In this document: positions 1 through 64,000 of the stretch, piece after piece | How positions within the stretch are numbered: the stretch's first letter is position 1 | Layout: each line of letters starts with the position of its first letter | Source of the DNA: Parietichytrium sp. I65-24A | Taxonomy: Eukaryota > Sar > Bigyra > Thraustochytrida > Thraustochytriidae | DNA length: 64,000 bases | Assembly (NCBI GenBank): GCA_012862575.1 | Contig: BLSF01000078.1 | Location: 103,750 to 167,749 of the forward strand | Reading direction: 5' to 3' | The notes under the pieces: generated by a model | Seen by the model: only the letters and a program-made list of their open reading frames with translations | What the model was told of the DNA's origin: nothing | Databases searched by the model: none | Position numbers and translations under genes: made by a program

Positions 1-992
1 TGAAATGAACGAGCGATGGTTTATGTTCATGTTTGTGATTGACAGGAAGATGCAACTCAGCTGATTAAAAAATTAAAAGTTAAAAGTTGCAGGGATTGCA
101 GGGCTTCAAGTTAGGATCGAAGTGGCTGCGAATGTGGCTCTCCAAGTGCTCGTGTGTGTTGTGTGTTGTGCGTTTGTGTAGCTTGCATCGCATGATATCG
201 CATGCCACCGTTGTTTGCCGTTATCGCTGGCTTTGACTCGGACTCGCACTCGAGCAAAATCTCTGACGGGGAGCGCTGGCGAGGCTTGTAGTGGAGGTGT
301 CAGGAGATGCGGCGTTCTCTGATCCTCACCACAGCCATGACTGTCTCTGACAGTCACCCAGCGCAGGAGGAATACAAAAACCAGCATGCATGAAAAGAGT
401 ACTGCGAGCCAGTCAAAGTGTGCTCTCGCGGAAAGCGCAGTCTCCTAGTCCTTCACTGAACGGAATAGCATGGAAAGGAAGGGCCGATATATGCCGATAT
501 AGCCCGGCAACGGGTTGCGATGCGAAGGGCATCGAAGGGCGCGCAATCCGCGTCTCCTTGACATCAGGCGTCAAATTCCGGCCGGAGAAGAAATCACCGT
601 CGTCATCAGAACAGAGTACAGCACACACACACACCTTGGGAACGCCAGGACTGGGCTTGTTCGTGATTCAAGGATGTTCATTCACAGTCAATGATGTTCA
701 AGGAGTTCAAGATAGTACAAGCACGAGAGCGAGTGTCAGTCAGACTACCAGTAAGAGTCCTGAGTCCTGAATACCGGTGGTGGGTTTACACTGCACTCTA
801 TCCGAGTCCCTATACAACAACATAGAGAGAAAAGGTTACGAGGAATATAGGAATGGACATCGAGAACGACCGAGCCGTTCGTATCGAACCTTTAATAAGA
901 CAGAATAAGACAGAACTCATAAATTTTCATAATTTTTTTGCTGTGCAGCGATGGTAGTTTGCGAATGAATTGGTTGATCAATTAAATTGATC
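1..992. other. Intergenic stretch, no gene recognised
   Basis: No reading frame here resembles a known family. Two opposite-strand frames of about 90-125 codons overlap each other and are rich in low-complexity sequence, so I do not call them. The right end is AT-rich and would be the 3' flank of the minus-strand transposase gene that ends at 993. I found no convincing terminal inverted repeat of that element here. Confidence 0.6.
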
Positions 993-3900
993 TCAACTCT
1001 GTTGCGGATGTTTGCATTGCGGGAGTGACAGGTGTTTCTCGGAGTGAAAGATGCCAAAGCATTCCTTGCACAGAACCTGCTTACATATGTGGCAGTACTT
1101 CGTGGAGCGTCTTGGCTCGCGAGTGTGAGGGCGGCGCTCTCCTGAACCAGGACTGGAAAACCTTTCGCAAGTTTTGCAGCAAAGGATGCAACGCAACTGG
1201 CCTTGTTTGCCATTCGTCATATCCGACGGTATTTTCACCCGGAGGTGAGTTCCCTTTGATGTGTCGAAGCGGAGCGTGTCAAGGTATGGGCCAAATGTTT
1301 CTGCGACTTTTCTCCGCTTTGCGCTCGGTGGAGTTGGCAACAAGGGCGGAGTTTCGATTTGTTCGACGTCTTCGGCGGCTCCCCAGGACGCCGAATGATT
1401 TTGGTCCACTTTTTGAGAGACTCCTGGAATGGCACGAGCTAACTTTTCCGGGGTAAGTGTGACCATTAACTCGTGTAAGAAATCGTCGTAGGTGAGGGAA
1501 TTTCGCCTGGCAGCAACAAATTGGCTGTACGTACCAAAGCTATCAAGTTCGCCACGAAGAAGAGCGAGTTGTGTGAGTCGAAATGCATTGAACAGGATGT
1601 AGTCCAGGAAGGTCATCCACATTAACGATCCTGGATTGAGGTCTTTGTAGATAGCCTGGCAGCTACTCACTACTTTCCTGACAAGATCGCAGCCGCCCAT
1701 GAACTTGTTCCACATGCTAGTCATAACTGGAAGGAGTCTGACACACGTTGGCGGCGTGCCGTTTCTCACAACATCCGAGGAGTGCGCATGCCAGAGATGG
1801 AGGTGCTGCTCAGCCGTGTGATGTTCGACAGCAAAACCATATGCAGGGGAGCCGTCCGGTCCAAGCCTTGGGAATGCGCCAGGTCCCACATCATTGTACG
1901 CAAATGAGAGCCATCGATCGCACAGCAATTGTAGGAAACGGATCCAGTCCCTTCGCTGCTCTCTTGAGACATGGACCAAAATACCCTGAACAAGCTGAGA
2001 CGTTGTTGCATAGATCAGGAGCGTCGAATCCAAGTTGAGCACAGCAGCGCGGTGAACAACTTGAACGCGATAGCTTGGGTTCGGCACCCACTCCTTGAAC
2101 TGCTCGGACCCAGCCTCGCACTGTCTCCAGCTCCCTTCATCTGCTGCCTTTTGATTGAGGGCAAGAATTGTTTCTGCCGTTGTAGAGGTTTTGATATCCA
2201 ACGCAATCAAACCAGCAAACTGTTGCTCCGAGCTCAAGACCGCCACCCCATCTGGTGAGTCAGCAGCGTAAGGCACATCACGACGAGCGGCCAGCCCATA
2301 CTCTTTAATGGAAGCGACGTTGTAGAACCCCTGCGTCTCCTCTCGTACGAACTTGCTCAAGCCCTTTACTATAGCTTGCTCATTCGCGGACCCCTTATGA
2401 AGAGGATTTTTTGATTCGTTTGCGTTTCTTCCGAAAGGAGACATGAACCAACGCTGAAACATAACCTGTAAAAAAGCCTTCTGACGGTCAGTGTTGGTGT
2501 AGCTATCTTGCAGATCCTCATCGTCGCTGTACAAGGCCCCCTCTGCAGGAGCAGACGATGCTGCGGCTTGTTCGTAAAAAGCAGCGATCGCGGCGCCTAA
2601 GACAGGCTTGGTGGCCCCAGGCGAAACATCGATGGCATTGTTTGCGACAATTTGCAGGAGCTCGCTCTTCGATTTTCGAGACCAGTAAACCGCTGTCTTC
2701 TGCGCGAGGTGGTTTTGGTGTAAGCCCGTGGCTGTAGTCGCCGCGTCCGGCTCCAGCGGCGGAAGTGTCTGGGTGTCGAAACCGATGCTTTTCTGAGGAG
2801 AAAGTTTCGCAATCAGCTTCACGGACGCATGCATTCCCTGGAGCTCAGCTGTATCTATGAATACGCTTGAAATGCAGTTCATCGACGCAAACGTGTTTGT
2901 ACTCGAACTGCGAAAGAGTCGCGCTAGGAACCAGCATTGGCTGCGCTGTGTCGCCGAGAGCTTGTACAACTTGCTCTCCATGTACTCCAAAGCATTTTCA
3001 CTTCGCTTCTTGAACCCAGCAGAAGTTAAGACAATGGGAGGCTCGCGCACGTGTGGCATTCGCGCAACATTCCCAGGGCTTCCAGCTTGCTTCCCAGAGG
3101 TTGTCTCGTACACCCAGCGATTTTTGGTCAGGTTCATGTTCGTGGTGATCAGACGAGCGACCCTGGCTTTCCCTTGGCCGTGCCTCATCATTTGCGCAGC
3201 GATTCTCTCATGTCGTTTCACTGCAAGAAAATTCGAACGCTGACCTTTCAATGGTACAACAACCCGCTTGCCCTTCACTCGGTCCTCCACCTTCTCGTCG
3301 CGGCCAATGAATGGAAACGAAGTGGTTTCCTTTGCTGTTCCGAGAATCGAAACTCCAAGCGACTGCAGGATCTGGACAACATTCGCTTGCCGTAAAGGGT
3401 CTTGCTGCTTTGCCAGTTGCAGGTAGCCGCGATCAATGAACAGCATCAGGGCAGACGTTGCAGACGGCTGCAGCGAATCTCTTGATTGCACGCCATACAG
3501 CGTTACAACCGCATTCTCAATCATTTGCCCGACTTTCATGCGCAGGTCCTCTAGCCAGCCCTGCAAAATAAGGCCGCTTCCAACACTAACCATGAGATGT
3601 ACCACTGGCTTTTTCTTCTTGGTTCTAGTTGGAATTCGCCGTATACCGTAGCTTTCAAATTTTCTCGAACCTTTTGCAATTTTGTCATCATCAAGGTCAC
3701 ACCAGGTTGTACCGCTGACAAAAAACTTTTGCACCCAATGTCGACGACACTCCGCCATCATGTTGAACAGAACCGGGTCTAGACTGTGTGGTGGATTTGA
3801 GACTCCGTCACGATTTTTTTGTTGACTACTAAAAGGTACGTCAGCGAACTTGAGTTGGTGCCGAACCTCATTATGGGCCATCAAGTCAAGAGGTTCAATA

Positions 3901-4466
3901 AAATTATATGAATATCTGTGCTTTGCAAATGCCGCAGCGGACTTTGATAAATATCGCAGCCCAATTTCCACTTTGAGGTACCTCACAATCGTGCCGAAAT
4001 CCAGCAGTGCCGCGTCCTTCTTGGAATCCACCAATCCGCGACGCAGCCAAGCTGCGAAGGACACCAAATACCCTTCAGGCATACACGCCGCGAAAGCTCC
4101 GAATATTGTGTCCTTCAGCTCCCCCCACCTGTCCGCGCGAACTCTGTCACAAATTTCTCGGGCTTCCGCCTTTACTTTGCCCAAAAGAATTTCATCGCAA
4201 TAATTATAGCTCAGAATAGTAGGTGTCATCTTGTAACCACTCAAGGTCCCATGGAACTCGCCGCCTTCGTGGCTCAATTCGCAAAATGCCCAGTCCGTCG
4301 GGTCTCCGAGGAGATTGTTGTCTGATTGGCAGCGTTCCAAGTCCTCCCCAGTCTCCACTCGGTCCTCATCGTCTGTCGAGTCACTTTCGCTGTCGTCTGA
4401 AACATCGGCCACGTCGCTCTCCTCGCCGCGCTCCTCATCTTGACGCAGTTCTCCGTCCTCGTTCAT
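993..4466 (-). CDS. piggyBac-type transposase with inserted SAP-like and YqaJ-like nuclease modules
   Basis: Single uninterrupted ORF of 1157 codons starting at an ATG. An acidic N-terminus (1-50) is followed by a DDE_Tnp_1_7-like core: an Asp-rich motif WCDLDDDK (255-262, candidate first Asp), IDRGY (D345, second Asp) followed by LGTAKET (375-381), and MGGCD (D927, third Asp, equivalent to the GGVD motif of piggyBac). The C-terminus has a cross-brace Cys/His finger (C1093, C1096, C1125, C1128, C1133, C1136, H1141) like the piggyBac cysteine-rich domain that binds element ends. Between the second and third Asp lie about 300 extra residues: a SAP-like helix-loop-helix (about 597-632) and a RecB/YqaJ-type nuclease with E696, SPDG (D739), D757-x-K759 and Q802. 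The family cuts and pastes DNA at TTAA. The role of the nuclease is unknown. The ORF is intact, so the copy may be active or domesticated. I could not find element ends. Confidence 0.85.
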   Translation of the reverse strand: MNEDGELRQDEERGEESDVADVSDDSESDSTDDEDRVETGEDLERCQSDNNLLGDPTDWAFCELSHEGGEFHGTLSGYKMTPTILSYNYCDEILLGKVKAEAREICDRVRADRWGELKDTIFGAFAACMPEGYLVSFAAWLRRGLVDSKKDAALLDFGTIVRYLKVEIGLRYLSKSAAAFAKHRYSYNFIEPLDLMAHNEVRHQLKFADVPFSSQQKNRDGVSNPPHSLDPVLFNMMAECRRHWVQKFFVSGTTWCDLDDDKIAKGSRKFESYGIRRIPTRTKKKKPVVHLMVSVGSGLILQGWLEDLRMKVGQMIENAVVTLYGVQSRDSLQPSATSALMLFIDRGYLQLAKQQDPLRQANVVQILQSLGVSILGTAKETTSFPFIGRDEKVEDRVKGKRVVVPLKGQRSNFLAVKRHERIAAQMMRHGQGKARVARLITTNMNLTKNRWVYETTSGKQAGSPGNVARMPHVREPPIVLTSAGFKKRSENALEYMESKLYKLSATQRSQCWFLARLFRSSSTNTFASMNCISSVFIDTAELQGMHASVKLIAKLSPQKSIGFDTQTLPPLEPDAATTATGLHQNHLAQKTAVYWSRKSKSELLQIVANNAIDVSPGATKPVLGAAIAAFYEQAAASSAPAEGALYSDDEDLQDSYTNTDRQKAFLQVMFQRWFMSPFGRNANESKNPLHKGSANEQAIVKGLSKFVREETQGFYNVASIKEYGLAARRDVPYAADSPDGVAVLSSEQQFAGLIALDIKTSTTAETILALNQKAADEGSWRQCEAGSEQFKEWVPNPSYRVQVVHRAAVLNLDSTLLIYATTSQLVQGILVHVSREQRRDWIRFLQLLCDRWLSFAYNDVGPGAFPRLGPDGSPAYGFAVEHHTAEQHLHLWHAHSSDVVRNGTPPTCVRLLPVMTSMWNKFMGGCDLVRKVVSSCQAIYKDLNPGSLMWMTFLDYILFNAFRLTQLALLRGELDSFGTYSQFVAARRNSLTYDDFLHELMVTLTPEKLARAIPGVSQKVDQNHSASWGAAEDVEQIETPPLLPTPPSAKRRKVAETFGPYLDTLRFDTSKGTHLRVKIPSDMTNGKQGQLRCILCCKTCERFSSPGSGERRPHTREPRRSTKYCHICKQVLCKECFGIFHSEKHLSLPQCKHPQQS

Positions 4467-5020
4467 GCTGCAAGCCTAGTCTGTGTCTTCGCTGCGCGCA
4501 CACAACGGGGAGGGCATTCAAAGACTTCAAAAATTTGTGCATTTTGACAATTTTGAGCCGAGCTTCCTCACGGTGCAACTCAATTGAGAAACTTCCGAAA
4601 CGGGCTCCATCATGATGATGATCACTATAAAAAATCAACGCATGAACCTCATGGCGAACTTATTGGCATATAAATCTACCAAAGTAATTTATCCGCCAGA
4701 ATAAAAAGCCGTCATTTCATTATCGGTAGAAAATATCTACCGATAACTGAATTTTGAATTTTTTGATTTTTTGATTTTTTTCCACTCTTGAGTCTCTTGA
4801 GTTTTGAGACTGGTCGTGAGTGACACAGAGAAGCGCGGGACTAGACGCGCGATACGCGGACGGGTAGAAGCCAGGCAGCGGGAGGAGGAAGGAGAATTCG
4901 CCGCGCGCGCACCCCCACTACCCCTCGTCCCTCCGTCCCAGCGTGCCCACACTTGTGGTTGCCAAAGGCCGCGGGATCCCGTCCCATCCATCCACCCATC
5001 CACCCAGTGAAGCATCAGAG
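4467..5020. other. Divergent intergenic region between the transposase and ARS2-like genes
   Basis: About 550 bp separating two divergently oriented starts (4466 minus, 5021 plus), so it should hold both promoters. A TATA-like string sits near 4669. A perfect 11-bp inverted repeat with a 5-nt loop lies at 4720-4746 and is listed separately. The part next to 5021 is GC-rich with CCAT repeats. No other gene is evident. Confidence 0.6.
4720..4746. repeat. Perfect 11-bp inverted repeat (hairpin/palindrome)
   Basis: TTATCGGTAGA at 4720-4730 is mirrored exactly by TCTACCGATAA at 4736-4746 around a 5-nt AT spacer. It lies in the divergent intergenic region 254 bp upstream of the transposase ATG. 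It could be a protein-binding palindrome, a subterminal repeat of the transposon or a remnant of a small element; the sequence does not decide. Confidence 0.7.
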
Positions 5021-6870
5021 ATGCGGCGGCGCTCTCGCAGTCCGCGTCGGCGTTCGGGAAGCAGCCAGCAGGGTCCCCGGCGAGGACCCCCCTCAGACCC
5101 TCGCGACGTTCTCCTAGCGTTTCCCGCGTGGGCGCGCGGCGAGGACGCCCGGGGTCTGCCGGTGTCGGCAGCCGGGTACGATGCGTACGTGTCCGCGTGG
5201 CGCGATGCTCAAGCGCGAGAGTTCCTGAACCGCCGCTCGCGGGAGGAGTGGTTCCAGGAACGTTTCTGCCCCCTCCGCAGGGACGTCGCCGCGCGGACAC
5301 TTTCCAACAGGGCCGTACGCCGCGCGCTCGACTGGGCGGACCCTGCCTTCCCGCTCACCACCCCCTCGCCCGCCAAACAGACCAGTCCCACCAGTCCCAA
5401 CAGTCCCACCAGTCCCAGGTCCCCGCAAGCGTCCGCGCACCCCCGCGCACCGGGCTTCGTGGCCCACCTGGACCAGCCGGCGGGGGGATGGGCCACGTGG
5501 GCCACGTGGGACGCGCGCTGCTGGACGCGGCGGCGTTCGTTCCGCGCATCCCCGAGTCCGTGGAACGTTCCGCGCTCGGTCGCGCGGTGGGACAGGTCTG
5601 CGAGGACGGGACGGCGGACGCGAGCGTGGACGCGGAGACGGGGACGGCGGCGGTGCAGGTTCTCGTGGGCGAGCCGCAGGCGCTGGTGGCGTCCAGCGCG
5701 AGCCTGAACAGCGTGGGCCGCGTGCTGGCGCCGGGGATCGTCCGCGCGGGCAAGCCCAAGTTCGAGCGGGACGCGTGGGTGTGCTGCGCGGACCCCGCGC
5801 TCCAAGGCGCGGTGCGCGCTGCGCTGGACAACCAGCGCGCGCTGGAGGCGGACGGCCACCGCATCGCGCTGGTGCCGGTCCGCGCCGGGCCGGCCAACCC
5901 TGTGCTCGGCCAGGAGTTCGCGCACCCCGTGAGGGTCCTCGCGGACGCTGTGCTCGCGCCGCGCGTGGCCGCAGCGTGGGACGAGCTGCGCGGCGTGCAA
6001 GGCGGCGTGGAGGAGGTGCTGCGCGGCGAGCACGTGCGCGCGTTCGTGGAAGAGGGAGATTCTGGTTACCCGGCGAATGTGACTGCGATGGTGGAGGAAA
6101 CAGGCGACGTAGCGCTGCGCGAGTTCGTGCGGGAGGTGGGCGCAGCTAAGAGGAAGCTGGACGTGGTGCTGGCGTACCTGCGAGACGTGCATCTGGTGAG
6201 CTACTACGCGAGGACCAGCTTCAGCTGCACCGCGAGTATGATGTACATGCTACGGTTCCCGTGCCTTCGGCCGCTCCCCACGCTGGACGCGCTCAAGAAG
6301 GGACACGAAGAGTGGCGCAAACTCAAGGAAGACGCGCCGGGGAAGAGCGTCGAGGAGCTCATCGACGCGTGGCGACAAACTGAGAGCAATCCGCCTGCCA
6401 CTAGGGCTGTGGACGACGGCGCTCAGACATTGTTAGAGTCTGCTCGAGCGGTGAAGCAAAAAATTGTAGATGACCTGGCCAAGCTGGAGCAAGCCAAAGA
6501 GGAAGCTGTTGTCGCCTACTGTGAGTCGCAGACGAAGCGGGAGGCTCCGGGCCGCTTCAGATGCCTCCTTCCTCCTCACAAGCTCTTCAAGACCCAGGAA
6601 CACGTGCACAAATACATCCGAGCCAACCACGGGGACGATAAGTTACTGGCCGTGTATCAGAAGGCTGAAGAAGCATTTGCCGAGCAAGTCTTTCTGGATG
6701 ATCCAGAGAAGCCGCTCCCTCCTCTCCCGCGATATGCTGAACCGCACTCGCGCGAGGACTACATTCGCCAGCACTTTCCACATCACCTTCCTCCTGGAGA
6801 GAGGCCCACCACTCCAAAGCTAGCGGACCTTCATCGATTCCGGACTGTAATTGACTTCACTTTGATTTAG
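5021..6870 (+). CDS. ARS2/SERRATE-like protein (frame break at a G6 run)
   Basis: ARS2/SERRATE proteins link the nuclear cap-binding complex to RNA processing and decay. From the ATG at 5021 the product begins with an RS-rich segment (RRRSRSPRRR). A SERRATE/Ars2 N-terminal motif follows: a Y-x2-Y pair, F, then REEWFQERFCP, matching the family pattern Y-x2-Y...F...EEWF...P. The C-terminal half (plus frame up to the stop at 6870) contains the family's zinc-finger-like segment FRCLLPPHKLFK...HKYIRANH. The two halves are in different frames. The switch fits a one-base loss in the G6 homopolymer at 5482-5487. With one more G the reading frame would run 616 codons. This looks more like a sequencing error than an intron, because no good splice pair is visible, but a real frameshift cannot be excluded. 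Codon use is very GC-rich in 5.1-6.1 kb, more so than in neighbouring genes. Confidence 0.72.
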
Positions 6871-7122
6871 TTCCACAGTAACTATAACAATAACAATGAT
6901 TTGCTTCAAGTTTCTGTTTCTGTTTTGATTGTGTTCACAATGGAAAAAAGTCTTATCGGAGCTGACTTTCTGCAAGGGTAGAATCCAAGAAGAGGATGTA
7001 CGGAGAACGTGTGAGCCTGGAGAGACCGATCTGCATGCGGGGGGTGGGGGCCGTTGTGTGTGAGCGCAAATTCGTCTCGCAACACACGTTGGTTATAACT
7101 CATTCGTTCTTTCTTTGACCAC

Positions 7123-10100
7123 TCATGGAATTTCCGCGTTCTTGCGCGGCATGTTGTCCAGAGTTTCGAATATGTACTGAAGACCAGGGCGAGTCGATGC
7201 TCCAACAATCCTCTGCCAGACATAGCCCGACCTGTGCAAAAACTCTTCGTGGCCGAACAAAATCAAATGATTTCGCGCTCGCGAGAGTAAAACGTTTAGC
7301 CGCCTGGGGCAACTCATAAATGTTCGTTTGTTGCGCTGGTCGTCGCTATACTCCGTTCGGCAACAGCTCACGATGACGATGTTGCTTTCTCCGCCCTGGA
7401 ACGCATCGGTTGTTGCCACGCGGACAGGGCAGTCCTGTACCGCAATTCCGGAGTTTGCAACGAGCCGGGTCTGGATGGCGACCACCTGCGCTCGGTACAA
7501 GCACACAATTGAGATGTCGACAGTGTCAACGCCCGCGCGAACAAGCTTTTCGACGAGTGAACAAATCAGAGCTGACTCTACTTCGTTGCAATACGACTCC
7601 CCTTTTCGAAGCTCGCGGCCATGGCCGACATCAAAATACACGATTGGGCTCAATTCGGGTACAAACGGCTCGCGTTCTGCGTCGGAAATGCCATTTATAA
7701 CCCTACCGTTGTAGAAGAGCTCAGAACACATGGACGAAATGGTTGGGTGGCAGCGGTATTGTGTGTGGAGCAAGATCGGCGTGTAGATTCCCCATCTACA
7801 AAGCCTTTCAAATAAGCTTGTGCCAAACCAGACCTCCGTTGCATTCTGCACAAGACCACTGTTTGTGGGCGCATCGCTCACAGTGACTGGGGGAAGTTGC
7901 AGCGGATCGCCGACCAAAACTAAGAACTCGCAGTTTGTATTGAATATTGGTAGCAGCGAGAGCGCCTCCACTGCCTGGCAGGCCTCGTCCAAAAACAAAA
8001 TCGTTCGCTTGCCTTCAAACAGCTTAGAAGCAAAGTCTTTTGCAGCGCTGCTGCAGCACGTCAATCCAACGATGCGAGCCTGTTCGAGCTGGGCTTTTCT
8101 CCCGCGCGCTTTGTAATTATCTCCTCTTGAGCCACCTCCCGTCGACAATGAACCAGCGCTATGCAACACGTAGCTCTGCAATTCGCGATCGATTTTCCTG
8201 TCGCTTCCGACTCTTGCGAGATCCGTAATACCGTTTTTCAAAAGCGTTTTGAGCATGTTGTCTACGGCGGTATTGGTAGCAGCGCTCAGACAGATTCGCA
8301 CATCATTGTTGGCGTCACCCAGCAGCTGGCAGCAGAGCGCAATACACGCGCAGATCAACTTTGTTTTCCCGCACCCGTAGGGGCCGTGCACGATGCTGAC
8401 CTTCTCCGAGCTCTGGCTCAGGAACCAATCCGACGTCTTGCGAAGGGCTCTAGCCTGGGCATCGTTCAATGCAAAACGTCGCACTACCTCTACATAAGCC
8501 CTTTCGACGGTTTCTGGCTCACTCAAGTCTCCGCATCGCTCGACGGGGAGCGCAGGCCTGCTCAAATCCGGCTCTTTACACGCGCGGGCCAAAAGATACG
8601 GGAAGATCGGTGGTCTGGCGATCTGCCCGTCACGCAACTGACAAGCGAGCTGAAGCATCATAAATTCGTTCTCGATGCTCTGGCCTCGTTGAGCGCATAC
8701 CTTGGTTTGCGATGACCAAGTTCCTGACACGAAACTTGGACTAAAATTGGTTGACAATGGTTCCACTGAGCGTTTGTGCGCAGCTTTTCAGTTAGCGAAG
8801 CTTTTGACAAGAAGACAGACAGACAGACAGACCTACAAACTCAAACCATTTCTAGCTTGGTAACTCCACTTACCTTGCAAATTACCATCCGGCGTTGCGG
8901 ACTGCCAAACTGATCGAAAGATCCAAACTTGCTCTGACAAAGAGTCGCTTGTTTTAGCTGTTTTGTTTTTTCCCTGCCAAAATGGCTGTCTGGAGACAAA
9001 CCACAAATCCCCTAGCGAGCATGTTTTCCGCAAGTAGTCCTGCTTGCTCAGCGCGGTAGATGACATGAAGTAGCGAGTCGTCGCAGTTTCTGAGCTCTTG
9101 CGCGGTGAAGAGCATTCGTCTGAGTCACTATGGTTCGAGTCATCTCCGTCACTTTCCGACCCTCTTCTTCGTTTACGGTACTTTTGCTTTTTATGGGCTT
9201 GGAAAGGTTTCCTCGACTTTGACTTTCCGGGGATCTTTTTATACATTGTACAAGCGGCGTCTGCCATCGAAGGTGCGCCAAGCCTCATCGTCAGGTTTGC
9301 GTACGATATGGATTCCAACTCACCTTGCACCGACCTGACGAGGAAGGCTGCATACTTCTCTTCAGCTTCCTTCGGCGAATAGTTTTCCAGCGAGGTTAGT
9401 CTTGCAGTGTTGACCCCCTTCTTATCGCGCGCTGGAAACTGTATCAGATAATCCGTCGACTTTACGCTCGAAGGCTCTCGAAAAGAGGTGAGAGCTGAAC
9501 CATTTCGCGGAGGCTGTGAGGGCAAAGGCTTGCTTTCATCTGATTGATTGAATGCTTGAGCTGGCGGTCGAAAGGGCTTCCGCAGCCCAGTGGCTCGCCT
9601 CTCACTGTCCTTAAGCCCATCGCAATTCTCCTTTCCCACACAAAGCTGATTCGCCCTTGATTGAGGAGCACTGACTTTCAAAGGGACTAGTACAGGTTTA
9701 CTCTTGATAGACGGTATGGAAATCTCGCTTTCGAGATTCGCTCCTTCCAGGGCAAACATCTCTAGAAGATCACAGCCGGCCTGGTCAGCTATTTTGACGA
9801 TGGAACCAACTGTTGTAGATTCTCGCTCTTTGCCATCATGAGTCTGAGAAGGGGGTGTTTGAACTTTGGGGGCGGGATCAAACATATCTAGTAAGTCGTC
9901 TGTGGACAGTGGTTCGCTTGATCGTGTACTTTGCGACATGCCGGGCTTTGTGTCTAAGCTTCCATCCAATCTCTGCCTTTTCCCAGTCTTTTGGACGATA
10001 ACTGCAGAGACTTCTCTTCGGCTTACTGGAGGAGGAAGAGCGCACGCGCTCCTCGTTGCCAAACGGTTAGAAATAGGCTGAATCGACTGCTTTACCACCA

Positions 10101-10523
10101 TTTCCGAGGCTCTGGTTGCATGGGCATCACTTCCGGTCAGCTCCTCTCCGACTTGCACAAGAAACCCCTCCATTTCAATATCTGAGCCACTCGCAATGTC
10201 GTCTGTCACGGGCATTACCTCCAGCGGCGCCTGCGCGAACGCTTTCGCGAGGTCCTCCGTTCTTTCATTGTCATACAAGAAAGCCTTTCCATCGCTCACT
10301 TTGACCGCGCCTTCCAGCCATTTCTGGCAAAACAGTTTCCCAATCGCCACGCCAGCGCACCATCGCATGGTGTCACCACGTCGCCAATTCAATAACGAAC
10401 TGTCAGTGCTCTCGGCCAGAATTGCCAGAATTCTGTGTTCTTCTGACGACACCGTCCACTTACCTTGTGCCGCTTGCGATGCTTTTGCCGCGTGTAAGTG
10501 GCTTCGAAACGGCGCGCCACCAT
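7123..10523 (-). CDS. ZGRF1-like SF1B helicase (three exons)
   Basis: Exons by splice logic: 10523-10464, 10323-8874, 8783-7123. Introns of 140 and 90 nt both have GTAAGT donors, and the joined frame is 1056 aa. Exon 1 plus the start of exon 2 give a DUF2439/Mte1-like N-terminus (FEATYTRQKHRKRHK joined to KWLEGAVKVSDGKAFLYD), as in ZGRF1 and yeast Mte1. A long Ser-rich disordered middle is followed by a GDLWFVS...F...RSVW segment shared with ZGRF1. The UPF1-like helicase follows: Walker A GPYGCGKT (637-644), DEAC (769-772), GDPLQLPP (795-802), QYRCHP (845-850), DAFQGGE (963-969) and the NVLLSRAR motif (to about 1007). ZGRF1 is a 5'-3' helicase that unwinds D-loops in homologous recombination. 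I see no CX2C-type GRF zinc finger, unlike animal ZGRF1. The gene converges on the ARS2-like gene with 252 bp between stops. Confidence 0.88.
8784..8873 (-). other. Intron 2 of the ZGRF1-like gene
   Basis: 90 nt on the minus strand, donor CAAG|GTAAGTGG and acceptor TGAAAAG|CTGCG, phase 1, with a branch-like GCTAAC just upstream of the acceptor. Removing it fuses two frames that together make one ZGRF1-type protein. The downstream frame has no ATG near its beginning, which supports it being an exon rather than a separate gene. Confidence 0.85.
10324..10463 (-). other. Intron 1 of the ZGRF1-like gene
   Basis: 140 nt on the minus strand, donor CACAAG|GTAAGTGG and acceptor TTTTGCCAG|AAATGG, phase 0. 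The splice joins the 20-codon first exon to the rest of the DUF2439-like motif. Confidence 0.82.
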
Positions 10524-11483
10524 CTCTTCAACAGCTGGCTCAGCCCTTGCTCGTAAAAAAATCAGCTCTCCGCTCTGGTCAACCGAACGAAACCGTCTCG
10601 CGGAACCTCAATCCCGCCACTTTTCTGCTGCTCCGTAGGCCCGCGCTTTCCGCACTTGAGCAAAACAGATCCCGCACGCGGCGTCCCCTCGTCCCTTTTC
10701 TGACCCGAATCGTCCCTCACAGTCCCGCAGTCCCCGCAGCTCCCACAAGTCCCCACAAGTCCCCACAAGCTCGCACAGTCCTCCCAGAGCTCGTTTTGGA
10801 AGTTTGAATTTCGTTTTTTCAGAACTCAGAACCAAAATTCAATCTCGATTGAGTCGGAACTGCTAGTGGAGTACTATTACTTTTGCTAAGAGGTACGCAC
10901 ACTTTGCGAGTCGTTCAGCGTTTCAGGTGCCAGTGGTGATGTGATGGGATAGAAGGTTAGAAAGTATGGAGTGTTGGGAGAAAGAGAGAGGATGAGAATT
11001 GAGATGGATGAGATTGGCTTTGACGGAGCAGTGAATGTTCATTGACAGTGAATGAAGAACTCCGCGAGAAAACAGAGAACATTTTGTGCTCTAGGATATT
11101 TAGTTTGGCTCCTTGGTCAATGACTCTGACTTTGAGCGATAGCCTTGTCATGTGCCGCACGAAAGGACGTCCCGCACGGTTACCAGGGCGAAACACCGTC
11201 GACCATCTGGTTCACGCCGAACGGAACAACAAAAAAAACGCCGATCCTCCTGAAATGCGAAGAGCGTCCACAAATTTAAAAGATGAAAAACCAGTGAAAA
11301 TGGTACTATTTTTGATCAAAAGCACGAGAGTGCTGCTATTTACTAGAGGAGTTGATTTAAATTAAATATGGCGCCGTTCATGACAGCTTCTACATCCGAG
11401 TCTTTTGCTGTCTTGCATGTCTAGCGAAGCTGCCGCTTTTGCACGCTCAAGAAAAACAGGCAAGCCAGAACCGAGAGCACTAA
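10524..11483. other. Intergenic stretch, promoter of the ZGRF1-like gene
   Basis: The left part is GC-rich with repeated CCCACAAGTC units near 10740-10775, just upstream of the ZGRF1-like ATG. The right part turns AT-rich (around 11270-11365) and leads into the 3' end of the Erv1 gene. No coding family is recognisable. Confidence 0.55.
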
Positions 11484-12071
11484 TTACTCTTGACCCAAAG
11501 ACTCAGTAGCGGTTTCGTCAGATGAGCCAGCCCTGCAACCAGTTCTCCACCGCTTCTCCAAGGCTGCTTCGGAGCACTCGAACGCGGGCTTGCCGAGAAT
11601 CTCATTGACTTTATTGTGCATCTCGCAAACGTACTTGGAGAAAGCAGCCTTCGAAGACACGTCCGGCGGGTTGCTCTCCACATGCTTCCTGAAATGCTCG
11701 CGGCAGTGAGAGCACGCGTAGAGTATCGACAGAGAGTCAATGAGGGCCGCAGCTGCTCTTTGCTGCTCTGCGTTAGGCTGCTCAGGATAATAAGCGGCTG
11801 TGGTGTGCAGAAGGCCCCACGTACACCTTCCCAGCTCTGCGCGGCCAAGCGGGCACTCCTGTGCGGCCTTGCTGTCCTTGGCGCCTTTGCCGCTCTTCCC
11901 GCCCCTCATCATGCTCATAAACATGTCTTTCTTGTCGTCACACACCGGCTCAGCGCAATTCGGGTCCAGCTTGGCCCCTTCGGTCCGCGCTTCGCTAGCG
12001 ACCAGCGAGCTCACCACTCCGCCAAGCGCCACCACGCCGAACCTGCTTCTCGCTGCAACCCTCGCGAACAT
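11484..12071 (-). CDS. ERV1: Erv1/ALR-type FAD-linked sulfhydryl oxidase
   Basis: 195 aa from the first in-frame ATG at 12071; the frame continues upstream only with non-ATG codons. The Erv1/ALR domain is clear: CPLGRAELGRCTW, LLHTTAAYYPEQP, an active-site CSHC in YACSHCREHF (the family usually has YPCxxC), and the FAD-binding C-EMHNKVNEILGKPAFEC block. An N-terminal C-x4-C pair (NCAEPVC) could be the shuttle disulfide. The Arg/Ala-rich first 20 residues (MFARVAARSRFG) suit a mitochondrial presequence. The protein would reoxidise Mia40 in the intermembrane space disulfide relay and pass electrons to cytochrome c. It is divergent from RPL3, with about 1.1 kb between the starts. Confidence 0.92.
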   Translation of the reverse strand: MFARVAARSRFGVVALGGVVSSLVASEARTEGAKLDPNCAEPVCDDKKDMFMSMMRGGKSGKGAKDSKAAQECPLGRAELGRCTWGLLHTTAAYYPEQPNAEQQRAAAALIDSLSILYACSHCREHFRKHVESNPPDVSSKAAFSKYVCEMHNKVNEILGKPAFECSEAALEKRWRTGCRAGSSDETATESLGQE

Positions 12072-13149
12072 GCTGCCAAGCCTCTGCGGTTCGCGGAAGA
12101 ACTCCCTGTTTTCTGAACTGACGATCCCGCGAAACCTATCCAAACCTATCCAAACCTATCACGCACCGACACGCCTTGCTTCCGTCTAATCTCTCTCTCT
12201 CTCTCTCTGTCCGCGCACTCGCAACGAACAGAGTGTCTCTTTCACTTTCACTTTCACTTTCTCTTTCTCTTTGTGTGTCTGTGTCTTGTGTCTGTGTCTA
12301 TGTGAGTCTGTCTGTGTGTGTTTTCTGTGTGCATATGTGAGGGAAAAGTGAGGTTTCTGGAACCCCGATGAAGGAGTGCCTGACTGAGTGCCTCGTAGTG
12401 ACAACAATTTAATTTAGCAATTTAACAAAGAAACAGATGTGCACCGCGAAGTGTCCTGCACGCACTCACTCGGCCGTGGGGATTCTTGCGCTCGGAAAGG
12501 TGTCCGCGCGGACTCTATGGAGCGTGAATCTCTAATTGATTTTGATAATCTCTCGGTAATGGAATGGGAACCAGACTCGGTCAAATGAAGCAAGCTTCTC
12601 GACCAACTCAATTCTCCCGATTCCCCGACGAAAGACGAACAGGGCCTCTTCGCGAACAACGAGCCGGCTTCCTCGGAGATCAATTCGTCGTTCAGTAGGG
12701 TAGGTTTCCCCTCCTCGCACATTCCTTTATTCCCTGGCCAGTCCTTCCTCTCAGCGCCGTAGCCAGCGCTATTCTCTACCACTGACTACCGGCCTCCTAC
12801 CATACCCCTCCACCGCTACGAGTAGAACTAGACTACGCGGCATAGGAGATGGCCACGCAGCTGTTTTCTATGGATTGGTAGCGATTGTTACTGGCAGTAT
12901 TGGTTGGTTGCTTGAATTTGGAGCGGGCAGGTGGTATAGTTTGCGCTATGCGTGCGGCTGAGCGGGCGCTACGGCTATGGTTTGCGGTAAGATGGGCGGT
13001 GGGAGGTGTGTCACCTACCACTCATTCATTATTGATTTTGTAAAACTGAGAGAGAGGAAGGAAAGAGAGAAAGAAGGAAGTCTGCAGACAGGTAGATTGG
13101 AGCGCGAAGCAGGCAGTCACGCAGGCAGTCACGCAGTGAGAGAGGCAGG
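12072..13149. other. Divergent intergenic region between ERV1 and RPL3
   Basis: Contains a 10-bp unit (AAACCTATCC) repeated three times at about 12132-12160, a CT run at 12188-12207 and poly-purine sequence (GAGAGAGGAAGGAAAGAGAG) in the RPL3 leader from about 13048. An opposite-strand frame of about 120 codons at 12.4-12.8 kb has no recognisable family and is not called. Both promoters must lie here. Confidence 0.6.
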
Positions 13150-14310
13150 ATGTCCCATCGTAAGTTCGAAGCGCCAAGGCACGGATCCCTCGGGTTCAAC
13201 CCTCGCAAGAGGTGCAAGACCCACCGTGGCCGCGTGAAGGCATTCCCAAAGGATGATGCCTCCAAGGAGCCACACGTGACCGCCTTCATGGCGTACAAGG
13301 CAGGAATGACCCACATTGCTCGCGATGTGGACAAGCCAGGCTCCAACGTGCACAAGAAGGAGGTCGTGGAGGCAGTGACCATCTTGGAGACCCCTCCAAT
13401 GATCGCTGTTGGACTCGTGGGATACATTGCCACCCCACGCGGACTTCGCTCCCTCACCACTGTGTGGGCTCAGCACTTGGGCGATGAGATGAAGCGCCGC
13501 TTGTACAAGAACTGGTACCGCAGCAAGAAAAAGGCGTTCACCAAGTACACCAAAAAGTACGAGGGCGAGGCTACTGACATCGAGAAGGAGCTTGCACGCA
13601 TGACCAAATACTGCACCACCGTCCGCCTTATCTGCCACACCCAGATGGGCAAGCTCAAGCTCCGCCAGAGAAAGGCTCACGTTTGTGAGATTCAGATCAA
13701 CGGAGGAAGCGTCGCTGACAAGGTCAAGTTCGGCCGCGACCTCTTCGAGAAGGAGATCCCACTCGACACTGTGTTCAAGAAGGATGAGATGGTTGATGCT
13801 ATCTCCATCACCAAGGGTCACGGATTCAAGGGTGTCATCGCTCGTTTTGGAGTCACCCGTCTTCCACGTAAGACCCACAAGGGTCTCCGCAAGGTGGCAT
13901 GCATTGGATCATGGCATCCTTCCCGCGTCCGCTACACTGTGCCACGTGCTGGTCAGCTCGGATACCATCACCGTACCGAGATGAACAAGAAGATCTACCG
14001 TATTGGCAAGAAGGGAGACGAGAAGTCCTGCACCACCGAGCAGGATTTGACCGTCAAGTCCATCACCCCTCTTGGAGGATTCCCACAGTACGGAATCATC
14101 AACGAGGACTGGGTCATGCTCAAGGGCTGCGTCCCAGGTGTCGTTAGGCGCATGATCATCCTCCGCAAGTCTCTCCACGAGCGCACTTCCCGTCTTGCGC
14201 AGGAGGTTATCGACATCAAGTTTATCGATACCAGCTCCAAGATCGGCCACGGACGCTTCCAGACCGTTGCAGAGAAGGAGCGCATCATGGGCTCCCGCAA
14301 GACCGCTTAA
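13150..14310 (+). CDS. RPL3: 60S ribosomal protein L3 (uL3)
   Basis: 386 aa, single exon, starting [16 protein letters not shown] and showing the full eukaryotic uL3 signature: [45 protein letters not shown], the conserved GSWHPSRV with its His near the peptidyl transferase centre, and [16 protein letters not shown]. The length is normal for the family (about 385-405). Codon use is strongly biased to C-ending and AAG codons compared with neighbours, as expected for a very highly expressed gene. The leader is a GA-rich polypurine tract. The protein is assembled into pre-60S particles in the nucleolus and acts in the cytosol. Confidence 0.99.
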
Positions 14311-14965
14311 ACAATCAGACCTATTTGAGCAAGCGATTTTTCTCTACAAATTTCTTCTTTCTTATTTTTTTTCAAGCAAGATCTCGTCTAAGCCGACTTG
14401 GGTGAATTTCTGACAAGAACTCAAGGACCATCTTTTTTTTGCACTGGAACCTCTGGAACCTGACAAAATTGGAAAAAAATCAAATTTCGATTGACTCTTT
14501 GAGCTTCCTTTTTTTTTACTCGGACTTCTTCCCTCCTTTCCTTTCAAGCTCCGAGTGACTCGATAGACTCTATGCTTAGCTTCTAGTAGCTAGCTAGCTA
14601 GCATACTGATGGTGCCGTAGCAGTATGCCATCGCATGCGCCACGATGAGAGGAACATTTCCATTTTTTTCTTCCCATTTTTTTGACACAGAAGCCTTCTT
14701 GCGAGTTGACGAGAGAGCAACTTTCCGGTAAGACAATTTGAGCCCGCTTTCAGACCATACCAGTAATACCAGTCGCTTCTTGCTCCGGCAGAGGAGGAGG
14801 CAGGGAAGGCAGAGGATGAACCAATCAGTGAACCTCCACAGCGTATACCGATACCTGAATTCTGATATTCTATTAATTAGCAGAGTAGTCAGAGTAGAAC
14901 GGAATTGGCCTCGGCTGTCGAGATCCACAGGCTGAAAAGTCGAAAAGCCAGAGGCACAGACGCCA

Positions 14966-15021
14966 CATTAAGTGAAGCCACGAAGTGAGAGCGTAAACAA
15001 ACCCTATCGGAAGGTGGGGTG
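14966..15021 (+). repeat. Short dispersed repeat, copy A, with 9-bp flanking direct repeats
   Basis: A 56-bp unit starting CATTAAGTGAAGCCACG and ending AAGGTGGGGTG. It is flanked by a perfect direct repeat CAGACGCCA at 14957-14965 and 15022-15030. A core of 54 bp is identical to copy C at 47392-47445. The flanking repeat looks like a target-site duplication, so I read this as an insertion of a tiny mobile unit. It has no terminal inverted repeat and no poly(A) tail. Confidence 0.8.
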
Positions 15022-15980
15022 CAGACGCCATGGTAAGTAAATCTGTGACCGTGAGCAAGGGGCAGAGAGCCTTATCTCCCAAGAGCTCACCGCCTTTCCT
15101 GGGCTCCCCAAGCTAGTAAAGCACTTGCAAGCCCGAGCGAAATGCCTATCGCGATAATCCATTGGCACAAAAAGCAACATACTTTCTGCTGGCTGACGGA
15201 GCGGCTGTAGTTCGCTTGTAAACTTCTCTGCACGCGACGATGCAAGGTCTTCGATCTTCCAAACATCGGCACTGTACCAACGAACTTTGGGAAATACCTC
15301 GAGTGTCAGGAACCGGTACATTCACGCGTTTTGTTTAAACTTCGCGAGCGGGCGAGCAGGTCTAAGTGTAAGTTCGCCTTGACACTCCTCGGTGTTCGTA
15401 AAGAGTCGAAGCAGCATCAGCTCCAGCGAGTCGAAGCCCTCAGTCGACATGGATTCCTCCCCAGACCATATCTGGACAATGCACGTGAACTTGGTGTGCA
15501 CTTTTGCAAATCTCCACGTGCATTCTCTCTCCTCGCTCGCGCATATATTCGCCAGCATCGGTTCTTGTCTCGAGAACCGGCTCCAGAACCATGCTCGATA
15601 GCCGCGATCCACGTGAAACACTAAGACAAATCGAGAACAGAGCTTTGTTCGGTGTGCAAGGTGTGCATGTGAGCTACGTCCTCGCATAGGCAGCACTATA
15701 GCCTCAAAATCGTGAGCTTGGTGCTCGAGGTGTGCACAATTGTGCTAATAATTTCTCTAGGAATCTGGCGGGAAAAGTCACAAAAGGGGTGGTTAATAAG
15801 TCCTAATTAGTTACAGATAGAATACACACCTATATTCACCCTCCATTCACACGCTTAGTGTTTATCACTGAAGGGCGATAGGGTGAATGGTGCTAGTACC
15901 CTTCGTGGGGGTACATTACCACACATACAAGCGTTGATAGGTCTCAGTTACCTATTGAGCTGCGAGCTTCGCTCCAAAGG

Positions 15981-16024
15981 ATAGATAGATAGAAAGAAAG
16001 AAAGAAAGAAAGAAAGAAAAAAAA
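15981..16024 (+). repeat. GATA/GAAA microsatellite
   Basis: Tandem GATA units pass into GAAA units and a short A run. It sits in non-coding sequence. Confidence 0.9.
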
Positions 16025-17456
16025 GAGAAAGGGACCCTGACTGCGAGAAAATAACTTACACCTTTTTCTTTCTCTCGATTTCTGGACAATTTAGCAGAAC
16101 AGTACGTACTCAGTACTCTTAGCACCGTAGTTGCAAGTTACTTCCAAACTACACAGGCTCACTGTCAATCAATCAAGAAATGGAAGGTTAGGTTTCGAAA
16201 GTTTGGAATACAGCATTTAGTTGGCATTCGAATCCGTCGGGTATGGCAGCGATCCTGTGTTCCCTGCGATGCAAGAATCTCCAGTGTTCCATGAATGCGT
16301 GGACAGAGGACAGTGGAAAGACTTATGCACGTCTGTCTTGAGAAAGAATGGTCTTCTTGGTCTTCTGAGCTATCTCGCAGAGCAGTTGGACTCGGAATCG
16401 GATAATGATTGGTGACCGGATTAGGCAAGATTCACAAATGCAGTTCACTGTCATTTATATTTTAGAACTGTCAGAGGAGAAGACACCCTGTCGACGTTCC
16501 TCAACTGCGCAGACGAACTTGAAGACTTGCTAAGCTCACTGCAATCGCACGGCTCTGTCCCTCACTTTCTCATCTATCTATCTATTTATCTGGTTGCATT
16601 TCGCCGCCGCGGGCTTTGAAAAGATTGCAAAGACGTTTTGTGTCTCCACGTCAACACCCTACTCTGTCGCAGCTCACACAGCTCACCAACTCCCTATCAC
16701 TCTCTCTCAGGCTCTCAGAATCTCTCAGAGCAGGTATAACCGGAGCCGCGAGTGGTGAGGCGTGTGAGATCATGTGAGGCAGGCGAGAAGGGTACCAGTA
16801 CTAAGTTTATAGCGCGACGCCCAGGCGGGTCGTAGGAGCGCTGAGCAGGCGAGAGAAAAGTGTGTGCACGTAGTGCTAGTCACAGACTGACTGACGAACT
16901 GCGCCACTTACACCGCTTACTCACTTCACTGTGCTATGCGATGCTACGCTGCGCTGGCCGTGTCGCGTAGGAGTCCGGGGAGTCAGACGAGTTGCAGCAA
17001 ACTTAGCTGTACCAGGTAGTAGCTGGACGATTTGCGTTGTTTGTTTTGTTGATTTTTGTTGATTTTTGTTGTTGTTGATGTTGTTGTTGTGCACAGTAAC
17101 TTTGAAAAGCAGTTGTGCAGCAGCGGCGCCGCCCGACTCGCGGTCTTCGTGCTCTCGCCGCTTCGGCATTTCATGGGTTTCGCGGGGACAGGAGCTGTAG
17201 AAGAGATCGGGAAAGTGGGCAAAAGCTGAGGGCGAGGGCAAGGGCGGCCGCGGGCTTGGCTTCGCGAGATACGTTCAGGTTGAGGTTGACTAGGTCGAGG
17301 TCCTCCAGGTTACGGCCGCTTTGGTGCCTTGTGCTTTGGTGCTGTTGCGCAGGCTTGGTCGTCGACGAGGCGGAGCTGCCCTCTCGGGGAGGTCAGGTCA
17401 AGTGCTGAGATTGATGAAGTGGACGGGGCGCTGCAGATAGAAAGACACTGTGAACG

Positions 17457-20400
17457 ATGAGCAACTACCCGAAAGCGGAGCTGTTGCCATCTTTGGAAGA
17501 TGCAAGGAAAAAATACTCTGGAAGCTGCAGCGGTACCATCACGCTGACAGCCTCCACGTCGCCCGAGGTGTTCCCCTTCCGGGAATACATTCAGGAAGAA
17601 TGGCGCGTAGTGAACGCTGAGGAGTTTATGGCGAAAAGAGACGCCAGAGCGCGAGCTAAAGTGAACGGGAGGACCAGCGACCGCGCTGTGAAGGTCATAG
17701 AGCTGAAGGAAGAAGGCCTGACGCTGAGCGGTATCTCGTATAAACCACCCACATTTCTGTGGAATCACGACGTTGAAATGAAAGACTGCCTCAGAGGCCA
17801 CTTTGACCCGAATGTGCAATCCTATGGTAGAAGGCCTCAGCTGCACGCCGTTGAAGAGCTCGGAAACGCCTGCATATCTATTCTTCCCAGTGTGTCGGGC
17901 GGATTCATGCTCACGCAAGAGGCCATACAAAAGCTACCCGGTCCAGGCGGTTCCATCGCTCTGTGTATGAACAAGAGCGTCTGGCGCGACCGCATGATAT
18001 TGGAGGAAGGTATGCACTTCGAGATCGGTACGAAACAGTCCGGGGCGCCAAAGTGTCAGATTACCATAGAAAGCATCACGGGCATAGACAGAAACCTCTC
18101 GCGATACTCGGGCGCAAACTCAAACTCCAAGCATCGTAGCAGCCTTGAAGTGAAAAAGAGCAAGACATCATCCGTAGATAAAAAGTCTGTATCTTTTGGT
18201 GCATCTACCCTGATTGGATCGGGGGAGAGAATCGTCTCGCTCGGGAGCAACACTAATGAGCCCGGTTTGGATGTAATGACAAGTACGCACATCTGGTCTA
18301 GCTCGAATACCGACGCGCAAAAACCTGCGGAATCCCCGCCCGGTTCGCCCAGGGGGGAACGGCCACGTCTCGTTTTGAGAATGCAAATGAACAATAAGGA
18401 GAAACTCTATGACTTTGCGCCTCCGCTGCCTGACGTGCTCCAGTTTAACGGCGGCTCTTCGCCGTCGGCGTCACCCCTGTTGTCGGCCTACTCTCGCAGA
18501 AGGTCAACAGCCACAGGCAAGAGAAAGTGCGTCTTCTTCACCATCGGCGGCGACGAAAACTGCAACATCGTCCTGCCCGGCTGTTCTGTTAAGGTGGTGG
18601 CTACAATCGTTGCCTTCGAAAACGTCTTCACCCTCGTTGTGCCGCACAATCTTGCGGAAACGTTTGTGAGAGGTAAAAGGCTAACCAAAGCCCAAGAGCG
18701 ATATGCTCGCGAGAGCTCCGTTCATTTTGTTCTGAGTGCAGAGCAGTCTTTCGGGATTTATGACGGAGATTGTATAGTTTTCCGAAATTCAGATCGCGGT
18801 GACCACGAGTCTTGTAACGGGTGTTGTTCCGGCCTGGAAATGTGTATCAAGATAAATGACCCGACGGAGGAATTTCGGCTCAAGAGCAACAAGACACTAG
18901 TGGAGTCCATGGGACTCAAATGGGACATGGACAATGATACGGACCCGGGGCGCAAACGAGCTAGTTTGGTTTCAGCCTTGTCTGGCGCCAGTAGGTACAA
19001 GACTGGCACATCACGAGATATGGACGAATTAGCGATGGAAGTCCGTGCACCGGTTCGCACTTCTCGGTGGGACGGCTCATGCGAATGGAAGTACGGGGAG
19101 ATTGAAGCGTTTGCAATGCTCGGGATATCCTCCCAAGAGGAGGCGTCCATCGGATCGAGTCCGCTGATGACCCTCTCTATCAAGGACCCACGCATGGGCA
19201 GGTGCCACGCAAATATCTTCCGGAAGACGCACAAAAGCTTCATAATAGAAGCGGCGAAATCCTCCGGGAAAAGAAATCTTCTGTCCATGATTGCCGCTTC
19301 CACGCCCCCTGGACTTGGCGCGGCCGCATCGCCGCCTCACCTGCTCTTGGTCGGCGAGGTATTTAGGGTCGGCGCAAGTGAGTTTAGGGTGATAGGCTTT
19401 TCGAAATACAAGTCGCCAACATCAAACGCCAGTAGCTATGGAAACTTTACCATGTCCGTGGACGCAGGGGGCCGATCATCAGCTCCGCGCGAGAGTAAAC
19501 CAACTATTACTCCAATCGACCAACTCGACGATCTGGCATACGTGGATCATGAAGACGACCTCACCGATGATGACTCCGACGTTGAGTCCCGAAAAGGCAG
19601 CGCCTCGCGCGTCATGGGCGACCCCACCAACTTTGAGAGTCTCAAAGAGCAAGCCGAGATGTATATGCGCAATAAAATTGAAAGGCGCGGCTCCATCGCT
19701 CTGGTTCGCCATCGCCCGAATGAAGACGAGGCCAAGATGTTCTCCAAAACAATCTCAACGTTTGTGACGGACGACAACGAAGAACTTCACGTCAAAAACA
19801 ACGTCGACAAGAGCTTTGGCCTGGCCCGTGTCAACGAATACAAGGACGTGCTCTCGGCGTTTGGCCTTGATGATGATACGAGAGGCATAACTTACCCTGG
19901 CCTTAAGTCATTCCTTGTCATCCAAGGCATCAAAGGGCCACTGCAGAGAAGACTTTTTCTCATTAACGAGCACGAGTGCACCATTGGAAGCAGCCCAACG
20001 TGCTCCATTTCAGTCTCAAACGACCCATTGATCTCTCCACTCCATTGTAGAATTGTATTCAACCCTGTCGAGAGACACTGGCGTTTAGTTGATGCCAACT
20101 CTCGCACCGGGACACTCTTTCGCACAAGCAGTGAAGATCAACCCATTCTTTTACAACCTGGACAGCGCTTTTTAGTTGGTCACTCCCAAATTCGCATTTT
20201 AGGCAAGGTAAAAGAGGAGGACCGCCAGAGCGTCCTGCTTCGTGGGAGTACTGGCGGGAATCACACGATCCGTAGGCAAATTAAATCCGTCTTTCTAGGG
20301 CGCGGAAGCGCTGCTGGGATTACCGTGACTTCCATCAAAGATCTTGAAGCTCAAAAGCACCAGGCAGACAGACGCAAGTCGACCCCACCTGGCGGACGAA

Positions 20401-20609
20401 AGTCTATGTCAGAACATCAGCTATCTCCAGCTTCTCATCCAGTAGAGTCAAAAGACTCACGCACCAGCACCCGGCCTCGACCCAAATCTTTGGTCAAATC
20501 GCCGATTCCACCAATCGCGCAAATCTCTGATGTTGCTGACATGGGACTACCTGATGACCTGAAAGGCCGCTCCAAGTCTTCCAGCGGATGTGGATGCACT
20601 TTGATGTGA
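17457..20609 (+). CDS. Multi-FHA-domain protein with C-terminal CaaX box
   Basis: 1050 aa, single exon. The best FHA domain is at about 830-916, with CTIGSSPTCS, the phosphothreonine-binding loop DPLISPLHCRI (S860, H863) and VDANSRTGT (N881). Two more FHA-like folds are likely: about 356-445 (FTIGGDENCNIVLPG...GDCIVFRN) and about 545-648 (GRCHANIF...GEVFRVGASEFRVIGF). A fourth degenerate one may lie near 155-200. The linkers are Ser-rich and acidic. The protein ends SGCGCTLM, a CaaX motif (Cys-Thr-Leu-Met, predicted farnesylation) with a nearby Cys that could be palmitoylated. FHA domains bind phosphothreonine, so the protein may be a membrane-tethered phospho-dependent scaffold. That role is an inference; I know of no named family with this arrangement. 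It is convergent with the WW/SPIN90-like gene (281 bp between stops). Confidence 0.85.
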   Translation: MSNYPKAELLPSLEDARKKYSGSCSGTITLTASTSPEVFPFREYIQEEWRVVNAEEFMAKRDARARAKVNGRTSDRAVKVIELKEEGLTLSGISYKPPTFLWNHDVEMKDCLRGHFDPNVQSYGRRPQLHAVEELGNACISILPSVSGGFMLTQEAIQKLPGPGGSIALCMNKSVWRDRMILEEGMHFEIGTKQSGAPKCQITIESITGIDRNLSRYSGANSNSKHRSSLEVKKSKTSSVDKKSVSFGASTLIGSGERIVSLGSNTNEPGLDVMTSTHIWSSSNTDAQKPAESPPGSPRGERPRLVLRMQMNNKEKLYDFAPPLPDVLQFNGGSSPSASPLLSAYSRRRSTATGKRKCVFFTIGGDENCNIVLPGCSVKVVATIVAFENVFTLVVPHNLAETFVRGKRLTKAQERYARESSVHFVLSAEQSFGIYDGDCIVFRNSDRGDHESCNGCCSGLEMCIKINDPTEEFRLKSNKTLVESMGLKWDMDNDTDPGRKRASLVSALSGASRYKTGTSRDMDELAMEVRAPVRTSRWDGSCEWKYGEIEAFAMLGISSQEEASIGSSPLMTLSIKDPRMGRCHANIFRKTHKSFIIEAAKSSGKRNLLSMIAASTPPGLGAAASPPHLLLVGEVFRVGASEFRVIGFSKYKSPTSNASSYGNFTMSVDAGGRSSAPRESKPTITPIDQLDDLAYVDHEDDLTDDDSDVESRKGSASRVMGDPTNFESLKEQAEMYMRNKIERRGSIALVRHRPNEDEAKMFSKTISTFVTDDNEELHVKNNVDKSFGLARVNEYKDVLSAFGLDDDTRGITYPGLKSFLVIQGIKGPLQRRLFLINEHECTIGSSPTCSISVSNDPLISPLHCRIVFNPVERHWRLVDANSRTGTLFRTSSEDQPILLQPGQRFLVGHSQIRILGKVKEEDRQSVLLRGSTGGNHTIRRQIKSVFLGRGSAAGITVTSIKDLEAQKHQADRRKSTPPGGRKSMSEHQLSPASHPVESKDSRTSTRPRPKSLVKSPIPPIAQISDVADMGLPDDLKGRSKSSSGCGCTLM

Positions 20610-20890
20610 GTACATTCTGGACTGATGATCCCCAGGATCAACTTTGATTTAATAACTATTGAAAGAAAACTCTTCACGATGTACGTAAAATAAGAAATTA
20701 TTGCACCTCTACTAAATTTGCCCTCGTGTGGACTGCATGCTGTTAAATTGATTTTGTCACCCAGATTCACGGGTTCAAGAAATCGACTAATCTCACATCG
20801 TTTTCAAAGTGCGGACGGTAAAGAGAACATGTATTACTCACAAAGGCGGTGAAGTCAACTGGCTAGTTATTTGACAAATATACATGTGCC

Positions 20891-22761
20891 TTACTGCAGT
20901 ACATTCACGCAATCCAGCAAGATCTTGCACGCCAGATTAACTGCAGTTTGATGCATACCTTTTTCAGCATCTTCAACAACAGAATCAACGGCCTCCAAAA
21001 TGTCATTTCGCCGGTACTTTCGCCAATCAGAAACGTTCATGAGTATGAGATACAGAATTCTTAGAAAGTCACAACGGAACTCGTCGTTAAAAGGCAGGTT
21101 GTGCATCTGAACGATTATGATGTCTATCATGACGTGCAGATCTGTTGTGTGAAAGAAATGCGAAGTAGCCTTTGTTGAAAACGCACATCGAACAAAGTAC
21201 AAAAGCTGACCCAGGAGGATGGGTTCGCTGTATGGATAAGACTGCCCATTCAGTAGATGAAGAACTGCCTCTCCAAAGAGCTCTCCGTTTCGACCGTCTT
21301 TAAGGAGGCAGCGAAGGACACGATTCGGTTCACTGTCCACGATATCCGCCAAGTTTTCATCGCGCTCATCCAGTTCGTCTGCCACTTGGAGATCCTTTGC
21401 ATAACCGAAATGGCTGTTCAGCGCAAGCAGCGTGTACGTTGCCATCAAATACTCGTCTTCTCCGGTTTCTGACAAGAGAGAGATGATTAACCGGATGGTC
21501 TCCTCGCCAGGAAGGGCACCAAGCGACAAGCTAGGCACCTCGGTCAAGAAATTGTACAGTAAAGAAAGCCACGCGAACAAGCCATCTTCACCACCTCGAT
21601 TCTCTCGCAATCCAAGCTCGATATTCTTCAGAAAGCTTTCGGGCTCGAGGCCCCACTCGCCCCCGCTATAAGCACGGATCAAGGAAGAGTCAAGACCAGC
21701 AAATGTCTCCAGCAAAACGCACGTCAAAGAACGTACCAGAGCTGGAGCTCGCGTTTGGCTAGAGTTCGTGTCCCAATGCAGGTAGATATTGCGCGCAAAC
21801 TCCTGATCGTTGGCTTGCAGCACTTCCTCCCACTCCTCTGGGGTCCCACAGTATTTGATGGCCAGAAAGATCTGCCGAAGGCGCTTTTCGCATTGTTTTC
21901 CCGCATCAATCCCACTGTCGATCATCACCTCTCTGTCTCTTATTATGTCAGGCTGCGATCCCGGGTCCGGAGAGATTGCGCCGAGCTCGACGAGGATGTC
22001 CCTCACAGACTGCTCTCGATCAAACTCAATTTCTGCAGTCTCCACTCTTCTCTCGAACTCGTCCTCTGACTCGTAGTCCACGGGCCGCTCCCACTGCGTC
22101 TCGCCACTTTCGTTGACATAGTATACCTCAGTATCTTCGTCGTCCCCAAACGTTGCGGCCTTCTTCTTAACCCATTTCCTTTTCTCTTTCTTTTCGCGCT
22201 TGGCCGATTCACTTTTCAAATGCCCCATCTCACCTTCTCCTTCTTCTTCTTCTTCGCCGTCTCCTTCCTCGGCTACCGGCCCCTTGGGCAACGGGCTGAC
22301 CACTCGGTGCTCGTCTTCGCCGGCGTCATGCTCCGATCCAAAAGAGAGGCTTGATCGCCGCACGCGCTCGCTGGCGGCTTTGGAAAGAATGCCTTTTCGA
22401 CCGCCAGACCTTTGTGTGCCGCTCTTCCCCTGCACCTCAAGCCCCGCATTCTGCGCTTCCTTCTGCTGCCGCTCCAGCGCCTCCGTATCGATAATGTACT
22501 GTTGAGTGGATCACAAAAAATATAGTGACAGCAGCAACAACAGGGACGGCAAACGTCAGTGCACGGGCAAACAAAATAGTCAAAACGCCGGCGCGAAAGG
22601 TGAAACTTCTTCGCGCGTCGCCAACGTGAACGGGTTTCTCAGAAACTTACACCTTGGGGCTTCTCTCGCTGTGTTATCTTCTTCGCCTTGTTGTAATAAT
22701 ACGTCCCCGCCTCGTCCTGCAGCGCGTACCAGAGATCGTTCGTCTCATTGCTGTCGCCCAT
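20891..22761 (-). CDS. WW-domain protein with SPIN90/Ldb17-type (Dip1-like) domain, two exons
   Basis: Exons 22761-22651 and 22498-20891, with a 152-nt intron between (donor GGT|GTAAGT, acceptor CTCAACAG|TACATT, phase 0). The product is 572 aa. Exon 1 holds a WW-like unit (W11...GTYYYNKAKKITQREKP) in which the second Trp is replaced. A second WW unit at about 146-176 has VYYVNESGETQWERP. An acidic/Lys-rich linker separates them. The rest, roughly 240-570, is helical and matches the SPIN90/Ldb17 leucine-rich family (DUF2013), most clearly LLYFVRCAFSTKATSHFF and LPFNDEFRCDFLRILYLILMN. Dip1/WISH/SPIN90 proteins activate Arp2/3 to make unbranched seed filaments. Metazoan SPIN90 has an SH3 domain instead of WW. 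The actin role is inferred from this family match. Confidence 0.8.
22499..22650 (-). other. Intron of the WW/SPIN90-like gene
   Basis: 152 nt, GT-AG, phase 0. The donor overlaps a second possible GT two bases upstream, but only the GTAAGT donor keeps the downstream frame open. Confidence 0.8.
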
Positions 22762-24110
22762 GCTGCGCTGCGCGATAGTCTCCGAAAGAGCACCGAGGAT
22801 AGCGACACAGCACGCCCAAAGCAAAGGACAAACACACACCGGCAGCCTCCTTCGCCGGGATCCACTCCTCGTTGGCTAGTAGCTAGCACAGCGCAACGTC
22901 GAGACTTCGGGGCGATGTCCCTCCTCCTGCAAGATTGGCGGCCGTGTCTGTCAGTACTGCACTGCCTGTGAGCGCTCGTGCCTCACTGCGTGTTTTCCAA
23001 GCGCCAAGATCCCGAAAGCTCTGTGCGAACAGTGTGAGTGAACCTGTGTGAACTATTCAACAACAATGCCCTTAATTGACGCCGCTCCTCATTTACGCTA
23101 CGCTACTCACAGTCAGACTACCCGTGTGACCTATCCAGTCCATGCGAATGAAAGCGAATGCGAATGAAAGCGAATGCGAATGCGAATGAAAGCGAATGCC
23201 TGCGCGACGGCCACAGCCTTGTCCATGAAGACGACGACGACGACGAGAACGAGGACGAGAAGAATTTTGCACTCGTTCAATCAGTCGATGACGGAGTTGC
23301 TCTTTCGTTGTTCGATTCGTTTGCCACTTGAATGAACCCTTTCCCTGTTGCTCATGCTCATGCTCGTGCTTATGCTCTCGCTCGCATGGACCTGCAACGC
23401 TCGCCACCTACGACTCCGCAATCGCTTGCACGAAGCGGCAGCGGGGGCCGCGACGCTGCAAGCTTGCAAGCTCGCACGTTCAATCGGACCCACAGCCAAG
23501 AGCATAGCCGATTGCAAGCATTCATCCACTCAGTCCCTTCAACCTTTCCTTTTGCCACCTTTGAACAAGCTTTGGGAAGCTGTCAGATTCACCACGCCCC
23601 GGAGTCAAAGAGCAACTACTGCCGAAGAAGAAGAAGAAGAAGTGAATTCTTCGTGGCCGAGTCATCGCATTGCATCGCAGTCAGCTCTAGTGCTCGAGTC
23701 TGTTGCTGGTACTGGCACAGACCTGCGGCTCCGCTTCGTACGGGCGAGTAACCCCAAAGACATAAAAAACTCGTGGAGACATAAGAAACTCGAGGTTACA
23801 GCTGGAGCGAGTCTTTTCAAAGTTGCGAGGGTTTTGAAACCGGCAGCACAAGACACCAAGAGCTGTGGTAGCAACATGGTAACGACCAACCTTCAATTGG
23901 AGAAAAATACCGTTCGTTTGCCGTAGCAGTGTAGCAGTGTAGCGGTGGGGATTGGTGGAAGATGGTGGAAGTGGCAGCCGCCAAGTCTTGGCTCGACGAT
24001 TGCGCGCCAGTAGTAAGTCTGTAAAAACGCACGTACTACACGTACCTTTCGTTCGTTTGCCAATTTAGCTGCGACTTACAAGATGCCGACTCGCGAGGTC
24101 TCAAGGAGCG
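22762..24110. other. Divergent intergenic region, no gene called
   Basis: About 1.35 kb between the divergent starts of the WW/SPIN90-like gene and the membrane protein gene. GCGAATGAAA-type short tandem repeats lie at about 23140-23200 and a GACGAC run follows. A plus-strand frame from 23354 begins with a signal-peptide-like Leu/Met run, but that run is encoded by a GCTCAT tandem and the remainder is unlike any family, so it is not called. Confidence 0.5.
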
Positions 24111-25589
24111 ATGGAAAAGTCGAGCGCAGTCGCGCCTGCGCCTTCGGACGCTTGTTTGAAGAGGGATGGCGGAGTGTTTGAAAACGCGACTGTACCGGCC
24201 GCGTCGTCGTCGTCGTCACCATTGTCGTCATCAGTTTCAACCAGAATGGCGAAAGCCGGGACGGCGACTGCAATACCTGGTTCGACCCGAGAAGGCCCGA
24301 AAGGATGGCTGGCAGAGTTCCAAGAGCAATTGAGATTTCAGGGGCACATGTACAAGTTGGCGATCGGTTATGCTTTGGTCGTTCTTCTCGTCTGGTGTGC
24401 TCTCTTTGGCGTTGTGCTCTATGCGCAGACGGTGCATTACGGAGCCAACCACCTGGACTTTATGGACTCGCGAGATATCGATTGTGAAGGATACAGAGAA
24501 GTGCTCGGAGGTGTGGACCTTGGCCTGCTGGAAAGTCTGTGCTATATTGGCTGGGAGCTGGTTCAGCTGCTCATATTCGCGAGACTTATTTCGCGTAAGA
24601 TGTTGATCGGAAAGTATGTGTTACGCCTTCCTGCTACAGTCATGGTATTCTTCTGGACCCGGATGGCATCTTTGGAGACGAATAAAGGGTTCTCTTTTGT
24701 ACTTCTCTATACGGGCTTGGTTCTTGCTGGCTCGCTGCCCGATGCTTTTCTGATTATCTTACGAGGACAAAAGATAGTGCCCCGCATCCTGGGGGCTTTT
24801 CAGCTTGCAACCATATCCACGCTTGAACAAGTGTACATGGTAATCTACCTAATTTTCAGCGACCAAGTGTCCAACGTATTCGTTTCGGTATTTGTGAGTG
24901 GGTTTGCGTTCCCGCTCTTGCAACTTATTTTCCGGCGGGCATATGATATATGGTACATTTCAAAAATTACTCGGCGACTTGGAGATCAAAGCAGAGCTGC
25001 TATGGGGGAGCTTTATGTACTTGTAAAGCTCTCTTTCAGTCTTCCACTATTTCTTGCTGTTTATAACGTCGAGTCGCAAAGCGGATTTCTAAGCTCCGTG
25101 GTTCTTTCATTTTTCATGGAAATCGCTGAGACTTCGCTGCATCTGTATATGATCACCCAAAAGACACACCTCTTCCAACGCTTGCAACTTGACGGAGGTA
25201 ATGCTTCTGCTGTGGTTGCAGAGCGACCTGAAGAGAAACAGTCTGATCAAACCTCCCCATTTCGGAGCAGAGCCATTCAGCACGCTGCATTTCGCGTCGT
25301 GCACGAGGAATTCGGCGAGCGACTGGTTGCGATCACGGCTTATATCCTTATGTGGCGAATTCGCGCCATCCCGCCAGAGCGCCTTTTGTTTTGTTTGGTG
25401 TTTGAAATGCTGGCCGATGTCATCAAACACATGGTCTTTCACAGGGTATTTGGGATTAGGATCAGCGAAGTGCCACTCAAGTTCTCAAGCAGGCACCTGT
25501 TGATGTTTTCTGGAGCCTTCGTGAGCGGAGCGTCTGTGCTTTCCGTCAGTCTGTCATTGCACTGCTACTATAGTTTTGATACCAGGTGA
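24111..25589 (+). CDS. Polytopic membrane protein of unknown function
   Basis: 492 aa, single exon, ATG at 24111. The first 60 residues are Ser/Ala-rich and probably cytosolic. About eight or nine hydrophobic segments follow, near 83-105, 138-160, 172-186, 194-217, 236-270, 302-320, 326-347, 423-440 and 464-484. Charged loops contain basic clusters such as KITRRLGDQ. I do not recognise the family. There is no transporter signature, no DHHC and no catalytic motif that I can name. The length and number of segments would suit a transporter, a channel-like protein or a lipid-handling protein. The C-terminus ends shortly after the last hydrophobic segment. Confidence 0.72.
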   Translation: MEKSSAVAPAPSDACLKRDGGVFENATVPAASSSSSPLSSSVSTRMAKAGTATAIPGSTREGPKGWLAEFQEQLRFQGHMYKLAIGYALVVLLVWCALFGVVLYAQTVHYGANHLDFMDSRDIDCEGYREVLGGVDLGLLESLCYIGWELVQLLIFARLISRKMLIGKYVLRLPATVMVFFWTRMASLETNKGFSFVLLYTGLVLAGSLPDAFLIILRGQKIVPRILGAFQLATISTLEQVYMVIYLIFSDQVSNVFVSVFVSGFAFPLLQLIFRRAYDIWYISKITRRLGDQSRAAMGELYVLVKLSFSLPLFLAVYNVESQSGFLSSVVLSFFMEIAETSLHLYMITQKTHLFQRLQLDGGNASAVVAERPEEKQSDQTSPFRSRAIQHAAFRVVHEEFGERLVAITAYILMWRIRAIPPERLLFCLVFEMLADVIKHMVFHRVFGIRISEVPLKFSSRHLLMFSGAFVSGASVLSVSLSLHCYYSFDTR

Positions 25590-26534
25590 TCAATTACTAC
25601 TCTTCCGATCTATTGGCATGAACGCGGGCTTTCGTCAAGAAAGAATCTGACCATCGTATTCTCCGACTCCGACAAGTCGTTCGCAGGGGTGTGTGTGTGT
25701 GTGTGTATGTCTATGTGTCATTGGGTTGATTTCATCTCAATTTCTCTATTTGTGTGGCTCAGGAATCCCGGACTCGTTTTGATATCTTAATATCTGTAGA
25801 CTCATTTTTCAGTTTAAGAAATCCATTCGCTATTTCATCCCTTATCTATCCTAGTCCGTCGAGAGCTTACTGTGTCGATGAGCGTTTGATTTTCCACTCC
25901 TGCACATCCTGGACCCTCTAAAGCATGTTTTAAGAGCATGACAAAGAAAAAAGGAGATGGCGAAACTAAAGTCAAGCTCTCTCCTCTTCCCAAAATAGTT
26001 CGCGCTCTCGAAACATTCAAGGCTCGGCCGGTTTGAGAGACGTCTTGGCAAGGCGACAATTATGTTAAATAAGAGCTAGGGATATGAATTCCGTTCAATT
26101 TACTCGGCTTCTCGAGAGTGGCGCAATTCGCACCCAGCGCTTCACTACGTGCTCGCTCTTTCTGTGGCACTTCTGTCGCGTGCGTGGAATTTCGCCGTCT
26201 CCTTATATTGCGCTCTCACCGTTTCCGGAGAGCTTTCCTTAGTGCTTGCGACACCTTTCCATCGCTATAAGATAGGATCGGTACACAATCTCATTTGTGT
26301 GATCTCTCCTCTGTGAATACGATGGAATCCACCCTTCGACTTGTCATCCTCATCACAGAAGGGATCCAAGCTGGTACGCCATCAGCGGATCAGGCATCCT
26401 ATGTCGCCTTGAAGAAAAGGCCCAAAGGAGCTCGACGGACGTCTGATAGCTTCACTACTTTGCACGAGACACCGTCTTGGCGAATCTAACTTCAAGCGCG
26501 TCTCCGTTGCGCTCACAAAGCTTGAAGTACCAAT
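25590..26534. other. Convergent intergenic stretch
   Basis: 945 bp between the stops of the membrane protein gene and the SGNH hydrolase gene. A GT microsatellite lies at about 25688-25706. A 56-codon frame starting at ATG 26322 has no recognisable family. Otherwise it should be 3' UTR sequence. Confidence 0.55.
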
Positions 26535-27907
26535 TCAGTTTGGCGGTTCGGTTACAACAACTTTTGCCCTCTTCTTAAAACCAGTACCATTTTCTAAACA
26601 ATCGTCATCGCTATCAAAGTCACTTGCTGTGCAAATTTCCCCATCGCCTTCGCCATTCATGGCCTCCACGATGGACTCGAGCATTTCTAGGAGATTGGTG
26701 AGGTTCAGCGCCTCTAAAATGTCCTTCACCTCTTCCAGAGCATCTTCGACGTGATCTGACCTTTTCCCTTGCAAATAGACGAGCCGTTTCAGAATTTTTT
26801 CGAGGCTGCTTGGGGGCACATACCGCGACATCTGTCCGAGGAATTGAACCACGTGGTACTCTGCGAGTTCGCGCTTCTCTGCCGCAGATTCAGCGATATT
26901 GCCATTTACGTCAGGCATGGCTCTTGGCGATGTTAATTTCTCTTGTGGTGCAACCACTTTTCTAGGTGACAAGGAAATTGGAGCTGGTGCTGGAGCAGGG
27001 CCAAGTATTTGTTCCATGGTCTGCCACACAGCATCGGCGACACGAACATTCGCGTCCTGAGTAATGTGAATGCCGTCAACGCTCTTGGTCATGTCTATTT
27101 GGGGATTTACAAAGTGATAACCTCTGCGGCTGCACATGTCGCTGTACGCAGCGGGAAAATCTTTGGACATTAAAGCTGAAAGTTCGTCGTAGCCCAGCTC
27201 CCGGGCATGAGTATTTAGATTCACTTCCGGCGGAGTCACAATAATGACATGAAGACTGCTGCTTGATTCGTTCGACTTGGCGTGCAGGTCCACGGCCAGA
27301 TCAGCAATCCTTTCAACCTTTTCGGCGATGAGCGCTGCACTCATGCCCCGCCGGGATTTGAATTTGCACCGAATCCTCTCCTTGAGATCATTAGTGCCTG
27401 TGAGTTGTGATCAGACGAAATCCAAGCCGTCCTTAGACTGTCAGGAACAATTCGGAAATGCAGGCAGAGCCGAGCATACCACCAAACCCGTTCAAACTTA
27501 CCTAACAAAAGCACGAGCCATGAAGGCCCACAACTGACAAACTCCCTCACAAAGTGCCTTTCTCCGTCAAAGTCGTCAGGTTTGCACCCTGGCATCCACT
27601 CTTCATTCCCAAAGTCACTAAACGAAGTTGTTCGCGAGCACAACCCGGCTTCGCGCACCTCAATGTTGTACCTCATCAACCTGTTTTCGAGCATTCTCGG
27701 CCACGTAACGCCATATCTACCAGTGAAACAGTGGCCCATTCCCCACGTCAGCGAGTCGCCGTAGAACAACACTCTCTCGGGCACGCCACGCTCCGGTTCC
27801 CGGGCGAAGAACCCGGTGTGCCTTCTCTCCCGCTTCCCGGTTCCTTGCTGCACGCCTCCCTGGCCACCGTCCACCACCTCCACCTCCACCACTCCTCCGT
27901 CCGACAT
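26535..27907 (-). CDS. SGNH/GDSL-type hydrolase, two exons
   Basis: Exons 27907-27502 and 27397-26535 are joined across a 104-nt intron (donor GTTAG|GTAAGT, acceptor CTCACAG|GCACTAATG, phase 1). The product is 422 aa. The splice itself creates the family's block III, LLLG joined to TNDLK. Catalytic positions are clear: GDSL with S52, the oxyanion-hole N138 in GTND, and D243-x2-H246 in DGIH. Upstream of block III, EAGLCSRTTS resembles the E-G-x-GRTT motif of bacterial arylesterase-type SGNH enzymes. Such enzymes hydrolyse esters or lysophospholipids; the substrate here is unknown. No signal peptide is evident (acidic, Gly-rich N-terminus). A C-terminal helical extension (about 320-422) is outside the usual domain. 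Confidence 0.88.
27398..27501 (-). other. Intron of the SGNH hydrolase gene
   Basis: 104 nt, GT-AG, phase 1. Its removal restores the GTND motif, which strongly supports it. Confidence 0.9.
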
Positions 27908-29344
27908 GCCTGATTCGCGATGCCGGTCCTCTCGGCGCCGCCAAGTTCTAGGTTTCCGGTTCCCGGTTCTCAGTCCCCGGTTCTCACTTCAGGAACCGGG
28001 CGGTTCGCGGGCGCAGCCTCCCGTGCCACGCAAAACACGGCGTCCCAGCAGGTCGCAGCACTCAGGTGAAGTTGCCACGGGCCTCTCACTGGGGCAAGTG
28101 AGGGCCAAGGCGCGGGCTCCTCTGCGCACCCCCACCCACGCGTTTGCGAAACTACCTTCTCCCGCGGACACTTGCTGAGTACTAACTGTGAGTACGCAGG
28201 GCACTAGTACTGAGTACTCATGCACACAACTCACGGGCAGATTTTTTCTTTCTTCTTTTGAGAGTACTAGATGTACTAGAGCCGGTAAGCGATCTATACT
28301 GACGGATACGAACAGTGAGCTCCTTTAGGGTAAGTGGTAGTTGCTATTACCAATGTCTATATTGTTGGTGTTGTTAATTGAAAGATTAGGAGGTATTATG
28401 AGAGAGGTGGGAGGTACTATGAGCTTGCTATTGATCGCTAGGTGGTCTGGGTACCAGATGTGATGTGGGAAGATGTGGGAACAGCTCGTTGATCGTTTTG
28501 GCGGTTGCTCTCTTTTCGCTCAGCTAGTCCATCTGTCTCGTTGTAGCAATAGCCACAGCGTGACTAGGCTGAACTCCCCGCTGCCACACCTCCGCAGTCT
28601 TACCATTCCAGCCATCCCTCGCCTACTACCTGTCGCGGTAGGCTTCGCTATTCAGCTAGGTAGAGCCTATTCCTATGCACACTTTAACTACTCTTAGCTA
28701 TACCTGCCAACCTACACCTCTCACTCACTACAGCTTCCTAGGCTGGCGCGTAGGCACGCCTAACTTCACGTAACCGTGTCTCATGTCCTATGGCTGAATA
28801 GCCTAAATCAGTAGGGGCAAAAGATCTGCCAGGAATTGCGAGGACGAAGGCAGGAGCGGGGACGTGCGCGCAGCAGTGACTAGCGGTTACGGTAGTTTCG
28901 TAGCGGTTACGCCCGTGCAAGGAGCGTCCGCGGGGGACAGCGGGGCGGAGGCAGTGGCACAGTCAGTGGCTAGGAAACGCCCGCCGTCTGGAAAACGGCC
29001 GCATCGCCCGAGAGAGAAAGAGCGCACAGAGAGAGAGAGCGAGTGAGTGAGAGAACGTAGTGGTGGGCGGAAGAGCGAGCGAACGAAGGAACGAAGGAAC
29101 GAGAGAACGAAAGAACAAAAGGGAAGCGCCGTCTGGTCCTGGATGGTCTGACTCTGCTGAACCTTCCCCGCACAGACCGCCAACTTGTGTACCTCGCAAA
29201 CCGCCAGCCTACGACCAGCTACCGACCAATAAGCCTTCAGCGTAGCGCAGCGGTCCTCGCGGCGTGCACGTACCGCCACTTTGCTCGCGATCATCCTCCG
29301 CCGGAGCTGCCTCTGTAGGCAGCAGCTACTTTGACGCGGTAAGA
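27908..29344. other. Divergent intergenic region between the SGNH hydrolase gene and SPT6
   Basis: About 1.4 kb holding both promoters. The part before SPT6 is rich in GAGAGA and GAACGAAG tandem units (29020-29120). An isolated GTAAGTGG at about 28331 has no exon that I can attach to it. The SPT6 frame stays open upstream of its first ATG as far as about 29264, but with no ATG, so I treat this as leader. Confidence 0.55.
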
Positions 29345-32300
29345 ATGTCTGACAAGGACGAGGACGTGAGCTCTGCCTCTTCGGACGAGGAGGAGGAGAA
29401 GGAGAAGGACCAGTCCAAGGGGAACCCATCTGCCGCCGCCAAGTCGAGCTCCAAGCCCGTCGACAGCGAAGACGACGATGACGATGACGACGATGATGAC
29501 GACGATGATGACGGTGATGACGACGACAAGAAGAAGCGGAAACCAGCGTCGCCGTCGGACCAGCCGCAAGCCAAGAAGGCGCGGAACATGGCCATCGAAG
29601 ACGAGGCCAGCGAGGACGACGACGACGACGAGGATGGGATCTTCGGGAAGAAGAAGAAGAAAAAGCAACAGGGCAAGAAGAAAGCAGGCAGCGACGATGA
29701 CGACGACGACGATGATGAAGAGGAGGGCGATGGGAACGAGTACCACAAGGACGGCTTCGTAGTGTCGTCGGACGAGGAGGAGGAGGACGACGACGACGAC
29801 GAGCGGGAGAGCTCATCCAAGAAACAGAAGAAGAAGCGGCGGTTCAAGAAGGCCAAGGCGAGGATCCAGCTGGATGAGGACGACCTGGACCTCGTCCGCG
29901 AGGCAAAGGAGATCGAGACCGGACAAAAGCAGGGGAGCGGAGGGTTCATCGCCGACAGCGAGGACGAAGGCGGCGAGGGAGACGAAAGGGACGAGTCAGA
30001 CGATGACGCGGACGACTTTATTGTCAGCGACGGACCTCGGCGCCGGAAAAAGAGGCGCGACGACGATGAGGAAGGCATGGACGACCAGCTGTTGGACCAG
30101 GAGTCCAGCTATAACCAGCTGTTTTCGTACTCGCGCGAGCTGTTCGAGTTTGGGGACGTAGCGGATAGAGACTATGACGACGAGGAAGAGCCAGAGTGGA
30201 CCGAGGAGCGCGGCGAAAAGCGCCTCGACCAGGTCAAGGTGCAAATCGAAGAGATGTTTGAATTCAACGTCCGCGCAGAAAATTATTTGCTCGAAGCCGA
30301 CGAGGAAATTCGCAAAACAGATCTTCCCGAGCGACTGCAGCTGCTGGAGAAATCGTACGGGCTTAAACGCTCTATTGCATATGGTGGGGAGCTGTACCTC
30401 CGCTCACCGGACAGTCTCGGTAATGGCCCGCCAAGTGCATTTGCGATGCAGATGGACCCGCTCTCAATGAACCTCTCTGGCGGGGCCATAGGCGACTCGA
30501 GCAACAGCCTCGCGTCACAGCGCGCAGCTCAGCGCAAATGGGTTTGCGCTCGACTCGTAGATTTATATCGCAACCGCGGCCACGGCCCGGAGGAGATTCC
30601 GACTGCAGAAAGCCTTGTTGATGCTGTCGGAAATGCCCTGCGATACCTCCAGCAACAAAACCTCGAAATTCCCTTCATCTTTATGTATCGCTACCACAAC
30701 ATCAAGCCGCTCTCATTGGAAGACCTGTGGCATATTCAGGACTTTTCGTACCGGTACGCGCTACTCGTGGAACGTCGAGAAACCCTCGTTGCTCTGATTA
30801 AGAAAGTCGTTCCTTCCGAATTCATCGACGAGGAGACCTTGCAGGGGACCGTGGTTGACCAAGGCGCATTGGAGAGTAGCTCAGCTATCGGCGGCGCCAA
30901 GCCGCTCCGGGAAGCGCTGATCAAATCCATCAACGAAAAGAAACCAGAGTTCCTGACAATAGACTGGCTTAGGGATGTGCACAATTATGTGGTTTTCAAA
31001 TTTGGTTACGTGGATCAGGCAAATACCACCGAGGAAGCACAGGAGCAAAGGAAACGCAGAAAGGCCGCCAAGCTAGCCAAAAGAAGGGCAAAGATGGAGG
31101 CTAAGAAGAAGAAGGAGAATGCGGTGGCGAAGTCGACCAACCGCAAGGAAATTGATGCTCTTTTCGACGACGACGAAGATGATGGCGATTACAACCCGGA
31201 AGGGAAAAGCAATGCCAAGGAGGGCGGGGCCAGCGAGCAAGCCAACACCCAGGATGGGTCGCAAGGTGGACCTTCGGCAGCCGGAGGTGACGATGCAAAT
31301 GCAGATGACAGCGCCGACGACAGCGATGATTCGGACCTTTCTTCCGACGATGAGGGCACGGCTGCACTGAATAAGATGGAGAGCGACGACTCTGATGACG
31401 AGGCGCACGCGGAGCGTTTGGCAACCCTCCGTGAAATGGCCAAGAGAAGGACCGAGACGGTCAAGCGCAAGGCCGAGAAGAGCGCCAAGAAGCGAGGTGT
31501 TCGGCGCAACGAGTACCGCTTGGCGAATTATTTGGCGTTGAGGAAGCACAACCTCGAAGCACTCACCCGCTTTATTGCCTCACCAATGCGTTTTGCTGCT
31601 TGTGTTGCGGAAGGCGATGTTCTCTTCCCTGTTCCAGAACACGCAGACGTTGATCCGACCACCATGGTGCTATCTGCGATTGGAAACGAACTGGACAACG
31701 AGGCTGCCGTGGAAAGTATCGCTGTGCAGAATCTGGCCACGGAGATCGCCATGGAGCCCCGTGTGCGTGAATTTGTCAAGCACTTGTACCAACGGGAAGG
31801 TGCCGTCACGACAAAATTGACCGTCCGCGGAAGGAGCATAATCGCTGTGGACCCGCTCCACGAATATTTTCAGGTCGCCTCTCTTCACAACAAGCCATAT
31901 CATCTTTTCCTTGCGAAGCCTGCGCCAGGGTCAAATGAGACGGACTACCGCGATCAAATGATGATGATTGCGAGTGCGGAGCAAGAAAAGCTCTTGTCCA
32001 AGCACTGCAACCGTGCTCAGCTGACGTACGAGATGATGAGGAGACTTGCGCCATATTTGCTCACCAAGGATGGAGTGGATAAGGTGAATCTCGGCACCGT
32101 CCTAGAAGAAGGTCAATCTGACCCCACGATCGCTGCAACCACCGGAAGAACCGACGAAGCTCAGGTGCGTCTTCCGGAGGACGATACATTCTACCTCTGG
32201 GACAGAATCCGTTACCAGGTTCTGAAAACGTTGGTGGTTCGCCACTTGCTACCGTACGCCGAGAAGCAAATGTTTCACGAGCTCCTTGTCTATTCTCGTG

Positions 32301-35203
32301 ACTTTGTTACCCGCAAAGCCTGTGACAAATTGTGGGAATACGCTTCTGTGGCTCCAATTGGTTTTCCCATGGAGCATCCTACCATCAAGATCCCGGCAAG
32401 CAGATGGTTGCGACCCAGCCAAGTTTCTGTGATGGGGGTGTACCTCACTGATGAGCGTAAAGAGCCCAATTTTGCGGTGGTACTGCGCGGGGATGGTTCC
32501 ATTAAAGATTACGACAAGCTTCCATCCATTGTCAAGCGCGACGAGGTGGAGAGGCGGCTGCTGGCTCTAATGGAAAAGACTGGTCCGTACATTGTTGCTC
32601 TGAACGGAAGTGCCGGGATGCGTATGCGCGGCATACTCTTTGGTTTGGAGCGCATTGCTCTCGAGCGCGCGGAGAGAGTAAAAAACTCGGGCGATGAGGA
32701 TTATCGAGACGAATTCGATGCAGTTGAGGAGAACCGAGATGGAATCTTTATACCAGTCATTCTGAACGACGAGGTGGCATATGTTTCCGGAACCTGCGAA
32801 AGGCGGTCCAAGGAGTTTCCAGACTTCCATACTCACTTGCGAAGGGCGATTGCAACGGCTCGTTGTGCACAGAATCAGCTCTCGGAGGTGTGTGCACTGT
32901 GGACGGATTACTCTCGAGCGGATGTTTCCAAGATGGACACCAACGAGATTTTTTCGCTCAATTTACACCCAAAGCAGAACCAGCTTCCAACAATGTCCCT
33001 TCTCCGTTCACTGGAGAAGGTTCTTGTCTCGGCTGTCGCGTTTAGCGGTGTGGATTTGAACCATGTTGTTCGGCAAGCTCATGCCAGGAGCATCGTGCCA
33101 TTTACTCCGGGGCTCGGATTTCGCAAAGCAGATGCCCTCGTCAGGGCTGTCGAGCGATCGGGCAGGACCGTCACGGAACGCATGCAACTCCTTCCCTTGC
33201 TTGGAGGCGTTGACCGCGACGATGACTACGGCGGAGAGGATGACGTTGACTCTGGAGGCGTTGTCTACAAAAACACGGCCGGATACCTCCAAATTTGGGA
33301 TAGGGCCGTGGACCCATTTGACGAGGCGCGGAACTCTTCGGGTATACACTCTATCAACTGGCTTGACATGACTCGCGTTCACCCTGAGCTCGAGGACATG
33401 GCAATTTACTTGTGCTGGGAGGTCAAATACCCAGACCGCCACCTTCCTGAACGTGACGAGGAAGGGAAAATTCATGTAAAGACACGCGCCTGCATTAGAG
33501 ATGTCATGGAGAAATCTTACCGTCGGGTCGAGAATCGCATGGCCAACGATCCGCTATGGCTCGCCAAGCGCGGTTCTGCACTCTGGATGCCTTTTACGGA
33601 TTTGCAGAAAGACCGAAGCTCTATGCTTTTGGATCAAAGGCGACCGCTGTACGGCCCGGTGCCCCTGAGAAACCCAGAGGCCGATCCCTTGGAGTGGGAA
33701 ATCAGCCAAGATTTGATTTCTTCTGTAAACTTGGACAGTGCAATCGAAGCTATGCAGACTGTCGTGGAGGCCGACCTCTTGCATGAGGATCAGCTTGTGC
33801 TCTGCAAAAAAGAAATCCAGCTTCCATTTGCTTCCTGTTTCAAAGCGCGTGGACCGCCATCAAATGCAGAGCTCTTCGAATTATTAACAAGCGAAGACGA
33901 CAAGTCTCTGGCTCAAGGAACTGATGTCACAGCTAGAATCGTGAACTTCAAGGACCAGTGGGTGGAGGTGCAGCTCGACAATGGCATCCGGGGCAGTATC
34001 CACAAAAACGCGCTGTCCGACGAGAGGGTCTTTCTCAATATGAATGGAGACCCGAACGACCCATCCCAGGCCAACCCACTCAAGAAGTGGGTAGAGGAGT
34101 ATTTGGGCTTGTCACTAGGATCGCACATCCCTGCGAGAGTGTTGGAAGTGAACAAGGACAAATTCTCCGTGAGGCTCACAGCGAAGCCGTCTGCGATCAA
34201 TCGTATGCCTTACGTAGAGGTAAAGGACATTTACTGGCGCAGGCCGGAGACGCTTGAAGAGCGGAGACAGGCGCGTAAGGGGAGGGCGCGTACCGCGGAT
34301 GGCGCCCTCAAAAGGCCAATCACACATCCTGCTTTCCAGAACATTACAAGTCAGGAAGCAGAGGCATATCTTGAGAGTAAAGCCATCGGCGATTATGTCG
34401 TACGTCCCAGCACTCGTGGCGTGATGCATCTCAGTGTGACATGGAAGGTCGCTGGCGAGCCGAAATCCCTCTTTCAGCATGTTGGGGTGGACGAAATGGG
34501 CAAGAAACCGAATGACCCCAAGCTGGGCAAGCCTCTACGGATTGGGCACTTAGAATACGAAGATCTGGACGAGCTTTTGGCTCGTCACATTTCGTCTGCC
34601 GCGGACTTTTTGACGGATATGTACAACTTTCGTGTGTTCCGAAATGCGCCAAGACAAGATGTCGAGAAAGAGTGCGCAAGGGAAAAGGCGAAAGCTCCGA
34701 AGCGCATTCCGTACTTTTTGGCTCCATTGGATGATCACCCAGGGTACTTTGCGCTGTATTATCAGCCAGGCTCTTCCGTTCGGAGAGTAAAGGTGTCTGT
34801 AACCCCAGATGGCTTTAAAATGGAAGGGCAAGTCTTTAATGACTTGGAGGCGATGATCACCTACTTTAAGGGAAACTTTCAAAAGTTTGGCCGACCACGT
34901 GGCGGACCGCACGGGGGCTCGCGATCGGGGCCTGGGCGCTATGGCGGATCTGGCGGTGGTGGCGGCTATGGCAGCCGCGGCTACGGTGGTGGCAGCAGTG
35001 GCGGTAACTACGGTGGAGGAGGCGGTGGCGGCTACGGTGGCAGCTATGGCGGTGGTGGCTACGGTGGCAGCTATGGCGGTAGCAGCGGCGGCGGCGGCGG
35101 CTACGGCGGTAGCTATGGCGGTAGCGGCGGCGGCGGTGGATATGGTGGTGGCGGCAGCAGTTATGGCGGCGGAGGTGGATATGGAGGCAGCAGCTACCGT
35201 TGA
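29345..35203 (+). CDS. SPT6: Transcription elongation factor Spt6 with Gly/Tyr-rich tail
   Basis: 1952 aa, single exon, from the first ATG. Order: very acidic Asp/Glu/Lys N-terminus (1-300, histone/Spn1-binding type region), helix-turn-helix (about 415-455), YqgF-like core (about 1030-1205), helix-hairpin-helix (about 1240-1280, SIVPFTPGLGFRKADAL), S1 domain (about 1527-1613, ARIVNFKDQWVEVQLDNGIRG), and tandem SH2 (about 1658-1740 with DYVVRPSTRG, and about 1789-1850). Spt6 is a histone H3-H4 chaperone on elongating RNA polymerase II; its SH2 pair binds the phosphorylated Rpb1 linker. After the second SH2 the last 100 residues are a low-complexity GGYGGSYGG tail, more like hnRNP proteins than the usual Spt6 C-terminus. 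The gene is tail-to-tail with the DHHC gene (176 bp between stops). Confidence 0.97.
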   Translation: MSDKDEDVSSASSDEEEEKEKDQSKGNPSAAAKSSSKPVDSEDDDDDDDDDDDDDDGDDDDKKKRKPASPSDQPQAKKARNMAIEDEASEDDDDDEDGIFGKKKKKKQQGKKKAGSDDDDDDDDEEEGDGNEYHKDGFVVSSDEEEEDDDDDERESSSKKQKKKRRFKKAKARIQLDEDDLDLVREAKEIETGQKQGSGGFIADSEDEGGEGDERDESDDDADDFIVSDGPRRRKKRRDDDEEGMDDQLLDQESSYNQLFSYSRELFEFGDVADRDYDDEEEPEWTEERGEKRLDQVKVQIEEMFEFNVRAENYLLEADEEIRKTDLPERLQLLEKSYGLKRSIAYGGELYLRSPDSLGNGPPSAFAMQMDPLSMNLSGGAIGDSSNSLASQRAAQRKWVCARLVDLYRNRGHGPEEIPTAESLVDAVGNALRYLQQQNLEIPFIFMYRYHNIKPLSLEDLWHIQDFSYRYALLVERRETLVALIKKVVPSEFIDEETLQGTVVDQGALESSSAIGGAKPLREALIKSINEKKPEFLTIDWLRDVHNYVVFKFGYVDQANTTEEAQEQRKRRKAAKLAKRRAKMEAKKKKENAVAKSTNRKEIDALFDDDEDDGDYNPEGKSNAKEGGASEQANTQDGSQGGPSAAGGDDANADDSADDSDDSDLSSDDEGTAALNKMESDDSDDEAHAERLATLREMAKRRTETVKRKAEKSAKKRGVRRNEYRLANYLALRKHNLEALTRFIASPMRFAACVAEGDVLFPVPEHADVDPTTMVLSAIGNELDNEAAVESIAVQNLATEIAMEPRVREFVKHLYQREGAVTTKLTVRGRSIIAVDPLHEYFQVASLHNKPYHLFLAKPAPGSNETDYRDQMMMIASAEQEKLLSKHCNRAQLTYEMMRRLAPYLLTKDGVDKVNLGTVLEEGQSDPTIAATTGRTDEAQVRLPEDDTFYLWDRIRYQVLKTLVVRHLLPYAEKQMFHELLVYSRDFVTRKACDKLWEYASVAPIGFPMEHPTIKIPASRWLRPSQVSVMGVYLTDERKEPNFAVVLRGDGSIKDYDKLPSIVKRDEVERRLLALMEKTGPYIVALNGSAGMRMRGILFGLERIALERAERVKNSGDEDYRDEFDAVEENRDGIFIPVILNDEVAYVSGTCERRSKEFPDFHTHLRRAIATARCAQNQLSEVCALWTDYSRADVSKMDTNEIFSLNLHPKQNQLPTMSLLRSLEKVLVSAVAFSGVDLNHVVRQAHARSIVPFTPGLGFRKADALVRAVERSGRTVTERMQLLPLLGGVDRDDDYGGEDDVDSGGVVYKNTAGYLQIWDRAVDPFDEARNSSGIHSINWLDMTRVHPELEDMAIYLCWEVKYPDRHLPERDEEGKIHVKTRACIRDVMEKSYRRVENRMANDPLWLAKRGSALWMPFTDLQKDRSSMLLDQRRPLYGPVPLRNPEADPLEWEISQDLISSVNLDSAIEAMQTVVEADLLHEDQLVLCKKEIQLPFASCFKARGPPSNAELFELLTSEDDKSLAQGTDVTARIVNFKDQWVEVQLDNGIRGSIHKNALSDERVFLNMNGDPNDPSQANPLKKWVEEYLGLSLGSHIPARVLEVNKDKFSVRLTAKPSAINRMPYVEVKDIYWRRPETLEERRQARKGRARTADGALKRPITHPAFQNITSQEAEAYLESKAIGDYVVRPSTRGVMHLSVTWKVAGEPKSLFQHVGVDEMGKKPNDPKLGKPLRIGHLEYEDLDELLARHISSAADFLTDMYNFRVFRNAPRQDVEKECAREKAKAPKRIPYFLAPLDDHPGYFALYYQPGSSVRRVKVSVTPDGFKMEGQVFNDLEAMITYFKGNFQKFGRPRGGPHGGSRSGPGRYGGSGGGGGYGSRGYGGGSSGGNYGGGGGGGYGGSYGGGGYGGSYGGSSGGGGGYGGSYGGSGGGGGYGGGGSSYGGGGGYGGSSYR

Positions 35204-35379
35204 TCGGCGTCATCAACTTTGACGGATCTCCTTTTCCACTTTTTCGAAAGTGAACATACGGACCCGCACTATACACAGCACAGAACTAGCCGCAAGCACA
35301 ATGCATACAAATGTAGCCAAAACAATTTTTTACTTAGTCGTCATCACAGCTTTGGAAATAACATAAAAATCGAAGCAAA

Positions 35380-36390
35380 TTAGACCATGTGAGCAACGCC
35401 TTCGTGGAGGATAGACTTGCACGTTGGCCAGTGCATACCGTCGCCAGGAGGCGGCCGTGTACTTGGAAGGAGCCATGCCAAGGGGAATTTGGACTTTCCA
35501 AACACCTGTTGCCAATTTCTCGTGGAGCCGAGATCATAGTCATTTATAAACATTTTGCCCTTGTGCGTCGATTGCCTGGACTTTAGCCGATTGATGTGGT
35601 ACTCCAAGGTTGTCTGTGCGCTGAAAATTAGAAACATGTGAAAGCCCAGCAGCCCGGAAACAGCGATTTGGACGGAAAAGGTGAGCAGAAAAGAGAAGAG
35701 CCTTGATTGACTCATGCGGCCTTGCTCAAGAAACTGCTGCCGCACCAGAGCAGCGGCTTCCGGGTTGTGGAAATACTTCTCAAGGCCAAATTCCGCGCTG
35801 ACGGGATTGAACATGAGTGTGAGGCTAAATACGAACGTGCACCCGATCCAGAGATACACCAGAAACAGTACAAAGTACCTGTAATTCCTGTACCCGACGC
35901 AATTGTTCACCCACGGGCAGTGATGGTCCATCATCAGCACGCACTTGTCGCAGATGCTGCAATGATGCGTGCGCGGCGGCTTGGGTTTGTCGCACTTGCG
36001 GCACGGCTTGAACTGGTCCATGCTGCCCCTCTGCGAGTTGGCCGGCGGCACCACTCGCCGATTTGTCATCATGTTCCCTTCCTTCGAAGTCCCCACTAGC
36101 ACTTCCTCCACCGTGCCCAAAGTCTCGCTCGGCGGAGACCCAGGGTCCGTCATCGCGCACATGCCCCAGTTGAAAAAAATGTTGGCGGCCACCACTACCC
36201 CGAACCCGTACAGTCCCACACGCGCTCCCAAAGGTAGAGTGCTCGGCACCAGCGGGTCGTAAACCACCGACACGAACGCGACCCACGCCACAAGCGACAT
36301 GCCGATCATGATGAACACGGGCCCCACCGCCTGGCACAGCACCGACTGCAGCCGCTCGCCCGCGCGCAGCACTCCGCGCACTGTGCTCAT
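35380..36390 (-). CDS. DHHC-type protein S-palmitoyltransferase
   Basis: 336 aa, single exon. The Cys-rich DHHC domain is complete: [21 protein letters not shown], then [14 protein letters not shown] with DHHC at 155-158. There are four transmembrane segments (about 22-43, 56-77, 171-193 and 230-255), and a DPG motif sits at 82-84 before the domain. The C-terminal [16 protein letters not shown] resembles the family's conserved cytosolic segment (N-x-Y-D-x-G-x2-NW) seen in ZDHHC16/PFA-like enzymes. The enzyme attaches palmitate to cysteines of membrane proteins. The CaaX-box FHA protein at 17457-20609 has a nearby Cys that could in principle be a substrate, but there is no direct evidence. Confidence 0.96.
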
Positions 36391-37926
36391 GGCTGCCTTT
36401 CTTCCCTCCTCCTTCTCTCCACTTTACCAACTGCTCCGTTTGCTACGCTAGCCACCTGTTCCTTTCGAGTCCTTCCTCTCCTTCGTCCTTTGTCCTTCGT
36501 CCTTCGTCCTTCGCCGCCAGACAGAGACTCGGACAGACAAGACACACGGAGAGACGCAAGTGTCCCCGCTATCGCTCTGCGTCTGGCTACTCTCTCTCTC
36601 TCTGTGTGTGTGTGTGTGGGTGGGTGAGTGAGTGAGTGGCGGTTTCACGCGCGCACACTTTCTCTGTCTCTTTTCTTTAGAACGTACAAGTACGAGTACA
36701 AAAGTAGCGCTCGATTTGCACGGGCTTACCCGGGTCGTTTATGAGATGGCTCTCTCTTGAGGACCGAGACTAGGCGCGATTTGAGATTTGTTGTAATCAA
36801 AATGATGTCGGGAACGAGAGTTTCATGCTACCGGAACAGGTGCGATTGAGCTCTTGGTGAGACTACACTGGGTGTGTGGGCGTGGGGATCTTAAGCAATA
36901 GCATATCAACTGCTAGTTGGGAAATGGTGCCGTTACTAGCAAGGCACTACTCTTTTTAATGCTGGCTCTCTCCTGGTAGTTGACTGCTACGAAGCAGTAT
37001 CTATGATATCTATGAGAGGTGTGATCTGGCACTCGAAGCACATAGAGGTTACGTGAAAGGACTCAACGTGACGTAACATTGTGGGTAATATCAGAGTTTC
37101 GCGTCTGGAAGACGGCAAAGAGACGAATATTGATCCGTTCACCTGTGCCATAGCTGAGTATAAAACATTTTGCCGCGGTCTTTGGTCTTTGTTGACACGT
37201 AACTCTGATGTTTTTCATTCATTGAGATAGCCAATTGTCTGTAGAAACCACTCGACGTAGCCATCAAGCCATCGTCAAACGATTCAATTGATGAAACATT
37301 GAATGATTCTCGAATCGAACCTAAGTCTATTCATGTTGATTGCAACAACACGATTGGAGCGTGGTGAAAGTTGGCCGAGTTTGGCAATAGCTTCGTTTGT
37401 CCTGCATCCTGCGTCCTTCTGAATCCTCCTGCGTTCTGCTTTCTGCTTTCTGCTTTCTGCGTTCAGTGTTGAGCCCAGTCGAGCGAAGACTGTTCGCGTA
37501 GCAAGTGTTAGGAAGTCGGAAAGGCGCACGGGTTTGTTTGTACGTTCACTCCGCGCCCATCGTGACTTCAAGGATTAAGGTTGTGGTGCTCGACATTGAG
37601 CCGCGCTCCTGATCAAAGCCTTCACGCGCGGCCTCGCTACTGTTGGCCAGTTCTCTGCGGCAAGCTCGGGCAATCGAAAAGGGCTGCAGCGGACGGACTG
37701 CTGTTGGCCGAGGTGCGCTTTTCTGAGGGTGGAGGCGCCTTGCACTTTCGGAAACTCGTGCTTTCGATCAGGGAAAGTCTGGAGTTTGAAAGCCCGGCTC
37801 ACGTAGGACAGGCGTGTGCGTACGCGAGATTGTGTATACTGAAGCAAGGACCCGCACGCCAGAGGAATCTAGCTACCAATCTTGGAGAATACTGGAAGAG
37901 TCGCGCAGCGCGAAGTATCGTTCGCA
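36391..37926. other. Divergent intergenic region
   Basis: About 1.5 kb between the DHHC start (minus) and the myristoylated-protein start (plus). Contains GTCCTTC tandem units (36484-36512), a CT/GT run (36592-36640) and a TTTCTGC tandem (37436-37462). A 10-base match to the dispersed repeat family (GGGTTTGTTT, about 37530-37540) is too short to call. No gene is recognisable. Confidence 0.55.
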
Positions 37927-38610
37927 ATGGGGGCCACGGCCAGTGTGCCGAAAAGCGGAGCCCAAGATGCGGGTCAAGCTCCAGCGCAAAGCAGCGGGAG
38001 CAGCAAGGGGAGCGGAAAAGGGTTTGAAAAGCTTGGCAAGATGCGAGCACGCATGAGTTCAATTAATCTCCCAAGGATTCAACGCGCGGACAGTCAGGAC
38101 AAGAATCGCTTCTTTGGCGTGACCATTAATTTTCAAGGAGATGACAACGAAGGAGGCAAGGCTATGAATGCTGGTTGCCTCGTGTGCGACTGCACAGTAA
38201 AGCACGACTTGACGGAGCTGGAGACATCGCTTGATCTGCATATTACAGAGTATATTGAAGAGGAGGTGAAGAAACGAACCAACTATGTCCCAAATAAAAT
38301 CAGAAGCGGAGAGACCGCACGAGGCGCGAAGTATATCGGGCCATGGTTTCATGTGGAGTCGGCCGGGGTGGCGCCACCTGCAGTGCGCACAATTGTACCG
38401 CATTATTCCGATGGAGATTGGATAGAACCATGGCACGTAACAAGATGGGTCAAGTTTGAGGACCCTTATACGCACGTTAAGGCGAGGTTTCGGATCTGGA
38501 GACGTATCGAGCGGACAAAGTTGAAGCCACAGCCACAAATAGCGGAAGGCAACGAAGGAGAAGAAGAAGAAGGACAAGACGGCCGGATGAGCCCAGCTCG
38601 CCATGAGTAG
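37927..38610 (+). CDS. Predicted N-myristoylated protein of unknown function
   Basis: 227 aa from the ATG at 37927. The frame is open for about 15 codons upstream but without an ATG. The start MGATASVPKS fits an N-myristoylation signal (Gly2, Ser6), so the protein should attach to a membrane. A basic/Ser-rich region (1-60) precedes a folded segment with a C-x2-C-x-C cluster (84-89) and a Trp-rich part (IGPWFHVESAG, GDWIEPWHVTRW, RFRIWRRIER). The tail is acidic (EGNEGEEEEGQDG). I do not recognise the family; the Trp-rich part might be a beta-sandwich or lipid-binding fold, which is speculation. It is convergent with the Tudor-like gene. Confidence 0.68.
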   Translation: MGATASVPKSGAQDAGQAPAQSSGSSKGSGKGFEKLGKMRARMSSINLPRIQRADSQDKNRFFGVTINFQGDDNEGGKAMNAGCLVCDCTVKHDLTELETSLDLHITEYIEEEVKKRTNYVPNKIRSGETARGAKYIGPWFHVESAGVAPPAVRTIVPHYSDGDWIEPWHVTRWVKFEDPYTHVKARFRIWRRIERTKLKPQPQIAEGNEGEEEEGQDGRMSPARHE

Positions 38611-38898
38611 AGGCACGAACTAGAAAATCTGATTACTTTCGAGCTTTGTGTAAATTGTCAATATCCATCCACTTGTGTATGCTTAGTGAACCTGTTTCTT
38701 TGGGATTTCTATCCAGCTATTGGTTACGTGCCCTGCACGAGGAAAGAAAAAAAAATTAAAACAGGCGACAATCTCCGTGCGCTTTATTCAGCCCCGGCCA
38801 TGATGCCATGCCGCTTCGCAATCATATACAGGGATCATTCTTAAAGAGGAATATAAAGTTGTAATCGAGGACCAAACTGCGTAAACAGTGTGCCGGCT

Positions 38899-40035
38899 TT
38901 ACCTGGATATTTCTTGTGACAATTCCAGCATGACTTCGCGGATGAGGTTTTCATCCACAATTTGATTTCTCTGCGCCATCTCCAAGAACTTCTTCTCAAG
39001 ATTCGCCCTTGCTTTGGTCAGCTTGTCGATAACGTAGTTTGTCTGAGCCGCAGGATGCTCGCTGACCTTCTTGCCGCGTACCTCTTCCATCCTTTGCATG
39101 GCCTTCTTGATGATTCCGTCCAGCATCGCTGTGATCTGGCTTGAGGTCAAGAACACCTCCGACCCCTCCATATCTTGTGAAAGGTTTGCAAAAATGGTGG
39201 ACACGTCCTCGTCCTCCACCTGCCTCAGGTCCACGGAGAAGTTGGTGTTCTCGTCGCCATCTGAGTCCCAGTCCTCGCCCTCCTTCCTCCACTTGTGCGA
39301 GATATCGATCTCCGGCTCGTACAGGCTGTGATTGGCGCTGAACACTACCCTGGCCACGTCCTGGTCCGGGAACTCAGGCGGCCGCGCATCGTACACGAGC
39401 TCATATAGCTGTGCTTGTAACTCGTCCGCGTCGTCCGCGTCGTTCTCCAATACCGTGGTCTCACGGTCCAGCTTCCTTACCACCGCGCCCCACCATATTC
39501 TCTCACCCTCTGCAGCGTCATCCACGTCCTCGTCGTCGTCCTCTTCTCCATTCCCATTCCCATTCCCATTCCCATTCTCATTCCCATTCTCATTCCCACT
39601 CTCATTCGCATTCGCATTCTCCGTCTCCCCACCCTGGCTCTTCGTCTTGTTCTTGTTCTTGTTCTTGCTCTTGTTCTTCTTCTGCCCTTCCTCGCCGTCG
39701 TTCGCGCCACTGCTGCCACTGCTGCCACTGCTGCCACTGCTGCCACTGCTGCCACTGCTGCTCAGCACCCAGCACACTTCCACGCGTGACCCGTCGCGGA
39801 CACCAAACTGCGGCGCCAGGTCCACCACTCCTTCTGCTTCGCGCTCCTTGCTCTCTCCTTTCGCCTCTCCTTCCGCCTCTCCTTCCGCCTCCGTGCGTGC
39901 GCGCTCGCGGTCCTCGGCGTCGTTCTCGGCGTCCTCGGCGGGGACACCGTCCCGGCCACCCAGGCCACCCAGGCCACCCGGGCCGGACTGCGGCGCATCT
40001 GAGCGGGGACGCTTGCGCGCGGGGGACTCCGCCAT
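38899..40035 (-). CDS. Tudor-like-domain protein with coding microsatellites
   Basis: 378 aa from the ATG at 40035 (MAESPARKRPR, a basic nuclear-localisation-like start). The frame continues upstream only without ATG. A split Tudor/agenet-like fold is suggested by SRVEVCWVL (84-92), then after a long insertion RIWWGAVVRKLD (179-190), YELVYDA (211-217), ARVVFSANHSLYEPE (228-242) and W249. The insertion consists of (GSS)n and (GN)n or (NE)n low-complexity runs coded by tandem TGC and ATTCCC-type repeats. The C-terminal 80 residues form a charged coiled-coil-like region. Tudor folds often bind methylated histones or arginines, so a chromatin role is possible. Repeat lengths probably vary between strains. 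Confidence 0.66.
   Translation of the reverse strand: MAESPARKRPRSDAPQSGPGGLGGLGGRDGVPAEDAENDAEDRERARTEAEGEAEGEAKGESKEREAEGVVDLAPQFGVRDGSRVEVCWVLSSSGSSGSSGSSGSSGSSGANDGEEGQKKNKSKNKNKNKTKSQGGETENANANESGNENGNENGNGNGNGNGEEDDDEDVDDAAEGERIWWGAVVRKLDRETTVLENDADDADELQAQLYELVYDARPPEFPDQDVARVVFSANHSLYEPEIDISHKWRKEGEDWDSDGDENTNFSVDLRQVEDEDVSTIFANLSQDMEGSEVFLTSSQITAMLDGIIKKAMQRMEEVRGKKVSEHPAAQTNYVIDKLTKARANLEKKFLEMAQRNQIVDENLIREVMLELSQEISR
39540..39770 (-). repeat. In-frame minisatellites within the Tudor-like gene
   Basis: Hexamer CCCATT-type units (39549-39602), TTGTTC-type units (39650-39680) and CTGCTGCCA-type nine-base units (39711-39760) all keep the reading frame and encode GN, KNKN and GSS runs. 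The period is a multiple of three in each case, so length changes would be tolerated. Confidence 0.85.
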
Positions 40036-40907
40036 GTGTGGTCGTAGGAGGGGAAATGGGAAATGGGAAATGGGACAGGGGACAGGGGACAGGACGCACT
40101 TGTGGGGAAACCTTGTGGGGCGTATGCGACAGAGTGTGGGAGACAAGTGGAGCTTGAGAGAAGGGGTGTGGGGGCTGTGGGGGCTGTGGGGGCTATGGTA
40201 GTGTGTAGGGGGGCGTAAGGAGAATGAGATTAATGCTGTTGAACGTTTTCTTGTTGTTCTTGATTGATTGATTGACAGTGCAGTGTGAGGAGTGTGTGAG
40301 GTGATGATCCATGGACCAAACACGTTTTATAGTTTGGTGCGATTTGGTGCCGAAAATCGAGGATATAGTCTATGGATTATCTGAAGGGAGGAAGGGAGAG
40401 AGCGGATCGAGTACAACAAATTTTGCTTGGTAGCGGGAAGCTAGTGTTTTCTTTTCCGTTTACTGTTAGTTGGATATTTTTGTGCTAACATTGTGATTTT
40501 CAAGAGGGGTTTGAAAAATATAAACCGAGTTTGGTTGGAGAAGTGCGCATCACTTCCCGCTCGAAGACTTGCCAAAAAAATTGTGCTTCGTCAATTTTGC
40601 CGCGCCACGAAGTGTTCTTGTAGTAGCATCCCTACTAAGATTTCGTGAAAGAAAATTGCTCCTGCCTCCAGGGCTCTGCGAGCCGCGAGCGCAGAGATCG
40701 TTGCATGGAGGAACTCTTTGATGCCATGTAAACTGCTTGGAACCGCGTATCCAAGTCAAGCAAATTTGATTTTGTAGAGTTGGAGTCCAATGGAGCTTGG
40801 CCGAGGATGGCCCAAGGGATCTGGATTGTCTCTTGTTTAGAACGGGGGAATATGCTTTGTCGTTCCGTCAGCGCAAGACAGTCCTTTTCAGGTTCAGGTG
40901 TCATGAC
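40036..40907. other. Intergenic stretch upstream of the Tudor-like gene
   Basis: Contains GGGAAAT and GGGACAG tandem units (40052-40095) and GGGGGCT units (40168-40195) just upstream of the Tudor-like ATG. An 89-codon minus frame (40904-40635) directly follows the ankyrin gene stop, begins with ATG and has no recognisable family. It may be 3' UTR of the ankyrin gene. Confidence 0.5.
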
Positions 40908-42080
40908 TTAGCATGCGAGGCGATAAGGTTGTATTCTCTCAAGCCAAGTGGCCGTGTTTTCGCAGCCGCCGCCTGCAAAGCAAATTATGAGCTCAATTGG
41001 CCCAATCGGAAGTCCAGTATATGTCTCCAAAAGCCTGTGCACCCCACTCCATCGCATCTTAAAATCCGTCTTGTGCCATATATGAACATTCGCTTTTGAG
41101 AAATTTTCCGCAAAACGCAGACTTTCGCACCTGTTGTAGAATCTGAAGCGCTCTTCGTCATCGAGCAAGAGAATACAGTTTCTCGCTGTTTGATGACAGC
41201 CCTTGACGATACATGCGTCAGTGGCAGGACTGGGAGCGATGCGGGCAAGTAATGCGCTTATCATGTTGGGTTGGCCGTATCTCACTGCCAAGCGAAGGAA
41301 CCTGTGATTTATTTCGACTCTCGCCACCAGTTCGTTGAACGTCTTCCATGCACGATTAGTAATCGCCTGCTCCAAGGCAGCACTGTAATCCGCGTCGGGG
41401 TAAAGTTCGACAAAACACTCCACCAACTCAAGATGATCGCTCCCAACTGCTTCGAGCAGCGCAAGGTTATTGACTTCAGGATCGTACACAGTTCGCGGAT
41501 GGCGCAAGAGCATCTTGACGATTTCGGCGTTGCCCAGGGCAGCAGCCAAGATCAAAGGAGAGCCGCGTGGATTGATTCTCGGGTGGCCAAGGAACATGGA
41601 GACGATTTCTTCTGCGTTTCTCTCTATAGCTTTTACCAGTGAGTAGCTGTTGCAAAAGTTTGGATCCACTAAATGCGACGACAAGAGAATGCGGGTCACA
41701 ACGAGGTCCCTGTTCAGCGCAGCATTCATCAAGACCTCGCTGCCGCTGCAAAGCGGATCGTACTTGTGCAGTAGCCCCAGCGCACTATTATTCCTCGTTC
41801 TCGCTGCCTCTGCTTTGGCCAACCAAATCTGCTCGCGAGAGAACGCAAATTCTTTCAACAACGCCACTACATTCTGCCGACCTGCCCTCATCGCGGCGAA
41901 CAATTGCTCGATCCCAGCTGGATGCTTTCGGCGCTTTTGGTCCATCAGCGACACTTCAAAATCCAGATGGGCGCGCTCCCGGCACGCCTTCAGTGCATCT
42001 TCCAGCGCGGCGTCCCACCACCAGCACTCTTGAGCGTCAACCGCGAGGCCAGGCGCCTCGGCAACTGCATCGTCCGCCAT
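40908..42080 (-). CDS. Ankyrin-repeat protein
   Basis: 390 aa, single exon, ATG at 42080. The clearest ankyrin unit is SPLILAAALGNAEIVKMLLRH (174-194). Weaker units before and after (for example NSALGLLHKYDPL..., SEVLMNAALNRDLVVTRILLSS..., NLALLEAVGSDHLELVECFVE...) suggest six to eight degenerate repeats between about 55 and 310. The N-terminus is acidic with a WWWD cluster. The last 80 residues (VHIWHKTDFKMRW...ICFAGGG) are not ankyrin and I do not recognise them. Ankyrin proteins of this type are protein-protein adaptors; partner and location are unknown. Confidence 0.8.
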   Translation of the reverse strand: MADDAVAEAPGLAVDAQECWWWDAALEDALKACRERAHLDFEVSLMDQKRRKHPAGIEQLFAAMRAGRQNVVALLKEFAFSREQIWLAKAEAARTRNNSALGLLHKYDPLCSGSEVLMNAALNRDLVVTRILLSSHLVDPNFCNSYSLVKAIERNAEEIVSMFLGHPRINPRGSPLILAAALGNAEIVKMLLRHPRTVYDPEVNNLALLEAVGSDHLELVECFVELYPDADYSAALEQAITNRAWKTFNELVARVEINHRFLRLAVRYGQPNMISALLARIAPSPATDACIVKGCHQTARNCILLLDDEERFRFYNRCESLRFAENFSKANVHIWHKTDFKMRWSGVHRLLETYTGLPIGPIELIICFAGGGCENTATWLERIQPYRLAC

Positions 42081-43376
42081 TCCACGCTAGCCTCCGCTAC
42101 TCTGCCTCTCTATTTTCCCCTTCCCAGGCCTATTGGGCTTATCTTCTCCGTTCGATTGCATCCACGTTCAGTCGCAACGTCGCCACTTGCTCGGCTACTC
42201 TCTTTCCTTCCTTTTCTCTCTCTCTCTCTCTCTTCACGAGTCGCCGCTCAGCCTCGGTCAGTCTGCAGTCTGCAGTCTGGAGTGTGGAGTATACAGTATG
42301 CAGATGTATGCAGTCCGTGGGACGCAGGCGCTGTTCGCTCTTCGAGTTGAGCTAGTTGAGCTAGTTGAGCCCGCCGTCTCAGCGGAAAGAATCGCTCCTC
42401 GCTCCTCGCTCCTCGCTCCTCGCTCGTGGTATTACTTGGAATCACGAACGATTTATGATAGCACTGGCAATACTGGCGATACTGGCAAGGTGCCAGCGAC
42501 TGCCCACGATGTAAGTTATAAGTTATAGAAGAACAGGTAAGCTGAGCCCAAGCTACAGCTGCCTGCTCGATGTTCTTGCTGGGCCGAATGACACGGACGT
42601 GAAGAGATAGATGGAAAGAGGGAGGTGTGCTGTGGTTGAGGTGTTAGTGAGCTTTGAGCAAATCGGCCGATGAGAGTGAAGGATGCTTTCTTAATTTAAG
42701 AAGATCAAGAAGAATGCGCACTGACAGAGCTGGTAGTGGATAGTCGGGCGGATTGTAGAATTTAGATGGACAAATCTGCAATGTGCTCGGCGTTTCCGTT
42801 ACTTCGCCAAAGGCGGCAGCAAGTGAAAGAGGGCGGCACGCTGATACGCTGACCTTGAAAATGTAGGAGATAAAATGCCTTGGTTGTCTTTTTGATAAAG
42901 AAAGAAGAAGTATGGGCTCGTGAAAGTCCATCAGCTCCAGTCAGGGCGTGGAAGAGATTTACAGTGAATCGTAGTGACTCCGTCAACGCCTGCTGGCAGG
43001 AACCGTTCCATTGTGTGAATTGATGCCGTAGTGTGATTTTGTTCTTCGCGATGATAGAAAAGTGCCGTGGTAGGTTTCGATAGTGTATAAAATATGCCAG
43101 AGTAACGTGGCTTGACTCGCAATTGAGACAGGCGACCAAATGAGTTGTGCACCCAAAGAATGCAAATGTGAAATATAAAGAGAGGATGGCAAAGACGGTA
43201 AATGCTGCTCGCTGGGTAAAAGGGCGCGGGTGGGAAGAGGTGTGCCAGATTACAACGAAGGGGGTGATACTGGCAGTGAATAGCAGACCGACAGACCGAC
43301 AGACAGACAGACATAGATTTCAGAGGTCAGAGGTCAGTGACACAACCAGAAGAGGCACGAAAAGACTATGCCGGGG
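42081..43376. other. Intergenic stretch, no gene recognised
   Basis: 1.3 kb upstream of the ankyrin gene. It holds a CT run (42214-42232), a GCTCCTC tandem (42395-42424), GAGCTAGTT units (42351-42369) and a GACAGACC tandem (43288-43312). Minus-strand frames at 42.6-43.3 kb are short and unlike any family. Confidence 0.5.
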
Positions 43377-44096
43377 TTACATCGACTCTTGGCCATGTTT
43401 CCAACACAGCCCGCTCCGCCTGACCCTCCTTGAGCATCCATCTATCTTGCACCTGCGTCCTCCGCCATGCTCAAAGCACACGCCCTTGGTGATAACTGTC
43501 TTGACGCAGCCCGGCGCCGAGCACGTCTTGCTTCCGCCGTGCTCGCCGCACAGCCCGTTGCTCTGCGCGTGCTTCTCGCACCCGTGCGCCTTGCACGGCT
43601 TGGCGCCGCCGTGCTCCACGCACAACCCCTTACTCACCACGTGCTTCTCGCACCCCGCGGACCTGCACCGCGCGCCGCCGCCGTGTCTGCTGCACAGTCC
43701 CGCGGTCTTCGCCGGCCGCGCGCACCCTTCCTGCGCGCACGTCCTCTGCTCGCTCTTGCGCCTCTTCGCCGGCCGCGCGTCCCCGCAGCAAGGCCGCGTC
43801 GTCCCACCGGACGGGGTGTCCGCGGAGTCCCAGGAGGCGTCGGAGGGCGCGCGGTGGAGCGACTGCGCGCCGTCCCAGAAGGGGTCCTCGCACAAGGTGT
43901 CCTCGGACAGCCAGGAGGTCAGCTCCAGGTCGCACAGAGCGTCCGGGAAGGGGTCGGCGAGGACGCCGGACGAGGACAGCGAGGGGTCCGCGGCGTCCCA
44001 ACTGGGACACGTGGGCCATGCGTCCCACGGATGGGACGCAGACTGCGGAACGCAAGTGGATGGCCACTCGCGGGGGACACACTCGTCTGCGAGCAT
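43377..44096 (-). CDS. Five-fold CCCH zinc-repeat protein (stramenopile WRKY19-like type)
   Basis: 239 aa from the ATG at 44096; the frame continues upstream only without ATG. The C-terminal half has five perfectly spaced 24-residue repeats, C-x4-C-x9-C-x2-H followed by GG: C120-H138, C144-H162, C168-H186, C192-H210 and C216-H234. Each carries the GLC or GVC step before the third Cys. Such arrays occur in large families in oomycetes and other stramenopiles and are often labelled WRKY transcription factor 19-like, although no WRKY domain is present here. A basic PAKRRKSEQR segment just before the array could be a nuclear localisation signal. The N-terminal half is Trp/Asp/Ser-rich and may be an activation region. 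DNA or RNA binding is plausible but not proven. Confidence 0.85.
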   Translation of the reverse strand: MLADECVPREWPSTCVPQSASHPWDAWPTCPSWDAADPSLSSSGVLADPFPDALCDLELTSWLSEDTLCEDPFWDGAQSLHRAPSDASWDSADTPSGGTTRPCCGDARPAKRRKSEQRTCAQEGCARPAKTAGLCSRHGGGARCRSAGCEKHVVSKGLCVEHGGAKPCKAHGCEKHAQSNGLCGEHGGSKTCSAPGCVKTVITKGVCFEHGGGRRCKIDGCSRRVRRSGLCWKHGQESM

Positions 44097-44628
44097 GCTC
44101 TCTCTCTCTCTCACAGTCCAAATCTCTCGATCTCTCTTTCTCTCTTCCGAGAGCGCTCGGCGGTCGGTCGTCCCGTGGGACTGTGGACGAGTGGAGCGGA
44201 GAGACGGATGCGCGCCTGCTGCCCTCTCGGCCTGCGTACTCCTACGTACGCCTCCAAGTGTCCTCGCGGGGGTCCTCACGGACTCTGCCAATCCCCAAGG
44301 AATTTCGTCTTAATTTTTTTCCATTTTTTTTATCTATTTTCCCAGTCTTTTTCCCCGAATTTTTATGTTGGAACCTTAGATGGCAAGTAGGAAATGGTAG
44401 AACTAGCTAGCTAGTAACGAGCCCAGCTCCAGCGAGGGACAGAGGTAGAAGAGTTATGGAGTTATGCACTAGGAGAGAGTGTGTTTTAGTGTTTAGCTTG
44501 GTTGGCCGTAAGCAGATCTGGAATCTCAATTCTCTGGAAACTTTTTTGTGCGCGCGCTACTCCCAATGCACTAGTAGCCAGTAGCACACGCACGATATTT
44601 AGTTACATCGGTTGTATCGGTACCGGTA

Positions 44629-44666
44629 GTGAGAGAGCGTAAACAAACCCTATCGGAAGGTGGGGT
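44629..44666 (+). repeat. Short dispersed repeat, copy B (truncated)
   Basis: 38-bp copy starting GTGAGAGAGCGTAAAC and ending GGTGGGGT. It shares the right two-thirds of copies A and C and has one extra GA. It is bounded on both sides by GGTACCGGTA (44619-44628 and 44667-44676). That could be a target-site duplication, but the same 10-mer also occurs elsewhere in the region, so the evidence is weaker than for copy A. Confidence 0.75.
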
Positions 44667-47391
44667 GGTACCGGTAACGATATAAATTGAATTTTTGATC
44701 ATCTTGATCATCCATCTACTACCCCAAGTCGGGGAGTCAGAAACTAACTGCGAGGGATTGCATTTTTTTAGTGCTGATTGATGATTGATGAGGTTGATGT
44801 GAATGCTCTCTCCACTGTCTCTGCCTGTCTCTGCCGGAGTTTCTGGGCTCTAAATATACATCGACATCTCTAGATCTACATCGACTCGCGCGAGTGTTGG
44901 CGAATTGCGTTCTCAGTCAGTTATCTGGCAAAAGCGCCCTTCGCTACAGCCGCTTTCTCCAGGGAATTGTGCGCGCTGGTAGTCACGCAGTCAAAGTGGT
45001 TTGGGAATGTCAAGCAAAAGCCACTGGGAGGATTGGGAGTCGTTCAAATCGCCACAGGAGACGGCGAGTCGACGAGGGTGAATAAGACAGCGGACACAAA
45101 GCGAGGCCCAAAAAGCTATCAGCGCGAGTCGCGAAGATACTAGTCGGGTTTGAAGATGTTTGAAGACTTTGTCATCACAACAGCCAAGTCAGTCTCCTGG
45201 TTCCGTGTGTTATTAGCGACGGAAGGGTGTTCCATGGCGAGGTAGGTCAGAAGTGAAGAAGCGTCGTACGGGTACTCGAGTACGTTGTTGTTTCTGATTA
45301 AAACCAACGGAGAATTTGTGAGAGCACAGACCCAAGTTCTCCGGGAAGTTTCTGCGAAACCACTGTCCAACGGTCCCCAGAATTGATTAGAATGGGATGA
45401 TTCGGGACGAACCGAATTCTACGTGCTCTGCTGCAAAGTGAGATCGGCAACGCTTTGCGCGTTTCGCAATGGGGCCCGGACTCAAACTCGTTTGCCCTCT
45501 GCTCCCCCGCTCGCCGAGGCTGATGAGATGATGAGATTGGAAGCTCTCTTCTACGCCAGCGCGCTGTATGGGAAGAGGTGTGAAGGTGCTGGCTTTTTGA
45601 GGTCAAGGAGCGCTTCGTTTCACTTCTCGGAAGTTTGCGTGTTTTCTCCTCAAGCGCTGCATAGGCGCCCGCTGTCTACTTCGTTGAGTTCTCGGTGACG
45701 AAACTTGTAATTCTGTTCCCTTCGAGACGAGGAAATAGATTCCACTGCTCAGAGATTGCCATCCGCGAATTGTGCTGGCAAGATTTGGCGAACCGTGCTG
45801 CGCAGTCTTCTTTTACATGATGAGAACATCGCTGCATCAGGAGAAACTGAAACGCAGTCACGTCCCTCAAAGGATCACTGTCGATTCTGCAAGTTGGCCG
45901 AACTTCCATGGAGGCTTCAAGGAAGACGATTTGACGTGGCCCTTGGATGATTGATTTCTGTTGCATCCACACTACATTTGTTTCTCCAACTGAAAGTGCT
46001 CAATCAATATTCGGACAATTCGGACTTAAAGATGACCAGCATCAACTGTGCAACAGTGTCTCTTCTCATCTTCACATGACTGCGTTTGGTTCCAGGTGCG
46101 GTACTAGTACTAGAACACCACAATGCCATCTCATGTCATTCCAGCCTTTAAAGCTCTCCACGATTGCCACGGAACAGCTTGGCTATGTGAAATACTGCTA
46201 TGATGAGCTGATTGCCACTCTCAAGAGATACGCTTGAGTCTTCACAGAGCCATACGTGCGAGAACTTTCTTCTTGGCTGCGAGTTCAGTTCAGCTTCCCT
46301 CAGAAGCTACTGGCACGATGCCGTGAGTGTGATCAGAATCTGAAGAATGATTTTTTGTTTCGAGGAACAGAACTTGTAACCCAGGCCCACTTCCCCGCGA
46401 GACTCTGCGAGAGAGACGTTCGCGCAAATCGCAAGTTGCAACTTGAAATGAATGGTACTCACAGTCAGTGCACCGATTGCAGTACGGGCAAAATACGCCA
46501 CTGCGGCGCTGCGCTGACTACACTGAGCTCATCAGAGAACAGCGTTGAATGAGGGATTTGTCAAGTGGAGATCTTTATTGGCGCGGTAGATCGGGCTCAA
46601 CGCCGTCTCTTTTCTCTCTATCATAAGTTGACCCAGCCGGACTGCACCTGGCCAGGGTTGGTTGGGTTGATTGGCTGAGAGCGTGGCACAACTCACTCAC
46701 TACCTCACTACGGCGCGGCTCTCGTTATCCTGGACTCTTTGTGGACTCTCAAAGAAAGCGAGTCGACGGCTGCCTCGCGGCGGCATGTAAGACTGTCGCG
46801 CAGGTATACATGAGGCTGTGAGAGATACATACTCAGTACCCGGTACTGCAACATCGGGCTCCTACGTTCACAGCAATCTTCAGCTAGCTATCTTTCAAGA
46901 TTCGGATTCTATCCAGAGTTGTGTAGAGTGGAGTTTGAAACTTGCCACGGAATCAATGACTTGCAAGTTCGACGCGACGCGCTACTCGATTACCACAATC
47001 TAAACTTTTTAGGTTTGAATGGAACGAAACAGCGCATTTCCTCCTCTAGTCCCGGTTGGACAGCTCGCGGGCTAATAATAAAACTCTCTCAAGTCAGAGC
47101 TGTTTCAGCTCGCAGCTTTTCGTGCACGTTGGTGCCCTTGCTCTGAGTTGGTGCTCCGTCCCTACCCTCTCTACCCTCTCTGCCAAGTGCCTTCCCTTTC
47201 CGGACTCCCCACGTTACGGTACTAGTACCGGTACGCAGCGCTGGAAACTTTCAAAGCTTTGAATAGCCGGACTTGCAGAGTGTCCATCTGTGTCCGCTGT
47301 GTGCCATTGTGTGCCTGCTGCTGCGGATGTTGCGGCGCGAAACAGCGGAAACGTTCCTCTCCGCTGAGTTGAAAGTCTGTACCGGTAGCGT

Positions 47392-47445
47392 TTAAGTGAA
47401 GCCACGAAGTGAGAGCGTAAACAAACCCTATCGGAAGGTGGGGTG
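47392..47445 (+). repeat. Short dispersed repeat, copy C
   Basis: 54 bp identical base for base to positions 14968-15021. AGTCTGTA occurs at 47374-47381 and again at 47446-47453, directly after the unit. If this is the target-site duplication, the inserted unit is 47382-47445 (64 bp) and starts CCGGTAGCGTTTAAGTG. The right end is the same as in copy A. Confidence 0.8.
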
Positions 47446-48948
47446 AGTCTGTAGTCCGTGGGACTAAGGCAATGCTCGATCCATCCGAATTCTGACTAAC
47501 GCGGAATAACTTGGTTTTGCATGTTCAAAGGTTTTCGCCTAGCTAAATTACCTGGATCCTATAGAAACGCATAACAGAAGGGTTGCACTACACCACAGTT
47601 TCGCCACACGGTGATGTAGATGCATTCTGCTTTCTGGCAAACGGATTTCACAATCATAATTCACAATTCAGTGAACACAGAAAGACTTAGACTTGGATGT
47701 CCATCATAGCAGCTACCACCGTCCAAATCTAACCTCCACAACCTACTATTGTAACATTTATTACTATTACTGTCACGGTTATCATCACAGGAAAGGAACA
47801 GCTAAGACATCATCTCCACCCTCACAAGTCAAGTTTATCTTGGTATGTATTATGATTAGTTTGAGTTCGCACGCATGTCGGGAACTAGAACACAGTGTTG
47901 GTGAAATGGAACGTGTTCGAAGACTCCGAAGAAGAATATCCGAAGCCAGCGTTTCGTGTACTCAGATGTTAGGACCTGACACTCAGCATCACTCAGCTCA
48001 CTCTCAGAAGGCTCAGCGCAACGGTCCATCCAGCCTGCCAAGTGTGAAGGAAGCAAAGAAGGGAAGATACACATGGCCTAGCTAACATGGTTAGCGGTAG
48101 AAACTCGAATACGTTGGCTCTAGTATGAAAGGAAAGTTCTCTGCCATTTTTTAACCTTCTTGTGAATGAATTTTTTTTTGATTTTGACAGTGGACAGGGC
48201 AAGAATGACAAAAGCTGACTCTTGCTTTGGTGGCAGAATTGACAAGAGAGACAGCCCTGTCAAATCGGCTGGCAAGAAATTAATTTCGCTCGTTTCTGAT
48301 TGGATTGGCTTTGGAAACTTTGTTGTGAAGTAAGCCAGTAAGCAAGGCGAGCAAGGGCTTGTTCTCCTGTGTGCGAGACCCGGTCGAGGGAAGCGGAGGT
48401 GGTCCAATCCATCCAGCTACTCCGACCTTAACTTACTCCCGCCGCCCTGCTTGCCTGTATCTACTGTGAGTGCTCCCGCCATGCCGACAATGCTGACGCT
48501 AATGTAGTAGTATGCGATCCCTTGGCCGCCCGAGTGTCTCGTCTGGTCTCGATGGTCTCGAGAACGAACATCCAACACCGTCCAACCGTCAAAGCCGCAT
48601 CCACCTGAAATAATAATCTGAAATAAAAATCTGAATTCTGACTTGTACAGTATGCTGCTGGCCAATGCTGACTCGCAGATCGAATGCTTGAACTTGCTTG
48701 GCACAGAGAGAGCTCTGCTTCGCTTTCTTCGCTCTTTTTTTGTTTCTGAATTCTGCTGTTTCTGTTGTTTCTGTTCAGAGAGCTAGCTGTCCCTGATACG
48801 CCAGTCCCGCGCGGTACTCAGTACTCAGTACTCAGTAACAGCAAAGCGTGGCGTTAGTTCAACTCAGGACGTCACATTCGCCGATACTCAGTCCCTCCAT
48901 ATCCCTCCCGTAGGAAAAATTCCGGACGAAAGGAAGAGTGGAAGGGAA

Positions 48949-48970
48949 GGAAGGAAGGAAGGAAGGAAGG
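48949..48970 (+). repeat. GGAA microsatellite
   Basis: Tandem GGAA units in non-coding sequence. Confidence 0.85.
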
Positions 48971-49968
48971 AGAGACAGATGGGCCTCATAGGCATCGACG
49001 AGTTGAGGGCTCAAAGGTTGGAAGGGTCCACCACACTACCGGTACCGCCGGTAGCACTAGCACGACGACAGGAGTCTGCCTGTGTTTCTTGAAGAGTGAA
49101 GAACGTTTCAGGCAGTGCAGGCCTCACTGCCTTGAGCTCAAGTGCTCTCTTGAGCTGTCCTAAGACCTCCCAAAGTTCACAACCTCCGCATCTCAAAGCC
49201 CGCTCCAGCTGCTGAGCGCGGTGCCACACACAAGATCGAATTGCAGCAGTCGCAGCAGTGCGTTCCAACGACGTGGACCTGAGAGGAGAGATCTATGGAC
49301 GTCCGTCCATCATCTATCAGTCGGAGGAGGAAAAGGCAGGGCTCGAAGAATGGGGTAGTGAGATGCCGAGAAGTAGGGACCCTCGACTCTTTTCGTTATT
49401 TCTTTACTGAATTCAGTTTGTTGACTGCGAGAAAAATAAAGAAAGAAGGAAAGATAAGAAGGAAGGAAGAAGGGATGGAACAGAAATGGAAAAAGAGTTT
49501 TTCACTCTTTCTCTTTTCTCTCTTTTTCGCCGTGAAGACAATTGCGAAGGCAAAGGTGTGAAGCAGAGTGAGAGACGAAAGAAGGTACTAGCACTAGCGG
49601 TTGCTGCCTTAGAGGCTACGGGCGGTTTGAAAGTCTTGGTCGATTGCCATCGTGCCGGGTTGAACCACAAGACAAGTGCTCAGTGAGTTGGCCTGTAGGA
49701 CCTCCCTGGAGAAACTTTAAGTGGAGAGCACACTGCGGAATCTCGCTAACCAACCGGTTTGTCAATCGCTCAATGAGTCAGTGCAAGTTGGGCGTTCCAC
49801 TGAGGCGGCATAGGACCCTTCGGCGGTCCAAGTTTGGATTTGGAACAATTGGTCGGCAAACCCTCATCTATCGAATCGAGAACGACAACGAGCCAGCAGC
49901 GAGCCAAACTGAGATGAGCGAAAAGTGAAAACGTGGCAGCGAGCAACTTCCAAACACAACACAGCAAG

Positions 49969-50889
49969 ATGTCGCCGCAGCACATGCCAAAGAGAGACTT
50001 CTTTCCAGTAGCAAAGTCCTTGCTTGAGAACCCTCGTCATGTCGCGGACGGCGGTGCGGCCGAGGTTTACATGGGCCGGTCGACAAGGCACGGGATGGTC
50101 GCCTTGAAAATCATGCCAGTGAATCCAGAGGACAAAAAGACACCCGATGCAGTTCGGGAACTTGCAACCCTCGACGACTGCAGGCAGTGTCCTTTCACAG
50201 TAAACGCGTATTTTTTGTCCGTCGGCCGGAACTACGTTGCCATCGGCTTGGAGTACTGCGAGGGCGGGGACTTGATGGAGTACATGAGAGAACGCGAAAT
50301 TTCCGTTGATTCGGCAAGACTGTGCTTGGCTGAAGTCGGGCTTGCGCTGGATTATTTACACAACACTGCGGGTTTGGTGCACGAAGACTTGAAGCCAGAG
50401 AACATCGGCATTACCGCTTCTGGACACATCCGATTGCTTGACTTTGGATGCGCGGTCTTGCTCGACGACCGCGACGCCAAGTCTCAGAGAAAAAATAAAA
50501 ATGTCTCTTGTAGCGGTGCTGGGACCGTCTTTTTCGCGTCCCCTGAGAAGCTGAAGAGGGAGCCCCATCGCTTTGACGTTGACTGGTGGGCCTTCGGAGT
50601 TTTGATGTTTGAGCTCTTGCTCGGAGATCTTCCTTGGTACTCAGAGTCCGCGGAAGAGGTTGCTAGCTCAATTTGCACAGAGTCTATTGATGGGATCCTG
50701 GAATACTACGCTGACGAGAGTCCGGAAGCGATTAACACTATTTCAGCCCTATTAAAGCAACGCAAGCAAGACCGACTGGGCTACGAGTCCGGGTTCGCAG
50801 ACATCAGCAGGACCTCGTTCTTTGCTTCACTGGATATGGCCGCTGTGGCCGCAGAGAAATGTCCACCTTTTCCAGCCCTGGGCAACTAG
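49969..50889 (+). CDS. Serine/threonine-type protein kinase with HED instead of HRD
   Basis: 306 aa from the ATG at 49969 (the open frame begins 12 codons earlier without ATG). Kinase motifs in order: Gly-rich loop ADGGAAEVYMG (26-36), VALK with K47, alpha-C Glu probably E64, VHEDLKPEN (138-145, where HRD is normally found; catalytic Asp D140, K142 and N145 are kept, but the Arg is Glu), LDFG with D158 and SPE (191-193) in place of APE. DVDWWAFGVLMFELL is typical of AGC/CAMK-group kinases. The Arg to Glu change makes it a non-RD kinase, so activation-loop phosphorylation probably does not control it in the usual way. There is almost nothing outside the kinase domain. Substrate and pathway are unknown. 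Confidence 0.9.
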   Translation: MSPQHMPKRDFFPVAKSLLENPRHVADGGAAEVYMGRSTRHGMVALKIMPVNPEDKKTPDAVRELATLDDCRQCPFTVNAYFLSVGRNYVAIGLEYCEGGDLMEYMREREISVDSARLCLAEVGLALDYLHNTAGLVHEDLKPENIGITASGHIRLLDFGCAVLLDDRDAKSQRKNKNVSCSGAGTVFFASPEKLKREPHRFDVDWWAFGVLMFELLLGDLPWYSESAEEVASSICTESIDGILEYYADESPEAINTISALLKQRKQDRLGYESGFADISRTSFFASLDMAAVAAEKCPPFPALGN

Positions 50890-51302
50890 GTTCCCTAGGC
50901 CATGTCCAAAACTATATTTTGGACAGCGATTTTCCCCTTCCTGCAATGCAATTTTGACCGGTGACCGACCTGTAATTGTGCGATATACTGAACTGTAACA
51001 CGTTTTTCAAACTATCTGTGTGTCTATTTTTTCCTCTCACATTGCTTCGGTTAACCCCTATGACGCGAAGATCTAGTCAAAATCGAGCAGACAAGTACTC
51101 TCTGATCGTTTTTCTTTGACTGCAACCACTGCAACTGAAAAGGCATGAGTATACACTTTTGTTTTTTGGATGGTAAAGAACGAGATAGAGTCCATGAGAA
51201 TTTAGGCAAGGATTTTGCATTGCCCATGCAGGCCCATTTGATTCAGTGGGGCACAGGCTGGAGCGAGAAGGTAGTAGGGCGGGGGAGACGAATTAAGAAA
51301 AA
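50890..51302. other. Convergent 3' region
   Basis: 412 bp between the stops of the kinase and channel genes. AT-rich; nothing else seen. Confidence 0.6.
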
Positions 51303-53408
51303 CTAAGGTTTCCATTTTGAATATCGGCGCTTCAACATCACTGTTGCTCGAAAGTACTCGTAGCGCGCAAAGTACTTCCATGCATCCGGGAACAAGTCTA
51401 AAGCTTCCCATACAACTTCTTGAGAAATAAAAAGCACCTCGGAGTAAGTGAGGAAGCCGACGCTCACTTTATACGGTGCATAGCGATTTGTCCTCTCAAC
51501 GAGGGCCAGACTGTCGCCGAAGATTTGGCCCGAAGAGAGTACCAAAATATTCGGTCTCTGAAGCAATCCCGCATTAGATCCGTCGTCCGTAGAGCGGCGG
51601 AAGTAGACGCTTGAAAGAGCCGAACCAAGCCTTATGTAATATATCCCCAGTTGCGAATTGGGATCTGAGACCTTAAATATTAATCTCTCCCCAGCACTAA
51701 AGTCCATCATGGTGACGCGCTCGGCGATATAAGTCTGAATATGCAAAGGCATCGCTCTTGAGGAGAGGTAGCTGACGCTGTTGAGGGCGTCTCTGCACAA
51801 GTGAAACAGGGTAGCCTCGCGCAATTCCTTGGGCAACGCTTCCAAAATTTCGAAAGTCTCACTCCAGCTCTCCGCAAAAGCCTTGTCTTGGTTGCCGTGC
51901 CCTCGAAGGTACTTGGTGTGGAGAAATTTGCGTATGCGCTTCCCCAGGTCTTTGCTGCTAAAGTTGTCGCCGTAGAGACTATCGGCATGCAGCTTGCTCA
52001 TCTGCAGGCTAGAACCGGGCGGTGCACCTTGTTTGTCATTTTTAGCCTTTTGGCGCAATAGTTTTTGCATTCTCGTCCGGCGCACGTCGTTCGGGTCCGG
52101 AAACATCTTCATTAATTTGTTGACTTTGTCTATTCTGGCATGGTACTCCTCCGAGGATTGCTGCAATGAAGACGCGATCGTTACGGTGCTACCAATGACG
52201 TATGCCCACATTAAACCTGCCAATAGCATCAAGCAGCTTCCCACCCACCACTCTGTTACCGTGTAGGGCGAGATGTTGCCGTACCCAATGGAGGTAAGGG
52301 TCTGCACAGACCAGAAGAGGCCAAGTACATATCGATTCACTGAGTTGGGACCGCCGTACGGATCCAGCTCTGAAGCAGTGTTGTTCGCCCAGTTGGAAAT
52401 CCAGTTTCCAGAGTATTTGAGCCGGTCTCCTATCCCACCAGCCTCTAGCAACGCTACGAAGCACCAGATGCAGGCAAACCAGTGAGAAACGATGACCAAC
52501 AGGAAGAGAAACCATATCAGTGAAATGATCTGATTCGGCATCGAGTGCCTAATCTGAGTGACTACATCTGAGGAGCTCAGAATTTGCTTTACCCTAACGA
52601 ACCTGACGAACTTTAACATATCAAAAACCTTCACGAGCGCGACTATTGCCTTGCCACTAGAGTCCAAGTCACTGCTGTTGTCCTCCGTAGAGTTGACGAT
52701 GTCCTTGAACACGATCGTGGTGGGAACACACGATACCAAATTGACAAAAAACATACCCTTGGCGTACGCTACGGCAAGGTGCTTTGGGTTGGAGACCAAC
52801 AAGCCATTGTTGTCGTAATATGCCCGAAAAAAGTACAAAAAGGTGTCAATGAAGAAGCACGAGTTCAGAAAAATGTTGAAAGCATACCACACTGGGTACT
52901 TGAGGAGGAAGTACCCACCTGACACGCCAATCTGGAAAGGCAGGATGAACGCCAAGCAGAACAGAAGTACCAGCATCAACCCATCCCACCTCTGCACCCA
53001 CCGATTCTCCGGGAACAGCACAAACCTGAACCTCTTCTTCAGATGCGCCAGTACCTCCCCGAGCGGAAACGCTGACTCTGCCTCTGCTTCGCCTCTCTCC
53101 ACATCGTCCAGCTTCGAGTCGCTTTCCTGGCTCCCTCGACTTCTGACCTCCCTCCGCGCCGACTCTGCTCTCTCCAGCTCGCTCAGCCGCGCCTTAGTCA
53201 TTTCCAACTTTGACGTCACCCTCCTCCTCGTACCGCCTTCCTCCCGCATCTGGCCCTCTCTCCAATACACTCCCAGCCCCGCTTCTTCGCCCTCTCTTCT
53301 CTCCTTCCTCTCCTTCCTCTCCCTTATCTCCTTTTTATCCTTCCTCGCTCCGCTTTCCTCTCCCCCAGCGAGCTCCACTGATATGTCACTCACGTCCAGC
53401 TCCTCCAT
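51303..53408 (-). CDS. Cyclic-nucleotide-gated/EAG-type K+ channel subunit
   Basis: 701 aa from the ATG at 53408 (the frame continues upstream without ATG). The N-terminus is a highly charged coiled-coil-like segment (1-110). Six transmembrane segments plus a pore loop follow. S4 is about 258-275 (LVKVFDMLKFVRFVRVKQ, with spaced Arg/Lys). The selectivity filter is TSIGYGN (372-378), so K+ selective. A C-linker leads to a cyclic-nucleotide-binding homology domain at about 567-667. In the binding cassette FGDSLALVERTNRYAPYKV the usual FGE...R-x-A pattern is altered, so cyclic nucleotide binding is uncertain, as in EAG/KCNH channels. The protein would be a plasma or organelle membrane voltage-gated K+ channel working as a tetramer. 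Confidence 0.93.
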   Translation of the reverse strand: MEELDVSDISVELAGGEESGARKDKKEIRERKERKERREGEEAGLGVYWREGQMREEGGTRRRVTSKLEMTKARLSELERAESARREVRSRGSQESDSKLDDVERGEAEAESAFPLGEVLAHLKKRFRFVLFPENRWVQRWDGLMLVLLFCLAFILPFQIGVSGGYFLLKYPVWYAFNIFLNSCFFIDTFLYFFRAYYDNNGLLVSNPKHLAVAYAKGMFFVNLVSCVPTTIVFKDIVNSTEDNSSDLDSSGKAIVALVKVFDMLKFVRFVRVKQILSSSDVVTQIRHSMPNQIISLIWFLFLLVIVSHWFACIWCFVALLEAGGIGDRLKYSGNWISNWANNTASELDPYGGPNSVNRYVLGLFWSVQTLTSIGYGNISPYTVTEWWVGSCLMLLAGLMWAYVIGSTVTIASSLQQSSEEYHARIDKVNKLMKMFPDPNDVRRTRMQKLLRQKAKNDKQGAPPGSSLQMSKLHADSLYGDNFSSKDLGKRIRKFLHTKYLRGHGNQDKAFAESWSETFEILEALPKELREATLFHLCRDALNSVSYLSSRAMPLHIQTYIAERVTMMDFSAGERLIFKVSDPNSQLGIYYIRLGSALSSVYFRRSTDDGSNAGLLQRPNILVLSSGQIFGDSLALVERTNRYAPYKVSVGFLTYSEVLFISQEVVWEALDLFPDAWKYFARYEYFRATVMLKRRYSKWKP

Positions 53409-54969
53409 CCACCCTTCCGCCCTTCCGCCCTTCCGCCCTCTGCCCCCTGCCCCCTGCCTCCACGTTGCGACTCCCCTGTGAATCGCAGAACTACCGGACT
53501 GGGTGGGAGCTGTGGGAGCTGTGTGAGCTCTTTTTGCGGGGCATGTGAGAATGTGAGAATGTGAGAGACAAACAGACAAACAAACGTTTCCTTCCAAGCC
53601 AGTTCTAGTGGGGAGTTAGCATATTCGATAGGAGCGTGGATAGCTCGAGGAGGGTGAGGCCGAAATATTTGCCGGCTCCTGGTAGAGTATTTGCTGAGGA
53701 GTAGTATAGAGTGCCAGAAAACGCTTGGTGGTAACTGCGCTAGCTGGTACTCTAGTGTGATGGTAATCGTGGTACAGGATACAGATTGGGTTCGGGGAAC
53801 CCGTTTCTTTTCTTCTCTTCAAAGTCTTTTCTTGCTTTTCTTGCCTTCTCTGTCGCTCTCTTCTCACGGGTTCTTCTCCAAACTTTTTAAATTTTTCTTT
53901 TCTTTAAACATATTTCAAGTCTGTGTCTGTGTCTGTGTCTCCGTCTGTGTGCGATGCAAAGCCGCATTTCTAATTTGTTTCCTATGCCGCATGGACGCCA
54001 TTCGCGCAGGCGTACGGTGCATAAAGAACCCAGCCGGCAGCCGGCAGCTCGCCAGCTCGGGTTCTTGGGTTCTGTCCTCAGAAGAGCCTTACCTGCGTGC
54101 GGGATGAGATGCGAAGATCTTGCAGCAACCGATTCTCACATACCCGGGCCAATAGATGCGAGGACCGGTGTAGCAAACTCCGCAAGCGTTCCTGTACTCG
54201 GGTACCGGTACATACATTTCGGAACTCTGTGGCTGGATCCTGCAGTCAAACAAAACTATTGTTACAAGAATGCGAATGTCTGTGAACCATGTGCTCGGAA
54301 GAGAAAAAAGATATTGCGCTAACAGTACTACGAGGCAGCCTACTCTCTGGCCTTCAAGTCGTTACTCTCCACATCAGCTAGCTAGAGCATCTATTGCCAA
54401 TGGTAACAGTCCTATAGGAAGCTGCTACTTTGAATTAGTGTGCATGAGACTCACCACTGCGGCTCCACACCTCTATGTAGGGAACCATAAGAGTCACATA
54501 TGACTAACCTACTCCTCCAGCCTATCTACGATAGAAGCTCTAGAGAGTCGTTGGCCGAAGATCTGCATAGTCTCTGCCTACCTTCCGCCTTAGCACCGTG
54601 GAGGAACGACGCGAACAATTAAACCCCAGCAACGGGTTCGACTGCCTTCCTACTCCCGTACGTCAATAGCCATCTACCACTTTGCGGTAGAGCCGCAGGA
54701 GTCGTTGGGCGTCCTCGGCCGAGGTCCCTTAAACAAGTGGAGGGAAGCGAAAACAGCCAGGAGAGAGGAGGAAAAGAAAAGAGAGGAAAGAAAGAAAGAA
54801 GGAGGGGGTACGCGGCGCATACCATCCCGCAGCGACGGAGGGTGCGCGTACGGTTCGTTGTTCCTAGGGCTCCGAAGCAAGAAGCAAGAAGCAAGAAGCA
54901 AGAAGCAAGAAGCAAGAAGCAAGGTGAAGCAAGGTGAAGCAAGGAGAAGCAAGGGGAAGTAAGGAGGGG
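53409..54969. other. Divergent intergenic region between the channel and V-ATPase genes
   Basis: 1.56 kb containing both promoters. Features: CCCTTCCG tandem units next to the channel start, a GTCTGTGTCT tandem at about 53922-53948, one GGTACCGGTA palindrome (54201-54210), and a GAAGCAA tandem reaching almost to the V-ATPase ATG (listed separately). No gene is recognisable. Confidence 0.55.
54874..54965 (+). repeat. GAAGCAA 7-bp tandem repeat directly upstream of the V-ATPase start
   Basis: About seven perfect GAAGCAA units decay into GTGAAGCAAG-type units and stop 5 bp before the ATG at 54970. The unit length is not a multiple of three and the region is in the leader, so it is probably transcribed but not translated. 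It may affect initiation efficiency. Confidence 0.85.
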
Positions 54970-57624
54970 ATGAGCGGGATGGACGGGCCCCAGGGCGTGC
55001 AAGATTGGTTCCGCTCGCAGGATGTGGAGTACATTTCGATCATGCTGCAGGAGTTCTGCGCGCACAAGGTGCTGGCCAAGCTGGGGCGACTTGGCGTGGT
55101 GCAGTTCACGGACTTGAATCCGCACCAGACCATGTTCCAGCGCAGGTTCGTGCGCGAGGTGCAGCGGTGCGACGCGCTGGAGCAGAAGCTGCGGTACTTT
55201 GATGAGCAGCTGGAGCGCTTCGATGTGCCGGCCACGCAGCCGCCCGAGATGGACAAGTTCCTGGACAGACTGGAACAGAGGAGCACGGAGACGCAGTCGC
55301 GCGGAGGGCGCGAGGAGCGCCGCGAGAATGCGATGGGCAGGGTGGAGGCGTTCGTAGACGAAAAGGAGGCAGAGCTTGTGCAGCTGAACAAATACAACTC
55401 GACGCTCACGGCCGAGTACTACAGCCAACTGGAGCTCCGCAGCGTGCTGGAAATGGCGAGGCATTACGCTTCGGAGAACCACTCGAGCGCCACTCACGAC
55501 GCGCGCAGCGTGCCGGTGGGACTGGATCAGGAGTCGGGGGCCGGCGGCGCGGCCTACGAGGACTCGATCCGGTTCAAGTTTGTGGCAGGGGTGTGCAACC
55601 ATGAAAACCGCGGCCGGTTCGAACGTATGGTCTTTCGCTCCACCCGCGGAAATTGCCTCATGCGCTTCTATGACATCGAGGAGCCTATGGAGGACATAGA
55701 GACCGGCGAGAAGGTTCTCAAGGACGTTTTCTTCATCTTTTTCCAGACCTCTGTTATCCAGGAGAAGATCAAGCGCATTGCTGACGCCTTTCAGGCAAGG
55801 CTCTACCAAATCCCGGATCTCAGCGATGTGCAGTCCATCGACCAACGCTCGAACGAGGTGCACAGCGACATCAGCGATCGCCGCCGCGTGCTGGACAAGT
55901 ACCAGAACGACATCGTGCTGCTCCTCAGCGAAGTGGCGACTTATATCGCGGCGTGGAAGTGGCTTATTCTTCGGGAAAAGTCCATTTACCACTCGATGAA
56001 CCACTTCAGCAGCGATGTGCAGGGTGTCTTGCGCGCTGAAGGCTGGGTTCTCTCAGCGAAAAAGGACGACGTTGTCAACATCGTCACCGCAATTCACCAG
56101 GAGATGGGAGATGGTGGCAGCCGGTCCCTTCCTAGCTCGGTGAAGACGCTCCCTGCGTCGCAGTGGCCATCTCGGCCGCCAACGTACTCCAAGGTAAACA
56201 GGTTCACTGAGGCCTACCAGATCATCGTCGACACGTATGGTGTACCTCGCTACCAAGAGGCAAATCCGGCTTTAATGACCGTTGTTACCTTCCCATTCGC
56301 GTTCGGCGTCATGTTTGGAGATATCGGGCACGGCTCCTTGCTCTTCCTCTTCTTTGTCTACGTGGTTTTGAACGAGAAGAAGTTTGAAAAGATCTTCGTC
56401 GGAGATCTGAACATTCTTTATGGCGGCCGTTATCTTCTCCTGTTGATGGGCTTCTTTGCGACGTACTGCGGATTCGTGTACAATGATTTTTTTGCCATGG
56501 GTCTCCTGCTTTTTCCAACCACTTGGGAAGAGTCTGGGTCCACGAACACCAGCATCTACTTCAAGCCCAGCGGCGAGGTTTATCCATTCGGTGTTGACCC
56601 AACCTGGCATCGCGCCTCCAATGACCTCTTGTTCTTGAACTCTCTCAAGATGAAGATGTCTGTGATCTTTGGAGTAACCCAGATGACTATCGGCCTCTTT
56701 CACCGCGCCCAAAACGCCGTTTTCTTCAACAAGCGCGGGACGTTCCAGAACCTAGATCTGTGGTTTGAGGCTCTTCCAATGATCGTCTTCATGACCTCAA
56801 TCTTTGGATACATGTGCTTTATGATCATCTACAAGTGGAGTGTGCCTTGGGTCTGGGACGATTGCGTCGCCACAGAAACAGGCACCACGGCCACTGGATG
56901 TGACCGCACGAACTGCTGCAATCCTCCTGCGCTCATTACGCAGCTCATTGGCATTGTCCTGAACATTGGTTCGGTTCCGACCGACTCGCAGTTATTTGAG
57001 AATCAGGGCTCCGTGCAAGGTTTTTTGCTCCTTGTCGCAGTCCTCATGGTCCCGTTGATGTTGATCCCAAAGCCGTATTTTGAGATCCAGCGCCTGAAGG
57101 AGCACAAGAGTCATGGCCAGAACAACGGGCATTCCAACGGCCACCACGAGTCAGAACACACTGAGCTCATGCTCGGAGATGACCGTCACGATGTGTCGTT
57201 AACCAGTGTGAACGTAGACGAGCACGAGGGTGGTCACGAAGAGGAGCACAGCGTTGGAGACATTGTCATTCATCAGTGCATTGAAACCATCGAGTTTACT
57301 CTCGGATGCATTTCCAACACTGCTTCATACCTTCGCTTGTGGGCTCTCTCGCTGGCCCACTCCCAGCTTGCAAGCGTTTTTCTTGAAAAGGCTTTGCTGG
57401 GCCAGATTGTTGGCTCCGGGGTGTCCGGAGTTCTCATGACTTTTGTGGGATACGCGATTTTCGCATGCATCACGTTTGCTATCCTCATGCTCATGGACAA
57501 CTTGGAATGCTTTCTGCATGCTCTCCGCTTGCACTGGGTGGAGTTTCAGAACAAGTTCTTCCGCGGCGATGGTGTCGCCTTTGCACCATTCGCATTTCGC
57601 ACTATCCTTACCACCCCAGCGTGA
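54970..57624 (+). CDS. V-type H+-ATPase subunit a (Vph1-like)
   Basis: 884 aa from the ATG at 54970, single exon. The N-terminal cytosolic half has the family blocks VVQFTDLNPHQTMFQRRFV and FKFVAGVCNHENRGRFERM. The membrane half begins at YQEANPALMTVVTFPFAFGVMFGDIGHG and has about eight helices. It ends with NTASYLRLWALSLAHSQL, where R789 matches the essential Arg that faces the proton-carrying c-ring. A long luminal loop contains several Cys (TGCDRTNCCN). A His/Glu-rich loop (about 710-770) precedes the last helices. The subunit forms the proton half-channels of the Vo sector and targets V-ATPase to acidic compartments or the contractile vacuole. The length is slightly above the usual 820-860. 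Confidence 0.97.
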   Translation: MSGMDGPQGVQDWFRSQDVEYISIMLQEFCAHKVLAKLGRLGVVQFTDLNPHQTMFQRRFVREVQRCDALEQKLRYFDEQLERFDVPATQPPEMDKFLDRLEQRSTETQSRGGREERRENAMGRVEAFVDEKEAELVQLNKYNSTLTAEYYSQLELRSVLEMARHYASENHSSATHDARSVPVGLDQESGAGGAAYEDSIRFKFVAGVCNHENRGRFERMVFRSTRGNCLMRFYDIEEPMEDIETGEKVLKDVFFIFFQTSVIQEKIKRIADAFQARLYQIPDLSDVQSIDQRSNEVHSDISDRRRVLDKYQNDIVLLLSEVATYIAAWKWLILREKSIYHSMNHFSSDVQGVLRAEGWVLSAKKDDVVNIVTAIHQEMGDGGSRSLPSSVKTLPASQWPSRPPTYSKVNRFTEAYQIIVDTYGVPRYQEANPALMTVVTFPFAFGVMFGDIGHGSLLFLFFVYVVLNEKKFEKIFVGDLNILYGGRYLLLLMGFFATYCGFVYNDFFAMGLLLFPTTWEESGSTNTSIYFKPSGEVYPFGVDPTWHRASNDLLFLNSLKMKMSVIFGVTQMTIGLFHRAQNAVFFNKRGTFQNLDLWFEALPMIVFMTSIFGYMCFMIIYKWSVPWVWDDCVATETGTTATGCDRTNCCNPPALITQLIGIVLNIGSVPTDSQLFENQGSVQGFLLLVAVLMVPLMLIPKPYFEIQRLKEHKSHGQNNGHSNGHHESEHTELMLGDDRHDVSLTSVNVDEHEGGHEEEHSVGDIVIHQCIETIEFTLGCISNTASYLRLWALSLAHSQLASVFLEKALLGQIVGSGVSGVLMTFVGYAIFACITFAILMLMDNLECFLHALRLHWVEFQNKFFRGDGVAFAPFAFRTILTTPA

Positions 57625-58580
57625 GCGACTTTTTAGCTTAGCATTCTTTCACGATCAATTAGCTTCACTTCTATTCTCTGTAATTTCACCTTTGAACCCG
57701 ATCTCCGCTCAATATCGCGCACCCTGTCAAACCCTGAGGCACCAGCGTGGCAAATTCGGAGGCTGTAACGAGTTGCACACGAGAGCACTCTGCGTTGCAC
57801 TAAAGAATGCACGAGGAGTTGGGACAGTATTTCATCTTTAGGTGCGTTCTCAAGTCCTGTTCCGATTCAGCACCCACGCGCGATTTTGACTGAGGTCGGG
57901 GCTCCGGAGCATTTGGTTCCAATGCTCTCTCATCAATGAAGTACGAAGCATCGTCGAAAAACGGCCATTCACATCTCACTAGACGCGGGTCAGACTCAGA
58001 ACCCGAATCATCGATTTGTGAATGGGCTGCCGTTCCGTCGTGGAAACCCTCTGTTCCACCACTTGTGACCAGGCACGTCCAGTTCCAAGACAATCACCGC
58101 TCTGTCAGAGTCACAATTCAGATATCAGATATCAGATATCAGAACAGACACAGCTCTTGGCTTGGAGAACTGAACTGTTCGCGATGGTCCTCCAAGGCGT
58201 TCCAACTCGATGACAGTCAGTGTTCGTCTTGCTTTACTGTTTCCTCTCTGTCGGAACGCAAGTTCCATCTCCTCGAGGCTATATGAATCCAGGTATCCCT
58301 AGCTGAGCAACAATGCGGATCCCGCCTCATTCTCAAGGCACAACGAGCTGCGCGGAATAAGGTACTCCCAATCCCTTTAATTAACAAAACCGTTAATCAA
58401 TTTGCATTTCTCTTTCCTACCGGCGGCAGCTTTTCATTCAATTGATGAGATACTTTGAAGAGGCAAGTGAAGCCACCAAGTGCAGCGTAAACAAACTCTA
58501 TCGGAATCTGGGGCGACGAAGAGGGAGATACGGACACGGCCTTCGCGCGTCCTCGCTGGTGGGGGTTGTTGTAGGAGGAC
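57625..58580. other. Intergenic stretch with dispersed repeat copy D
   Basis: Holds an AGATATC tandem (58108-58140) and the diverged repeat copy D just upstream of the next gene. A plus frame of 116 codons from ATG 57936 contains an RHVQFQD motif that resembles a PP1-docking RVxF, but the opposite strand is equally open and no homolog comes to mind, so I do not call it. Confidence 0.5.
58464..58517 (+). repeat. Short dispersed repeat, copy D (diverged)
   Basis: About 54 bp with CAAGTGAAGCCACCAAGTG at the left and GGGGCGAC at the right, matching copies A and C with several substitutions and a 2-bp deletion. The flanks GAAGAGG at 58457-58463 and 58518-58524 form a possible 7-bp target duplication. 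The copy ends 63 bp before the ATG of the next gene, so it may lie in that gene's promoter or leader. Confidence 0.68.
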
Positions 58581-59867
58581 ATGGGAATGCACTACGCGCG
58601 CGTGGATGGCGAGGGCCTTGAGGACGCGCAGGACGAGCACGACGACGCCGGGTCGGACGCAGAGTCGCGGGGAGAAGAGAGCGTTGTTGGAGACGACGAC
58701 GCGGAAGCCGACCATGTGACGGTTAGGCACGGTATATCGGGAAACAAACTCAGGCCCATGCAAGTGGAGACGGCAGGGATTAGATCCTCGGAGCGGTGCA
58801 GTGCCTGGGGCTTGCGACGCCTGGTGGCAGTGATGATGGTGGCCGGCATTGGGGCAATGGTGCTCGGAGTCGCCTGGATGGATGGGGGATTTAGCAAAGC
58901 TGACCCGAACTCTGTTCGTGCCACACGAAGGCGGGCAGAAGGCAGGGATGATGTCATTCTATTGCGATTTGCCAGGAATGGGAAAGAGATCTCGTGGAAT
59001 TCTGTTCTGCCACCTCGGGAGAGAATACTTGACATCGCCGATGTCGACCCTGATGCTCAGCGCGAAAGCGAAGACAACGACGCCGTCAGCAACGACGAGT
59101 TGCTCGAGAAGGTTGGACAGGCATTGGCGTCAGAGCTAGGCAACTCGCCGTTCAAGGACTTTAGTGTCGAATTCGTGATGAGGAATGATGCGGATGGTAT
59201 TGAGATTGCCTTGATAGAGGAAGACACCACTTTCAGTCTTCCTGTCGAGGCTGGTCAAGCTGCCGTCGCGGCGAGCTGCGGCGCGCGAGTGGCTGCGCAA
59301 CTGCAGATTTCTCGCTGCAGTGACGACGATACCTCCTCCGTTCGGCATGCAGTAAAATGTTTTAAGGCCAATGGGATGTCCAGCGCAGGAGAGGATACTC
59401 CTCTTGTATCGTTTTGGACGAAAGCGTTGGGAGGGGTTTCTGAAGGTTTGGCATACTCGACCCGGTGTTGTGATTTTGACCAGGTTTACGCAGACCCTGC
59501 CAAGAAAGATGTCTTGCAGCTCTGCGAGGCTCCGGTCGATGACAAGACGGAGTATCTGAGATATTACGGGAAGGAGAACTCTGCGCGGTGCGAAATATCA
59601 TTGTGCGGGTGCACATGTTTCACGGAGGAAGAGGAATCTGGCGGCGGCGTTAGTGCGTTACGCAGTGGGTGCCCTGTGATTCCTGAAAAATACAAGAATG
59701 AAAAAGGCGGTGCAATTTGTTCTTCAGCCGCCTCCTTTATCGGGCGAATACCGCTCTGTTCTGACTTTCCTGCCCTTGCGTTAAAATACAAGTTCATCTT
59801 GCGAAGAGAAAAGATCAGTCTTGGCGTCAATCCTCGATGCTACGGAACGTACTCTGCTGATGCTTGA
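58581..59867 (+). CDS. Cys-rich type II membrane protein of unknown function
   Basis: 428 aa, single exon, ATG at 58581. An acidic N-terminal cytosolic part (1-78) is followed by a single hydrophobic segment (79-100, LVAVMMVAGIGAMVLGVAWM) with basic residues on its N-side (WGLRR), which predicts an N-in signal anchor. The remaining 325 residues would be luminal or extracellular and contain about 15 cysteines, including CCDF and RCEISLCGCTCF, consistent with disulfides. I do not recognise a domain. The repeat copy D lies just upstream. Cell-surface or secretory-pathway location is inferred from the topology only. Confidence 0.7.
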   Translation: MGMHYARVDGEGLEDAQDEHDDAGSDAESRGEESVVGDDDAEADHVTVRHGISGNKLRPMQVETAGIRSSERCSAWGLRRLVAVMMVAGIGAMVLGVAWMDGGFSKADPNSVRATRRRAEGRDDVILLRFARNGKEISWNSVLPPRERILDIADVDPDAQRESEDNDAVSNDELLEKVGQALASELGNSPFKDFSVEFVMRNDADGIEIALIEEDTTFSLPVEAGQAAVAASCGARVAAQLQISRCSDDDTSSVRHAVKCFKANGMSSAGEDTPLVSFWTKALGGVSEGLAYSTRCCDFDQVYADPAKKDVLQLCEAPVDDKTEYLRYYGKENSARCEISLCGCTCFTEEEESGGGVSALRSGCPVIPEKYKNEKGGAICSSAASFIGRIPLCSDFPALALKYKFILRREKISLGVNPRCYGTYSADA

Positions 59868-60049
59868 TAACTTTTCTGTATTCACTGAATATAATCAAAC
59901 AAGCCGACACAGCAGAGCTGGAGATCGCTGGCCACCTCGACAAAAGCTGGGAAATAAGGAAATAGAATCTTCTTTTTACAAGATTTTGACGCTCAAGTGT
60001 CTCTACACTAAATGTAAGCTCTACTAGTAGCTCGACTGATTTTTACATG

Positions 60050-60523
60050 TTAATAGGAATTTTGAAGGAAAGTTCTGATTCTGTTGAGCATCTCAGCTTT
60101 GATCGAATCAGGGACAGTAGCTGCGAAGGCCGTCAGTGACCGATTCTACTCTTTGATTTTTCTACACGAACCCCACGAATGCTGGCTTACCTCTGCCTCT
60201 CGGCGTCACTTCCTGAATGAGCTCGTCCACAGTTATCTTCTCAGTGCCCTTGTTTCTAATAATCTCCTTGCAATACGCCTTCAGCTCGTCCCTCCATCCG
60301 CATTCTATCAACTTGGTCCTGAGGAGCTCTTCCAGCCTGTGTACCGCCCAGTTCGTTTAGCCCACCACCGTTCCGTGCTCCATCGATCTATCACAGCGCA
60401 GCGCGCCAAAACTTACCTCTCCCGCTCGCCAGTCTCGTCTAGTTTGCTCGAGATTGTTGCTCTGATCTGCTGCTCGCGCTTTTGCCTCTGCAGCACGTTA
60501 GACTCCGCGGCAGCCGCTTCCAT
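60050..60523 (-). CDS. ENY2: ENY2/Sus1, SAGA and TREX-2 subunit (three exons)
   Basis: Found by splicing three short exons, none of which stands out alone: 60523-60417, 60336-60191 and 60120-60050, with introns of 80 and 70 nt. The product is 107 aa and aligns along its whole length with ENY2/Sus1: [73 protein letters not shown] and NRIRTFLQ are the family blocks (quoted in pieces, read across splice sites). ENY2/Sus1 is a small helical protein shared by the SAGA histone-H2B deubiquitinase module and the TREX-2 mRNA export complex. Length is typical (about 95-105). Yeast SUS1 is also unusual in having two introns. It lies tandem with FEN1, 600 bp downstream of the FEN1 stop. Confidence 0.93.
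60121..60190 (-). other. Intron 2 of ENY2
   Basis: 70 nt, donor GGCAGAG|GTAAGCC, acceptor CTTCGCAG|CTACTG, phase 1. It is the shortest intron in the window. Confidence 0.9.
60337..60416 (-). other. Intron 1 of ENY2
   Basis: 80 nt, donor GGGAGAG|GTAAGT, acceptor TACACAG|GCTGG, phase 2. Confidence 0.9.
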
Positions 60524-61125
60524 TTCGCTCGCTTTTTAATCTCACAAAGCACTGCTATCCCACCCTCTGAATCCGAGCAAGCCCGCTTTTTACTGCGCGA
60601 GCGAGCCCCTTGGCCTCGGAGAGTCAACACCAACTTGCCTCTGGAAATAAGCAACCGCTTTGCCGAAGGAGAACACGGGCGCACGGTTGGGGCGTGCGGT
60701 GCGTGTGGTGCGTGTGGTGTGTGGGTGGGTGATTTCGTCTCTGTCTATCCTGCGTCTTTTTCCAACTAGAATTCGCAGCCAATTGCTGACTCCCTCTTCG
60801 AACCTGTGAACGTCTCTCGTCTCTCTCCTGTTCTGTTCTGTTTTGTTTTGTTCTGTTCTCTTTGTGTTGTGCTGTGTTATGTTCTGTTACTTCATTGTAA
60901 GTTGGTTTATTAACTCGACAGGGCTGTATGTGGACAGTGAGTGGGACCTACTCTTGGACATATAACCGTTGCAGATCTTACTGCCGCGAAACTATCTCTA
61001 TCTACTACATCTATCAATTCCAGCAAAAACAGAATGAAGGCTGTAAATTTTAAATGCAGTTATAAAAGGTGGAACATTGTGTAAGGTAAAGGGTCTTGAG
61101 GGGATCGCGGAGGCAGCCGCTCTGA
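60524..61125. other. Intergenic stretch between ENY2 and FEN1
   Basis: Contains GGTGCGTGTG-type units (60695-60730) and TTCTGTT/TTTTG-type units (60825-60885). It includes the ENY2 promoter and FEN1 3' sequence. No gene seen. Confidence 0.6.
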
Positions 61126-62289
61126 TTAGCGACGTCGGCCACGCTTGGACTGCTTGCCTTTCGGCTCATTGGTTCGTTTAAAGCCCACGACTTTTCCGTC
61201 TGCAGAGGCAGCGGGCTTGGAAGAGAAGAAGCTGTCCAGACGCTTCTGCGAGGTGGCAGATTTGGTTTTTGCGAGCTTTTGAAGCCGAGACCTGACATTG
61301 GCCTCGTTGAAGCCCTTTTCTCCGGCCAGGTAGGAAACGATCCCTTCCTCGTCAACAGGGCTAAACTTAAAGTCCTCAAACTTTTCGCCGGGAAGGACGT
61401 CTGGATGCCTGAAAACCTCACGCACGAGATCGAGCTTTGACTTGAGCTCCTCAGGAATATTGTATTTGGAGGAATCGAGGCTGGAGATGACCTTCTCGAT
61501 CGTTTTGTGCTCTTTGATGAGCTTGAGTGCGGTTTTAGGGCCAATGCCTCGAATATTCGGGCAATAGTCGCATCCACAGAGAATGCAGAGGTCGATGAAT
61601 TGGTCCATCGTGAGCTCCAAAAGGCCAAGGACCTTTTCGAGGTGGATTTCGTACACTGGCTTGTCAGGAATGAACATCTGACGGAGGAGAATTGGAGTGT
61701 TGAAGGTGAGCGCGTCCATATCTTCTGTGACCACCGCGAACACCTTGCCTTTGGCGCAGAGTTCGGAGCACTGCGCCTCAGCCTCACCCGGCGCGAGAAC
61801 AATCGGCAGCCCCATTAACTTTAACAGCTTCTGAACGTCTTCGTTGTGCTCCTTGGTGACTCGCGTGACTCGTTTGTTGGCCTTATTGATCTCCTCCACC
61901 GCGTCTTTATCACCCTCCTCCATCTTCTGCTCCGCCTCCTTGATCGAATTCGCAGCTTTCTCCTTGGACTCCTTCCGCTTTTTAAGCTCCTCCATCTTGA
62001 GTTCGGGCGGTTTACCGTCGAACACGTACAGCGGTCTGATGCCTTGGCTCAGCAGCTGTATCGTGCGGTTGAAAAAGCCCACCAAGTGGCTCGTAATCTC
62101 TCCGTTCTCGTTCATCAAGTTTTGCTGCAGCCCCGAGTGCTGCTCGGTTCTCACCTGTATGATGAACTGGTACAGCTGCATCGACGCGTCCACTGCCATC
62201 GTCCTGCCCAAGTAGTTCTTTCTCTCCGTCGCCTTGAATGAACCTGGCGCCTCTTCCGTCAGAAGCTTCATCAACTGCTTGATACCCAT
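61126..62289 (-). CDS. FEN1: Flap endonuclease 1
   Basis: 387 aa, single exon, beginning MGIKQLMKLLTEEAPGSFK. All metal ligands of the family are present: D34 (VDASMQ), D91 (VFDGKPP), E169 and E171 (GEAEAQC), D190 and D192 (EDMDAL) and D241 (CGCDYC). A helix-hairpin-helix follows at about 245-260 (IRGIGPKTALKLI). The PCNA-binding PIP box is QKRLDSFF (348-355), followed by a basic tail. FEN1 removes 5' flaps in Okazaki fragment maturation and long-patch base-excision repair. Length is normal. The 5' leader runs directly into a long CT microsatellite, and the first codons are duplicated beyond the assembly gap at 62433. Confidence 0.99.
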   Translation of the reverse strand: MGIKQLMKLLTEEAPGSFKATERKNYLGRTMAVDASMQLYQFIIQVRTEQHSGLQQNLMNENGEITSHLVGFFNRTIQLLSQGIRPLYVFDGKPPELKMEELKKRKESKEKAANSIKEAEQKMEEGDKDAVEEINKANKRVTRVTKEHNEDVQKLLKLMGLPIVLAPGEAEAQCSELCAKGKVFAVVTEDMDALTFNTPILLRQMFIPDKPVYEIHLEKVLGLLELTMDQFIDLCILCGCDYCPNIRGIGPKTALKLIKEHKTIEKVISSLDSSKYNIPEELKSKLDLVREVFRHPDVLPGEKFEDFKFSPVDEEGIVSYLAGEKGFNEANVRSRLQKLAKTKSATSQKRLDSFFSSKPAASADGKVVGFKRTNEPKGKQSKRGRRR

Positions 62290-62343
62290 CTTCCCTCCTC
62301 TCTCTCTCTCTCTCTCCTCTCTCTCTTCCTCTCTCTTCTCTCT

Positions 62344-62432
<89 letters not shown>

Positions 62433-62499
62433 NTCGCCTTGAATGAACCTGGCGCCTCTTCCGTCAGAAGCTTCATCAACTGCTTGATACCCATCTTCC

Positions 62500-62535
<36 letters not shown>

Positions 62536-62640
62536 CTCTCTTCTCTCTCTACTTTCTCTTCTCTCTCTTCCCTCTCTACTTTCTCTTCTCTCTTTCTCTC
62601 TCTTCTCTCTCTCTCCTCTCTCTCTTCTCTTCTCTTCTCT
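62290..62640. repeat. CT microsatellite region with assembly gap
   Basis: CT-rich tract upstream of FEN1. The purest run is 62349-62432, broken by a single n at 62433, then continues from about 62502 to 62640 with imperfect TCTCT units. The n marks where two contigs were joined. Confidence 0.92.
62434..62515 (-). pseudogene. Duplicated FEN1 start fragment (probable assembly overlap)
   Basis: The sequence after the n repeats 62229-62310 exactly: the first 20 or so FEN1 codons plus the adjoining CT leader. It begins abruptly mid-codon at the gap. This is what an unmerged contig overlap looks like, so I regard it as an artefact and not a biological duplication. Confidence 0.85.
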
Positions 62641-64000
62641 ACCAACCTCTCTCACGCACGCCCTGTCTCTGCTTGGCTGGCTGACCCTGACCGCTGTTGG
62701 TTAGGGTGTTGACTGCCGCGCGCGCGTTGTCCGAAGTGGCAGTTACAGTCAGTACGCAGCGAGGACACTTGGTTGGTCTCACCGCTCTTTCTTTCCCTTC
62801 CTGAGCACTACCAGGTACTATCTTTTTGAATTTTGGAAGAATTTCAAATTTTAAAATTTAAATTTTGAATGAATTTTTTAACGTTTTTTTTTTAATTTAA
62901 AATCATTTTTTACATTTTTGTGAGACCAAATGTAACCCCAATGTGCAAGACCCAGATGCCAGGTTTTGGGAGGAGCCTCGACAGCTTGCGCGAGCTTGCG
63001 CGGTGAGAGGAGGAGGACTGAGTACTCGATCACTGCACGCGCGGACAGCTTGCGATGGATGCATATCATGTGTCAAGAAGTGGAAACTCTTCAGGACGAG
63101 TAGACCTACCGATATGCGATCATTCCACAATTTACACAATTTACATCAATTTACATCAATTTACACATCCATCGAAACCTCAGACGCGCTCAGTGCGTAA
63201 CTGGTTGTTGCGAGTTACGTATCGTTTACGTGTCTCGACAGTCTCGAGGTGGCACTGGTGGCACCACCGAATCCCCTGAAGAGCAGATCTTTCCCATTGA
63301 CACGTTTGCCCTCTGCAAGAATTTCTGCTGCACCAGCTCCTTGCTTCTCCAAACCCATTTACATGAAAAGTTGGGGATAGGACGAATTTGATAAACAGAC
63401 ATGGCCCGCCAGGTTGCGTCTTTCACTCCTTCACAAGTCCGCGCTCACCTCGTTCGTCCGCCACCTATTTCAGGGTTGGCATCGACGCGTGCCTGCCTGC
63501 CTGCCTGCCTGCTCGCTTCCTTCTTGCGATGAGCATCGGGGACATTCGCCTCTGATTCTCGTTGGTGCAACAGCAAGTTCTATCTATTCAAGTGAAGCGA
63601 AACAAGCTCAGCGTGTCCGCTATTTCTGCCTTTTTGTCGATGTTTGTCATGGCACAATAAACAAACCTGACGCGAGTACTGACTTTGAGTACGGCTCGAT
63701 TTCAGAATTCAGCACTTTGCCGCGGCATAACTTGAGTGCGGAGGGCAAGAGCTGGTGATGGCCGGCCTCTGTCTCCCAGCTGCCTGCTGATCTGTTCTCA
63801 CAGTCAATGTCAATTTGCTCTGACTTGACGTTTTCGCCTTGCGCTTCAGAGTGTGTACTATTTAGCACCAGTAGATACCACGTACTAGTACACCAGATCA
63901 ATCTCGGCACATTCCAAGAATTTCCTTAGCGCGCAGACTTATAAGAGTGGTACGAATCCTTGCCAGTACTCGTGTACCAGGTAGGTAGTTCTGAGTATGC
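62641..64000. other. Terminal stretch, no gene recognised
   Basis: Contains an AT-rich segment (62820-62930), a TTTACATCAA-type tandem (63130-63170), a TGCC tandem (63491-63511) and recurring ACTAGTAC-type strings. Short frames on both strands have no recognisable family. The FEN1 promoter should lie at its left end. Confidence 0.5.

Follow-up and report, generated by a model that had tools for sequence, protein, structure and literature searches.

In the window analysed here, a stretch of 64,000 nucleotides of Parietichytrium sp. I65-24A, one open reading frame on the minus strand (4466..993) appears to encode a piggyBac-type transposase with the residues of a second enzyme, a nuclease, placed between its catalytic aspartates. 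The locus raises two questions: whether the two sets of residues belong to one genuine protein, and what a nuclease could be doing inside the core of a transposase.

The reading frame and its family

The frame begins with ATG and continues uninterrupted to a stop over 1157 codons, as an earlier, sequence-only reading had stated. On the basis of the frame and of a family profile compared with PDB sequences, we annotate its entire product (993..4466, minus strand, like all features of the protein given below; 1157 aa) as a piggyBac-type transposase with a nested lambda-exonuclease-type nuclease. Taken alone, the protein is nearly invisible to the libraries: it had no match in Pfam, NCBIfam or PDB, and in PHROG only a RecE-like exonuclease was found, with E 0.036. 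The case therefore rests on the family. A scan of eight other reading frames of the window recorded matches to, among others, a V-ATPase 116-kDa subunit, an ion channel, an XPG/FEN-type nuclease and an SF1-type helicase.

Relatives were searched for in the same genome (42.5 Mb, 172 contigs), with the window protein and then three paralogs and one outside protein, P0006, as queries. This gave 14 near-full-length copies, the window's included, of 992 to 1266 aa as cut. A further copy (L009, contig C3) is split over two overlapping reading frames, and decayed fragments of the family lie on C63, C60, C19, C31, C34 and other contigs. Among the near-full-length copies, L012 and L027 are missing stretches round D259/D345, and L013 is missing the stretch with E696. 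Protein searches added at least five relatives from outside the genome: P0002 (JGI source), P0003, P0004, P0005 and P0006. P0004, from the thraustochytrid Hondaea fermentalgiana, is the sole named relative among the matches listed. Further relatives may be missed, as scoring in two of three protein searches was confined to the 7990 candidates with most words in common with the query. A scan of viral contigs gave 109 pattern matches, with no relative confirmed among them.

The 14 genome copies and the five outside proteins form the 19-member set used for conservation. Identity to the window copy is 15-41% for the other 18 members and 15-20% without P0002, which is 41% identical in this comparison and 37% identical over 97% of the length in the protein search; for the other 13 genome copies it is 16-20%. 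The same order of parts is repeated in all 14 genome copies and in the five outside proteins, which rules out a wrong frame or a misassembly fusion of two genes and places the DDD motifs and the nuclease in one frame and one gene. The architecture thus recurs both in further copies of the genome and in at least five proteins outside it that pair transposase and nuclease.

Some members depart from this plan. One copy (L028, G000 C3:754710-756170) is an intact frame of 554 aa with an in-frame loss between the first and the third Asp that takes away the second Asp together with all of the nuclease; as it retains the DNA-binding parts and the finger, it could act as a repressor. A pattern scan showed a zinc-knuckle-like motif, Cys-Cys-His-Cys, at the N-terminus of 8 of 19 members (L010, L012, L013, L014, L015, L019, P0003 and P0006), ahead of the transposase part; the window copy does not belong to these eight. 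On C98 of G000, the 3' end of one member is present as a 1-kb direct duplication, 98% identical (L029:3758-4758 and 8298-9308), adjoining a satellite-like array whose units recur about every 64 bases.

A piggyBac-type core split by an insert

A family profile, built from 11 members of the same genome and run against PDB sequences, had its best match in piggyBac (6x67, E 1.6e-13), followed by piggyBat (9c0f, E 6.9e-10); every other row was above 0.1. The match to 6x67 falls into three collinear pieces. The first aligns profile positions 135-371 with piggyBac 139-373, spanning D268 and D346; the second aligns 856-910 with piggyBac 433-486, spanning D447; the third is the C-terminal finger, and the finger of piggyBat is aligned as well. 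In the window protein, residues 117-258 (3693..4118), upstream of the first Asp, match the dimerisation/DNA-binding region of piggyBac, where the alignment begins (profile 135, chain residue 139). By family alignment and PDB profile match, residues 250-379 (3330..3719), which hold D259 and D345 (DRGY), are assigned to the RNase H-like core as its first part; residues 880-1010 (1437..1829), which hold the third Asp, D927 (WNKFMGGCD), are assigned by profile match as its second part. The first catalytic Asp had been placed at about D257-261; aspartates are indeed present at 257 and at 259-261, but D257 is kept in only 2 of 19 members, and therefore we take D259 as the catalytic residue. The window protein thus carries a DDD triad (D259, D345, D927) in a piggyBac-related RNase H-like core.

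Residues 1070-1142 (1041..1259) form the piggyBac-type cysteine-rich finger, detected as zf-Tnp_2 in one paralog below the cut-off (E 0.012); each of its Cys/His columns is retained in all but one or two of the 19 members. Pfam detects DDE_Tnp_1 above the cut-off in P0005 (3.6e-5) and P0006 (1.3e-5), and DDE_Tnp_1_7 below the threshold in P0005 before the insert (0.0033) and in P0006 after it (0.064). An ordinary, insert-free piggyBac on contig C1 of the same genome has a single-piece, full-length match to DDE_Tnp_1_7.

The insert of the family, with 474-671 residues between the second and the third Asp, replaces or extends the stretch of piggyBac skipped by the alignment, 374-432, which is its insertion domain. 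In piggyBac this domain (residues 372-433) is described as following the fifth strand of the RNase H fold, which it interrupts, at the point where the insertion domains of other DDE/D transposases also sit (PMC7351741). The proposal that the nuclease splits a piggyBac DDD core is therefore upheld by the match to 6x67, with the insert at the insertion-domain position. A conserved stretch past the second Asp (residues 380-485, 3012..3329; family alignment) is, to judge by its position, perhaps a leftover of the native insertion domain.

The nested nuclease

When the insert was compared with phage YqaJ exonucleases by hhalign, the match reached 97% with E 3e-11, and the controls stayed below 1%; this kinship had been proposed from motif order, and a chance match of motifs is ruled out by the family conservation together with hhalign and its controls. 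In the HMM search, the window copy's own nuclease segment reached phrog_434 at 0.0012 and had no Pfam match. For structure modelling, the window sequence was used with P0002, and with P0002-P0006, the genome paralogs being left out. Lambda-type exonucleases ranked first against the predicted core model, with modest Z of 7.8 and below, and the top rows by Foldseek's own order were mostly unrelated proteins.

The nuclease core, defined by profile matches and the core model, covers residues 655-850 (1917..2504) with E696, D739, D757, K759 and Q802. All of the residues named in the sequence-only reading (E696, SPDG/D739, D757-x-K759 and Q802, as well as D345, D927 and the C-terminal Cys/His finger) are present in the window copy. 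The nuclease had been proposed at 665-830; its span is wider, about 505-850, and includes a 5'-phosphate-pocket motif at the N-terminus (QRxxxWFxxR...T, residues 505-525, 2892..2954). This motif (505-523) aligns with the start of LHK-Exo, and in the phage set W512 and R516 fall at the same place as W24 and R28 of lambda exonuclease. The latter two are reported to bind the 5' phosphate and to be needed for activity, in an enzyme with active-site residues E85, D119 and K131 that is specific for 5'-phosphorylated substrates and loads on open ends (PMC7496540). Because this pair is conserved, W512/R516 point to a 5'-to-3' exonuclease acting on open ends. From these comparisons, the insert is best described as a predicted lambda-exonuclease/YqaJ-type nuclease whose catalytic residues are complete in the window copy.

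The motif and the core are separated by a variable spacer (residues 526-654, 2505..2891). A SAP-like segment had been proposed at residues 597-632; it was not confirmed, as a search at about 594-634 (2565-2687) gave no SAP hit in any of four members, the window copy included. In one of these four, not the window copy, Rho_N was detected there with E 0.0005.

The genome also has a standalone YqaJ/lambda-exonuclease gene of 316 aa (L024:3620-4570, G000 C42; Pfam E 9e-24), which matches 272 phage records.

Conservation and co-inheritance of the two active sites

In the 19-member set, K759, S737, R800 and W512 are invariant. D739 and Q802 are kept in 18 members each and E696 in 17, an acid occurs at position 757 in 16, and R516 is likewise found in 16, with Lys in the other three. 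On the transposase side, D259 is kept in 16 members, and D345 and D927 in 15 each. Both active sites are complete in nine members, among them the window copy; the nuclease alone is complete in four (L017, L018, L025, L026), the triad alone in two (L011, L013), and neither in four (L012, L016, L027 and P0004 of Hondaea).

Selection could be followed in related copies. Eight pairs of members are at least 40% identical, and in every one of them conservation of the nuclease exceeds that of the first half of the transposase; in the three estimable pairs the dN/dS of the nuclease is 0.11, 0.11 and 0.12. None of these pairs includes the window copy. The nuclease is thus under purifying selection in related copies. 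For the window copy itself, the intact frame and the two intact sites suggest selection until recently.

Trees of the nuclease and of the transposase were compared for 18 members (L012 was dropped for its deletion, and L009 was left out as its frame is split in two). They have 14 of 15 splits in common, several of these with low support, and no conflict at support of 90 or more; the nuclease data are compatible with the transposase tree, which is not rejected (AU p 0.187). Given the common splits, a single gain of the nuclease, followed by joint inheritance with the transposase, is the probable history, and separate recent captures of nucleases are not favoured.

Search for transposon ends

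A search for TTAA-flanked terminal repeats had been proposed as a check. A TTAA-anchored search with cross-locus controls found no TTAA-bounded terminal inverted repeats within about 1.5 kb at 15 loci: the best match of an own pair was 9 of 14 bases (mean 5.3), no better than the controls (mean 5.7, maximum 14). A search with 8-base seeds at 13 loci gave no terminal inverted repeats, and on the 5' side of the window copy there is no TTAA within about 1.5 kb. At the DNA level, the window element with its flanks has two other matches in the genome, the decayed copy on C63 (66%) and 40 bases on C34.

Two repeats were considered as transposon ends and rejected. A long inverted repeat around L013 consists of two flanking homologous, inverted transporter-like genes (627-2240 and 7077-8000, 45% identical). 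A repeat of about 160 bases, which adjoins three members (L025:6560-6722, L027:6597-6760 and L019:617-725), is a dispersed repeat with at least 41 genome matches when 40 of 92 candidates were scored.

Since its gene is intact but no transposon ends were detected around it, the window copy may have ceased to move; it looks old or immobile, or else like a gene that has been domesticated.

Possible role of the nested nuclease

We cautiously favour a piggyBac-derived family in which a lambda-type nuclease, probably inserted once at the insertion-domain position, resects the 5' ends of the protein's own breaks. The DDD core would cut and join transposon ends in the manner of piggyBac; the nuclease, tethered in the synaptic complex, would grip 5'-phosphorylated ends through W512/R516 and digest 5' to 3' from the breaks made by the same protein, chiefly on the donor flanks. 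Excision sites of piggyBac are described as repaired without footprints (PMC7351741). Resection of the donor flanks would prevent such seamless rejoining and could direct the donor to repair by recombination with the sister copy, which would restore the element at the donor site and so raise its copy number. Coupling of transposition to end resection, one of the roles suggested beforehand, would fit the anatomy of the protein. With an exonuclease built into the core of a well-studied type of seamless transposase, its role can be tested directly by removing single residues from one site or the other, and the protein may offer a natural cut-and-resect enzyme.

The members could instead be host-domesticated genes that no longer move DNA, some of them serving mainly as DNA-binding scaffolds for the exonuclease, e.g. 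in repair or in defence against foreign DNA. The missing TTAA-bounded ends at 15 loci, the low identity of the other 13 genome copies to the window copy, the stronger conservation of the nuclease over the first transposase half in 8/8 pairs, and the four members with complete nuclease and partial loss of DDD, against two of the reverse kind, would all be in line with this. However, four against two is too small a difference to weigh, both sites are kept in 9 of 19 members, and the decayed relatives (C63, C60, C19, C31, C34) and many paralogs resemble an ageing transposon family, so that we regard domestication as possible, though rather unlikely.

An improbable alternative to resection of donor flanks is that the nuclease works on the transposon ends, either opening or trimming hairpins or setting the end structure before joining. 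Topologically it sits where Dada has its DEDDy exonuclease, an enzyme that, according to the authors who described it, likely processes cleaved 3' ends (PMC3706591), and piggyBac passes through hairpin ends (PMC7351741), but lambda exonuclease needs open 5'-phosphorylated ends, which a hairpin lacks (PMC7496540), and the residues of the 5'-phosphate pocket are conserved in the family. That the insert is catalytically idle, its fold retained as a structural or DNA-binding insertion domain like those of other DDE transposases, is highly improbable. In its favour, one or more of the five scored nuclease residues are absent from 6 of 19 members, and the insertion domain of piggyBac makes contact with DNA, with no nuclease role given for it in the account at hand (PMC7351741), but the five-residue set is complete in 13 of 19 members, and E696, D739, K759, Q802 and W512 are all within the 45 most conserved columns of the protein.

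Comparison with known systems

The family that we read as cutting and resecting shares with piggyBac (6x67) and piggyBat (9c0f) the DDD triad in the same motif contexts, the insertion point in the RNase H fold and the C-terminal finger. It differs from piggyBac in the distance between the second and the third Asp, which from D346 to D447 is 100 residues in the latter, and from the piggyBac element in the nested nuclease and in that no TTAA-bounded repeats were found. With lambda exonuclease, YqaJ and LHK-Exo it has in common the motif order W...R, G..(N)E, SPDG, (D/E)xK and Q, the profile match and the ranking of the model; unlike them, its nuclease is embedded in a transposase and, in the clade of the window copy, has its core set apart from the 5'-phosphate motif by a long spacer. 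Herpesviruses encode a lambda-type alkaline exonuclease. Teratorn, a piggyBac superfamily element fused with a herpesvirus, is a 180-kb and largely herpesvirus-derived element, and the part of its description consulted does not mention a nuclease nested in the transposase (PMC5601938).

The pairing of an exonuclease with a DDE transposase is already known, whereas the literature searched yielded no piggyBac core in which a lambda-type exonuclease is nested. Among the papers listed for piggyBac, or for YqaJ with transposons, none named a piggyBac-YqaJ protein; two eukaryote-genome papers, in the portions available, name YqaJ and piggyBac only as repeat-type domains or in a reference (PMC7826175, PMC13289751). 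The earlier statement that such insertion domains are normally something other than nucleases has to be qualified, as exonucleases in or beside DDE transposases have been published for Dada, KolobokD, KolobokE and ISL2EU. In Dada, a DEDDy exonuclease lies at the same place, past the second catalytic Asp and ahead of the DxxH motif of the DDE transposase; by description, Dada belongs to another superfamily, and its nuclease is DnaQ-like with 3'-5' polarity (PMC3706591). KolobokD has a DEDDh exonuclease, and KolobokE carries, like the present family, a lambda-exonuclease-like nuclease, there of the PD-D/ExK type, described, however, as lying downstream of the transposase domain and not inside it, in the Kolobok superfamily (PMC9587614). 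ISL2EU likewise combines a YqaJ exonuclease and a DDE transposase in one element, but its YqaJ is described as encoded in a second ORF, beside a Harbinger-like transposase (PMC4482050, PMC9179366); according to the authors of the PHIS survey, what the additional ORFs do, that for YqaJ among them, is not yet known (PMC4482050).

These parallels suggest that lambda-type nucleases were repeatedly recruited by unrelated transposases. We offer, as a tentative and more far-reaching proposal, that two nested metal nucleases act sequentially in the present family, the DDD site cutting and the lambda-type site, loaded in cis, resecting, which would turn a cut-and-paste into a copy-gaining reaction by way of recombinational repair of the donor, and that at least three DDE superfamilies, represented by ISL2EU, Kolobok and the present piggyBac lineage, may, for this purpose, have recruited such nucleases independently.
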